Positions 1 to 64,000 of a stretch of 64,000 bases of DNA are shown one piece after another. The DNA is from Nymphaea colorata. Its lineage: Eukaryota > Streptophyta > Magnoliopsida > Nymphaeales > Nymphaeaceae. The position numbers and the translations under genes are program-made. Positions within the stretch are counted from its first letter, which is position 1, and every line of letters starts with the position of its first letter. The stretch is taken from the NCBI RefSeq assembly GCF_008831285.2, contig NC_045146.1, positions 3,930,001 to 3,994,000 of the forward strand. The letters run 5' to 3'. The notes under the pieces are model-generated. The model was not told where the DNA came from and made no database searches. It saw only the letters and a list, made by a program, of their open reading frames with translations.

Positions 1-1391
1 CTTCTCCTCATAGATATCACAATGGAACCAATAATTATCCAACGATAATGATTGTGCGATAGACATTTTTGATATAATAATAATAAATGATGGTGGTCGA
101 GGGATCGCGGAAAAGAGAAAGAGAGCCTGGTTTTGGAATGAGGCTTAACTGCGTCGTTTTCGAAGGCAGTCAGCAACAATAACGATATTGTGTGGGAAAA
201 GACGGAAAAAAGGAAAGGAAAATGCTTTTTGTCCAAGGGACTGGCCATGTTCTATCTTTTATTTCTGTTTTTCTTTTTCCCGTAATCCTTTTTCTACAGA
301 GAGCGCCAAAACCAGAAGATCGACTCCTGCGGGACCAATTTCAGTTGGCTATCAGACACTTATCCGGTATTCCCTGGGCAGAATTTAACTCAAGGTACAA
401 CATTTTAAACGTATATCAAAACGGCTCGTTGGTTTATGAATATTTCTCGTTCCCTAGTATTTTTCTGAAAACTTCTAGGAGAAATAGCTTGCTATCAAAA
501 ATATCCAGAACATCAGGTTTTCAAAAAATAAAATTCTTTATTTTGATTTCGAAGATATCGTAGATAGCATTGAAAGCATCTTCATCCTGTCTCTGACCGG
601 CCCTTCAAGTCAAAGTCAGCAGCGACTGCATATTTAACAAAAACATCACGGTAGTTATCAATGCGTTCTGAGATGCATTAAACACCAAAATTTCCATAAT
701 GGAAAGGTCAAAATTAACAAGTGAACGTTAAATCCTTTGGGCATTTGTTCTAAGATGTTAAAATCACCTTTTTGCTTGCTTCCACAACAGACATGTAAAT
801 AATTTTGTAGAAAATAATTATGGTTGTTAATGGATCGAATTAGAATAAGATACTTCCTTTAAAGTATCGATGCTCACATATTCATATTCGCTAGGATTTG
901 AATGTGATCGAATAAAAGTTATATCATATCTGAATTTGACCTTTGATTAACATTCAAATATGACGAAAAAACCACTTGTTGCAAGCGAATCTGATCCCAA
1001 GATGTTAAGAGCAGACCAACCGCAAATGGTATGAAGGACTTTTTCATTAATTTTTTTTGGTCCCTCATCTCTTTCTATAATTTCTTCAACCATGGGTGGG
1101 AGCTTTGTAAGACTTGCAAAAAAAGGATCAGAGCACCCTGAAAGCCTAGTTATTAAACTAATATCTGATACATAGTCCATATGGCTACAAAATATTGAAT
1201 GAATTTTATTATTTAATTAATAATAGTCAACTTATTAAAAAATATATGCAGGTCGGCATTGCTGGATATATTGATGCTTATTATTCAATTAGGAAGACCT
1301 TATTTCGGTTCGTGCGGTGCGACAGTCCTTTCTCTCCGCTGCAAGCCAAAGGAGAGAGAGAGTGTGTATAGATCACTTGAAAATCTTAAAA
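1..1391. other. Intergenic, no gene recognised
   Basis: No gene is recognised here. A 123-codon open frame (192-563, +) and a 77-codon open frame (947-1180, -) are present. The second has protein-like composition but matches no family I know, lacks visible splice context, and may be an exon remnant or chance. Around 840-960 the DNA has TTCGAAT/GAATCTG-like words that recall decayed hAT subterminal repeats seen elsewhere in the window. Confidence 0.4.
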
Positions 1392-1399
1392 AGTATAAA

Positions 1400-1744
1400 T
1401 AAGCTTGGGCATCGAGCCCGCTAGGCTCAGCCCGATATGGAATCGGGTTCAGGTTGACCCAACACCTAAAACCAGAACATGAGCCTAGGTCGACTAAATT
1501 AAAAATATATATATATTTAATATAAAATAATATAAAATATAATTAATAGTAATAAAATATTATAATTATATATAAAAATCAATAATAACATATGCATTAA
1601 AAAAATCTTATCAAACCGAATCAGGCTTAGTCGGGCCCACCTAGGCCGGCTCGATAACTTAATGGGTCAGCTGGGTGCCTTTTTTTTCAGGCTCTGGCCA
1701 AGTACTGAGTAGCCATCAAGTACCCAACCCAACACTGAGCCTCT
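1400..1744. mobile_element. Small hAT-like non-autonomous element, GC-rich ends
   Basis: A short repeat has GC-rich ends made of GGGC/GCCC/CGGGC words (about 1405-1500 and 1615-1745) and an AT-rich core with no coding capacity. It is flanked by imperfect 8-bp duplications, AGTATAAA at 1392-1399 and TGTATAAA at 1745-1752 (7 of 8 match), the size expected for hAT transposition. The left tip (TAAGCTTGGGC) resembles those of the better preserved elements at 6800 and 59705. The right tip matches poorly, so the exact end is uncertain. Confidence 0.5.
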
Positions 1745-1752
1745 TGTATAAA

Positions 1753-2710
1753 CAAAGTAAATAACATAACAAGAGAGGTGAAAGGGCACAATCACTTTCT
1801 GACATTCACTGCTTGGCTTTTAACTATGGGAAGTGAAAGAACGTAACAAACAACCTGTCATCTAAAAATATAAACTCGTGTGTGAAAATATTATATTTCT
1901 ATGGTTGCAAGAAATAATTCAAACTTGGAGAATGTTTCTGTAATTTTTCCTTGATTTAATCAAGGACAACATTAGTTCAGACCATTTTGACGTGTAAGAA
2001 GAAAACCAACGACACAAAAAATCAACAACCATTAATACACCAAACCTTGTCGATTTAAAAAAAAAATCGCTATTTTATTTCTTACAAAAGTGTCTTAAGA
2101 CATGCTTCTCTAATAAATAGGGAAATTGGTAGATCCCTGACAACTAGGTCATGGATAAAATTAGACCCTTTTAATTGTTGCTAATGAAATATTTTAAACA
2201 AAATGCAACATCTTAATACATTTATAAAAACTAATTTGGTATAAAGCATGCTTTAGTTTAAGTTGTTTTTATGAAAAATAATGACTTCTCTTATAGAAGT
2301 CGGTCAATTTTACTTATTATAAAAATGTGATTAAATTAAAAAAATGGTTAACTTAACATATGTTCTTATCAACTTCATATTATATCTTTAAGGTTAGATT
2401 ACAGAAAAAAGCACCTTTGTCGTGGAAGCCCATTTTTCCAAGCGTACCGAGGACAACCAGACAAATTTAGTTGGAAACAAATTAATTAAGAAAAAATTTA
2501 TTTTTTAATTAGATTAAAGTGAGTATATCTCAATTCTCAAGAATAATGCGAGACAATATTCCAAAGTTCAACTTGGAGAAATCCAGACTTTAACTTGATG
2601 TCAGTGTCATAAGCTGTCAAATCAACATCTGTAGCTCATACGAGGGAATTAAGTGTAGGACCGAATGAACTGTAAATCAACAGATTTATGTAATAATTTA
2701 AATAATTGTA
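1753..2710. other. AT-rich intergenic sequence
   Basis: This AT-rich stretch has no open frame with recognisable content, no terminal repeats and no RNA gene that I can see. Confidence 0.4.
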
Positions 2711-3072
2711 AGGTAGCGTTTGGATGACATAGTAAAAAACTGGTTTCTTAAAAATTGTTTTTTAACTGGTTATGAAAAATTGGTTTGTGTGTTCGGATGA
2801 TAGAACCAAATTTACATAATTTTTGAGTCCCCAAGTTGTAATTTTAAGTTTCTCAATGAAATTTTTAATTGGTTGCTGTATGTACCTTCACCACGGCTGC
2901 CTAGTTATTCATTTCACTTCACTCCCTTCTGAAAAATGGTTTCTACAAAAAATGAGTTTTGGCAAAACTCGTTTTTTTTATGTCATTCAAATGCCCCGAA
3001 ACGGTGTTTGACAAGCAAAATCATTTTCTATCGCCAAAAATCAGTTTTGGGGTGTCATCCAAATGTCCTATG
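2711..3072. mobile_element. Foldback MITE with TTTGGATGACA inverted ends
   Basis: An 11-bp word, TTTGGATGACA at 2719-2729, recurs inverted and exact as TGTCATCCAAA at 3053-3063. Further diverged copies of the word lie inside (about 2794-2806 and 2980-2995), giving a foldback structure of about 360 bp. The open frame inside (2823-3011) is probably incidental. No convincing target duplication was found, so the superfamily (hAT-like or Mutator-like) is not settled. Confidence 0.5.
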
Positions 3073-3377
3073 TCCTAAAGGAGCTTTTTTGTTATTGTAA
3101 CATTTTAAAAAAGAAATATATAAAAAACTCCGAAGCTAAGCGTGCTTGGGCTAAAGGCTATCTTGTTTACGACTTTAGACTTCCAAGTTAGTGATGTTCC
3201 ACAAAGTCAGACATTTAAAATAACAAGCCTTTTCGTGGCAGTTTCATCTCTCATTGTGTATAAACTTAACATTATATGTAGTTCCATGTGGCCTTCTTCC
3301 TTTTCTTACTCGGGGAAAGTACCATGTGAGGTTGAGACACTTGGTCCCTCATTACATGGGGAAAACTACTTCGGGTC

Positions 3378-3535
3378 AGTGGTGGAGCCAACAATTGCTA
3401 GCTAAGGAGCACTAATGGTTTAAATCCACATGTAAATAAATAAAAACTACAGAGGTTCCAATATATAAACAAGTTCACTTTTGTGGGCTGGTGCGGACAA
3501 CTACCCATAGCAGCCTACATGTGTCTCCATTAGTA
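3378..3535. repeat. Dispersed GGAGCC-tipped repeat, copy 1
   Basis: This segment begins near GTGGAGCC and ends near TGTCTCC. It shares an internal GGGCTGGTGYGG block with the repeat at 13653-13816, and both are bounded by inverted GGCGGAGCC-type words. It looks like an old dispersed inverted-repeat element without coding capacity. Its superfamily is unknown. Confidence 0.4.
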
Positions 3536-4899
3536 TTTTGCTTCGGGTTCAAAAACTATTAAGCACTCTTGGCGAGTTGAGCTCCATAGCATGCTCACCC
3601 TTGGGAGGGTCCTTCAGCTTCGGGACAAAGCCGAGGCCAGCGTGCATGCATATAGACCTTGGGGGTGAGGGTACTTGACTGAAGGTTTTGTACTATTGAG
3701 CGGGCAACAAAGTCTCTCAACCCGAATGTATATATATATATATTGCAGATCTAAGGGATGAGGCACCCCTTCCATCAAACTCACCTGGGGCCATCCATGT
3801 GTGATTGTTGGTAGAGTCCACTACGCAACTTGCACCTTGACCAGCATGACATAATGGGAACTTGACTTTTGAGTCCTTTACATTATTTAGGCCTTAAGAA
3901 ACCATCGTTGTCTATATATTGGCAAGACCCAGTTGATAAGATCCTGAGATAATTTTCTCAGAAAAATAATGCATCTACGATCACCTTTATAAGGAAGGAT
4001 GTCATCTTATGTACATTCGTTGAAACGATGGTTGTTTAGGAGTCATTCCTGTCAGATGAATCGACTATGTGTGGTGAGCTCTAATGATCAACAAGCTTTA
4101 AATGAAAAATGCTCATTCAGCATAAAGGAAAGGTTGGACTGGTCGAGAGTCCAGTAGCAATTAAATGGTTTAGCTTTGAGGCTTCGCTTTCAGATCCCTC
4201 CGCACCCCTCCGATTACATTTCAATATAGGGCAATACTTCTAAAGGTAACAATTTCAAGGGAGAGTTTAGATGTGCCAGATACAATTGTTGTCAGATGGC
4301 TAAAAAAAAACTATCATAAGAGGAAACAGTTCATGGTAATTTTATCAACGGTCCTATGGTGCTTTCAATAATGCAACGTTCCACATCTAGCAGACTTGAA
4401 TCCTCTAATTTTAAGAAGTATAAAATGTCTTACAAAGTTATTGAGGTTGAATACTTTATATCAAGTTTCAGTATTTACTTCAGCATTAACTTGTCCTGTT
4501 TTCCATGGATGTTATGTTTGTAAAGCTTAGTGGTTAGCATTTACTTGGGTTTCACTTCTTAGAGCGTTTCTATAAATAAAAGAAAGGAGAAAATCTAGAT
4601 TCATTAGTAAAAACATTATCTCTATGAGTTTTCCACAAAATTTCCTAATTACACATGGATCATATCATTGAGGTTATGGGTTTCATAAAATAAATGATTT
4701 GAAACGTAGGAACACCCATTTTGAATGCCTTTAATGGTTGCAGCATTTCAAATCCATGCTTTGTTTTGAATACAATTGGGGGCAAGTTGTTTGCAGTTTT
4801 TGGATTGGATGGTTAATTTGTCATAACCTGAATCAAGTTTTAATTCTTTAGGTTTATCTCTAAGACAAAATCCAAAATATTCTGAGCCTATCATACTAG
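3536..4899. other. Intergenic, possibly the 5' part of the decayed Copia
   Basis: No gene or clear domain was recognised. It lies directly upstream of a decayed + strand Copia polyprotein and may contain its unrecognisable gag and integrase N-terminal half. A short TA tract sits at about 3728-3742. Confidence 0.35.
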
Positions 4900-6799
4900 A
4901 TTATTACATTAGAAAAGGGCTTATATGATGATATGTTTTCCTTGTTCAAGATTCTAAGGTCTAAAGAGAAGTACATGGATTTACCTAATGCAACAAAAGT
5001 ATGCCAAACTGCATAATTTTTTAGCTGATCATGTCAATGTTCAACAACTTAATATCTAACAAAGAAAGTTATTCACCATAATTGTGGATGTCTTCTTAAT
5101 GGTGCATTTAAAATTTCGAGATAATCTTCCTTCAAAATTTTGGGAGAATATGCACACCAAAGGGCTGCCTACCTAAGTAGTAGAAACCTGTTACATTGAG
5201 AGATAAAACATATTTCAAGTAACTATAGAAAAGCATCTTGTATTCATCTTTAAGTATTTGGTATGTTTTTGCTTTATTACCACCAATCTTATCTCCTATA
5301 AAATAGAATTTGATTATAAGGCCATAAAAGGTGTTTTTTAGGCAATGAGAAGACCGAAGGCCTACAAAGTTTATGTTCCAAAAATGCATGTAATTTTTAC
5401 AAGCATATATTCATGTTTTCCACAAACAAAAGTATAATTCCCAATATTTCATATATAATATTAAGAAAAAACAACCAAATCCAATTTTTCCAATTCTATC
5501 TGATGAGTTACATACCAGCTTGGTTCCAATTGTTGAAAATCACATTTCTTCCTCTTCAATTGAGTCCATTGGTTCCCCTTTTCATAAGCATATCTAAACC
5601 AATCATGTTCACAAGTGCAAGATCAGCCCACTTGATGTGAAAATTTAGTTAAGCTCTTTAAGAAGTCTACCAAAGTTCATCTGCCATAAGCTTGGTTAAG
5701 TGACTTCTACTAGTCAATTGCCCAAATTAGAAAAGGTATTCAATTTCTACTTTATCATTTTGTTGTCTTTGAGAAACCTTTCCACCTCATAAGGACTTTA
5801 TAGTAGCTATCTATTATGATGCAAAACCAGTGTCTTTGAACAAGTTGCCAACATCTTTTTTGGCAAAAAGCTACATAAGCCAAACTTCATGTTATAAATG
5901 AGAATATCATATGAATTTTAACGGCATTATCTAAGGGTGTTCAATTGCTTGGATCTTCAAAAAATGAGTGTTTACTATTGTTTGATGTTTGTGAAAGATT
6001 ACACATGACATAAAGATTGAAATTATCGTAAAATATTTGCACCAATTACCACTATTATGTTATGCTTAATCTCCTGGCAGAGATTTGCATGAAGTTTGTT
6101 TGAATCTGTCTAAGAGATACCCCTGGTAGGAGAATAGATTTATTCAAATCAAATATCTTAGTTTTCTACAACACTTCTATCCTTTGGTTTTACTAGGCTC
6201 AAATCATATTTTTCTTTTTGTATATATTAAAATCAAAGGAATCGTTGTGCTATTGAGGTTTATATCAATAATCAATTCATCATAGGAAACCATGAAGAGG
6301 AAAGTAAATAAGAATGATCTTTATCAACATATTCAAATAGAAAAGATTTAGGCATCTTAAAATTTCACTTTGATATTGAAGTTGCTATTTAATGAAACAA
6401 ATATTTTTATCCCAAGGAAGTTCTCCTGGGAGAATCTCGATAAAACAAGTTCAGTAAAGGCTAAATCTACAACCTCTCTTATTGAAGTTACAGCCAATTA
6501 GGTGTTGATGGTGATTTACTACATGATTGTTGACATATCAACATATAGTCAGGAAGCTGACTTATCTGAAAAAAAAAAGGTTTTATTCAAGATTCTCAGC
6601 CATAAGCCAACTTTGAACCATATCTTATAGAGATTATACATGGTTAAGATGTTTCCTAACCAATCTAATTAATCATTATTTTCTAATAATAGAATAGCAA
6701 GCAATATAGATAGAAATGTTTTTTCCCATGAGAGGAATAATCACATTGACATTGATTATCATATTGTGCAAGTTGAGCAAGTAACAAAGGGGCATATAT
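4900..6799 (+). pseudogene. Decayed Copia polyprotein (integrase, RT, RNase H)
   Basis: Conceptual translation across several frames and stops shows Copia landmarks in order. The integrase C-terminal half contains a DNLPSKFW stretch (5120-5143), followed by text like the KVFGC...KCVFLGY region (5200-5400). RT text like LLSFGFTRLKS precedes the catalytic-box position at 6259-6300, where the usual YVDD reads Y-I-N-N. An RNase H tail of the FHERTKHIEIDYH type lies at about 6690-6785. Frame breaks and nonsense codons throughout show it is long dead. LTRs were not identified. A hAT-like MITE begins immediately downstream at 6800, so the 3' end is interrupted. Confidence 0.72.
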
Positions 6800-7058
6800 T
6801 AAGCCTGGGCGTCGGGCCGGCCCGGTCCGGCCTGATCGGGCCCGGGCCTAGGCCAGGAAAAACCTGGCCCGGGCCGGGACGTTTAGATTAAAAAATTAAA
6901 TTTTTGTAATTTTTTTTGTTTTAATAATATATATTTATTATTAATAAATATATATTTATATTTTAAAAAAATATTTTGTAATAAAAAATTAATTTTTAAT
7001 TTTAAATAAGCTGGGCCGGGCTCACTGGCCCGACGGGCCGGCCCGATGCCCACCTACA
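6800..7058. mobile_element. hAT-like MITE with GGGCCGG subterminal repeats
   Basis: This 259-bp element has GC-rich ends made of GGGCCGGCCCGG-type words (6805-6875 and 7010-7050) around an AT-rich core. Its tips are TAAGCCTGGGC at the left and, reverse complemented, TGTAGGTGGGC at the right. It is flanked by near-perfect 8-bp duplications, GCATATAT at 6792-6799 and GCAGATAT at 7059-7066 (7 of 8). Both point to a non-autonomous hAT element. It inserted into or beside the 3' end of the decayed Copia and is therefore younger than that element. Confidence 0.68.
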
Positions 7059-7066
7059 GCAGATAT

Positions 7067-8902
7067 AGGTGGGCATAATGATGCACATAATCCATAGTAT
7101 TCATAAAAAACTATTTGGAACAGATGTATTTTTTGCTTTATTTTTCAGTTAGGTGTTTTGAAACTCCATACACTAGATTGAATGAGAGGTACATTTTTTA
7201 ATGAAGAGGTAAAATTCATTAGATGTCATAACATTGTTTTGAAGAGATCTTTATTGAAGAAAATAACATGTTAATTTGGAGATGCCACTCACTTTTGAAG
7301 TACCCACATCATTTTTCAAGTGGTTACATGATGACAGATAGTAGGACAATATTTGTTCTTACGGATGACATATATAAGTTTCCTTATGGATGGCCAGATC
7401 AAATAGGCAGAGCACAAAGAAGATAATATGCTGCTGATGCGACAAAGACATGATTTGGGCTTTTAGTTGGTGCTTTGGAGCTATTGTCATGATGCTTTGG
7501 AGCTATTGTCATGATGCTTCTAATAGCGCAGGCTTTTCCATTTTTCAGGTGTTCATGAGAGTAATTTTCCAATATTACTAATGGTAAGGATGCTTAATTG
7601 GTTGCAGAAAAATGGTGTGTGTTATATTATTCTCAACTATGCATTTACATATTTTTGAATTACCATTTAATTTTCCACATAGTTAGGAAGTTCACAGCAT
7701 GGAGGATGGTTTTCTTAATGAGAGGAATAAGGAACTGCGCCAAAGCACATGAGAAACATAGCAAGAACTAGTGATGAATTTGCTAATAAAGGTCTATCTT
7801 CATAAAAAATATCTCTCATATCTAGCAAAGGGTACATGAATTTATGCTTTTCCATTCCTTGTTAATGGTAACATTACATTATGTATCTCATTAACTCCTA
7901 TTAGTTTTACCAACATTTCTTCAGCCATTTTGTAGGTCCTATTAGTATTTTAGCTACAGGAAAGAAAATAATGCACTATATTTTCCACTTGTAAGGCTTT
8001 TGTTAACAAGATGAAACACCACAAAATGCAGACAAAAAACGACCAAGTCCTTACTCATTTGTGATGCATTCTGCGATGGAAGCAGCAACAACCTTTTAAC
8101 TATTGGTTGAAAGCTTCACTAAATGTTAAGATTGACGACTCAGGCTTTCGCTGACGGATTTTATTTTTGCATCTTGCATGCTAGAAATTTGCGAAGGGAG
8201 AGATCAAACATGCAAAATTTATAGTTAAGAAAGGGCATTAATACATAAATAATATGTAAATGAGTATATTTTATAAAAATTTTCACAAAAGTTATCCGGT
8301 GGTGTGGAAGACTTAGATGCAAAGACGATTTAGGTGTTATGACATTCCATCTGCGATGGTAAAAGATTTATAATAAGTAACAAGTAACCTACTTTAGTGC
8401 CCCACCCTCATCAAGATAAGTCATTTTATTATGTCGATTAATGGGGTAAGGTGAAAACCCTCTCATATGACATGCATTCTGGTTGGGCCACATGTCATAG
8501 TGGTGTCTTTTACGGTGTCCACTAAAGGAGAACAATATGAGAGTCGTCCTTCACCTTCATTCGCAAGCAACCGTTTCTGTTTCCTTTGCTTTAACGCAAA
8601 TTTAAGAATCCATGCCCATGGAAGTAAAGCTGAAGCAACCAACCTAGCTATTCTAGATTCATTTAAATGCAACGATATTGTACAATTTAGAGAGCTAATT
8701 TTATGTGGTGCAATCAACAACATAACCAGAAATTTTTTGCTAAGAGGGCCACTAATTCCAATTTTTAGACCACTCAAATAATAGTAATATGATTCATCAT
8801 GGGCACAATATAAAAAAAGGTAATTAACGATTGAGCGGCCAGCTGATATGCAAATAAATATATCTAGTGACAATGTGTTGGTAGCTGCCTCCCCCTCCCA
8901 CA

Positions 8903-8905
<3 letters not shown>
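7067..8905. other. Intergenic, with a 22-bp tandem duplication
   Basis: No gene is recognised. At 7471-7514 a 22-bp unit (TGCTTTGGAGCTATTGTCAT plus GA) occurs twice in tandem. The part just after 7067 may be the remaining 3' end of the decayed Copia. A 104-codon open frame at 8467-8781 has no recognisable content. Confidence 0.4.

Positions 8906-8970
<65 letters not shown>
8906..8970. repeat. (TA)n microsatellite
   Basis: An uninterrupted TA dinucleotide tract of about 65 bp. It creates long Ile-Tyr open frames on both strands that are not genes. Confidence 0.95.
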
Positions 8971-8972
<2 letters not shown>

Positions 8973-9696
8973 TGAACTGATCAGACCCATTCTATATTTC
9001 CATCTATAACTCGTACTGTCTACTTTGTTATTTTATTATTATCTCACTAACCTTCCCACTTGCCCGATTTCTCAAGTCCCTCCCTCCCTCATCCACCAGC
9101 ACTGGCAGCCGCCAGCACCTTTCCTCCCCAAATCATAAAGAGTACAACATTAGCAACAACCGTATATGGGGAAAAGGCAATGGCGGCCACCTCCGTTTCC
9201 TCCCCAAATCTCTCTTCCCTCTTTGTTTTAACAAAAGATGGGTGGAATAATCCACCCATCTCTGCCGCCACCACAGTGCCTCACCGGCGGGCATGCCGTG
9301 ACTCTGTCGAGTCCCGGTGGGCCTATCAAGGAGAGAGAAAGTTTAATAAAATAATAAAAAAACAGCATCTGAGCCACCTGTTCTAAAGATCGGACAGCTT
9401 AGATCAATTGTCTGGGCAAATCACATGCCTCTGGCCTCTCTTGCATGCAGATCCAAATGCCGGAGGATTTCAGCTGCTTTACATATCTATTAAATGAATT
9501 GAATTCTGCCGGCTGCTAAATGTACCCAAATGGTTAAAATTTTAAAATCTGTTGCTAAAAATCTTTAATCATACAACATTAGCAACAACTTATGATGTAG
9601 CAACAGTTTGTGATACGTTTCTTGGTGCTTTTAGTTATAGATTTCAAATATTTAGCTATCAAGCAATATCCAAAAGCCAATTGATTTTAATTTTCC

Positions 9697-9725
9697 TCTC
9701 CCTCTCTCTCTCTCTCTCTTTCTAA

Positions 9726-9801
<76 letters not shown>
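9697..9801. repeat. (CT)n followed by (TA)n compound microsatellite
   Basis: A CT-rich tract (about 9697-9720) runs into a TA tract of about 75 bp (9727-9801). Open frames across it are repeat artefacts. Confidence 0.93.
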
Positions 9802-9804
<3 letters not shown>

Positions 9805-10565
9805 CTAAGTACGTACGTGAAATTTAAGTGTTGTGCATTGAACTGTGTGTTCACTTGATAGAACGATGAGTAGGCCCGTGTATAATCTAACTTCGCAGGC
9901 TTCCCTTTCAATTAGTTCTATTCATTACCTGGAATGTGTTCTGTGGGAGAAGACCATTGAATGTGGTGCTAATTAATGGCATTTACTACATCGATCACGC
10001 TTTCATATGCTTCCAAGACATGCCATGTCATTGTCTAGCCAATTAGTGTTTGAGAGGGCAGAAGGCATGTGAGGGATGAAGCCCAAGCTTATCGCTTATC
10101 CAACTTTATACTTTAATTGTCAAGATATATTCATCACATAATTTAGAGGCAAGTAAGCATTTGCTAAATGTTTGAATAAATGACAGTTTTATTATTATCA
10201 ACGAGTGCACAATAACTTAAGTTATTTCTTCTTATATATATATATAAGTTCGTGTGTATGCCCCTAAAAAGTATATATTCTTCAAGTCCCAACGGAGTTG
10301 ATTCTCCGTGGTAATACAGCCGATATGTAAAACGGGCAGTCGTGCTCAGGTTTTACTACTGCAATAAAAAGCGTTTAAGTCTGGCCAGTTATTTCTTCAA
10401 CTGATTGTAGAGAAAAAAAAAAAGGACTAAGTGAATGTAGATGGCATAAGACATTTTTTTTTTGGGGTTAGGCTGAATGGTTATTTTTTCACCATTCTAA
10501 AGAGAGACTGTAACTCTTCCATGCCCTTCGCATATAGAGCAAGCTTTCGGACCTTTTACGGCTCA
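9802..10565. other. Intergenic sequence
   Basis: No gene, RNA or terminal repeat is recognised. A short TA tract lies at about 10234-10247 and a poly(A) run at about 10412-10424. Confidence 0.4.
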
Positions 10566-10998
10566 AGGATAGATTTATCAGTGGATCGGATTCAAATAGG
10601 ATATACCCTTAGCCACATCTATTTTTCGGATATTCACATATATAAAGAAGGGTCGTATCTGAATATTTGAATTCAAAAACTAATTTCACAATCTGAATCT
10701 GATCCAAATCCAATTTTTACATTCATATATGAATCCAAATCTGAATTTTGAATTAAATTTAGCCTATTATCAAAATGTAAGAGCATTGGGTGGATGATAT
10801 TTATTTAAAACTTAATCTAATCCGAATCTGATTAGATATTTATGTATATCTGAATCTGAATTTAATTGGATGTTATTTCTTAATTCTGAATCCAATCTAA
10901 TTTCTTAATTGGATCTTAAATTTTATTTTATATCTGATTTTTCCGAAACAGTTCACTCGAACATCTTAACCAAATCGGATAAATATTGGCGTCCCAAT
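10566..10998. mobile_element. Decayed hAT remnant with GAATCTGAAT repeats
   Basis: The interval is crowded with GAATCTGAAT, ATCCAAATC and GGATCGGATTC words on both strands, the same motif that fills the ends of the 3.4-kb hAT element at 53940-57351. The left tip (near AAGGATAGATTTATCAGTGG) and right tip (near GGCGTCCCA) look like mutated forms of the TAGGGATGTCAA terminus. No target duplication survives, so the limits are approximate. Confidence 0.45.
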
Positions 10999-12240
10999 CC
11001 AAGACTGTGTAACCATGACTCTACGGGTTTTTCAATACAAACGCTCTTTAGAGTGGACTGCGTTGCCGCCCAGTTACACTACAACCCTCGAGGCAGGCAT
11101 GAGACATCTTTTGCTCAATAATGTTGACACCTTTTATGCTTCATCAGCTGGGGTTGGACCCCAGCTAAAATGGGTTGGCATGGACGTACGCACATCCAGC
11201 AGCTAGCTAAAAGTGTAATACTAATGTGATTCTACCTGGTTTTTCAATTTTGAAAAGAAAAGAAGAAAGTGCTTTTCCCTATAGTCCCTACCTTATGAGT
11301 TATTTTAATTTTTCAAGTTAATCTATCATTTTTTCCGATATCCATTCTCATCTTTTTCTAAGGTTTCACAATACATCATCCATCCGTCTGTCCACGAAGT
11401 TACCAACCAACAGCACAACCTCACCTGCATATATGGGTTACCCTTGAGGGGTTTGTAAGGGAAAAAATATTTTTAATCTAACAATTGAGTTTAATTATCG
11501 AGCATGTTATGTGGTGTGGGGAGACGTGAACGGAGTGTTTTTGCATGTCTCCTCTCCATAACATACAAGTTGCCGTTGCTTAATTATGTTTCAATGCATT
11601 TTTTTTGTGAACATATATAAACATAAATATGCAATCTTCATTGCAACTACCTCATAATGGACATAAATAATCTTTTATCTTTTTTTCTTTAAAAGGTGGA
11701 AGCCCCTGCCCTTTTATCATCACTTCAGAGTTCAGGGCTGCATTGGGACCTCGGTAGAGAGTGATACATCCGCCAACTAAAATAATATCACATCTCCATC
11801 ATTTGTAGTAAAAAAAACAATGTCCATAGGAATCGAGCTGATAACAAGACTTTTACCAACCCATTAGTTTGACCAGCTATGCTACGTGTTTCGAAGCAGA
11901 CATAAAAAAAATCTATTACTTGTAACCAATAAATAAGGTTTTGAAGCTAAAAGTTTTGCTGCCCTCATTTTTTGTGAAATCGTCACAAATTCATATATAT
12001 GCATCACAAATCTTTTTTTGGTAAAATGGAAAACCCATGCATGTTTGAATTTGCACACAAATGGTAACATTTGGAAATTGAGAAATGTCGTTTGAGGCAC
12101 AGTTGGAAAACCATGATTCAGACTCGGATCGACTAAAGACTGGTTCATTGGTTAGAGAGTTAACTTGACGACTCGACTAGGTTAGGTTATAATTTTTTGT
12201 AGTACATTTTTTTCTACAAATAGATGAAGAAGGTAAGTCT
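10999..12240. other. Intergenic sequence
   Basis: No gene is recognised. Small open frames exist but none has family features or codon bias. The segment around 11700-11880 resembles generic plant repeat debris but could not be assigned. Confidence 0.35.
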
Positions 12241-12254
12241 GTTTGGCTAATTAG

Positions 12255-12695
12255 AAAGGAGGGAAAGGGAGGGAAAAAAGCAAAAGGTGTTTGGCTGCAA
12301 GGGGAGAGAAGGGAAGGGAAAGGAAAGGAAAGGAAATGGAGAGATTGTTTAGTGTAAATCCCTTCCCTCCCAAATCGGACGGATTGGGAAGGAAATGAAA
12401 GAAAGATAAGTGGAAGAGTTTTTTTATTCTCACATTACCCATCCTTTTCTTTCCCTCCTTTCTAAATTCATGTGCTATTTAGTCTTTTTTTTTATTCATT
12501 TCTCTTCTCTTCCCTTTCTATCCAAACAAACTTTTTAATCAACTCTTTCCATTCCATTCCTTTCCCTTCCCTTCCCTTCCCTTCCCTTCCCTTTACATTC
12601 CCTCCCATTCCATCCCTTCCATTCTCTCCCTTCCCTTCCCTTCCCTTCCCTTCCCATTCCCTCCCTTTCCATCCCTCCTTTCCTTTCCTTTCCTT
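12255..12695. repeat. Purine/pyrimidine foldback (GGGAAAGG / CCTTTCCC)
   Basis: A purine-rich left arm (12255-12345) is mirrored as its reverse complement by a long pyrimidine-rich right arm (12540-12695) made of CCTTCCCTTCCC repeats. The outermost words AAAGGAGGGA (12255-12264) and TCCCTCCTTT (12672-12681) are inverted and exact. It could be a MITE whose subterminal repeats expanded, or a microsatellite-bearing foldback. Long homopurine tracts of this type can adopt triplex structures in general; that is family knowledge, not shown here. Confidence 0.6.
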
Positions 12696-12702
12696 AAGTG
12701 AA

Positions 12703-13089
12703 CACTACAAGGAGGGGCACATTTAGTAACACAGTAAAATCGTTGCTAAAGGTCTACAATAACAGCAATCGTAAGTTGCAAGCCCTGTTACTGAAAGCCT
12801 GGATTCTAAATCCATTAGTAATGAAAATGCTATTTGTTACTAAAATTTGGGTATTAGAAACAAAATATTTGTTACTAATTGACTATAACAACGCATACCA
12901 AAGTTGCAAATACTTAGTGCCTACCCAGGAGGCGAAATTATGTTTTAGTAACAAAAATATGTGTCACAAAAAGTTGAAAAATTGATTATTAACAATGAAA
13001 AACTTTGTTACTAAATCCCCAAAGCTCTACATAATTAGTAACGAAAAAACTAAATTTGTGTGTCCGTAAAGGTCACATTTCTTGTAGCT
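12703..13089. mobile_element. Decayed CACTA-type non-autonomous element
   Basis: The left end reads CACTACAAGGAGGGGCAC, a typical CACTA terminus. The right end reads TTTCTTGTAGCT, a near match to the expected inverted TTCTTGTAGTG. Inside are repeated subterminal words TTAGTAAC / GTTACTAA on both strands (for example about 12725, 12820, 12835, 12870, 12950, 13007, 13037). There is no transposase. The 3-bp flanks (GAA and ACA) do not match, so the right tip is mutated or the duplication has decayed. Confidence 0.6.
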
Positions 13090-13335
13090 ACATGATCCTA
13101 GCTGACTTGGGCAACACACGACTTGTATCAGCAAGTTTGCTAGGTTTGAATTCTCTAATTCAGCAAAAAATACAGTTAATCAATCACAATTTGCTAGTTT
13201 AAAAGTTTTGAAGAATTTTTCTGATGTTTTTTATTGTTCATATTATTCACATTTAGCACTAGACGAACCATTGATGATGGAGCCCTGAATTTGGACGAGG
13301 GGACATCTCCTTCACTTGCAGCCTATGTCACCAGA
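13090..13335. other. Intergenic, flank of the hAT MITE
   Basis: No gene is recognised. The last eight bases (13328-13335, TCACCAGA) are the left target duplication of the next element. Confidence 0.4.
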
Positions 13336-13540
13336 ATGCCGGGTGCGGGTGCGGATGCGGATGCCGGTGCAATACATCTCAAAAAATTACGGTGCCGCGA
13401 AGATATTTATTATTAATTTATTAATATAATATATTAATAATATCAAATTTGATAAAAAAACTAAAAAAAAAATGAAATCAATAGGATGCGGGTTGGGTGC
13501 GAATCTGGGTCGCACACGCACCCGCGTCAACCCGGGTGCA
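13336..13540. mobile_element. hAT-like MITE with GGGTGCGG subterminal repeats
   Basis: This 205-bp element has a left end of GGGTGCGGGTGCGGATGCGG type (13338-13370), an AT-rich core, and an inverted right end of GCACCCGCGTC / CCCGGGTGCA type (13505-13540). It is flanked by TCACCAGA (13328-13335) and TCACCAGG (13541-13548), 7 of 8 matching. The 8-bp duplication and repeat-filled ends point to a non-autonomous hAT element related in design, not in sequence, to the others here. Confidence 0.62.
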
Positions 13541-13652
13541 TCACCAGGGTTGCCGCACCTAGTGACAAAGCTTGCAGCAATGCAGAAAGCAGCATGCAAG
13601 AAGGGAAAGGAGCAAAGGAAAAAGCGAGAGAGAGAGAGCTGTTAAGGTCAAT

Positions 13653-13816
13653 GGCGGAGTCAGAAAATTTTCTGGAGGGGGCACTGTTCACAGATTTTCA
13701 GGGGAAATCATATACATAACAGTCTAAATGTTTAAAAATTTTAATTAAAGATAAATAAATCTTGAGGGGCTGGTGTGGGCAACTTTCCGCACCAGCCCAT
13801 ATGTGGCTCCGCCTCT
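13653..13816. repeat. Dispersed GGCGGAG-tipped repeat, copy 2
   Basis: It starts GGCGGAGTCAG and ends GTGGCTCCGCC, an inverted pair. It shares a GGGCTGGTGTGG block with the copy at 3378-3535. It has no coding capacity and no clear target duplication. Confidence 0.5.
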
Positions 13817-13929
13817 GTTTGAGGGAAGTGCCTCTTCAGTGCCTCTTCGCTTCCCCTGCCTGTCATACTTGCCTGTAGGGCCAGTGGCATAAATTTCATA
13901 TTTATTGTAAAAACTTATATATTTATAAG

Positions 13930-14770
13930 AGCCCTCATAATAATGGATAAGCAATCCTACTTATATGTGATGAGAGAACAAGTTTATTCTTGTTATTATA
14001 GGCAAATTCCTTCAAAGACAGTTGCACGTCTTGTCATATATTGGATTTCAAATTTAAGCCAATTGCTCATTCAAACTAAGATCAGCTGAGAAGTTTTTTA
14101 TATTCAAGTTTTTCCATCACAATCATCAATAAATATTATAGCTCCACATGATCTACATGCTTTGTAAACAAGTCTACAAAGATCTCCTTAGTTTAAAGGA
14201 TCAACAATCATATCATCCATTCGAATATAAGTGACTGATATATATCTTATTTCTTTCAATAATTTTCTGCATATCATGCTACTTAATCACTATATGTTTA
14301 TTATGAAGTTTATAACTCTACTTCATCAATGATAACACTGCTTCATTGTCACATTATAATTGAGTTGACTCTTGATCAGTTTCTAATTTCAAATATTTTG
14401 TAATTGATTTATTTACAAAATAAAAGCCGCAACATTGCAAGCCACATTCTATAGGACCAAACGATTGTTTCACCTCTAAAAGAAAAACATATCAAGAGAT
14501 AGATTTGTTTGTCACCTTAACAATTAACACAATTGCCATCAAATTATTCAATGAAACTTAGAGTCTAATTTCAACCCTTTTGTTCATTTCAGATGTCAAA
14601 ATATTCTTTTAACTATTTTCCATACAGCCAACATATATTTCCTTAATATTTTAGCATGACCAACTAGAGGGCTTATATATAATTTTATACACAATATCAA
14701 TACATCAGACTAAATACCACTTGAGCGTAGAGTACGTTTAATTTTCAACTGTCCTTCGTTAGGATAACAA
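13930..14770 (-). pseudogene. Decayed Copia RT end and RNase H
   Basis: Read on the minus strand through stops and shifts, this matches the Copia RT/RNase H succession. Text like AVWKIVKRIF..LK.TKGLKLDSK (about 14560-14630) corresponds to the HW.A.KRI.RYLKGT region. CDNEAV (14333-14353) is the RNase H catalytic-strand motif. KLHNKHIVIK corresponds to the RSKHIDIKYH motif, and DDMIVDPLN (14193-14220) to the terminal D.MIADPLTK motif. The many stops show it is inactive. The orientation is opposite to the Copia at 4900-6799, so it is a separate insertion. LTRs were not found. Confidence 0.68.
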
Positions 14771-15097
14771 ACGTTACTCAAGTTAACTCCTTTAGCTATA
14801 GAAGCACCAATCGGTTAAAATCATGCATTCTAAACTTTTTAATCTATTTATTCTGGAATCAAAATCCAACCTAAGGTGTTATGATTTTAATTATGGAATC
14901 AAAATTCCGATAGATGCCTCAACCATTACTCTGGGAAACGTTCTCCCTCATGCGTGACCCCTTGCCAGCCCTTGCCCACAGACCTCGCGCACGAATAACC
15001 CCCTTTCCTACTGCTATCTTCTCCTTCATCTGCCCCCGTTAGCAGTGAAGGGCACCTGATTATCTTCAACACTACTAAACCATTAACAGCAGGCATG

Positions 15098-15136
<39 letters not shown>

Positions 15137-17716
15137 TGAAGGGAGGTGGAGTCTTTCTCGAGCTCTCTCTATCTTCCCCACCCTCGCGCTCTCTATCTTT
15201 GTCCGATCCGTTCATCTTCCTTGTCCTTCTATTTGTCTTCTGCTCTCTCTCTCTTCCCTGAGAAAACTCTATGCGAACGAAAGACCAGCGCAGACGAGAA
15301 TGATTGTTCAGTATAAAACAATGAATTGGGATCTCTTCCACGGTTGCAGAGATCGATCTAGATGACAACCAAAATTCTTTCTCTTTTTCATATATAAAGC
15401 TTTCTTTTGTTGAGTTTCATTCGGAAATGAAGAGCATATATAAGTTCATGACCAGCAAGGCGAGTAACTTCTTACTTAGGAACTATGTTGATCTGTTGCA
15501 GGAAGGGTGTCTGCAACAAAGGATTTGGGCCATCTTAGCTAGCATCCATTGCCAACGACAGCCAAATTATGCTTCTCACTTGTTTTATGTTTTGCTTCTT
15601 TATTGTTGTTTGGTGCTTCGACATGCTTGTTTATTGTTTTTTTGTTACGTTAAATGCACAGCATTAATCAGAACGTCAACTTTGCAAAGTTATAATAATT
15701 GTTGACAAATTATTTGTCTATATTTGGATCCACTTTCTAAAGGGCTTTGCCAGAGACACTTAACAACATAAGCACTTGTCAGGTACACTCCACTTGCAAG
15801 AGGAGTGTATTTGTTTATATTTGGATCCACCTGTCTCTATTTAATAGAGGGTTTTGCCAGGTACACTTAACATCATAAGCACACTCGCTTCACTTGGGAT
15901 TTATACACAACATCATAAGCACACTTGCTTCACTTGGGCTTTTGTTAGCATGTATATTAATACTCTTGAGTTCTCTACGGTCGACCAGTCATTTTATAAT
16001 GCTAAGTGTGTTCTATATCTCTCTGTAGGTCAATGTCCAATGACAGGTTCATACTTTCTGTAGCTCCTACACATATTACCTAGATACTTTTGGTTATATT
16101 TTGCATTTTATGGTCAAGTCAAGGTGGTTCGTCCTGTGAGGGATATAAATTTATCAATCTTCAGGTGCATTATTGAATAGATATCAATTAGGAGGAAAGT
16201 AAACGTGCATGAGATATTTTGTCCATTAATCTTTTTTTTTTAACATGCATGTGCTCTGTGTTGTTGAAGATACCATATGAAGTTTAATAATTCTAGAACT
16301 TCCTTATTATCCATGTTTTCTCCATGGCCAACAATATTATTTGATGTTCCATTATTGTTTTGATACCCGTACTCATCGCCAGATTCTTGCATAGTCATAG
16401 GAAAAAGATGCACACCTTGTTATGAAAATGCCAAAATTCTTGCATTGTCAATAGGGTGTGGTCAACCTTGGTTCAGACCTAGCTGACAAACTTTGACCAA
16501 AATTTTGGATGAAAATGCCCTTGCACCGGATTTTGCTTTATTGTACTCTATTTATTTTTTTTCTTGGTTTGAAATTGAGCTTGTTAGGTTAAAACCTTGT
16601 TGTTAAGCTCTAAATGTTGTTGAATTATAGTAATTCAATAAAATTTAAATAAAATTTGAAAATTCTATCAAATTTGGTTCAAATTAGGTATTTTCGTCCA
16701 TAACTTGATTAAAGATGGATTTCAATTGAATCAAACTTTGGTTTGAAATATTGAATTTCAATTTGATATTTGATTTATACATTTGACAATTCAAATGCAT
16801 ATTTGTCTTTCATAAACCAATTTAGGCTCTGTAATTTCAATTTGCTCATGAAAGGGCAAAATTGTCCAGATTTTGTCAAATTTGGCCAACATCAAAGCTC
16901 ATTTGCGAGTGGTTTGACTTTGTTTAAGGTAATTTGATGAATTTGAGCTAAAAAAACTCTTAATTGAGCTAAATTGTACTTTGACTGAGTTTAGTCAAAG
17001 TGGATTTGATTCGGTCAAATTCTATTTTTGTCCACTAATTGGATCATGAGACAGACCTACCCTTTTTGTCAAGCTGAGCTCATGTTGACTAAGCCTAGCT
17101 AAGATTGGAACCATATTTGGGTACACTAGGGTCGAACCTACTTGAATTAAGTGGGTTTGAAAGATTGACCTCTTTTAAAGATGACCTAGTTAAAGAAGAG
17201 AGAAATGCATAAATGTCTCTCTTTTTCCTAGGTTTCTAGTTATGATCTCGTTCATTTCTCCTTGAAAATAGTTTTTTCATTTAATTGAGATATTTTTTTT
17301 TAAATGGAGGGTGCGTGACCCCTGGGGGCTCTTGACCACACGGGCTAGGTGGGGCCCACACGTGGGTCCCACGTAGCATTCTAGACTGAATTAGATCCAA
17401 TTCTCATATTTAAATCAAAATTTAAAATTTTCAATTGGATATGGATTTCAAATGACATTTGTAATTGAATTTGGATTTCAAATCCTAATTTTGTCATAAG
17501 CTTGGACTCGTAATCTTACATTGGGATTCGTGTCACGAGATAAATTCATGATTTGAATCTAAATTGTTGTTTAGATTCAAAATTGGCTTTGCAATTGCAT
17601 TTTACACAATTTTTTTGTAAAATTTCGACATTGCTTCAATTCTAATGTGGAAAAATTTGGGGTGTTAACAGATAAGCTGTCTGATACCTGCTGCAGACTC
17701 TGATGAAATGTCTAAC
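14771..17716. other. Intergenic, with local repeats
   Basis: A CT microsatellite lies at about 15102-15133. Between 15715 and 15940 there are direct repeats: TATATTTGGATCCAC occurs near 15720 and 15818, and AACATCATAAGCACAC near 15868 and 15910. The stretch 16440-17670 is rich in TCAAATTTG words and ends in GGGGTGTTAACA, which recalls the inverted start of a gypsy LTR; this is not proven. No functional gene is recognised. The 92-codon frame at 15427-15705 has no family match. Confidence 0.35.
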
Positions 17717-17729
17717 TTGGCTCTGATAC
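17717..17729 (-). other. Possible retrotransposon primer-binding site
   Basis: On the minus strand this reads close to TGGTATCAGAGCC, the sequence complementary to initiator tRNA-Met used as primer by many plant Copia elements (one mismatch at the first bases). The + strand immediately continues TGTTAAATTTTC at 17730, as an LTR edge would. It may be the relic of a further LTR element whose body is lost. Confidence 0.35.
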
Positions 17730-18199
17730 TGTTAAATTTTCAAGTCAAATTTAGTGTGTGAGAGAAAAACATGCAGAGACATTGAAAAATATCATGCGCA
17801 AAAATACATAAATATTATGGTTCATGTCATGATGTTATGTCCTATGAAAGGTGATATTATATGTCTGTATAAACATTGTGAATCTGCTCAGTAGATGTGG
17901 GCGGCATCAAGCATAAGTTTGGTAGGACATAGGACAGTTAGATTAGCAAACTCACTATCATGTTTGGCTCATATACAACCAACAAACAATAAGTGAGCAT
18001 ATCCTAGAGCTGACTAATATGGTTAGCCAGTTCCAGGTCTGATGAACGTACTGTCACAAGCAAACAATAGGTCCAAACAATGATAAGTGCACTACCAAAC
18101 AGTTTGGAACATACGAATGTCAACATGAATGACAATGAGAATGTCAAAAACTTTTGATGACATTGCTTGTCACCTGGAGAGTGACTTGCGGCTGCTAAC

Positions 18200-19330
18200 T
18201 TCAACAATCTGGCCTACATAGCCGAAAGTTCTAGGAATGTTTACAACCACAAGAAGGATTATGATCGAAAAAGTTTCAAGGGTGAAAGTGGTGAAGCATA
18301 TGGTAGGAAAAATAGGAAGACAATTAGAGATGCCACAAAAAATGTGGTGGCAAAAGGACAAAGGAATTTTAAATGCTTCAATTGTAGTCAACTTGGTCAT
18401 TTTGCAATAGATTGTAGTTAACCCAAGAAATGCAAGAATTGAGAAGGTATGCACTTCTATGATCCTTATGCTTTTTCATTTCTTTTTATTTATGCTTTAG
18501 TTGTTGAATTCCATTCTTTGTAGCTTGTAGTCTGGGGAGTAACAGACCATGTTATGCCAGATTGTGGCATGTTTGTCGAACACCAAAAGTTCCTAGAAAG
18601 GACAAGATGGTTGTTTCTAGCAAATAATAATAGCATAGTGGTTCACATGATTGGAGTGCCATATAAACTGGATTTGTTAAATAGATGGAGCTTGTTATTG
18701 CATGATGTGCTTCATATACCTGATTTTCTATGGAACCTTATATATATTTATGCTTTACTTACACTCAGTTGCAAGCTTATTTTGAAGATGATTTTGTTCA
18801 CATATTGTCTAAGAAATCCATTATATGTTCTGCTATTTTACTAAATGGGTTATTAGTGTTGAATGTTGCATTTAACTTATGCTATATGAATGATGAATGC
18901 TTTAGTATGCATGTGGATGTAGATATATCCACAAGGCATGCTCACCTTAGGTATAGTGGAAAAAGGAGAATAAATCACTCCCTCATGAGAGATTATTAGG
19001 CTCTATTACAAATACTGATATATTTGTTTGCAAGTATCTCGTGAGAAACGAAATAGGGAAACCACTTGGCAAGACAATTAAGGCCAATACTTCTTTGCAA
19101 TTAATTCATTTAAAATTTATAGGCTTATGAGTATAACAATAAGACATTATACTTTATATGTCATCACATTTGTTGACAACTATGCTTGGTATGTATGCGT
19201 TTATCTTATATCTCATAAATCTCAAGCAATGAATTATTTTAAATATTCTACGATTTTTGTTTATAATCTATTTTGTGATAATGTGATTCGCATAGATAAC
19301 AACTATAAAAAGGTGCCCATGAAGTGTAAC
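18200..19330 (+). pseudogene. Copia fragment: gag zinc knuckle, protease, integrase
   Basis: A decayed Copia polyprotein begins with a basic gag tail and an intact CCHC zinc knuckle (CFNCSQLGHFAIDC, 18374-18415), followed by a stop. Protease text follows in which the active-site region reads VWGVTDHVMP (about 18528-18560) instead of D[ST]GATDHM. Further on is LLHDVLHIPDFLWNLI (about 18695-18750), the usual protease C-terminal block. Integrase text includes KPLGKTIKANTSLQLIH (about 19055-19110) and YVITFVDNYAWYVCVYLISH (about 19150-19210). Internal deletions and frame breaks are present. RT and RNase H are missing, and the body ends near a large TA array at 19518. Confidence 0.72.
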
Positions 19331-19515
19331 ATGCATATTGCATAACTTTGCCATGTAATTGATGTTGAGCACGACCCATCCTATGAGACAGTATAAAAAT
19401 TGCATGTACAATTGATGCATAGCTTGATCTGTGATAAGCAAATATATACTTTATTCTACTAGTGACATGTAACATTTGGTACACAATGTAGCAAAGTACA
19501 ATAAAAACCATAACA

Positions 19516-19684
<169 letters not shown>

Positions 19685-20021
19685 AAAGTTCATCTCCAGT
19701 AAAAGGGCATATATACATCAAAACAGCCACACAACAAAAAAATATAGTTACAATAAGACATTAATCATAGTGCCCCAGCAACCCCCCTTTCTCAAACTGG
19801 TATCACGAAAGAAGCACTGCCACTTGCCAAGTGAAAAGCTGAAAGACAACAAAATTCACATGTCAGAGAAAAACTTTATAGTCTAATCCCAAGAATCTCT
19901 GTCACATAAACTAGGATACGTAGAAAGTCACGATCATATATACACAATAATAATATAATGTTTGCTATGTAGCATCTCATAGGGCAGCATCAGCAGTCAG
20001 AGGAATCACACTTATATCAAG

Positions 20022-20069
20022 CAACAAAGTGTAAGTGCATAAGGCTCAACAAAGTGTAAGTGCATAAGT
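20022..20069. repeat. 25-bp tandem duplication beside the Copia insertion
   Basis: CAACAAAGTGTAAGTGCATA occurs at about 20022 and again at about 20047. The second copy ends a few bases before the target duplication of the Copia element. Confidence 0.75.
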
Positions 20070-20073
20070 CATA

Positions 20074-20078
20074 ACTAC
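20074..20078. repeat. Target-site duplication, left (ACTAC)
   Basis: Five bases ACTAC abut the left LTR and are repeated exactly at 25597-25601 next to the right LTR. Five bases is the usual duplication length for LTR retrotransposons. Confidence 0.85.
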
Positions 20079-20355
20079 TAAAAAACCTAGTAATTTAGAG
20101 AGAACGAGAGAAACGACTATGAACTCTTTTTCTTATCTCTTGATGATGAGTATTACATGGTATATATAGGTTCATTACAGTGGGAGTTACAAGGAAGAAA
20201 GGAAGGAAACATGTGATAAGGAAGGCTCGTGATTTACAACAATATATGGCAAGGGATAAAATGTTTACACCAAAATTTTAGGATCTACACGATTTTATCC
20301 CTTCCTAGAATTAATGCAACCAGATTTGTTTCTCTCCTTATCACTTTCCTTAACA
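20079..20355 (-). repeat. 3' LTR of the Copia element (277 bp)
   Basis: It matches the 5' LTR at 25420-25596 over most of its length. Read on the minus strand it starts TGTTAAGG and ends ...GGTTTTTTA. The canonical terminal CA has become TA here and CG in the other LTR. It retains a TATATATA box (20161-20168) inside a segment that the 5' LTR lacks. Confidence 0.9.
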
Positions 20356-20860
20356 TCCTCCCGCAAGCTGAATGGAGATTCCATGATGTTTAGATTGAAT
20401 CGAAATTCATTAAACGCAGCTCCTCCAAGGGCCTTTGTCATTCCATCTGCTAATTGTTCTCTTGTTCTGATGAAGCTTACTTGGATCTCTCTTTTGTTAA
20501 TATGATCTCTGACAAAGTGAAAATCAACCTCAACATGCTTTGTTCGAGCATGGAAAACAGGGTTTGATGCCAAATATAAAGCCCCTATATTGTCACGCTA
20601 CAAGATTGGTGCTTTAGATGTTGGAATGTTTAACTCTTTCAAGAGAGCTTTAAGCCATAGAATTTCTGTAGCAGCACACACCAAAGATTTATACTTAGCT
20701 TCAATACTCGACCGAGCAACTGTTCGTTGTTTTCTATACCCCTATGATACTATGTTGTTGCCTAGGAGAGCCACAAAACAGTCTGTTGATTTTCGATCTT
20801 CTGGGCTTCCAGCCCAATCTGCATCAGCAAAGATGCTTAACTATAATGTCGGTGATTGAG
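20356..20860 (-). pseudogene. Copia RNase H domain, broken
   Basis: The minus strand carries the end of the Copia polyprotein. NPVFHARTKHVEVDFHFVRD (about 20490-20560) and FIRTREQLADGMTKALGG (about 20420-20475) are the typical RNase H C-terminal motifs. The upstream part (20600-20860) reads as the DSDWAG.../STTEAEY region through stops. In Copia the domain removes the RNA strand during cDNA synthesis. It ends in a polypurine-type tract at the 3' LTR. Confidence 0.8.
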
Positions 20861-20989
20861 TCAAGCGAAGAGCATAATGACTTGTGCACTTCAAGTACCG
20901 AAGAATTCCTTTAACCATCGACCGGTGAATGGACTTCAGAGAGTGCATGAATTGGCAGACACGATTCACAGCAAATGCGATATCAGGAC

Positions 20990-21960
20990 AGGTTAGAGTA
21001 GCATATTGTAATGCTCCGATTGAGGCGTTCGAGAGCTTGCCATGGGAGAGATCATAGATTTAGCATTATCCAGTTGAGCTTTGTGAATAATGCTATGAAT
21101 GTAGTTGTGTTGGCATAGATAGAGTTCGCCTGATCTTGATTTGACTTCAATGCCGAGAAAATATGTCAAGAGACCAAGATCTTTGACAGAAAAGACTAAA
21201 CCAAGCTGTTGTATCACGTGAGAAATAAGAGATGGTGAAGTGTCAGTAATGATCAAATCGTCAACATAGACGAGAAGATATAGTTGATGAGAACCAAGAG
21301 CATAAATGAATAAAGTCGCATCCGATTGAGAAACGGTAAAACCAATGTCTCGAAGATTGCAACTGAGACGATGATACCATGCACGGGGGGCTTGTTTGAG
21401 CCCATACAGAGCTTTATTTAATTTTCATACATGATGAAGAAATTTTGGATCTTCAAATCCCTCTAGTTGAGCCATGTAAACATCTTCCGAAAGATGCCTA
21501 AGGAAGGCATTATCAAAATCAAGTTGCCGCAATAACCAGCCAAACTGAATGGTGAGAGAGAATAGTACCCGGATAGTGGTTGGTTTGAAAGTAGGACTGA
21601 ATGTTTCTTGGTAGTCAATTCCAGCAGTTTGAAGAAAACCATGAGCAACAAGCCGAGCTTTATGCTGCACAATAGAGCCATCATGATAAAGTTTAAGTTT
21701 GTACACCCATTTAGAGTTTATGGTATTGAGATCCGGTTGGAAAGGTACAAGCTACCATGTTTGATTTTTCTGTAATGCCAAAAATTCCAGTTGCATAGCA
21801 TGATGCCAACATAGGGACCGAACAACCTCTTTGAATGAGTCGGGTTCTTCTGGTGCAGTGAGAGCAATGAAAGCCTTGGGCATTATGGAACCAGTCATGG
21901 TACGAATGACCATCGGATGAGAACGAGTAACCAAGGCAGGAAGAGGATCGGTGGGAGGGA
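20990..21960 (-). pseudogene. Copia reverse transcriptase, broken
   Basis: Minus-strand text matches Copia RT. YKLKLYHDGSIVQHKARLVA (about 21645-21706) and YQETFSPTFKPTTIRVLFSL (about 21555-21630) belong to the fingers region. QLDFDNAFL (about 21500-21530) holds the first catalytic aspartate region. The second catalytic box, with DD at about 21258-21270, is followed by LIITDTSP. GLLTYFLGIEV (about 21150-21185) follows. A stop near 21424 and other frame breaks separate the pieces. Confidence 0.82.
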
Positions 21961-22036
21961 CCGCAAGAGCGGAAGGCAGGTCAGATTGCGATGACACAAA
22001 TGTTGATGGTTGTTGATCATGAGGTGACGAATTTAC

Positions 22037-22118
22037 AGGTGGTGGTAGGTTAATTGCTGCATGAGTCAATGAAGTAGAGGTGGTGGTAGGTTAATTGCTG
22101 CATGAGTCAATGAAGTAG
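22037..22118. repeat. 41-bp frame-shifting tandem duplication in Copia pol
   Basis: A 41-bp unit beginning AGGTGGTGGTAGGTTAATTG occurs at 22037-22077 and again, identical or nearly so, at 22078-22118. Because 41 is not a multiple of three, it shifts the frame between the integrase C-terminal linker and RT. Confidence 0.88.
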
Positions 22119-22439
22119 AAGCGGGTGAAGGAGAACCAGTGATAGGAATTGGGGAAATAATGGGTAATACCGTGTTGTGGCTGTCGGTGAGGAATGAACA
22201 TTATCAACTGGACTGGATGAGGTGTTTGCAGTCACTTTGGCAGCCAAGCAGCAATAACATTATCAGAGAAGAGTGGATCTTTGGTTGACTTGTCGATGTG
22301 GGGTCCATGAAGTTAATAAAAAACAACATGCCGGGAGATGATGACTCGTTTGCATGAGGCGTCATAACATAAGTATCCCTTGTGATGAGTTGCATAGCCC
22401 ACCAAAGTGCAGGGATTTGTTTTCAGATGAAACTTGGAG

Positions 22440-23430
22440 TCATTTGTTGGAATCAACCCAGAAATCGTAAGTCAAACCAGCATCATAAAGTATAGTCAAT
22501 CATGTTTCGATGACATGACGATTTTTCCATTCAACTATACCATTTTGCTCTGGAGTGTATGGGCATGAGAACTGATGAAAAATGTCGTGAGTCACAAAAT
22601 AAGGAAAAATTTGAGTTTACAAACTCTTTGCCATTGTCGAATTGAATCAAAGAGAAAGAGACATTCAATTGCTTTTCAATCAAGGCCTTAAAATTCTAAA
22701 AACACACAACCACATCATATTTGGCTTTAAGAGGAAATAACCATGAGAATCTGGAATAAGTGTCTACTATAAGTAGGAAAAACCTGAAACCATCTTGAGA
22801 CAAAATTGGGGTTGGTCCCCATACATCCATATGAAGCACTTCAAGAGGCTATAAGACATGAAAATCAGAACTTGGAAATGGTAGTTTATGTGTCTTTCCC
22901 AACATACAAGACTGACAAACTCCTTTTGTAACAAAAGTGTTGATTGATATAACTCGACTGGAATCAAGAAAACTAACTATTTTCCTGTTTTCCTGACCAA
23001 GTTGTCGATGCCAGAGATCAAAAGATGCGGACGCCTTATTGACGCATGTTGGAAACCAGCTGGTAAACACTACTTGCTTGGTTGAAATCTGATCAGTGCT
23101 GGATCTAGTTGCCTTGATGGGATAGAGGCCATTACGCCTTTATAAAAAAATCAGTTGGTGAGAATTGAAAGACGCAGTCATTTCAGATGTAAACTTGCCC
23201 ATTGATAAGAGATTATGAGTTGTACTGGGAACATGAAAAGCATTCTTAAGATGAAAAGGCGTCTCAGCACTTTTTACTAATAAATTTCTTGTATGCTTAA
23301 TAGGAAGACTTAAACCATTACCAATCATAATATTGTCTGGTCCGTCATATGTTGTCTTGTTGCTCATCATTTCGTCATTTTTGACAACATGATTCGTAGC
23401 TCATGTATCGGGATACCAGTATTCATAAGT
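22440..23430 (-). pseudogene. Copia protease and integrase, broken
   Basis: At the protease active site the minus strand reads W-Y-P-D-T-stop-A-T-N-H (stop at 23401-23403), where the family has D-[ST]-G-A. It is followed by HVPSTTHNLLSMGKF (about 23190-23240). The GAG-pre-integrase and zinc region reads FDLWHRQLGQENRKIVSF (about 22965-23020) and CQSCMLGKTHKLPF (about 22875-22920), carrying the H..H..C..C ligands. The integrase core follows to about 22440 with stops. The protease would release mature proteins and integrase would insert cDNA; neither can be made intact. Confidence 0.82.
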
Positions 23431-23439
23431 GGATTCTTG

Positions 23440-24540
23440 CAAGCTCATTGCAGAGAACGCCCGTGGAATTTCATGGCATGACCTGGCCGAGTGACCCTTC
23501 CTACCGCAATATTGGCATATAACAGGGTTTGGAGGGCGAGTGTCATTGCCTCCATTATTGCTGCTTGAGTCTCCACTTTGTAACTGATTTTGATTTGAAA
23601 ACCGATTTCATCTTCTGTGAGACTGACCTCCTCCTCGTCCTCTAAAGTTTCCTCGTCCTTGTCCTCGACCTCAAAAAACATTGAAAGCTGCTTGATTTTC
23701 TACTACATGTGGAAATCCTTGGACAGACCTGTTACAATTGGTGACCGTTGATTTGAAAAGATCAAGTCTCCTTTCTTGAGTAAGAAGAAGATCAGATAGC
23801 TCTAAAAACGTGATGGAAGCGTTAGAGGAGTTGGCACTAATAAGAGTAATTAAACTTTCATACTCCACCGGCAGCCTGTTCATTGTGATTTGAACACTGT
23901 CATCAACTTCTTGTCCTCCTGCAGATAAAGTGTCAACAAGAAGTTTGATTCGTTTCAAATATGACTGCATAGTCATGCTTTTCTTTTGGATAAAATGCAG
24001 CTCCTTTTTCAAGAGCATTATTCTCAGAGGTGACTGAGAACTAAAGGATTTCTTCAAGGTGTGTCATGCTGCATAGGCAGATTTGCAAGACACGATCTGT
24101 CCTAAGACAGGCTCAAAGACAGTGGCTTTGATCCAGCTCAAGGCCAACCTGTCCAATGTCTTCCAAACAGCAAATTCTGGATTGATTTCGCTCTTGCCGT
24201 CCTTGATTATGACTTTAGAAGGAGGTGGAGAAGACTCATTGGAGGGAACAAGCACACTTGGAGAGCACAGTACAACGGAGGGTTGTATTCCTTGCATCTT
24301 GGTAAGGCAAAGCGCTTTCTTTTAAAGAAGCATCTGGTTCCATCTTTCTTTCGTGAGTTAACCCATTTTTTTCCAAAAGGGATTGTAGTAATTCTGGATT
24401 GATACTACTTGGAATGGCTCTCTCATATTGAGAAATTCTGTCTAGTGGCATTCGATCACAGAAGCCCTTGATAGCTGCATGAAGCTTGAGATTCCATAAC
24501 AGATTCAAGTTGACTGCTCCATAATAGTTAATTATGTCTG
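23440..24540 (-). pseudogene. Copia Gag with CCHC zinc knuckle, broken
   Basis: The minus strand encodes a UBN2-type Gag in several overlapping frames. NLLWNLKLHAAIKG is near the start (about 24465-24510). FAVWKTLDRLALSWIKA (about 24130-24180) and KKELHFIQKKSMTMQSYLKR (about 23960-24020) follow, then VQITMNRLPVEYESLI (about 23850-23900). A perfect CCHC knuckle CQYCGRKGHSARSC lies at 23476-23517. Shifts near 24060, 24250 and 23680 break the frame. Gag packages the RNA into virus-like particles in the cytoplasm. Confidence 0.82.
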
Positions 24541-25419
24541 TTGAGTTTAATAGAGACTAATGCTGAAATAGCATTCCATTGTGTTGAAGAGGACAACGAA
24601 CCAGCCATTTGGTTTCTATAGGAAGAATACGACAGTGGCCTGGAAATGTTATCAACGACTGGGGAGACAAAGAGTTCTTTGAGATGAAATTTGTACCAAA
24701 TTATAGTAGACTCGTGCCAGAATCCAATGCCACCAAGCTCGTTTCAGATTCATCTCCTAGCAAAATCGCACCCAGAATGTAGTCACCCCTCAGCTTGGTT
24801 TTCATGTTGATTTAGGCTTCAGCACAGTTGCAGGGTGCCGTTCAAAACAATGTGTATTCAAAAATCCATAGTGTGCTGATGCCAACTCCAAAAAATCTGA
24901 AACTTGGTGGAGAGAAAGCCAAGAAAGAGACGATTCCAACGGATCCTTGCTCACCTCAACCGTGGCCGGAGTTGACAACGCCGATGATCTGAAGTTAAGG
25001 CAAAACTTGGTTAGGCGCTGGAACAAGGGATTTTGTCAGGACAGGTGGTCTAAAAATTGTCGATTCCGGCCGACGCCGACGTCGGCTCTGGTCGAGCACC
25101 AGTTAGATGGAAGCGTAACTTCCAAACGAAGCTTCTTGTGCAACCTTGGTTCGATCGAACGTCTGTGGATATAATGCTTGATTTTTGAAGCGGAAGACGG
25201 TGGTCGGTTTGCCTCTTTCACTGAAGAAGAAGAAAAGGAAGACGGTGGACGCGCGTTTCTCCCGCTGCCTTTTCTTCTTCACCGCCAAGGCACACTGGTT
25301 GACTTCTGTGTCGGAAAAAACAGAGGACACCAAGAGATTTAGACAGGAAAGGGGGACGGCAAATAGAAGCACATCAAGTGCTGGTTGCAGACAGGCGATA
25401 ACAGAGAAATATGATACCA

Positions 25420-25596
25420 CGAAAAACCTAGTAACTTAGAGAGAACGAGAGAGGAAGGCTAGTGATTTACAACAATATATGGCAAGGGATAAAACGTTAA
25501 CACCAAGATTTTAGATTTTAGGATCTACACGATTTTATCCCTTGCTAGAATTAATGCATCCAGGATTTGTTTCTCTCCTTATCACTTTCCTTAACA
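25420..25596 (-). repeat. 5' LTR of the Copia element (177 bp, internally deleted)
   Basis: It is the partner of the LTR at 20079-20355, lacking a 108-bp segment equivalent to 20112-20219 and carrying a 7-bp local duplication. The lost segment contains the only TATA-like box, so this promoter LTR is probably silent. It is followed outward by the ACTAC duplication at 25597-25601. Confidence 0.88.
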
Positions 25597-25601
25597 ACTA
25601 C

Positions 25602-26426
<825 letters not shown>

Positions 26427-27340
26427 CTACCCCCTACATTCTTTTTCTCCCCATATCTTCTCTCCTTTTATTATCTCTCTCAAGCTTAGCTCATTCTCTC
26501 CCTCTCTCTTTTTTATTTTGAATGGGTGAGGTTGGAAAGCCCCATCGATATTTATAAAGTTTCAATTTAACTCACATGGGCAACTAGAAAGTTGATTACA
26601 CTTAATCTACGATTTAAGAAAGGTTCATCTTCGTTTAACTAGGGAGATTCCTTGATTAAATAGTCACTAAGTGATCTTAATCCTGCTTAGTGATACTAAT
26701 CTCTAACAAATTTCTAATCCTCTTACTATCCTTCAGCAAAATTTCATTCAAGTGTCCTAGCAATTCCACTCAAGCACCTTTTTTTTTTTTGAATTCCCTA
26801 AACAACTCAGGATTCAACTGGATGATTTTTTGTTCAGTCATTGTTTGATTTCACCTCATTTTGTGTTGTTGATCAGCTTAAAATGATTTCTATCTAAAAA
26901 GTCTAGTCTCATCAGCCAGTACAAAAACATGATGTGTTACCGGCTATAAAAATTTGCCTCGAAAAACATCTCAAAATTCATTAGAACACAAAAGAAAAAC
27001 ACATGATGTTATATTCGTACACCCTTAAGAAAATTTTGTCCTTGAAGTTTCCTTAAGAGAGAGTAAACAGAGTGAATATCTCCCCTTCATCGTTGTTTTT
27101 ACTTCCCACGTACACTCCATAGCGCCATGATGCTGCCCCTTCATTTCACTATCGATATAATTTTGTTGCACCAGTAGCACTCTTATTCATCTACAATATG
27201 AAGGGACTTCTTCTCACGTGACATATGCTCTCAAACCTCTAGATCCTCATGGCTAATGATATGGTTGGGGTTGGGGACATATCTTCTGAGCATCAGTATG
27301 TGGAACATATTATTGATTTGAAATACTGCATAGGCAATGC
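26427..27340. other. Intergenic sequence next to the gypsy relic
   Basis: No domain is recognised. It lies downstream, on the minus strand, of the gypsy integrase remnant and may include its 3' non-coding region or LTR. No paired LTR was found. Confidence 0.35.
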
Positions 27341-29600
27341 TAGGCAATAGTCAATCTCTCTAATCCTTTCTAGTATGTCAAATGGACCAATGCATCTGGG
27401 GTTGATCTTTCTCTTCTTCCCAAATATGAATACACCCTTTGTCAGCGAGACTCATAAGAATAGATTGCCTCCAGCCTCAAATGCCAATGGTCGACCTCAA
27501 CGATCTGCATATGTTTCCAATGGTTCTGCACTGCAATAAGCTTATAACATACCAACCTAACCCCATCATATAGTGCTGCAGAAGTAAAGGATCTCAATCT
27601 TTGTATCTTCAGTCTCATCCCAGAATGCAGGGGAGTGATATGGTCAACCATGTAATGCCTCGTAAGGAGCCATTCTAATACTAGAGTGGTAACTGTTATT
27701 GGAGGTGACCTTCGCTAATTTGACATATCAATCTCAATCTCCCTTCTACACCAAGGGGTAGGCTTTGAACATGTCCTCAAGAGTTAAAATAGTCCTTCCA
27801 GTTTCCCAACCTATCTAAGGATGAAATGTTGAACTCATATGGAGCTAGGTCTTAAAAACTTTATGTAATGACTTTCAAAACTGTGAAGTAAACTTGAGAT
27901 CCTAATCAGAGATGATAGTTGTAGGCACATATGCAGCCAAATTATCTCCTCAATATATAGATATGCAAGTGAATCAACAGACTTGGTCTCGCAAATCAGT
28001 AGCAAGTGGGCATGCTTAGTTAGCTGGTCAATTACTATCCAGATAGCATCATATTGTCTCTATATCCTAGGCAGCCCCATAATGAAATCTATAGTCACAT
28101 CTTTTTAGCAACAATCCACCCGGTCTTTGATGTTCAACCTTAAACCGTTGATAGATCAGACACTTTGCTACATAGTTAGTAATGCCTGATTTCATACCTG
28201 ACCACCAAAAGTTATGTTTTGCAGCTTGATACATCTTGCTACTATCAGGATGGATAGTATATTTTGAACAGTGCAACTTGCCTACAAGCACTACAAGGAA
28301 AAATACATTTAAGGATGTATTCCCTAACACCCAAGTATATCAGTAATGCCAAGTTCAATTCATTGCTAAAAGATGGGCTTTTTATACTTTCCTTATGCAC
28401 AATGAGTTTGTGTTGAAGAAAATAAATTTAGTAATTGACTCAACTAAGGTGTTGGAGATGGCCATAACAATTGTTATCTTTGCGTTGCTATATGTCATAA
28501 TTCTTCTAGTGAAGCATTTTCTTCACTTCACCATATGGCACCCATAATAGGTTTTGAAACCAAACCTTAACATTGAGATCAAGAGTAATTGACGAATCCC
28601 CAGATTTGCTATGTGCTACCATCTAAGCATAGTTTGGACTCTTTTTGTTTCTGTAGAATAAGTCCCAATGGTGGCATGAAGGGAGACCATACCTGGCTCA
28701 TCTAGGAAAGGGTGCCACGTTGCTAGATCCTCCACCAGCTTCCATGTCTATTATATCCTGGTGTGTGTTGCAGCTCTTGTCTTACAACTGACTACATCTG
28801 CTACCACATTCAATTTTCTGGAATGATAAGAGAGCTTAAAATCATAATCCATCAAATACTCAATCCATCTGCATTGCCTAACATTCAGTTCCATTTGTGA
28901 AAATAAATAAGGGAGGGATTTATGATCAATGTATACCCTAAATCCACACCATATAGATAATGGTGTTACATCTTTAGAGCATGCACCACAATCCCAATAC
29001 CAAATAATTTTCACGAGGTCTCAACCGTCGTGATGCATGAGGTATGACACAACCATGTTGCATCAGCACCCTGCCATAGCAAAACTTGGAAGTATCAGTA
29101 TGGACTGTAAAAACCTCCTTACCAGAAGGCTAAAACTAAGGTAGTGATCAACTTATACTTCAGAGTCTGAAAACTCCTCTCACATGCCTTAGACTATTCA
29201 ATCCTCAATCCTTTCCTAGGGAAATGCAGCCATAGGTAGTGCTATCAATGAGAACCCTTGCATAAATCTCCTAGAGTAACCTGCTAACCCAAGAAAAACT
29301 CTTACCTGAGTTAAGTTCGTAGGAATCTTTCACTGCTGTACTGCTTCAACGTTCACTAGGTCAACTGCTACACCATGTCTAGCATGGGTGCACCCCGGGG
29401 AGATATACTAGGGCGAATGAAACCCTTAATTAGTTAACTCCTGCAATTTTTTCTGCAGCTACTCTAATTCTGCTAGAACCATCCGGTAGGATGCTTTTGA
29501 GATAGGCACGATGTCAGGCACGAGCTCAATAGTAAACTTGATATTCCGAGCTAGTGGCAACCCTAAAGTCCTCAAGGATTAACACATAAGCAAACCCTTC
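27341..29600 (-). pseudogene. Decayed Ty3/gypsy pol with RT deletion
   Basis: Minus-strand translation shows Ty3/gypsy landmarks in order. An RT N-terminal block (VPISKASYRMVLAELE...LQKKLQELTN, about 29430-29515) is followed, after a large deletion, by the FLGL.GY.RRFMQGFSLIA block (about 29230-29300). Next comes RNase H text HKSLPYLFSQMELNVRQCRW (about 28870-28930) and DYDFKLSYHSRKLNVVAD (about 28795-28855). An integrase zinc region (HPDSSKMYQAAKHNFWW and VAKCLIYQRFKVEHQRPGG, 28100-28250) and an integrase end (YHSSIRMAPYEALHG, about 27655-27705) follow. Last is an SH3/chromo-like tail (KINPRCIGPFDILERI, about 27365-27420). RT before integrase is the gypsy order. Stops and shifts abound. Confidence 0.82.
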
Positions 29601-29844
29601 CTAATGAAAGGAATCTGGTCAATCTTTAGTAGAGCTGCCTTCTTGAAGGTCATACTCACTAAATATACGATATGCCCCAGGTTCATGCTCTGCTGGACGA
29701 TGTGCCTTCGAAGCTGCAAGCCGATGACCAAATCAACCCAGAACCAATCATTGAAAACATGGTTTTAGAGTGGGCTCCATGGAGCATATCCAGCCCACAC
29801 TTACCTCCATCCCATGTATATATATACATTTATAACCAGCTCCG

Positions 29845-29887
<43 letters not shown>

Positions 29888-30528
29888 ATGATGACTTTAG
29901 CTATCTAGAATCACAACCATTTAACCAGGGCCGTTTAATTGGACTAGAGAAAAAGATATGAACTAATATTAGATAACAAAAATGCTCATCACTTTTTTTT
30001 CTCGTTTTTCTTTTCATTGTCCATCATGCTAAATCATACTTGGTCAAACGGTTAGGAAGCCAAAACCACCATTCAATTATAGTAGTGATCACCTGGCTAG
30101 GTGGATTGGACTTAACCTTCTTACTGGTCGTAGTCTCGAATTTCCCTTGTTTGAAATTCAACCAAAAAAGAAAAACAAGACAAATGTAAGACAGCCGACT
30201 ATTGCCAATTGGAGGCACAACACGACACAGTTTGTCCATCCCTCCATACGCCGAAAGCTCATAGTTGCAATTTTCAATCGAGAGAGGAACTTAGATTCTT
30301 CTCATTTTGTCCAGCGCGAACTCGTTACATGCCTCTTTAATTGAATAAAATGACACATATATAGATCTATGGGTGCATTCATGGTGTCAATGTTCTGACT
30401 TAAAGGTTCATAAGGCATTTACCTTTAAAATGGATTTTTTCACTTATCAACATGCCTAGATGTTTGCAGGTATATATATATAGTGCTCAAAAAGGACCTC
30501 CCAGATCACAATATCGTGAAAAGTAGAA
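29601..30528. other. Intergenic, with a (TA)n tract
   Basis: No gene is recognised. A TA microsatellite occupies 29846-29882. Confidence 0.4.
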
Positions 30529-30921
30529 TAGGACATGTCAACAAATCCAATTTAAATTCGATATCTGACCGATTTGCATAAAAAAAATAGATATGAAAAA
30601 AAATTTCATATCAGTTTAAGAATTTGGATCATATTCTGATCGAAGAATTAATTATATCCGTCCTATTCGGGTTTAGTAGGTAAATAAATAACCAGATTCA
30701 TGTCTTCCATTCAATGTCTATAATGTGGTTTGAATTTGGTTTAACAATGAAATTTACATTCGGATGTTAGTTTAAAAATCAGATTCAGACTATAAATTTG
30801 GATTACAGATTCAATTATGTTATATATTTTTCTTCAATCCAAATACGAACATGAATTCGGTACGAATATGCTGATCTTCAAGTAACCGGATATGAAAAAT
30901 GTATACATCCGGAGATGTCCA
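30529..30921. mobile_element. Decayed hAT-like remnant with GAATTCGGAT words
   Basis: The left tip reads TAGGACATGTCAACAAATCC, one insertion and a few changes away from the 3.4-kb hAT terminus. The interior has TTCGGAT, GATATCTGA and ATTCGGT words. The right tip reads CCGGAGATGTCCA. The flanking 8 bp do not match, so it is an old copy or its limits are off by a few bases. Confidence 0.45.
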
Positions 30922-30922
30922 C

Positions 30923-30925
<3 letters not shown>

Positions 30926-30954
<29 letters not shown>
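30926..30954. repeat. (GA)n microsatellite
   Basis: A tract of GA dinucleotides directly adjoins the right end of the decayed hAT-like remnant. Confidence 0.9.
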
Positions 30955-30957
<3 letters not shown>

Positions 30958-33900
30958 CACTGGGGAAGGGGGAAGCTTGAAACTAATTTACTGAAAAGCA
31001 ACTTTTGAGTTTTGCATTATCCTTCCAATCATGCCGAACATTTTTTAGCAGATACATTGAATCAAAGTTTCAATTTCGTCATCTGGTGGTCTAAGTTTCA
31101 CCATGGTGTTGTCTTCATAGCAGAGACACTTGAAGCTCAGCTCGTAAGAAAAAAATGGCATCTGATTCTTAGAAAGAGTAATGATAGATCAGATTGAAAA
31201 TTAAATTTGAAAGGTCCGTAAGGATGTTTGGTTCAGAAACAGAGTAAACCGTTTGTGTACTTCGCAAACGCTTTGGTTAAGGAATCGCGAGGATTCTTCC
31301 TTATGTTGATTTTACGCTGCCAAACCTGCAGCTTTCGAGACGAACGATCCATCTATTCAGATGATGATCGACCTCTCTCTCTCTCGGTGTCTCTATCTCT
31401 CTTTCTATCGACATTTCGGAAGAGGCCAGCTGCAAGCGAATCTCTTGCGTAGAGCTTTTATTTTCTTTGTCTGCCACAACCCACAACAAGCAACATGTAT
31501 GTACTCAATAATCCCTCTCTCTCTCCCAATAATTTGTGTCCATGAAGTACCTTTCAGGTCTATCTTAAAAGAGGAATAATGAAGCAGCGACGGCAGTCGG
31601 TGGAAGATGAAGTGGGTCCTCTGCCCGCTGCTTCATCAATGAGATAGAGATTCCTTCTGGCTGAGGCATACGAGACTTTGATTACCTCATCTTGGGTCCA
31701 CTTAACCCATCAACTTTAAATAGCGGAAATACATGTTTCCCCCAATTTTAGTAATTTCTGTGGAATATATATATATATATATATATATATATTACCAGTA
31801 AGAGACAAAAACCACACCCTTATATGGATATGAATGGCTCTTATATAGTTAGTCATTTACTAACTTTAATAATATTTTTTTAATAATCAGAAAATGAACA
31901 GCTCTTATCACATAAAAAATTTGACAGTAAAAATATCATGTTTTTTACAAAAATAAAAAAACAGAATCATTAAAACATGATCATCTATGTTGAATTACTG
32001 CTGTTCAATACGTTAGGATGTTCAAATTTTGTTTGCAATATTTTTAAACACAAAATTAAGAGGTCTTGTTAATATCTATTCAGCCCATACATGATCTTGT
32101 TTGTTGGGTACCGGCCCATTCGATGCAAATCTGCTGGGAGATATAGCTTGGCAAAACCTTTACTAATAAAAATAGAGTTGTACAAAACAAAGAAACCAAA
32201 AATTAAACAAGTACAAGGCAACAAGGCTTCTCAATCCAGGACAGACATACAGCTCTAAGCATGGGAAGAATAAAAGGAAAAAAATCAGCATGAGGATTGC
32301 TTTTAGCAACGTACAAACTTGGGGCATGTTAGCAAAGGAACTCTGCCCTCTAGCAAGGTCCTGCTTCCACCTTGAATTGTTGATGAATATTCCAATTTTC
32401 TGCTGTGAGATTTTAATGTTCTGAAGGTTGATATTGAAAATTTTCATTTCGAGGAGAATGTTGTCCTATCAGACAAATGATTTTCCAAAAACCTTGATCA
32501 CCTCTATTTATGGCAACTCTAATTTTTCATTTCTTTCATTCCTGGTGAGCATGAGGTTAACTACTCGCCTTCCAGGAAAGAGGCCCAAAGGCCTTCCTCA
32601 TTCCCCTTGCCTCCAGAGTCAATGAATAAGATGAATGTAAGTGTGAAACTTGTATAAAACAAGCCAAGGGTCTGGTAACAAGCTTAAAAGAGACTCGTTG
32701 ATCCACTTCTTGATTTTTCTCTTTCCAAAATCCTAAGCTAAGGTTAATTCTATACAAGTTTTCTATATTATATATTTGAATTGTTTAATTCTATACAAGC
32801 TTTCTATATTATATATTTGAATTGTTTCATCTTATGATACAAACCTTAGTGAAGAGTTATATTTTCAGTATCCACACCTACCAGATTACCACTAGAAAGA
32901 AATACCATATGGAGACTCTATATTGTGCCCATGAAATTTTTTTTTTTTATAATAATTTTCTCGATGAATATATTGAAACATTGAGACCAGATCAAGGATT
33001 AGATAAAATGGCAAGTTGGTAGTGATTGAAGGGCCAAATTTTGGATTGATAAATGGACTGTTGACATCTTGTTTAATTCTAAGTTTTGACCCTTAATAAC
33101 CTCGTACAACTGTCTTTGACTGTTGGCAACATCTCTAAGGTTGGTATAGTGATAAGCAGGGGACATAAAGATTTAATTCATAAAGAGGCTTTTTCCTTCA
33201 TAATTGAAGAAGGCTACCCTAAGATGACTGTAGTAAATATATGTCTTCTCCTTTAGTGGTGTTGAGCAAATTAACGTATGCTTTGAAATAGAAGAGAATA
33301 TTCAAGAATGGCCTGAAAGGAAGAAATCAACTTTCAATCATTTTCTTGCATTGGACAACCTGGCATATGGTATTTACATTGGTGAGGAAACGATCACATC
33401 CACAGTGTTAGATATCATCATTATGTTATTTTGAGTCATAGTTTTGTTATATGTCCTTAAAAAGTGTTGCTCACTAAGCAAAGTAGTTTCTAGTTGTATA
33501 TAATTTTGTCCCTTGTATACATAGTTATTTTTTGCAATAAAGATTTGGGAGACTGTTCTCCTAGCAAGTTTGCATTAGAAATGATATGAATACTCTCATT
33601 GGGCTGCGGCCCCCACCAACAATCTAGCATTCCATGATAATTTTTACAGATGAACAGAGTCTATGAGCCCCCTCATCCCAACCTCATAATCACCACTAGC
33701 TGCAAAATGACTCACTTCACGTATATCATACTCTACAACCTTCCAAGATTTCTCTCCTCAAAATGGAAATCAACCAATCCTTCCAACCTTAACCCTATAC
33801 AGACCTCATTTCCTTTCTCCTCCTCATTCACACCCTTCTTTCTAAACATGCTAACCTTCTTCTGTTTAAGAGTTTGTTTCTTTTGCTTAAGTTTTCATTG

Positions 33901-33999
33901 CGTAACGTTTCCATAATTTGAAATCAATTTATGTCTCTTATTAATCCAGCTCCTTCTATTCATGTCTTTCCTAAACCCAAGAAGATATGTAGTTTGAAT
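30955..33999. other. Intergenic, with a 41-bp tandem duplication
   Basis: A 41-bp unit (TTAATTCTATACAAG...) occurs twice at 32744-32784 and 32785-32825. A TA tract lies at 31765-31792 and a CT tract at about 31370-31386. No gene is recognised. The segment 33640-34000 may be the downstream part of the LINE fragment that follows. Confidence 0.4.
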
Positions 34000-34720
34000 C
34001 TTCCAAGATAGCATCTCTCCTTTAAGAGAGCACATGTCACAGGGTATAGTTGCAACATGGAGGAACAACTTACCTCCATCTTTATTACCTCAATTTTCTC
34101 CAAATCAACTTTAGCTGTTTTCTTAGCAAACATAGTTTCAACCCCCGTCTACTACTCCCCTCACTTCAACAATATGCCTTTTATTTGCATCATAATCATT
34201 CTCATCTAAAAAGACTGCGAAAGGATTAGATTGATCCATTGAACTTTCCCCTACCGCCTTACACCCCTCATCTTTTTCTTTGCAAAAATCAAGTTAGACC
34301 AGTTGCCATTCCATGTCTCCACACCTTGGCAGCAAAACCATGTGACACAACCCACATCGTGCATAAAACCTAATATACCTTCATATTCAAGCAATTGCTC
34401 CAAAATCTCCACCCCACCCAAAATGCATATAAAAGCCATAGGATATGAATTAATAGAAACAAAAGTAAGTATTTGCACATACCATATCTAGGACATGACC
34501 TGGTGAACCTTTTTGCGTCCACTGACGCCCCTCTGATCAACCTGGCCACATTCATGAACACATTACAAGGCCACGTTCGAATCGACAAGTTAGACAAACA
34601 AATCGAAAGTGGAAACTTTGTCACAAACTCGATCTTCATATGCACATCTACTCTTGGGACTAGGTATTTGCCTTGTACCCAACCTTCCAATGCTTGGCTT
34701 GAAGCAACACATCCAAATTT
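34000..34720 (-). pseudogene. LINE ORF1 fragment (DUF4283 / zinc-knuckle type)
   Basis: On the minus strand, frames at 34690-34370 and 34478-34251 together resemble ORF1 of plant L1-type LINEs. FMNVARLIRGASVDAKRFTR (about 34500-34565) fits the block with the FVDVD..T..R..YARVCV region. EYEGILGFMHDVGCVTWFCC (about 34325-34385) fits the YE.IP.FC..CG..GH....C knuckle, with ligands changed. NPFAVFLDENDYDAN (about 34185-34230) resembles the tail. One frameshift lies near 34470 and stops occur. No endonuclease or RT was found. The assignment is by motif shape only. Confidence 0.5.
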
Positions 34721-36838
<2,118 letters not shown>

Positions 36839-37386
36839 GGTTGACACTCAAATATTGTCTGAAATGTCTTTACAGTGACCATTTCACAAGGAAGGAGGCA
36901 AATTGTTTGAATTGTCAGAACAATGGGATGTGAAGATAAAAAACAAACTATATCAATTAATTTAATAAGAAGAAAATGTGAAGCGTGTCAATTTGAAAAA
37001 TCCTGAATAATGTCTTAATTTCATGATCGAACACTTTTGGTGCTGTCCTCCTAAGGCTTCGAGTCAGGAATCACTTCTAATCGAAAAACAGGAAAAACTA
37101 TCGGGTTTAGATCGAGTAACCTGTTGGTTTTCATGTAGAAACTGCTGACCATTTCAATTAGGACATTGACATTCTTTCCCAAGCTTTTGTCATCATTCCT
37201 CGTGAGATAAATACAAGAATGGACCACATGATTCAACTTTTGTACTCTCTTTGTAATTCCTAAAATGTATTGCATATGACTTTGCTCACAAGAGATTCTT
37301 ATGCTTTTGCCTCATGGTCCACATAACACAATAAAGGTATGTAGGACAGCAAATATTTTGACGCCCTAAAGCAAATGTACATGCAC

Positions 37387-37579
37387 GGCCGGAGCTAAGG
37401 TCCATGCAGGCCGCATGGACCCTGACTCTACCTCAAAATTTAAAAAAAAAAAGTTTATATTGTAAATTTTAAAAAATTTTACTTTTTCTATTTTTTTATG
37501 AAAACTGATATTTTGGCCTGTGTTAAAATTTAAAAATTTTAATTTAGTTTCTCTCATAAAAAATTTCTGGCTTCGCCCA
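37387..37579. repeat. Dispersed repeat family, copy A
   Basis: The segment runs from GGCCGGAGCTAAGGTCCATG through an AT-rich core with AAAATTTAAA words to AAATTTCTGGCTTCGCCC. It resembles the copies at 58047-58213 and 60115-60305 in overall plan: GGCCC/GGTCC head, ATATTTTGGCC middle, AAATTTCTRGCTYCGCC tail. It is non-coding and old. Confidence 0.55.
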
Positions 37580-38159
37580 TATACGTTAAGTGTGTGAGAG
37601 AGAGAGAAAGGTGCAACCATAACCCTTGCTCTATTAACATCACCTTCACTTTATTTAAGGCATCGACAATTGAACCTGAGATACGTTGTGTGTGCGCTGC
37701 AGGTCCAACCTATAAGCCGGTTAGCAAGAGAGAGAAAGATCATCTTTACGTATTGAATCAAGACCATTACGGGCAGATTTGTGTATAATGTAAATTTTTT
37801 ATGTTAAATGTTGCATTTCAATACAAATCTTAAACTTGAATTTTGTTAAGTTAAAAAGGGTCTATTTTCCTGGAAAAGAAAGAAACGAAACTACGAGCTT
37901 TAAGTGTCTCGTGTTCCAACCCGTATCCGGCGTCGTCCTGATAAGAGTCGACATGATGATACCACTTTTCCTGGACGGTTCTGATTGCATTCTTTTACTT
38001 TTGAATGACACAACGGCCAGTTCAGGAAAATTGATATTTCCGCAAAAAGGTGAAAGAAGCGAAGAGTTCCTCCATTCCGTCGAAAATTCAAAGAAAAGGA
38101 CGGTGAAAATGGTAATCGGAAAAGCTGAAATGTGGAAAATGTGAGCACGCACTTCAATT

Positions 38160-38443
38160 TGCGTTCCCCTATCTTTCTTCTTTGTCGTCCCATGGGAATC
38201 CTCATCCTCTGTGTCTTCCTTTTTCCTCATCTTTCATTCTCGCTTTATATCCCGTGACATCTTTATTAATCCCCAATAATTCGTTGTCGCCTGCCTTCTT
38301 TTCCAGCCTCTCTTCCTTTGCTTTGGCGTGCTTGTCTCCAACACCTTCCCGTTGTGGGAAGTTTCCTGCCGGCTGCCGGTTGATGCAAAGTCTGTATATT
38401 CTACTTGTGGTGCTGCCCTTCTCACAGGCTTGCTGTTTCTGCC
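38160..38443 (+). promoter_or_regulatory. NAT gene 5' region: promoter/5' leader, possible leader intron
   Basis: A TTTATATCC box lies at about 38243 in a pyrimidine-rich context. An upstream ATG at 38383 opens a frame that runs past the NAT start out of frame to 38505. A pyrimidine tract ending CACAG at 38427 would be a good splice acceptor 16 bases before the NAT ATG. If a leader intron ends there, the upstream ATG is removed from the mature message. Transcript ends cannot be read from the sequence. Confidence 0.4.
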
Positions 38444-41400
38444 ATGGAGTTCCCAAAACCAGAGGAGATAACTCATGCTCCCATGGAGCAACTGCAGGGT
38501 CTTGAGTATTGCATTGACTCAAACCCAAGATGGGGTAAGCCTGTTCCTCCTCTAGTTTGAAATTATTAGTCCTTCTTGTTTCAGTTCCAAAATGCTATCT
38601 GTGTTGCATAAAGGATGCCCACTCTCTGTCTCTGTCTCTTTCTCTGTCTCTCCTACCACTTTCAATGATCATCCATAATTGCGATGCAGTGACGTCTACA
38701 ACTGTATAGGCAGCAAAATAATGTTATTTCAGTCATCACAGTTTCCACCAACCAATCATCATCACGGCCTCTATGTATAACTTTTGTTAACATTCTGCAC
38801 AGATTTTTACCGTTCTGTATCAATACAAGTTGAGCACTCAAATTTCACCTTTTTTTTTCCCCTCTTTTCACTGCTCTCACTACCACCACCAACAACATCT
38901 GCAGAAACAAACTAGCAATATGTCCACCATCGTCAGAAAATGCTTGACATGGGTGATTGTGTTTGATGACAGGGCAGGCTATTGGCTTGGGCTTCCAACA
39001 CTATATTTTGGCTTTGGGTTCAACGGTGATGATCCCATCCTTGTTGGTGCCTCTGATGGGTGGATCTGACGTAAATCATCTAACTCAAGCTCTTCCCTTA
39101 TGCAACTCGATTTCAGTTTGTTTCCATATACACATGATGGCAGCAATTTCTGAATCATAACTGCAGGTGGCCCATTGTAGCTGAGAATTCTTGTGCCTTT
39201 TACATTTTTCCTTTTGTATAGATAAAGTTTGGTGTAGAAGAGAGAATAGGTGGAGAGCAATCCATGGGCCCCGATCTTCTATCTAGTTAAAAAAAAAATC
39301 TGAGCGAGTTTCTTGGCTTGATGAAACGACACTTACCAGCAGAGCCATTTTAATGATCCCACTTAAAAATTAATTTTTTGGTATGCTGTGGTTCCTCACT
39401 CATTAGAGTTCTAACAACTGATTTAGCCAGAACTGTCTCTCTAATAGAACGGGTTGGTACTGCTTCTTCTCCCCAACATCGAACCAGGAAATGTTACTAC
39501 TTGCCATTTTGCTTCTCCAATAAAATTACCCTATTTCTGCAGTGAGCAGACACCAGAAGACAAAATAAAACAGGAAAATATTCTGTCAAAATCGTCTTAT
39601 TCATGGCTTATTTTATTCCTGAAATTGTTGGAGGGCTATTCTGCCAAAAAATAAATCAAGCTAGTGCAGCTTGAGAACTCATAGATAATTCGATTGCATT
39701 TATGAAAAAACAATACGTACCAGCTATATCTTTTTTCCTCTCCTCTTCTACCAATCCTCGAAAATCTGAACCTCCAACATGATCGTTTGCTCCCACAGGG
39801 CCAAGGAAAGTTCGGGAACGTGTATTTATCTTTATTCTAATTGACAAAACCCACCTTCTTTTGCTAACTGTTCTTGTCTCTGTAACATAATGCTGTCTCT
39901 GACTCTCTATGACATGAAACATATTCCAGATGTTTTCTTCTATTCTCTTCTCTTTAATGAAATTTTATGTTGCTATTGCATTGACTCACAATAATGGGGA
40001 TAAAATCGAGAAAAATATCAGTACCACTTTTAAATTTTTCTAAATTTGAAATATTTTTTTTTCTTTATATATCAATGGTTTACAGTTGCCATTTGCGATT
40101 TCTCATAATTTTTCGTTTTGTACATATTCCTTCCTATTTGTCTCTGATACCTTCTATATACCCCACAAATTTTAAGTACCAATGTTCTAGACCTAAATTG
40201 CTGGGACATTTTGCCTTACTGAAATATTAGCTATAGCAGGTGCTTGTAAGCTATGGTTTCAAGGCATTCATTGTGGTTCCATTCTAATTTCCTGAATCGC
40301 ATGCACAATAGGATGACAAGGTGAGGGTGGTTCAAACACTGTTGTTCATGACTGGGATCAATACACTCCTTCAGACATTGTTCGGCACCCGCCTGCCCAC
40401 TGTAGTTGGGGGCTCCTATGCCTTCATAATCCCGATTGTCTCCATAATTCGTGACTCCTCCTTGATGGAAATCTATGATAACCATGAGGTCAGTGTCCTG
40501 TTTTGAGATGGAAGGCCAACAGTAAGAACTAAGCAGCAGCAACTGTTTCTTTAAAACCACAACTGTTTCTGCGTTTATGGCATTCTTTCCTTTCTTCTTT
40601 TTCAGAGATTTGTTCAAACGATGAGGGCAATCCAAGGAGCTCTTATTGTCTCATCAAGCGTGCAGATAATCCTTGGGTACAGCCAATTATGGGGGATATG
40701 CTCCAGGTGAAATAACCTTTACCAAGTTTGGCCTGGTAAAGTTTTAATTGGTTGGTCTCTTCTATGTATATAAAAATATCCTGGTACATAAAATTGTGTT
40801 AAGTTAATCAATTAAAAACTGGCTTCAAATAGTAATAATAAAAAACTCTAAAATTCTGTCTAATTTTAAGCTTGAACATTGTATTCTCACAGGCCTTATA
40901 TCGACGACAATGTTAGTGTTCTGTAAATATGTTTTAAAATTGGGGAAGATTCATAGAACTCTTAATACAAATGTTCCAGGAATTAAAGATTCATGGAACA
41001 CCCAAACGGCCCCTGAATGGTTTGTCACGATCCAAAAATGAAAAAGATATATACTCTCAGTTGTGTATTCTAAGGTCTTCGTATGGGTAAAAACTATAAT
41101 ATTGTTTTTCTAATAGTTTAAAGGTGCTTTTTGTCATTTTTTGGGAGCAGGTTTTTCAGCCCTCTTGGCATGGTTCCGGTGATCTCTCTTGTGGGACTTG
41201 GCCTTTTCAATAGAGGCTTCCCTGTGGTATGTTCATGCCAACTTAATATTCTACTTTCCTTCAAGATCTCTTTTTCGTGGAAAATATTATATGACACACA
41301 CATAGCGCATGTTCTTGTTATGTGGAGGACATATTTATCATTTCTGGGCAAAAATATGTTACTCATTGACATGTTCTTTTTCCCCTTTTAATAATAACCA

Positions 41401-44400
41401 AAGTTTGTTACCAGATTTTCGTAAAATATAATCCCAAAAGGTTGCCACATTTCTAGAAGGCCGGTTCGAAAATATCACAAATTTTTTCAGCCAGCCATTT
41501 TAACGAGCGCGATAACAAAGTTGTGGGCATTTTTTATTTGTAACATGTTTCTGGTTTTGGTCTAATATATTTTTAGTAAGTTATTGTGTTAACCCCAACA
41601 TCTATCCTTGGACTCATGAAAATCCCGATAGCCAACGGTTCGAAAACCTCCATTCAATCCGAGAGATTTGGAACAAAATCTAGATTGTCGTGCCAATTCC
41701 GGATCCAGGTCTAGAGCTAGCTAGATCTCACCCAGGGAAACATCACTCCTAAGCCAAATCAAGGAACTTAATGCTGACTGTATATTATTGGCAGAATGAT
41801 TATTTTTATGTTTTTCTAAATTAATCGACTGTTTATAAATCTCCAATGGGATTGACTCAATGGACAGAGCAAAGGTTGGTGGTAATCAGTCTGGTTTTGA
41901 ATTACCGGAGCATGAACTTCTTGTATTGCAAAAAGGGAGCATCATGAATTTTGGTTGGAAGGCACTAATTCAATAACTTTAATGTTTATATGGGTACCTA
42001 TATATATAAACAATAAAATATGTCACAGTATTAATGTAAAAATAAATATGCTTGATGAGGTCCACGCCAACCGTCATGTGGCTCTGCTACTGGATGCAGC
42101 AAAAGTTTATGTAGAGAACCATATGTAAATAGCCTTGGGATCTCAGATTCTCAATTTCTTTGAGTTGTTTGGTCATTGGATTAATCTTAACTGTGCACCC
42201 AAATGTTAAGATTGGAAGAATACGTATACAGAAATTTGTAGGCATGATCATGTTATGAAGTCACGACAATCTGTGCGGATTTAAACTTTTTTTTTTCTTT
42301 CTCTTGTTTAAAATTTTCAGGTGGGGAAATGTGCAGAAATCGGTGTTCCAATGCTTATTGTGTTCATAGCTTTTTCACAGGTAAACATTTTCTTTGATAC
42401 TTCTCAATGTGCATAAATGTTGAAATTTGTGACCCAAAGGTGCGTGGGGCTTGGTGTGGAGAGAGACCATATGTCATCTCATAATATCTAGAGTGATAGC
42501 ATCTACGTGAATCAAGCTGATGATAAATGTGCATGTCCATCTACATACTCAAAACATTCACTAAAAAAAAACGATGATTCAGGACATTTGGAAAATAGGA
42601 CATTGTTGAAAGTCTAACAATTTTCTGGTTGAATATTGATAAAAAATTTTACCGACGTTCAAATGTTGGCAAAGATTTTACCAACGTTCATTGGTCGTCC
42701 ATAATCGTCTGTTTACTACGTCCAGGACACGTCAGTGAAGATGTCTACATCAACGCGTGCAGCGACGCATGTTGCGACATTTTCTTAACTACGACGGATG
42801 TAAGCGTCGATAAAACATTTACCGACGCTTTCCAATGTTGGTGAATCCACCTGTTTTGTGGTGATTAGTAACCAACATCCATAATCTCCTGAGAAAAATG
42901 AAAACCTTTTAATCCATAAAAGGTCCTGAAATTGAAGTTTATTGATGTATAAGGGATCATCAATTTTCTTTTTCTCTTTTCGAGTGATACATGTGATTGA
43001 AGCATGCCGAGTTCCAAGACGGATGGTATATGTTGATGAATGGCGTGTGATGCAGTATATGAAGCATATCCGCGCGTGGAGGTTCCCCATCTTCGAACGC
43101 TTCGCCCTCCTCATCTCGGTGCCCATCGTTTGGATCTACGCCTACATCCTCACCGTCGGCGGCGCTTACAACCACCGCCCCGACAGAACCCAGCTCCACT
43201 GCCGCGCCGACCGCGCCAACCTCATCTCCTCCGCCCCTTGGTAATTCTTCCTCGACCCCATGGCCGTCTTCGAACATCAACTTTTTTTAGTATTCCATTC
43301 GTCTTTCATAAGTCCAGTGGAATTCTAAGAAACAAGAACTACTCTACCATGAGCCTTTTAATTTTAAAGAGGGTTTGTGTTATGAAACCCGTGGTGCCTG
43401 TCACCGTCCAATTAAATTAAGAATGAGTCGAGCCAACTCGAGTTCGAGTCCTAAGTTAAACAAGTCGAGTTTAACCTTGATTGATAACTCGAGTTTGTAA
43501 ACAAGTCGAGTTCAAATTGGTTGAACTTGATTGGATTAAACTCGTTTAACACTTATACTTATTTTTGTAATTTCAAAAACTTAAATGGCTTAAGTAAAAT
43601 TTTTAAAGTTTAAAGCATAAAACATATATTAAAAAACACAAACTTAGAACGAGTCGAGCTGAAGCTCGGAGTCTGTTAAACGAGCTTTCATAAAGCACGA
43701 GTCGAGCTCACTTTATAAAGCTCGAGACAAGGTCGATGTGAGTTGAGTCGAGCTTGATGTGAGTCTGATCAAGTTCAGTCTCGCTCATTGTACATCCCTA
43801 TATACAATCTAGTGCACTATCTTTTCGAATCATAGAAAAGCTCAAAGCATCCAAAGATGGAAAAATAGCAAGTCCTCTTAAAAGAAGAAGAACTTCCTTT
43901 GGTTCATAAACTCTCACTTGTTGTGGTGGGGCTCTCAGGATAAGGCTGCCGTTCCCGCTCCAATGGGGTCCGCCGACCTTCGGTGCCGGCCACTGCTTTG
44001 GAATGATGGCCGCCGCGCTGGTGTCCCTTGTGGAGGTAAGTAAGCCCCTCGCCTCTTGCTCACCGTCCGATCTCCTAGGGTTTAAATGATTTCTGAATGT
44101 GTCGCGTATTATTACGTAGTCGACTGGGGCCTACAAGGCAGCAGCTAGGCTCGCGAGCGCCACACCGCCTCCTCCCCACGTTCTCAGCCGCGGCATCGGG
44201 TGGCAGGTAACACGCAGTTTCTTATCATTGGATCCTTCCTCACCTTCTTCTTCTTCCTTCTCCTCTTTCTAATTTCCTTTGTAGGAATAGATAGGTGGGG
44301 GCTTCTTAAATTGATAGTTGAAAGTTTAAATTGGTGGTTCAGTTATATAAAATAGCTTTACTAGGTTTGAGTTACTGTCTAATTGATAAATTGAAAATTT

Positions 44401-46822
44401 GTTAATTATATGTTAATTATTGCCTCATAAAAAATAAAAAATTTTGACTCCACCCTCAACAGATGGCAAGCTGGTGTTAGCTAACAAGTGGTGGAGCTAG
44501 AAATATTTGATTATTTAAGTTTTAAATCTTAAGGGTGCATTTATATACAAATAAATAAAAATTTGAAGAAGTATCAATATAAAAATAAAACATTTCTTCT
44601 GAGCTTGTGTCTGATTAAGGGTGCAGCCAAACCTAATCTTCCTAAACTGAAATCTGAAACTATTCTTATTAGGCCAAACTTGAGTCTAAGTCCGAAAATC
44701 CAATTAGGTAATTGTATCCAACTTCAGAAACTTTATATTGGATCTGATGGAAAATGATCAAAAACATGTTCAGTGATAAGAAGCGGTGGATAGAGATATT
44801 TATTTGTAAGTCTTCGCAGTTTTTTGACTTGTATATTCAGAAAGAAGCCCTTCTGGCATCCCTCAAGTATATTCGCTTTAGCACATGCTACCTGTTTCAT
44901 TCCAAGTGGCAGATTCTTCTTGTTTCACATTCACACATTTGTTATGCATATATCTTATCAGTATCGGTTTCCACATGATCGATGGTCGTCACCCGTTTAA
45001 GACATTTCTTAAAATTTTATTTAAAAAATAATTGAAAGTAAAAGAGATTAAGATAATTTTCAAGAACAATAAATTAATAATAACCCGTCTCGAATCAGCT
45101 GATGCAAGCCGATTTTTGCAACAATCTAGGTATATTGTTATCAGTTTGGTTTTTCTGGACTGTACATCAGTATCGTTCCCTCTCCCTCCTCCCTCAATTC
45201 TCGGGGGCTTCTCTTATAAACTCATCCTGTTAACAACTGTAACGGATTTCAATACATTACAAATAACACGTAACTTTTGCCGGAACAACAAAAAGATCAG
45301 CAGTTTTTGAATATTTTTTATATAATTTATTGCTTAAATAATGCACGAAAAGACCAGTAGATAAGAAATTTCAGATTTGAGGAATACGTTTTTTATATCA
45401 CTATTTTTGTTTTCTTCGAATTTCCCTAACAAACACATTCAGGCTCACGTTTTAAATTGTTTTTGACTTTTTGAAACACAGGGAATTGGGCTTCTGCTTG
45501 ACGGCCTGTTTGGAACGGGAACTGGCTCTACGGTCTCCGTGTGAGAAAAATTTTCTTACAACTTTCTCACTTTGATTTTCTCATTGAGTAAAATTTTTCA
45601 AAAAACCAACTTGTTTCTACATATATGTTCCCATTTATGGTGCACAGTATTCTTCATTAATGCTCACCTATTTGAATATTTCTCAGTGAAAATGTAGGTC
45701 TACTGGGAACTACACGAGTTGGCAGCCGTAGAGTGGTGCAGATTTCAGCAGGATTTATGATCTTTTTCTCAATTTTAGGTAATAAAAACAGAAATGGTGA
45801 TTTGTGGTATTCTGATGTTCATAAAAATACTAATTTGATCTAAGATATGCCTGTTTGAATCTATCTCTTTTTTTAGGAAAGTTCGGTGCTCTTTTTGCCT
45901 CCATACCTTTCACTATATTTGCTGCTCTCTACTGTGTCCTGTTCGGGCTTGTCGGTAAGCAATCAAGGGGCTGTTTGACAACAGTAACACACTGTTACTG
46001 TTTCATGAACCTGCTCCAAAAAATGAAGCAGATTTATTAGACAGTAACAGTTTGTTGTTGTTGCCAAACGACCCCTACCCTCTACCTATTTGCATGTGTG
46101 TCGTGAATTTATGCAAGAAGGACAAGGAATGTCAGATTAATTTGGTTGATTCAATTTGGACAGGCTACACTTATCTTTTCTAATGAAAGTAGAAAACAAA
46201 TCTCCTAATTTTCTAAGAAAATATAATAAGCTCATCATGACCAAAGAGTCCATTTTTTATATGCTTATATGGACTACACATGTACACCAAATCCTGATTA
46301 CTGCAACTATTAGATGCCCTAAGTATTGTTGACTTGTTGTATCTTTTTCGTCATTAAATACTAAAAAATCATTAAATATAAAGGCAGCATTAAATAAAAA
46401 TAGAAACAAAGGCAGTGGTGTTATTAGTGCATCACTCATAGACTAGAACTCAATGCATTTCATGATACCAGTGCCTGCATTTTGCCAGTCCTCATCTGGT
46501 CAATTTGCATATATAGTTGTTCTCAGTACGCATCATGTTATCATTATCTTACCAGCTTCCAATCCATGATTTTTTTTTTAACTAATTATTGTCTTAGATT
46601 GTAACTTCTGAAATAATTTTGTCTTTAATTTTTTGGATTTTGTTTTTGCCAGCATCTGTAGGCCTTTCCTTCCTGCAATTCACGAATATGAACTCAATGA
46701 GAAGCCTCTTCATAACTGGTGTTTCATTGTTCCTTGGACTCTCTGTGCCTGAGTATTTTAACCAGTTCACAATTTCAGCTCATCATGGCCCTGCTCACTC
46801 CAATTCTGGATGGGTAAGTTCA

Positions 46823-46869
<47 letters not shown>

Positions 46870-48680
46870 CAATATTATTTTGTGGATATATATTATTAAG
46901 TGGTGCAGAGTCTTGTAGAATTGGTGAATTTCGAGATAAAGGATTTATCATGTTATCAGGATTAGAACTTAAGATGTCTCTCAAAGAGTATGAAAACATG
47001 AACAGGTAAACATATAACATTAGTGGCATAGATTGGATAAGCATCTGATGCCTAGATCAACACAAACAAAGAGTATGCTACAGTTACATGTCATAGGACT
47101 GTGTCACCATATATGTTCTCTTCTATATCTGATTTATTATATATTCAATAATAAACTATTATTTTTATGCTTAAGAACTAATATATATAGTGTTAATGAT
47201 TTAGTGAATGATTGAATATTTGCACTAAAATGATTAATTTGCCTCTAAAAATCACTGTCAGGGGCTGAAAAGCAGAAGTTGACCAAACATTATAATGACC
47301 AATGCTAATGCCCAATATTGTAAAATAACTGAAACCTATAGCAACATCATATACCTAATTGGTTAAACTTGTCCCATTTCGAAACTAGTTGTACCTAATT
47401 CTATATTTTTTAAAGTCTTTTTGAGAACAATCATGTAAACATGATCTGCATATTTGACAACATATAGTTTGTTATAAAAGTCACGTTTTCTAGGCATACA
47501 TAGTACGAGTACTTTTAGAAACAAAAAAGATTCAGATAGTTAATTTTAAAATCTTGTAACATTTTATCTAGACATTTAAAATACAGTACTCTTTATAAAT
47601 TCATAAGCTTTTGAATGCAGAGATCACGACTGTAGATTCTAGGAAGAGCATAAGAAAAAAGTTAAAAATGAAAGATATGGTAATTAATTGAAGCCAGTCC
47701 CAAAATGAGACTGGTTGATGCATTTGTTTATGGGAGAATTGCATTAAACCAATCACACTTTGAGACTGATTACCAAACCTTAGATGATACTTGTGCATCT
47801 CTCTCTGTTTGTCTCAGGCTAAAACAACAATACTTTCACTCAACCTGATCGTCCAGATGGACTGAATACATTTTTCTCGTTATAAATAAAAAACCCACTA
47901 TTTCAATCATTGTTGGCATAAATTTGTTATTCTTATATGAGCCATTAATTTTTTATGCATCTTCATTTTGGGTGAATGGAGAAGGGCCCCCTCCCCGTAG
48001 AGAGCCAAAGCTCTCACCCAACTTCTTGTCCCTCTAGGATATAGAGTATAAGAGCCATTAATTTTTTATGCATCTTCATTTTGGGTGAATGGGGAAGGCC
48101 TCCGCTAGAGAGCCAAAGCTCTCACCCAACTTCTTGTCCCTTTAAGATATAGTGTATGCTTTCAGTGCGTCAAGCTGTCGACCTGCTGTGCATCAACTTG
48201 CAGATTGGTTACCTCCGTTTGCAGGACAGAAAGGTAACACCCTTGACGCTCGAAATAAAGACTGGTCGCCTACCAACTCCTATCCCAAACCATTACACCA
48301 ACCCCTTGGGGAATTTAATGCACCATAATTCAGGGTTGATTTCTTTGGTCTTGATGTTTCCTTCTTACGTTTAAGCTTGCTTTGTTTAGGCAAACTATGT
48401 TCATCAAATTGTTTCAGTTGATAGCTTTATCCATCCCATGCGTTTGTTTGGTAATCTGTTGCCGCAGTTCAATGACATCATCAACACCACATTTTCTTCG
48501 CCGGCGACGGTGGCGTTGATCGTCGCCGTTTTCCTGGACAACACTCTGGAGTACAAAGATGCAGCTCGAGATAGAGGGATCCCGTGGTGGCTCAAGTTCC
48601 GGACTTTCAAGGGCGACAGCAGAAACGAAGAGTTCTACACATTGCCCTTCAATCTCAACCGCTTCTTCCCTCCATCATAA
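38444..48680 (+). CDS. NAT2: Nucleobase-ascorbate transporter (NAT, NCS2 family), 14 exons
   Basis: Exons: 38444-38534, 38973-39070, 40312-40488, 40606-40706, 41151-41226, 42321-42380, 43056-43240, 43939-44035, 44120-44206, 45482-45540, 45687-45778, 45877-45954, 46653-46813, 48468-48680. All introns are GT-AG, and the 1575 nt stay in frame to give 524 residues, the usual family length. The start MEFPKPEEITHAPMEQLQGL is typical of the plant NAT1/NAT2 clade. A QH pair (residues 39-40) lies in the first membrane segment. The NAT signature ENVGLLGTTR is at 345-354, and the C-terminus ends NLNRFFPPS. The family are about 12-14-segment membrane carriers moving purines, uric acid or related compounds with protons; substrate here is not deducible. 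At 278 a Gly sits where I expect Asp or Ser in FxAGH. Exon 7 is unusually GC-rich. The symbol NAT2 is by clade resemblance only. Confidence 0.95.
42559..42863. mobile_element. CACTA MITE in NAT intron 6
   Basis: This 305-bp element begins CACTAAAAAAAAACG and ends CCTGTTTTGTGGTG, imperfect inverted CACTA-type termini. It is flanked by the 3-bp duplication ATT (42556-42558 and 42864-42866). Subterminal words such as TTTACCGACG recur in direct and inverted form (about 42648, 42675, 42817). There is no coding capacity. It sits within intron 6 without touching splice sites. Confidence 0.72.
43426..43800. mobile_element. Decayed hAT-like element with GAGTCGAG repeats in NAT intron 7
   Basis: The interval is filled at both ends with GAGTCGAG, CTCGAGTT and AAGCTCG words around an AT-rich core (43555-43640). 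The right tip reads GTACATCCCTA, whose reverse complement TAGGGATGTAC matches the start of the 3.4-kb hAT terminus. No matching 8-bp flanks were found, so the left limit is approximate. Confidence 0.55.
45966..46076. mobile_element. Foldback MITE (111 bp) in NAT intron 12
   Basis: AAGGGGCTGTTTGACAACAG at the left is matched by the inverted right end GTTGCCAAACGACCCCT. An inner pair of AGTAACA / TGTTACT words continues the stem. It lies between exons 12 and 13 just after the splice donor of exon 12. No clear target duplication was found. Confidence 0.6.
46825..46864. repeat. (TA)n microsatellite in NAT intron 13
   Basis: A 40-bp TA tract starts 11 bases downstream of the exon 13 splice donor. 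Confidence 0.92.
47939..48159. repeat. 113-bp tandem duplication in NAT intron 13
   Basis: A unit starting GAGCCATTAATTTTTTATGC occurs at 47939-48051 and again at 48052-48159 with a few differences (for example a shortened CCCCCTCCCCGT block). It lies about 310 bp before the last exon. Confidence 0.85.
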
Positions 48681-49408
48681 ATCTTCTCTTTTCAACAGTA
48701 GAAGGAAATGTCTCAGAGAAGAAAAGGAAAAGCCCAAAGATTATTCATCAATGGTTCTTTGTAACGTGGGGAATGATGCCTCCATATGCATGATGTATTT
48801 ATGTATATATGAGTTCCTCGGTGAGTTGTTTGTTAATTTTAGGTGAATTTGTATTGGATTTTGCGGACATTACACAGCTGCAACATTCTCCCATCTCTTC
48901 TCGCTTGGGGTGCTGGAATGGAAACTACTCTTGTTGATGAGCATTTCTTGTTCTTTTTCGTAGAGAAGGTCATATGTTATGTCCTTAACATGGCGCTGCA
49001 CGTTAGGAGCTCGAAATTATGGAAATGCCTTTGTGTGTAAAAAAACCTTCCCGTAAAGGCAAAAAGTAGGAAAAAAAAAAGGAGAAAAGAAATCTTACCT
49101 TCTTAATCAGATGACCAAAATATATCATTATTTTCTTAAAACAGCAAAAGTACATGTCTCGTCAAAGAATAGAAAACGAGGGCCTGTGTTAGGTGCCTGC
49201 CATGCAAGCCCCTCTCTCTCCGAAACATTTAAATAGAATTGGTGTCTAGATGTATGTGTATCGAGTAGGAAGCAAATGGTGATAGGAGCAGTGTCAGTGT
49301 TTCGTGATTCTTCATTTTCTTCTTCCTGTTTTATCTCAGCTTTTCATGAAGATTTGATTGGATGACCCTCATGAGTGAGTTGGGTGACTCTAAATTGCTA
49401 GAGTTAGC

Positions 49409-49445
<37 letters not shown>

Positions 49446-51540
49446 CATGAATTCCTCTGGCCTGCCCAACACAATTTTTTCAAGATTCGTGGCACCTTGT
49501 TCCCCAATTTGCTTAGTGCATTTTCATTTCTTCAACACTATCTCTTTCTCTGGCATTGAGTGTGAACTTTTTTTTTTTTTTTTTTGCAAAGATAAATGGC
49601 ATGGAAAGAATCTATACAGCTCCATGGTGGCGCTGGGTACCCTGCCTTTCTCGTCTCTGCCTCAATTAACCAAGGAACCGAATACTTGATGGCAGTTATT
49701 TTAGTTTTTTCTTTCTTACATTGCTACTTGACTTATGAGTATGCACTTATTTTCCTTGCTGACTCATGTTTTATGCCCTCTCTAATAAAGCGTCGATACT
49801 TTTTGACAAACTTTGTAAATCAATCTTTGGTGTCGATAACCAATACCAAAGAGAAAGTGTGTGATATTGGTGAGAAATTCACCTGTATGGATAAGATTCT
49901 GTGCCGACAAACTTTATCTCCTTATAAAATGGTCTTTGCCTATGTCTGTACCTTTTTGCCATGCACGCTATATCCTTGAATATTTTGGCGGGTATAGGTA
50001 CGTATATTAGCGATATTTGTCACCGCTATAGATAAAAATCAACCATTCTTCAATGCAAGGGAAAATATATAGATGTATTTTCTTTCACCACACGCATTTT
50101 CTTCTCACAATTCTCTATTTGCCTCTGCAATGTGAATTTTTGGCATTCTTCCTCGTGATTTTCCACGATCATCCACTAGTAGTCTGGCGTTCTGTTTTGT
50201 TTTGTTTTATTTCTAATTGTGATTCACTGTATAATATTGTTAGTATTCCCTGCAATTTTTTTCCCACACAAAATCTATGATTTTGTCACCATTCGTTTGT
50301 GTCGATCTTTATTTATGCGATTTCTTGTGCTCCTTGCTTTCATACGTTGCTCTGCTATTGCTTTGTTCCTGTGTTATCTTATTGGAGACTTCATCTAAAG
50401 AGGAAATGCTCTCTCCTTCCACCTTTCTCATATAGGGCATTTTATATTACATGAGTTAGTACCACTTTAGACTAACTTACAAGGAAATTCTTGTTATGAT
50501 GCTTCTTTTTTCTTAAGTATTTTGCCAATTTCATACTTTTTATTCCATTACGACTTCTTCTATCATAACTTTGATTTTATGCCCCTCACATTTGTTTTTT
50601 CTAATCACTTATTTCCTTAAATTTCTAAAGATAATTGGGCGGACTGTCTTCTTTGTCTTGAGGCCAACTGTTAGACCATCCTAAGAAAACTGAGGATAAA
50701 AAAGGTTTTCCCCAACCTTTTTCAAGCACCCAATCTTGTAGTGTTCTATTTCGTATACTATATGTCTATAGTTGGTCTCCAAGGGATTTGTGGCATCTTT
50801 AAAGGAAAACCAAAAGTCGTTCTCTCTTAAAGTCCCCACTATTAACAAGCATCAAAGTAACATAATTAAGGCAGATTAATTGTATACGTGCTTGACATTG
50901 GCATTCATCTACTTTTTATTTCGGGTAGCACAAGGATCCTCATGGCGAACACCCAAAGCAAGGAATCCCAAACATGACATGTGGATAGGTAGGAGGGTAC
51001 TCCTTTACAAGTAAACATGCGTATATAAATGGACCGTGTAACCCAAAAAAATAAAAAGGTTGTACAAACACAAACATAGGGGAATAGTTTGAGTCTTTAG
51101 TAAAATTTCTTAGATTCCAATCAATTTATACAGTTAATGTTCTTTGGCATGGTTGACTTGGACAATATAGTTTAGCTAATTTTCAACAAACTTACACCAT
51201 ATTCTTCAAATGAGAATTGTATTCATTTATTTTGGCATGTAATTAATTGTAATTTTGGTACTCCAATATGTGTGTGTGTGTGTGTGTGTGTGTATCAAGA
51301 GAGAGAGAGAGAGATTTGGTACACTTAAATGCTAGTTGGGCAAGGAACAATCTTAGCCATTGATCTTTTTTAGTTGGAAGATTAAGATAAAAATAAGGAA
51401 AAAAAAAAGGTGATAGGGCATTTTTGTCATCTAAATTTAGCTCACACTTTTTTCTCATTGTTTTTCTCTTAAACTTTCAATCAGAAAACTATCAAAAGCT
51501 GATATTGTTCCTTTTTCATCTAGCATCTAAGTGTTTAATA

Positions 51541-51599
<59 letters not shown>

Positions 51600-53931
51600 C
51601 ATATATAGACACATACACACACATATAAGGCTTAACCCTCATATACCATACTTAATTGATGAAAATCATTAAAGTTATCAATTCCAAATCAATTAAATCG
51701 TAAATTGCAAAAATAGTAGGCAAGCTGTTTTCAAGAATTTGAAATACCTTTAAAGGAAAGAAAAAGTTTGTTGAAGAAAAATCATTTGTTTCCCTCTCTC
51801 TCTCACATCATGAATGGTATTTTGGACTCTTAAAAAATAGCTTGGCCTTTGTATTTATATCTTTATTTCCATTGTTTCATCTCCTTAGAATCGATGACTC
51901 ATACGATTCACATGAAAGGATTCACATGAAAGTCTGATATATGAGAGTCTGACAACTACATGTTTATATATATATATATATATATAGATACACACACGCG
52001 CGCGCTCACATACAGAAAACAGTTTAAAACATGTTGGCTTAGGCCATAAGCTAATTAAGAAATCCAAGACTCAGGATCAGTTGCAATTGTGATCTGAAAC
52101 CTTTGTGGTAGCGGTTATCAAGGGCTCAATTTTAATTAAAATCACAAGCTTAAAAGTCATTTAACTTTCACAAGGAACATTGACTATCAAAATATAAAGT
52201 TTCTTTTCTTTTGGTAGCCTTGTCTTTCAAGTTTCAACTATTTGTTATGGAGAATTTTTGAAACTTGCGAATTCTCCGCCACTCTTCCCATCTAACACAA
52301 AGGAATGGGCGTATTCAATCTTGAGGCAAGCGATGCCATTTTTATTCTTGAATTTGTGATTCTAATGAACATAATAAATTTTGCAAATCTGCAACTCCTA
52401 GAGATCAATGGAAATTTTATTGGAAAGAAGGTAGTTGCATGCAAAATAAGCAAAAAAGATAAAACTGAAAAATTTTATGAAAATACACTTAACTTTTTGA
52501 TGTACATCTTTTTCAACTAATTGCTTCTTTTCTATGTAAAATAGGAAGCTAAATGAAAGAAAATGATACTTAAGCTTGTCTTTGTTACACCATCAAAAGT
52601 CCAGTGTGCAACTTGTAAAATTTCAAAATACATTAATATATATACTTCAAATGGTGTTGTTAACTATGGAGCAGTCTTGTCAAAACTTTTCTTTCACACA
52701 CAACCTAACATGCTTGACCAGCTAGCCCAATGTCACTCTCAAGAATTTACACAATTTCACATGCCACCAAAAGAAGACAAGATAACAATCCAAGATTGTG
52801 AATCATGTTTCTCAAAGATCTTTGGCTGCAGTCAAGGAAATTATCCATTTATCTTTCTTTTATTTTCCATGGGAGCATTACTTTTTTTGAAATTTTCAGA
52901 AAACATCCTTCTTGTTTGGTGGCAATGGAAAGCAGATTTAAGTTTTTGATATGACAAAAATATACTTTTTTTTTTGGGTACCACTAAAACACTTTCATTT
53001 GTCAATTTTAGCCAAGTTATCATGAAATCAAGTGAACAAATACATTAAAACGACCAAGTTACTAACTTAAAATAAGTTGTCGGCATGTTCATTTATGACA
53101 CTGTTAGTGCATGTTTATTGACTAATATATCTGAAAAAAAGGTACTTTACAACTATGATTAAATTTATTGAAATTCATTTTAATATTTGATGCTTTAATT
53201 AGAAAATTATTCGATCATTTTTATTTTATGATCAAATATTTAAGTATGCTTTTGAAGATGATATTTTCAAAATCTAGGTGTGGTTTCGAGAAAATGTTGA
53301 TCAAGAACAAGGTTCGTTTGACAATAAAATTTGACTAATCAGTAGCCGACTTGATGAGAACATATTGAGGACCTTTTTAGCCAACTACAAGAAAAAACAA
53401 CCATACTTTTAGCAACATTGAAGTCCTAGTCTTGATTTTTTATTACCAGTAGTTCCTTTATCTAAATATACTTTTATTTTACTCAAAAGTAACCACATCA
53501 TTGTCATGAAGTTACGTCATTACTTTAAATTCCTCCATTACCTAACTTAGAAAGTTAACCAAAGAAACAAGCAAAGTCATTCAAATGGAAATATTTTAAA
53601 CCTCTTCGGATGAAAAAGTTGGTCAAAGCAGCAGGTGAAACAAGTTTCCTGCGATGCATTTTGCACCATTGTTTCATTTTTCTCATCATCCTCATATATT
53701 GCCAGGTCATATATATGTTGGACCCCTAAAAAATAAACAAACCATGTCTTAGGGGTTAAAATGACAAAAATACCCTTGACAGTAACCTAGAAGATTCCTT
53801 CTGTGAGGACACAAATGGAATCTAAAAAAACTTTTGATGACAGAAAAAGAGAAAATACCTCTCATGTGAAATGAGAGAATAAGGGAGAATAGGAGTTTCC
53901 TCGAAGAGTGAGTTGTGTGGGCTGTTAGGTG
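48681..53931. other. 3' UTR of NAT, then intergenic sequence
   Basis: The first few hundred bases are presumably NAT 3' UTR; no canonical AATAAA was noticed. Microsatellites lie at 49411-49443 (TA), 51269-51293 (TG), 51299-51314 (GA), 51544-51594 (CT) and 51963-51986 (TA). Open frames at 49596-49979 (127 codons) and 52563-52949 (128 codons) match no family I recognise, and their AT-rich codon use gives no support for function. Around 53390 the words CTACAAGAAAAAACA and TTTTAGCAACATT recall a CACTA-type end, but no partner was found. Confidence 0.35.
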
Positions 53932-53939
53932 CATGCATC
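53932..53939. repeat. hAT target-site duplication, left (CATGCATC)
   Basis: Eight bases CATGCATC precede the left terminus of the 3.4-kb hAT element and are repeated exactly at 57352-57359. Confidence 0.9.
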
Positions 53940-56900
53940 TAGGGATGTCAACGGATCGGATCCGAATCGGATATCCGATCCGAAATGCTCTTACAAAGTC
54001 GGATATGGTAACCAATTTGACATCCGATTAAGAAATCGGATCGGATTCGGATTTAAGAAATAACATCCGATCGGATACGGATTCGGATTCAGTTTTAAGT
54101 AAATATCCGATCAGATATTAACTACATAACATCCGATCGGATACGGATTCGGATTCAGTTTTAAGTAAATATCCGATCGGATACTAACTGTAACCTGATA
54201 TCCGAATATCCGAATCCGAACTTCAACATGATATCCGAATCCGAACCACGTGAGCCCGATATCCGAATCCGGATTCAGTTTTAAGTAAATATTCGATTGA
54301 ATGTAACCTGATATCCGAATCCGAACTTCAAGATGATATCCGAATCCGAACCACGTGAGCCCGATATCCGAATCCGAACTGTGTGAGCCGTGAATGTTGA
54401 GTTGTGGTGTAGCCTCCAGGTTTTGAAATGTAAACCTAAGACAACATATGATCTTTGGCCAAAAGGTCTAGCCAAACCCACTAACTTAACACCATGAATG
54501 AATTAGAACATAAATATTATATATGGTATAATCTCATTAAGAGCTGATTTTTTCATGGAGTTGCATGTAACAATATTTTTATAGAAATTATGTACACCGT
54601 TTAACTTAAAATATTTTAAAATATATATAATTAATTAACTAAATAATACTATGTTTAATTAATTTCTTTTTTAATTAAGTAAACTATTATAGTTAAGACA
54701 TCAATTAAGCATGATATCATAAATAATATATTTACTTAATTGAAATAATAAAGAAAACTTCAATGAAGAAATTCAATAAAATGGAAATTTTAAAAAATAT
54801 GAAAAAGACACTTTTAAAGCTACAATTTTTTTAATGGACCGTAATGTCAAATTCGTTACAAGAATAGCTATATTATATATTTAAAAAATAACAAGTTTAA
54901 AAAAAAATATTGGCATGTACTTCACCTATGAAAAAAAAAGTTGATAGCAAAAAATATAATTTTTAAAAAAGCAAAACTTAAAAAAAAAATATGTTTTATA
55001 ATAAATAGAAATCTTAATCGCATTATGATATTCATTTTAAGTTTCATTGTGTATAATCTCACTATGAAAAACTGCTAAACTTATAAAAAAGTTTTATTTA
55101 TCAAATTAGCAATTTACTTATTTAATCAATCAAGTAAATTACTTTGTATAATCATACAATTCATTTAAAAGGCTTAAGTATTCGATACGTAACACATAAT
55201 TCACAAACTTGAAAACAAGAGCCTCTAACTAAGTAGGAAAACAACAAATTGTATGATTTAATAAACTATCTTATATTATATATCGTTGGAGTGATTATAC
55301 AGTTTTATGTATAAAAAACAACTATTTGATGGAGGTAAGAGGAATAATAAATTATTTGTTATATCAATGAACATTCATTTTACAGACGTAACACAAACTA
55401 TTTCAATTAACTCAATGAAATGAAAAGAAAACATTAAATAATGTCTTTTTTTAAATGAGAAATAATATGGATCACCTAATTTAATAATTCTTAATAAGAA
55501 ATCATCACAAAATCATAATTTACTTAATTAAAATATGTTATTATTTAAAATAGACCAATCAATGTTCAATATGCATAGTTAATTTGAAAAAAATACTAAA
55601 GTTAAACATCTTACTGACCGTGTCTCTATGTCTCTGTCTGTGTCGGCTCTAGTTTCCTGACCGTGTTAACATCTTACTGACCGTGTTAACATCTTACTGT
55701 GGTGCTTTCCAAATGTTATGTCATAGATGACCAGCCTATCAATAAAATGCATTCTAAGTGTGTTCTTCTTAGTTTACGGGCATTTACTTGCCATGTCTTC
55801 CTCTTATGCTGTGCGTTGGCCTTGTTGGGACTTCGAAGAACGGGAATTGATCTATAACTGGTTTTTACATTTTAATGAAATCACACGGATCACCTTGTTG
55901 ACTGCCTGCCTATCGTCCTGAATTTCTTTTTCAGCTTAGCTTTTCTTGTTTTCCCCTTTTGAATGAGTTGTCAAGTCTTTCATGCGTGAATTGAGCATCC
56001 TGTCTTTTTGCTAATCTGAAACATGTTCCACCGTAAGTGATTCAAGTTGTTACTCTCGTTCTATGTAGATGCATGTCATTTATTCTCCTATGCATGGGCT
56101 TATCTCATTTGTTCTAACTGCTCAATCTTGCCCATTTTAATATTCACTGGTGTTAATTTTTTAGTTTATTACTATAGCTTATGGTATTTTTAATCCTTTG
56201 GTAGCAATTGTCAGGGAAGCTGCTGTGAATTTCTGGTTTTTAAAAGCCAGTTTTCTGACTTGATGCTTACTCATGCAGCACTATTGAGTTGAATACGCTT
56301 GAATAATGGCTAGTTGTTGTGTACTCAGTTCTGCCAATGCATATCCATACCTCTTTATCATGAGGGTAGGGACCGTATCAGCATTTGATGGATGTTTTTG
56401 CATGATTCAGTAAAGTGAATACACTGCCATCTCTTACAAATTTCTCTTTTTCTTAGAAACAATTTTTTCCTGTTCTGCAATTGTTTTTTGAAGTTCATAG
56501 GTGAAGGATCTCTTGACAATGGAAGGAGCCATTCTGTTGACAGAGACAAACCATTTTATCTTTGTTTACTGCATATTCAATTGTAACTTGTATTTATTGT
56601 TAAGAGTTCTTATTTGTAAAGGAATTTTGACTTTTAGTTTTTATGTAGTTGAGCTTTTCTTTTTAAATTCTAGTTGATTGCATATATCAACTAATGCCCC
56701 TAAAGCTAGCTTCCTAATCACATGGTTTGAAATTGGATTTTGCAGAAAGCATAGCAAGTTGGTGACTATGGATTGCAGGCTTAAAGCAACAGCACATGCA
56801 TCAACAAGAAATTGAATTCAATGTTTGCCACAAGCCCCTCAAGGATCACGCCGCAGCTTTTCCTAATGAGGGTAGAACATAAAAGTCGGATTCGGATATA

Positions 56901-57351
56901 ACATAAAAGTCTGATTCGGATATCTTCTGGTGGATTGGGATATAACATAAAAGTCGGATCTGATTCGGATATAACATAAAAGTCGGATTCGGATATCTTT
57001 GGTGGATTCGGATATAACATAAAAGTCGGATCGGATTCGGATATAAAAAGTTGAATTCGGATCGGATTCGGATAAATTTAAAATTCGGATCGAATTCGGA
57101 TAAAATTTGAAGTTCGGATTCGGATCGGATTCAAAATAACTTAAAAATCGGATTCGGATCGGATTCAAAATAACTTAAAAATCGGATTCGGATCGGATTC
57201 GGATATGGATTTTAAAATCGGATTCGGATATGAGATAAACTTTTTTTCATCCGAATCCGAATTCATATCCGAATCCGAACATATGAATATCCGAAAAATC
57301 GGATATGGTAAAAGATACATCCGATCTGAATCCGATCCGTTGACATCCCTA
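53940..57351. mobile_element. 3.4-kb non-autonomous hAT element
   Basis: Both ends start TAGGGATGTCAACGG when read inward; the inverted match is exact for 22 bases (53940-53961 and 57330-57351). Perfect 8-bp duplications CATGCATC flank it, diagnostic of hAT. Subterminal regions (53940-54385 and 56878-57351) are dense arrays of GGATTCGGAT / ATCCGAATCC words, probably transposase-binding arrays by analogy with known hAT elements. No transposase (BED zinc finger, RNase H-like core or hATC block) was recognised inside. The core has an AT-rich part (54500-55620) and a less AT-rich part (55640-56870) with a splice-acceptor-like site at 56745. The latter could be captured host sequence, which I infer from composition only. 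Confidence 0.88.
54062..54193. repeat. 66-bp tandem duplication in hAT left subterminal array
   Basis: A 66-bp unit beginning AACATCCGATCGGATACGG starts at 54062 and again at 54128. A second longer-range duplication (ATATCCGAATCCGAACCACG) occurs at about 54231 and 54336. The left array seems to have grown by segmental duplication. Confidence 0.8.
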
Positions 57352-57359
57352 CATGCATC

Positions 57360-58046
57360 CCATATAAGCCTAAGCCTGGTTAAAATAAAAAATGATTATT
57401 TAAAAATATAAAATAAAAAATTTGAATAAATATATTATTAATAAAATAAAAATAATATTAAAAACTTATGGGGCTGAATTGTTCCCATCGGGCTGGTTTT
57501 TTCCTTGCCTGAACCTGGGCCCCATTCGGGTCGCGTACCTGATGCCCATCTCTTCGGTTTCCTTGTTAGCCGACACAGCTTCTTGTGTGTCTGTCTTATG
57601 AAAAATACACCATTTCTTACAAAAATTTGACTTGATATTTCTTACAAAAATTTGACTTGATACTAAAGGACACTATTTCATGTATCTGTCACATATTTTC
57701 ACATATGAATCTGCCTCAATTTTTAAAATGCATACATGTAACAATAACATACTTTTGCCAAACTCTCTACAAAGGGCCTTTGGGATTCAACATTTTTTGT
57801 AGCAAGCAAATTAAATTAGGCAAACTCCTACCAGTTATGGCGTACATGATCGATCTGGTGCTTTGAAACTCTTATTCTTCTTTTAACTTGAGCTCTCGAG
57901 TACAATTCCATCATCAATGGAGCTTTTGCTGGTTAAAAGAGACTGCATCGATTAACGTTGCACGATAGCACATAACATGTACCACAGTGGCTTCAAAACA
58001 GCAACCATAATATCATATAGCTGCAAAAGGTTTTGCATAAGGGTCT
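57360..58046. other. Intergenic sequence
   Basis: No gene is recognised. The segment 57365-57550 has GGGCC / GGCCC words around an AT-rich tract and could be another decayed GC-tipped element. A tandem of TTTCTTACAAAAATTTGACT occurs near 57612-57655. Confidence 0.4.
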
Positions 58047-58213
58047 GAGCCAAGGTGAGGCCCGCTTGGGTCTTAGCCGCACCTTATTAAAAAAAAAAAT
58101 TAAAAATTTCACTTGTTTTATGTAAAAATTTTGAAAAATAATATTTTGGCCAGTCAAAATTTTATAAACTTTTATTCGGCTCCATTTATGAAAAATTTTT
58201 TGGTTTCGCTCTA
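58047..58213. repeat. Dispersed repeat family, copy B
   Basis: The core shares CTTGTTTTAYRTAAAAATTT and GGYCARTCAAAATTT-like words in the same order with copy C at 60115-60305, and a GGYYTCGC tail with all copies. It has no coding capacity. Confidence 0.6.
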
Positions 58214-59696
58214 CTTCACATGAAGGGGTGGCCGAAATAATGATAGTTGCAGGACAGACGGTTATGTTTTACAGTCACAAGCATAGGTCCCATTCCCTTT
58301 TCACAAATCGGAAGCAAACTTATATAGAGCCCCCCAAGCTTAAGCACTAGGCGACCAAGAGATTAAAAATTTTAATAACTAGTGTCAAACCTACTTCATA
58401 TATATATATATATACATTGAAAAGTTGAATATGGTCAAGGTGTGTTGTCATTGAATATTAGTGCACAATATCTTGATGGAGTAAACTATGGATTTATGGT
58501 GAAGCGATGTTGGCATGAAGGGTCACAAATATTGGACCCTTCATGCACGGTATTTCCAATATACCTGTCTTGAGAAGAAGAAGAATATTGCCTGCAAATT
58601 TCACTAGGGAAAACATGGCAAAACGCTTTTCCTTGGGTAGTATGCAGTGGCATAGCCACATGGTGTCAGCCTTACAAAATAACTTCTTAAATTAGTCTCA
58701 CAAAATTGGTTTAATATATATGTTAATGTTTTGATATATTTGATTGTTATACATGTAAGTGCCCCAAAAAAATGAAATGTATTGAATGAGTGCCCCCACC
58801 AAAAAATTTTCTGGTTTTTGCTAGTGCCAGTACGCCTACATTGGCAAAAAAAAAAAGAAAACATAGTGAAGAGTCGTAGCGAACTTCTTTATATGTATGC
58901 TGTCCGTATCTAACAGAACATGAGATGACAAAGTCGATTTATCTTACTTAACTATTCATGGTTAAGCTTTGGATTCAGAAAGATAGTTGACAAAGTCACA
59001 AAACAACAAAGAACAAAACGCACATGCATCATTTATACAACATACATGGATCACAAAATTAAAAGAAAAATATAGCTAGATTCACCATGCATTTCAAAGA
59101 CTAAATTTATGGAAGGGACACTTTGTGTTCTCCTATGCATGTGTTATCTACGCACTCGCTTGCCCCTCTTTATGCTTTGTGGTGGATTGAAAGACTGTCG
59201 CATCACACCGACGAACGAACGATCGGCTCGTGATGCTTTGAATAAGTTATTTAAATATGTGATAGGAGGGTGGCTGGTTATGAAGTCCAAAGTTTATTAG
59301 CCACCTTCTTCCTCTCCATTAATCTCTCAGTGCATCATTTTGTTAGAAGTGGCGGGGGACGTGTTTGTTACTATTGGCTATCTAATTTGGTCATCACCAA
59401 AAGTATCGATAATGATGCTTAATCCATCACATTAATTGTCACTACTACTAATGGTGGCAACACAGAAGTTGTCATTTTAATCCTATAATATTAGTGGCAG
59501 GGTCAGTTGTCATTTTAACATCGACGTATATGCCAAGTAAAAAGTATGCTTACAATGTATATAACAACTATGAACATCAATGAATATGGAGGAGATTATG
59601 CTATCATTTTTCCTAACAAAGATTGGGTTAGAAGAATCCAGCAATGGTTGGAAGGGTGAAGACAGAATGCAGATTGGAGCAGACAAATTGATCACG
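58214..59696. other. Intergenic sequence
   Basis: No gene is recognised. A short TA tract lies at about 58398-58414. The 58640-58840 interval has inverted AGTGGCATAGCC / GCTAGTGCCAG-type words and may be a further old repeat. Confidence 0.35.
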
Positions 59697-59704
59697 TTGA
59701 GGAG

Positions 59705-60042
59705 TAAGGCTGGGCGTCGGCGGGTACCCGACGGGTACTTGGTACCTGTCCTAACTCGGGCCTGGGCTCGAGTCCAAAAAAAGGCATTGTGTGTTATCCG
59801 CCCGGCTCGGGTGGGCCTAACTAAGCCCGATTTGGCCTGATAAAATTCTTTTAATATACATTTTATTGATTTTTTATATATTATTTTTATTACAATTAAT
59901 TAAATTTATACATTATTTTATATTATATATTTTTTTAGTTTAATCTGGTCGGGCCCTAGCTGGGCTTGGGCTCAGGTTTTAGGTGTCGGGTTGGGCCCGA
60001 GCCTGGGTTTCAGGTGTCAGGATGACCGGATGCCCAGACTTA
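59705..60042. mobile_element. hAT-like MITE (338 bp) with CGGGCC-type ends
   Basis: The element starts TAAGGCTGGGCG and ends GCCCAGACTTA, an imperfect inverted pair. It is flanked by TTGAGGAG (59697-59704) and TTAAGGAG (60043-60050), 7 of 8 matching. GC-rich ends (59705-59835 and 59945-60035) made of CGGGTACC / TCGGGCC / GGGCTCGAG words enclose an AT-rich core. Termini and plan agree with the elements at 1400 and 6800, so these three form one family. Confidence 0.7.
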
Positions 60043-60114
60043 TTAAGGAGAGATTAACAATAGAACAATGTGCTGTTATAGTTGACATAGGCAAATAACT
60101 TCACCATGTAAATA

Positions 60115-60305
60115 CATAGCCAGGGTAGGGCCCCTAAGGTCCATGGCCCCACTTTAAAAAATAATAATAATAAAAATTTACACGTAAAATTTTAAAAAAA
60201 TTCGCTTGTTTTACATAAAAATTTTAAAAAATGACATTTCGACGCAGGTCAAAATTTAGAAACTTTAATTTGACTCCACTCATGAAAAATTTCTAGCTCC
60301 GCCCT
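60115..60305. repeat. Dispersed repeat family, copy C
   Basis: It runs from CATAGCCAGGGTAGGGCCCC to AAATTTCTAGCTCCGCCC, with a core closely resembling copy B at 58047-58213. No target duplication was recognised. Confidence 0.6.
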
Positions 60306-61580
60306 TGCTTATGGCACTCTTGTCCACCGTGCTTTCACTGCTATCCTGTACCGAAAAATTCAAACGATGCAAAATCGGCCTATTGAATAAACAAGAAAAA
60401 AGAAGGCAAAAGATTGAAGACCCTTTGCTTGCCAATAAATTTTTTCACCCCCATTTCTTTAATCGCTTGACCTAGTGACCATTGAACCCTGCACAATATT
60501 AACAACTTATTACTCTACTATCTATCAAAAAATTAGTTGCTCATTCTCCCTCTTCTTTTGTTTGCTTCCAGAGCTCAAAAAGTTGGGGGACTTAAGTTCA
60601 GTCATCTCTACAAGTAAGGGCTGCAAGAATTAAAGCCCCTGGCTAGGTCTCAATGATAAGCATTGACACATAAAAGATAGGCGGCTTGCCTAAAAGATAG
60701 GCAGGTATTTGTTGTTCGTCCAAAAGTTGAGGGTTAGTTTTGTAATTTTGTTTTTCCAATTTATTCTTGTGGCTATCTATCTGTTTCTACTCTTTATTTG
60801 GTTAGATTATTAGTTCAAGAGCTCAACTGAAAGGTTAATATTAGCAAGCATTTAACTTGGAAATGATTCAGTTGAAACAAGTTACTATTTGTTGAACTGA
60901 AGTGTACTTAAGTAAAGGAAAAGGTTCGCTAACTTCAATATGTTGAATTTTCCTTAATCTTTGGTGCTCAATTTTAGTGGAGAAAATTAAAAAATATATA
61001 AAAAAATCATTTCACAACGTTTATGAGATTTTGTTGAGAATAGTTATGTAGAAGCATATGCTTCCAAGTCCGAGGATGTCAAAAAATGTGGAAGGAAGTG
61101 TGTCAAGGTATTGTTGGTATTGTAGTGTGTCATTTACATAAGCCGCATTACCAATAATTGCGGATTAAAATAGATAAAAGGAAACATGTACAATATTAAT
61201 GAAACAAAAATTTCATGGAGACACGAAGGTCATCATAGTAGAACTGTAAAGTACCATAGTCACAAATAATGTCTCAGCGTTTTAAACGGTGAGATTTTTC
61301 TCGTGTATAATACATCAGACTTGAAAAAAAACAGTATTTTAAAAGAAAATAACAAAATTAAAAGTGAGAGAAAAGTAAAATAAGTGAGAAAATAATAACA
61401 CAAACATCAAAAGATAAGTAGATTTGCAACAAATAAAAAAAAAATAAAAAAAACTATTTGGCATTAAAAATATGTTTTTTTTTTTTTCGTTTTAACATTT
61501 TTTTAATGCGTTTTTAAAAGTTTTAAACGGCATTTCATTTTTAGAAAATAAAGTGTTCTTTGTAACTATGCTTATAAGGA
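60306..61580. other. Intergenic sequence
   Basis: No gene is recognised. It is AT-rich with poly(A) and poly(T) runs near 61437-61490. It may hold the lost 5' region of the following Copia relic. Confidence 0.35.
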
Positions 61581-62740
61581 AAATTTGAAACATTCTGTAT
61601 AAAAAAGTGGAGTGCTGGTTCAAAATTTTTCATGACATTTTTTGGGAGAGCATTGTCGATCAAAAGATAGTTGAAATGGTGTTGAGAAACTGCCTAGGTT
61701 TGATCATGTTGTTAGAAAACATGGAGCAATCCAAGGATTTAGCATCATATATTTTGAATGAACTAATGGGCCTTTTGTTGGCACACGAAAATAATTGAAT
61801 AGGGGACAAAAAGTGTGACTAAACATGTTTTTCTTATCAATATTAATGCCAATGAATCAAGCCACGACAAACCAAAAAGGTAGAACAGAAGTTGCGGATC
61901 TAGCCATTGGTAGAAGCAAACTATATTAAAAATGCCAAACAGAAAGAAGATTTTTGTGGACAAAGAGAGTAATATTTTTCGCACTTTTTTGTGGTTTTTA
62001 GATCGTGGTTGTAGTGATACATAATTGGTGAGAAGAACTTGTTCTAATGCACTTACAAGTTTGTGAAATCAAAAGCTTGTGTTGTTAATATTCATCAACT
62101 CGGGAAAAGGAATTATCAAAAAAAAAAAAACTTCAAATCAAGTGAACAAAAGTTTATTATAGATGTATATTATCTATCATGTTAGGCACAAAATTTGTTA
62201 TTTATATAAAATGACTACTTTGTTTTTGTTCAACAATAGTATGAGTAAGATAATGAATGCTGAAATCTTGATTACCAGAGTTCATATGGCATGAAATTAC
62301 ATATTTTTTTACCTGAATCTTCATGTTGTAACCATCATGTCTTGGTTGAAAATATTGATTATATTTTTGTCTGGCATTTGAAATATGGTTGTTTGCATTT
62401 TAGAAAGCTGAAATTATTTAGTCCCAAAATTTAAATTTACATCTCCTAACACTGTTTGTGAATGTTGTGTATACGAGACAAAACATCAAATGTCATTTAT
62501 GTTTAAAACCGTCAAGAACGCTTGTCAACCAATGGAATTAATTCATGCTGATCTATGTAGGCTAAATAAGCCAATGAACAATGCGAACTACTTTTTTGTT
62601 ATCCACTAATGAGTTTTCTTGCACAAATTGGGTTTATTTTCTTTATTAATACTCTTGAAAACCTCAGAGGGTTTCCAAATTTTGTTAAACCGGAGTGGAT
62701 ATAAAGAATTTTTATTAAACAAAAGGGATTATGAAGAATT
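61580..62740 (+). pseudogene. Decayed Copia: gag, protease, integrase N-terminal part
   Basis: A UBN2-type Gag end reads KIVEMVLRNCLGLIMLLENM and DLASYILNELMGLLLAHENN (61660-61798). Protease-like text DRGCSDT, then a stop, then LVRRTC, lies at about 62002-62040, where the family has D[ST]GCS.HMTG. A GAG-pre-integrase block VWHLKYGCLHFRKLKLF is at about 62367-62420. Integrase text ELIHADLC (about 62538-62562) follows the zinc region CECCVYETKHQM (about 62460-62495). Then SEGFQ...SGYKEF leads to about 62730. Frame breaks throughout; RT and RNase H are absent, and the relic ends shortly before a TA tract. Confidence 0.72.
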
Positions 62741-63647
62741 TTTGTTTGAAATACAATAAAAATTCACATTAAGCAATTGACAATAATAAAGGCTTGTCAA
62801 TAAAATGACGTCACGCAAATGGTGCATCCTGTAGCCATCATGGAATACACCATTTGTAATGGTTTTTAGCATCATAAAAAATATATATATATCTTGCCAA
62901 AGAAGTTGGTTGTTTGATTTAGGTCCTCTGTCTCTCACTCTTTATATATATATATATATATAAACATCGTTTTTGCGATAAAAACGTCGTTTCTGTAAAC
63001 ATCACGAACCGCACGATAAAAACGTCGTTTCTGTAAACATCACGAACCTTTGCTACTTATAAATGGCAGCTAACGCTTAATGTGATGGATGTTTTTCAAT
63101 TTTTAATTTCCATGTCATGGATGTTTTCTAATATTTAACTTTTTGAGTCATTCGGTGACATTACACACACAAATATATATATATATATATATATTTTCCT
63201 TTTCACCTGAAGTGTTGGATCGGCCACTCCACTTTGGCCGTCGGACTTTTCCACAACACTCTCGTGTCAGCGCTCTTTGCGGCAATGAACGGCTTGTTCT
63301 TGGGAAGAGTGTTGGGAGGGTTCGTGGCCCCCCCCAGTGGTACACTTGTTAATAGACGAACTTCTGCGGGCTAGACATGGCAACTTGGCCTTCAGCATGC
63401 TTTCCGTGAATAATCCGTAAATGCTAGGGGCCTGTCTGCAACGGATGGTGATGAAAATGGTAGAAAAACGAAGGGAGAAGAGGGGAGGATGGTGGTGGTG
63501 GCGATATAATCCATGATTTCCTGCTGAGTAGAGCTGAGAGGGGAAGGGGAAGGAAAACGGGGAAGGGGAAGAAGGGAAAGGGGAAGAACGGGGAACGGTG
63601 GGGGGTGCCACTCATCTCTCTGTCCGCCCGCCTCTGGGGCTCACCAG
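62741..63647. other. Intergenic and probable promoter of the last gene
   Basis: A 38-bp-period duplication (CGATAAAAACGTCGTTTCTG at 62976 and 63014) follows a TA tract at 62944-62962. Another TA tract lies at 63173-63194. From about 63200 the DNA becomes GC-richer and, at 63460-63600, strongly purine-rich, leading into the first exon at 63648. This shift fits a promoter and 5' leader, but no TATA box is assigned. Confidence 0.45.
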
Positions 63648-63728
63648 ATGGCGTCGCTGCCTCCTCCTCCTCCTTCGGATGAGGCCTTGAGGGCGGCGCC
63701 CGCCCATTCGGATATGGCCGTCGACAAA
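63648..63728 (+). CDS. Probable first exon of an unidentified gene (partial)
   Basis: ATG at 63648 opens a GC-rich 27-codon exon reading MASLPPPPPSDEALRAAPAH and then SDMAVDK, ending exactly at a codon boundary before GTATGT at 63729. A CT-rich stretch in the putative intron follows (63738-63772). Codon use and the GC-rich leader contrast with the AT-rich surroundings, as at a plant gene start. The N-terminus is low in complexity (poly-Pro), so the product cannot be named; the rest of the gene is outside the window. It could also be a chance frame in a CpG-rich leader. Confidence 0.5.
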
Positions 63729-63738
63729 GTATGTGCTT

Positions 63739-63771
<33 letters not shown>

Positions 63772-64000
63772 GTGTGTTGCATTTTTCGGACGGGTTGGAT
63801 GTTTTCCTGTGGCGTTTCTCCGATGAGATTTCTCTTCGACCCGGGTCGGTGTGGTTGTTTGACGCGACGGGTGTAGATCCTGGGCTTCTGGGAATGCCGG
63901 TTTGTGTCGAGGTCAGGTTTTGTGTCTCGGGGCTTTTGTTGTTGTTTTTTTTTTTTTTTTTTTTCACTTCTAGGGAGATCGGGTGTGTTTTTCTAGCGAG

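Follow-up and report, generated by a model that had tools for sequence, protein, structure and literature searches.

A 3412-bp element at positions 53940-57351 of the window, the whole stretch of 64,000 nucleotides of Nymphaea colorata DNA analysed here, appears to be a non-autonomous member of a two-component transposon family of the Ac/Ds (hAT) type, a reading to which we give a probability of roughly 0.88. The assignment rests on its inverted ends and flanking 8-bp duplications, on hundreds of related ends elsewhere in the genome, on a transposase-bearing partner that shares its ends and arrays, and on the lack of coding sequence in the element itself. Its parts, in window coordinates, are as follows.

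53932-53939, no strand: left target-site duplication, CATGCATC, exact at 8 of 8 bases
53940-53961, plus strand: left terminal inverted repeat, 22 bp, equal to the right end reversed
53940-54377, no strand: left subterminal array, 438 bp, with 31 TCGGAT/ATCCGA by motif count
54378-55609, no strand: AT-rich inner left region, partly common to other family members, including L024, L011 and L020
55610-55619, no strand: joint of 10 filler bases, at which about 1.6 kb of the sister element L026 is missing
55693-56292, plus strand: captured DNA, 92% identical to C1:15390171-15390764
56358-56677, plus strand: captured DNA, 93% identical to C7:16087552-16087876
56674-56876, no strand: inner right segment common to other family members
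56886-57351, no strand: right subterminal array, 466 bp, with 36 TCGGAT/ATCCGA by motif count
57330-57351, minus strand: right terminal inverted repeat, 22 bp, identical over its length to the left
57352-57359, no strand: right target-site duplication, CATGCATC, exact at 8 of 8 bases

The terminal inverted repeat reads TAGGGATGTCAACGGATCGGAT, with 22 of 22 bases identical between the two ends. A 20-base end, searched against the window with up to three mismatches, matched twice, both times exactly at the ends of the element, and the mean count in 100 dinucleotide shuffles of the window was 0. A CAGGG or TAGGG start is typical of hAT terminal inverted repeats, and the end found here presumably begins like the end of Ac. 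No stop-to-stop frame of 120 amino acids or more occurs in the element, and the family transposase described below gave no tblastn match at E<1e-5 to L001 and L059, the two loci that jointly cover it. Four frames of at least 150 amino acids elsewhere in the window matched nothing in Pfam at E up to 0.01. Just beyond the right duplication, window positions 57367-57503 have at least 39 matches in the genome at 72-86% identity, so the element adjoins another repeat.

The hexamer TCGGAT, or its complement ATCCGA, is confined to the two arrays, with no occurrence in the 2508 bp between them. When the outer 450 and 482 bp were shuffled 500 times, the mean counts were 2.7 and 3.5 and the maxima 8 and 10. 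The sequence GGATTCGGAT is found in the window only inside the element, 13 times on the plus strand and 8 times on the minus strand. Tandem Repeats Finder calls the ends simple arrays, as would be expected if a chance simple-sequence tract happened to lie beside chance direct repeats, with no transposon involved. The shuffle counts of the hexamer and of the end, together with recurrence of the end at 988 genome positions against none for its reversed control, rule this out, and duplications at independent sites, an empty site and a linked transposase, all described below, leave it practically no chance. The original prediction, which described a hAT insertion with exact 8-bp duplications, a 22-bp exact inverted terminus, repeat ends hundreds of bases long and no transposase, is borne out in each of these respects; as to hAT identity, the duplications, the inverted ends, the recurring end and the transposase-bearing relatives all agree.

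A 23-mer taken from the end has 152 matches in the genome at one mismatch or fewer, and the 988 matches belong to a 20-mer at two mismatches or fewer (495 and 493 by strand); reversed controls gave 0 in both searches. If both ends of most copies were counted, the family would comprise some hundreds of elements. Twenty relatives, a non-random sample drawn from the best DNA matches and from ends paired by coordinate, all have paired ends, spaced 2580-8142 bp apart. Their 8-bp duplications are exact in 13 and match at 7 of 8 bases in five more; in the remaining two, L018 and L022, the match is below 7 of 8. Five of the relatives, L016, L017, L018, L019 and L022, on C4 and C1, have flanks that are 80-99% identical, which points to one insertion multiplied together with its surroundings, as part of a larger repeat or a segmental duplication. 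Counting these five as one leaves 16 independent relatives, 13 with exact duplications and three at 7 of 8. Copies of the terminus with fresh duplications elsewhere, whose absence had been named beforehand as grounds for rejecting a hAT insertion, are present, with 18 of the 20 relatives at 7 or 8 of 8 bases and independent sites among them.

An empty site is available for one relative, L012. Among the 40 of 50 candidates scored, at least 38 other places in the genome run through the joint without interruption, at 78-96% identity, and the other two are the two sides of the occupied site itself. The repeat surrounding L012 looks, by eye, like a retrotransposon. For the window copy, none of the 40 scored out of 149 candidates in its own genome spans the joint, and among these the left flank matched only itself.

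Transposase genes lie between family ends in L024 (8142 bp), L011 (7986 bp) and L020 (6676 bp). The L024 frame has 654 open codons and then a stop where L011 reads on, and it carries the hAT RNase-H and hATC dimerisation domains (PF14372, 2.9e-31; PF05699, 1.4e-27). For L024, no zf-BED domain is listed at E up to 0.1; in the N-terminus of L020, zf-BED is listed at E 0.0027, with 18.1 bits against a Pfam cut-off of 20.6, and zinc-binding cysteines and histidines can be seen by eye. The original prediction had proposed looking for a relative with the same ends, a BED finger and an hATC domain; the hATC domain, and RNase-H with it, is present in such a relative (L024), but the BED finger stays below the Pfam cut-off (L020). 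The closest solved structure is that of Hermes (2.4e-19 to 5.4e-18). In that alignment the first aspartate and the C-x2-H, PTRWNST and ASE stretches align, and the second acidic, catalytic stretch falls in a gap.

With the L024 transposase as query, five genome copies were found at 95-100% identity, L024 itself included, one of them matching over only 588 of the 654 residues. The four other than L024 (95-99%) carry one or two stops each; because of these and the stop in the L024 frame, present activity of the partner is only putative. All five adjoin a family end and array. In L071 and L072, with no and two mismatches respectively, end and array lie 1.3-1.4 kb beyond the gene, and for two further broken copies, on C1 and C2, the end lies 1.4-1.6 kb beyond it by coordinates. 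The window element aligns with L024 over its left 1-866 at 73% identity and over 387 bp at the right at 75%, and hexamer arrays are present in both. Among 30 hATC loci picked by domain (L029-L058), a family end at three mismatches or fewer was found only beside L052, which is the same as L011, within flanks of 1.5 kb that are maybe too short. Pfam, searched at E up to 0.1, gave no hit to a 165-aa antisense frame in L024. Three of the domain-picked loci, L029, L033 and L045, on C14 and C6, have hAT transposase-like frames of 668-670 amino acids, free of stops and 44-46% identical to the family transposase; these may be domesticated genes.

Motif totals over both arrays, in copies without transposase, are 67 in the window element, 68 in L026, 56 in L010, 41 in L013 and 22 in L016, against 60 in L024, 55 in L020 and 46 in L011, which bear one. 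The two ranges overlap, so the idea that non-autonomous copies gained more sites than transposase-bearing ones is unsupported. Of 21 elements, L027 has no motif in its right array when the same counting rule is applied, and the other 20 have between 9 and 37 there; the flank-sharing group of L016-L019 and L022 is poor in motifs, with 9-15 per end.

Conservation of the motif was assessed over the outer 180 bp of each end in 12 representatives (L011, L012, L015-L017, L019, L022, L023 and L026 being dropped, and L020 and L024, about 98% alike, both kept). At the left end, departure from consensus was 0.034 at motif positions outside CpG versus 0.106 in spacers, and at the right end 0.039 versus 0.176; none of 127 circular shifts of the motif mask on the left, and none of 129 on the right, reached the observed contrast, in a design where motif columns were taken from the consensus and so are slightly biased toward conserved columns. 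CpG positions within motif columns change often (0.093 left, 0.129 right), and 26 of 31 of these changes at the left and 34 of 40 at the right are C to T or G to A, the pattern that methylation decay would produce. When all 21 elements are used and CpG included, the left contrast is weaker, being matched by 10 of 157 shifts, and the right one is clear, with 0 of 157. Lower variation at motif positions, as read from these alignments, fits selection keeping the motif among copies that moved.

By analogy with better-studied systems, the TCGGAT arrays are likely to be binding sites for the transposase, a putative role that the conservation supports without proving. The Ac transposase binds AAACGG repeats and requires about 200 bp per end (PMC3260210), DNA-binding proteins of hAT origin often prefer CGG (PMC8097297), which TCGGAT contains, and the BED domains of Hermes act on subterminal repeats (PMC10368747).

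It could also be that the element is a true hAT transposon in which only the outer 150-200 bp serve transposition, the inner array being neutral slippage, a refinement that does not exclude the main reading and that we hold at slightly less than even odds. In most of eight elements compared, the outer motifs sit at constant places (for example 28>, 102> and 126< at the left, and 58>, 98>, 129<, 148< and 165< at the right), while the inner array varies in length and number. The Hermes work (PMC10368747) speaks against additional transposase bound inside the ends, which counsels caution against taking every site in a long array as used. On the other hand, the inner array of many members keeps the exact hexamer at high density, and the motif-poor group, being one insertion that may have lost motifs later, does not demonstrate that a small number of motifs is enough. 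The conservation test, which spans the outer 180 bp only, is silent on the inner array.

Both halves of the window element match L026 on C6. The right inner part is identical at 1247 of 1247 bases, the left inner part differs by 7 substitutions in 1214 aligned bases, and the arrays differ by 0 and 5 substitutions and by 4 and 25 gap bases; L026 carries about 1.6 kb extra in the middle. The duplications of the two differ, which makes them separate insertions. Judged by this alignment, the window copy is a shortened sister of the C6 element. Either it arose through a deletion in a parent resembling L026, or it shares a common parent with L026; the first is the simpler course. The 10 filler bases at the joint repeat, by eye, sequence that lies about 50 bp to the right; filler of this sort can result from the repair of a break. 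In L026, a 203-aa frame was without a Pfam match (E up to 0.1).

The right interior is a mosaic. In the inner left part, GC content falls to 14-31% per 100 bases. Captured non-family DNA, which the original prediction did not mention, makes up much of the right interior, 55620-56876, and this right-interior mosaic is also present in L026, L014 and L028. The donor stretch on C1 stops 12 bases short of the start codon of an AtTam9-family frame (77 aa; Pfam PF25111, 5.7e-41), and by inspection the captured C1 piece appears to be non-coding, apparently a 5'-UTR intron. Sharing of this AtTam9-adjacent piece by the same four elements might suggest that it gives them a job beyond that of filler, as promoter, small RNA source or regulatory sequence. 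We consider this very improbable: the element has no frame of 120 amino acids or more, and comparable filler is known in Ds2 and Pack-TYPE elements. Upstream of the donor frame, at L063:716-765, a stretch resembles, by eye, a decayed hAT end, so an older family copy may once have adjoined the donor.

The window element illustrates an already known kind well; it is not something new. SIMPLEHAT and SIMPLEGUY of Arabidopsis are non-autonomous hAT-like elements with simple-sequence ends, to which it is likened by description and not by sequence. With the Ds2 class of the maize Ac/Ds system it shares 8-bp duplications, CGG-containing subterminal hexamers, internal loss with filler, and a separate transposase element that drives movement; Ds2 elements keep Ac ends and filler, and a few hold gene pieces, including introns (PMC3260210). 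Compared with what that source describes for Ac/Ds, the hexamer is TCGGAT instead of AAACGG, the subterminal region extends over 438 bp (31 hexamers) and 466 bp (36 hexamers) instead of about 200 bp, and the inverted end is 22 bp instead of 11 bp (PMC3260210). Such ends are not private to the window element, since transposase-bearing relatives and a second hAT family, described below, have arrays as well. Pack-TYPE hAT elements of maize and rice are likewise non-autonomous and hold captured gene DNA, but here the captured DNA is non-coding (an apparent intron) plus the C7 stretch, and no exon was found in it (PMC8903248). Hermes, also moved by a hAT transposase, has subterminal repeats unequally arranged at its two ends, which are AAG(T/C) in 17 and 14 copies there and dense hexamer arrays here (PMC10368747). 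No report of TCGGAT as a transposon feature was found in the literature searched, Repbase being outside the comparison; at least 19 papers contain one or more of four motif strings, and none of 15 of them, judged by title, concerns a comparable transposon family.

If the main reading is right, transposase from the partner would bind the CGG-containing hexamer TCGGAT at both ends through its BED finger, and the bound transposase would pair the two ends, cut at the TAGGG tips and insert the element at a cut staggered by 8 bp. The interior would have been shortened and filled with host DNA, probably through faulty repair after excision.

A second hAT family, found at L073:1-320 and L074:20-340 (C13:16590421 and C11:5542963), has an array of GCTCGA/AGCTCG. 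Its transposase frames are without stops and 37-38% identical to the transposase of the window element's family. One end, in each of the two copies, holds 10 GCTCGA/TCGAGC over 320 bp, whereas 300 mononucleotide shuffles gave means of 0.1 and never more than 2; the apparent end in L074 reads TAGGGCTGCACACG. The opposite end was not found, the two copies being alike there for only 144 bp. This array suggests that the window element's family is probably not alone in having long simple-motif ends. A bolder proposal, which we think doubtful and offer tentatively, is that each hAT family of this genome has its own simple-motif array (TCGGAT in one, GCTCGA in the other), that motif and BED specificity change together, and that arrays grown by slippage isolate families from one another.

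The definition of a hAT element is unchanged by the window element. What it brings to light is a large plant hAT family in which copies with and without transposase have dense, easily counted hexamer arrays in common. Such a family is useful for the study of array evolution and of the pickup of host DNA by hAT elements, and it offers a natural way to ask what number of subterminal sites a hAT transposase requires.
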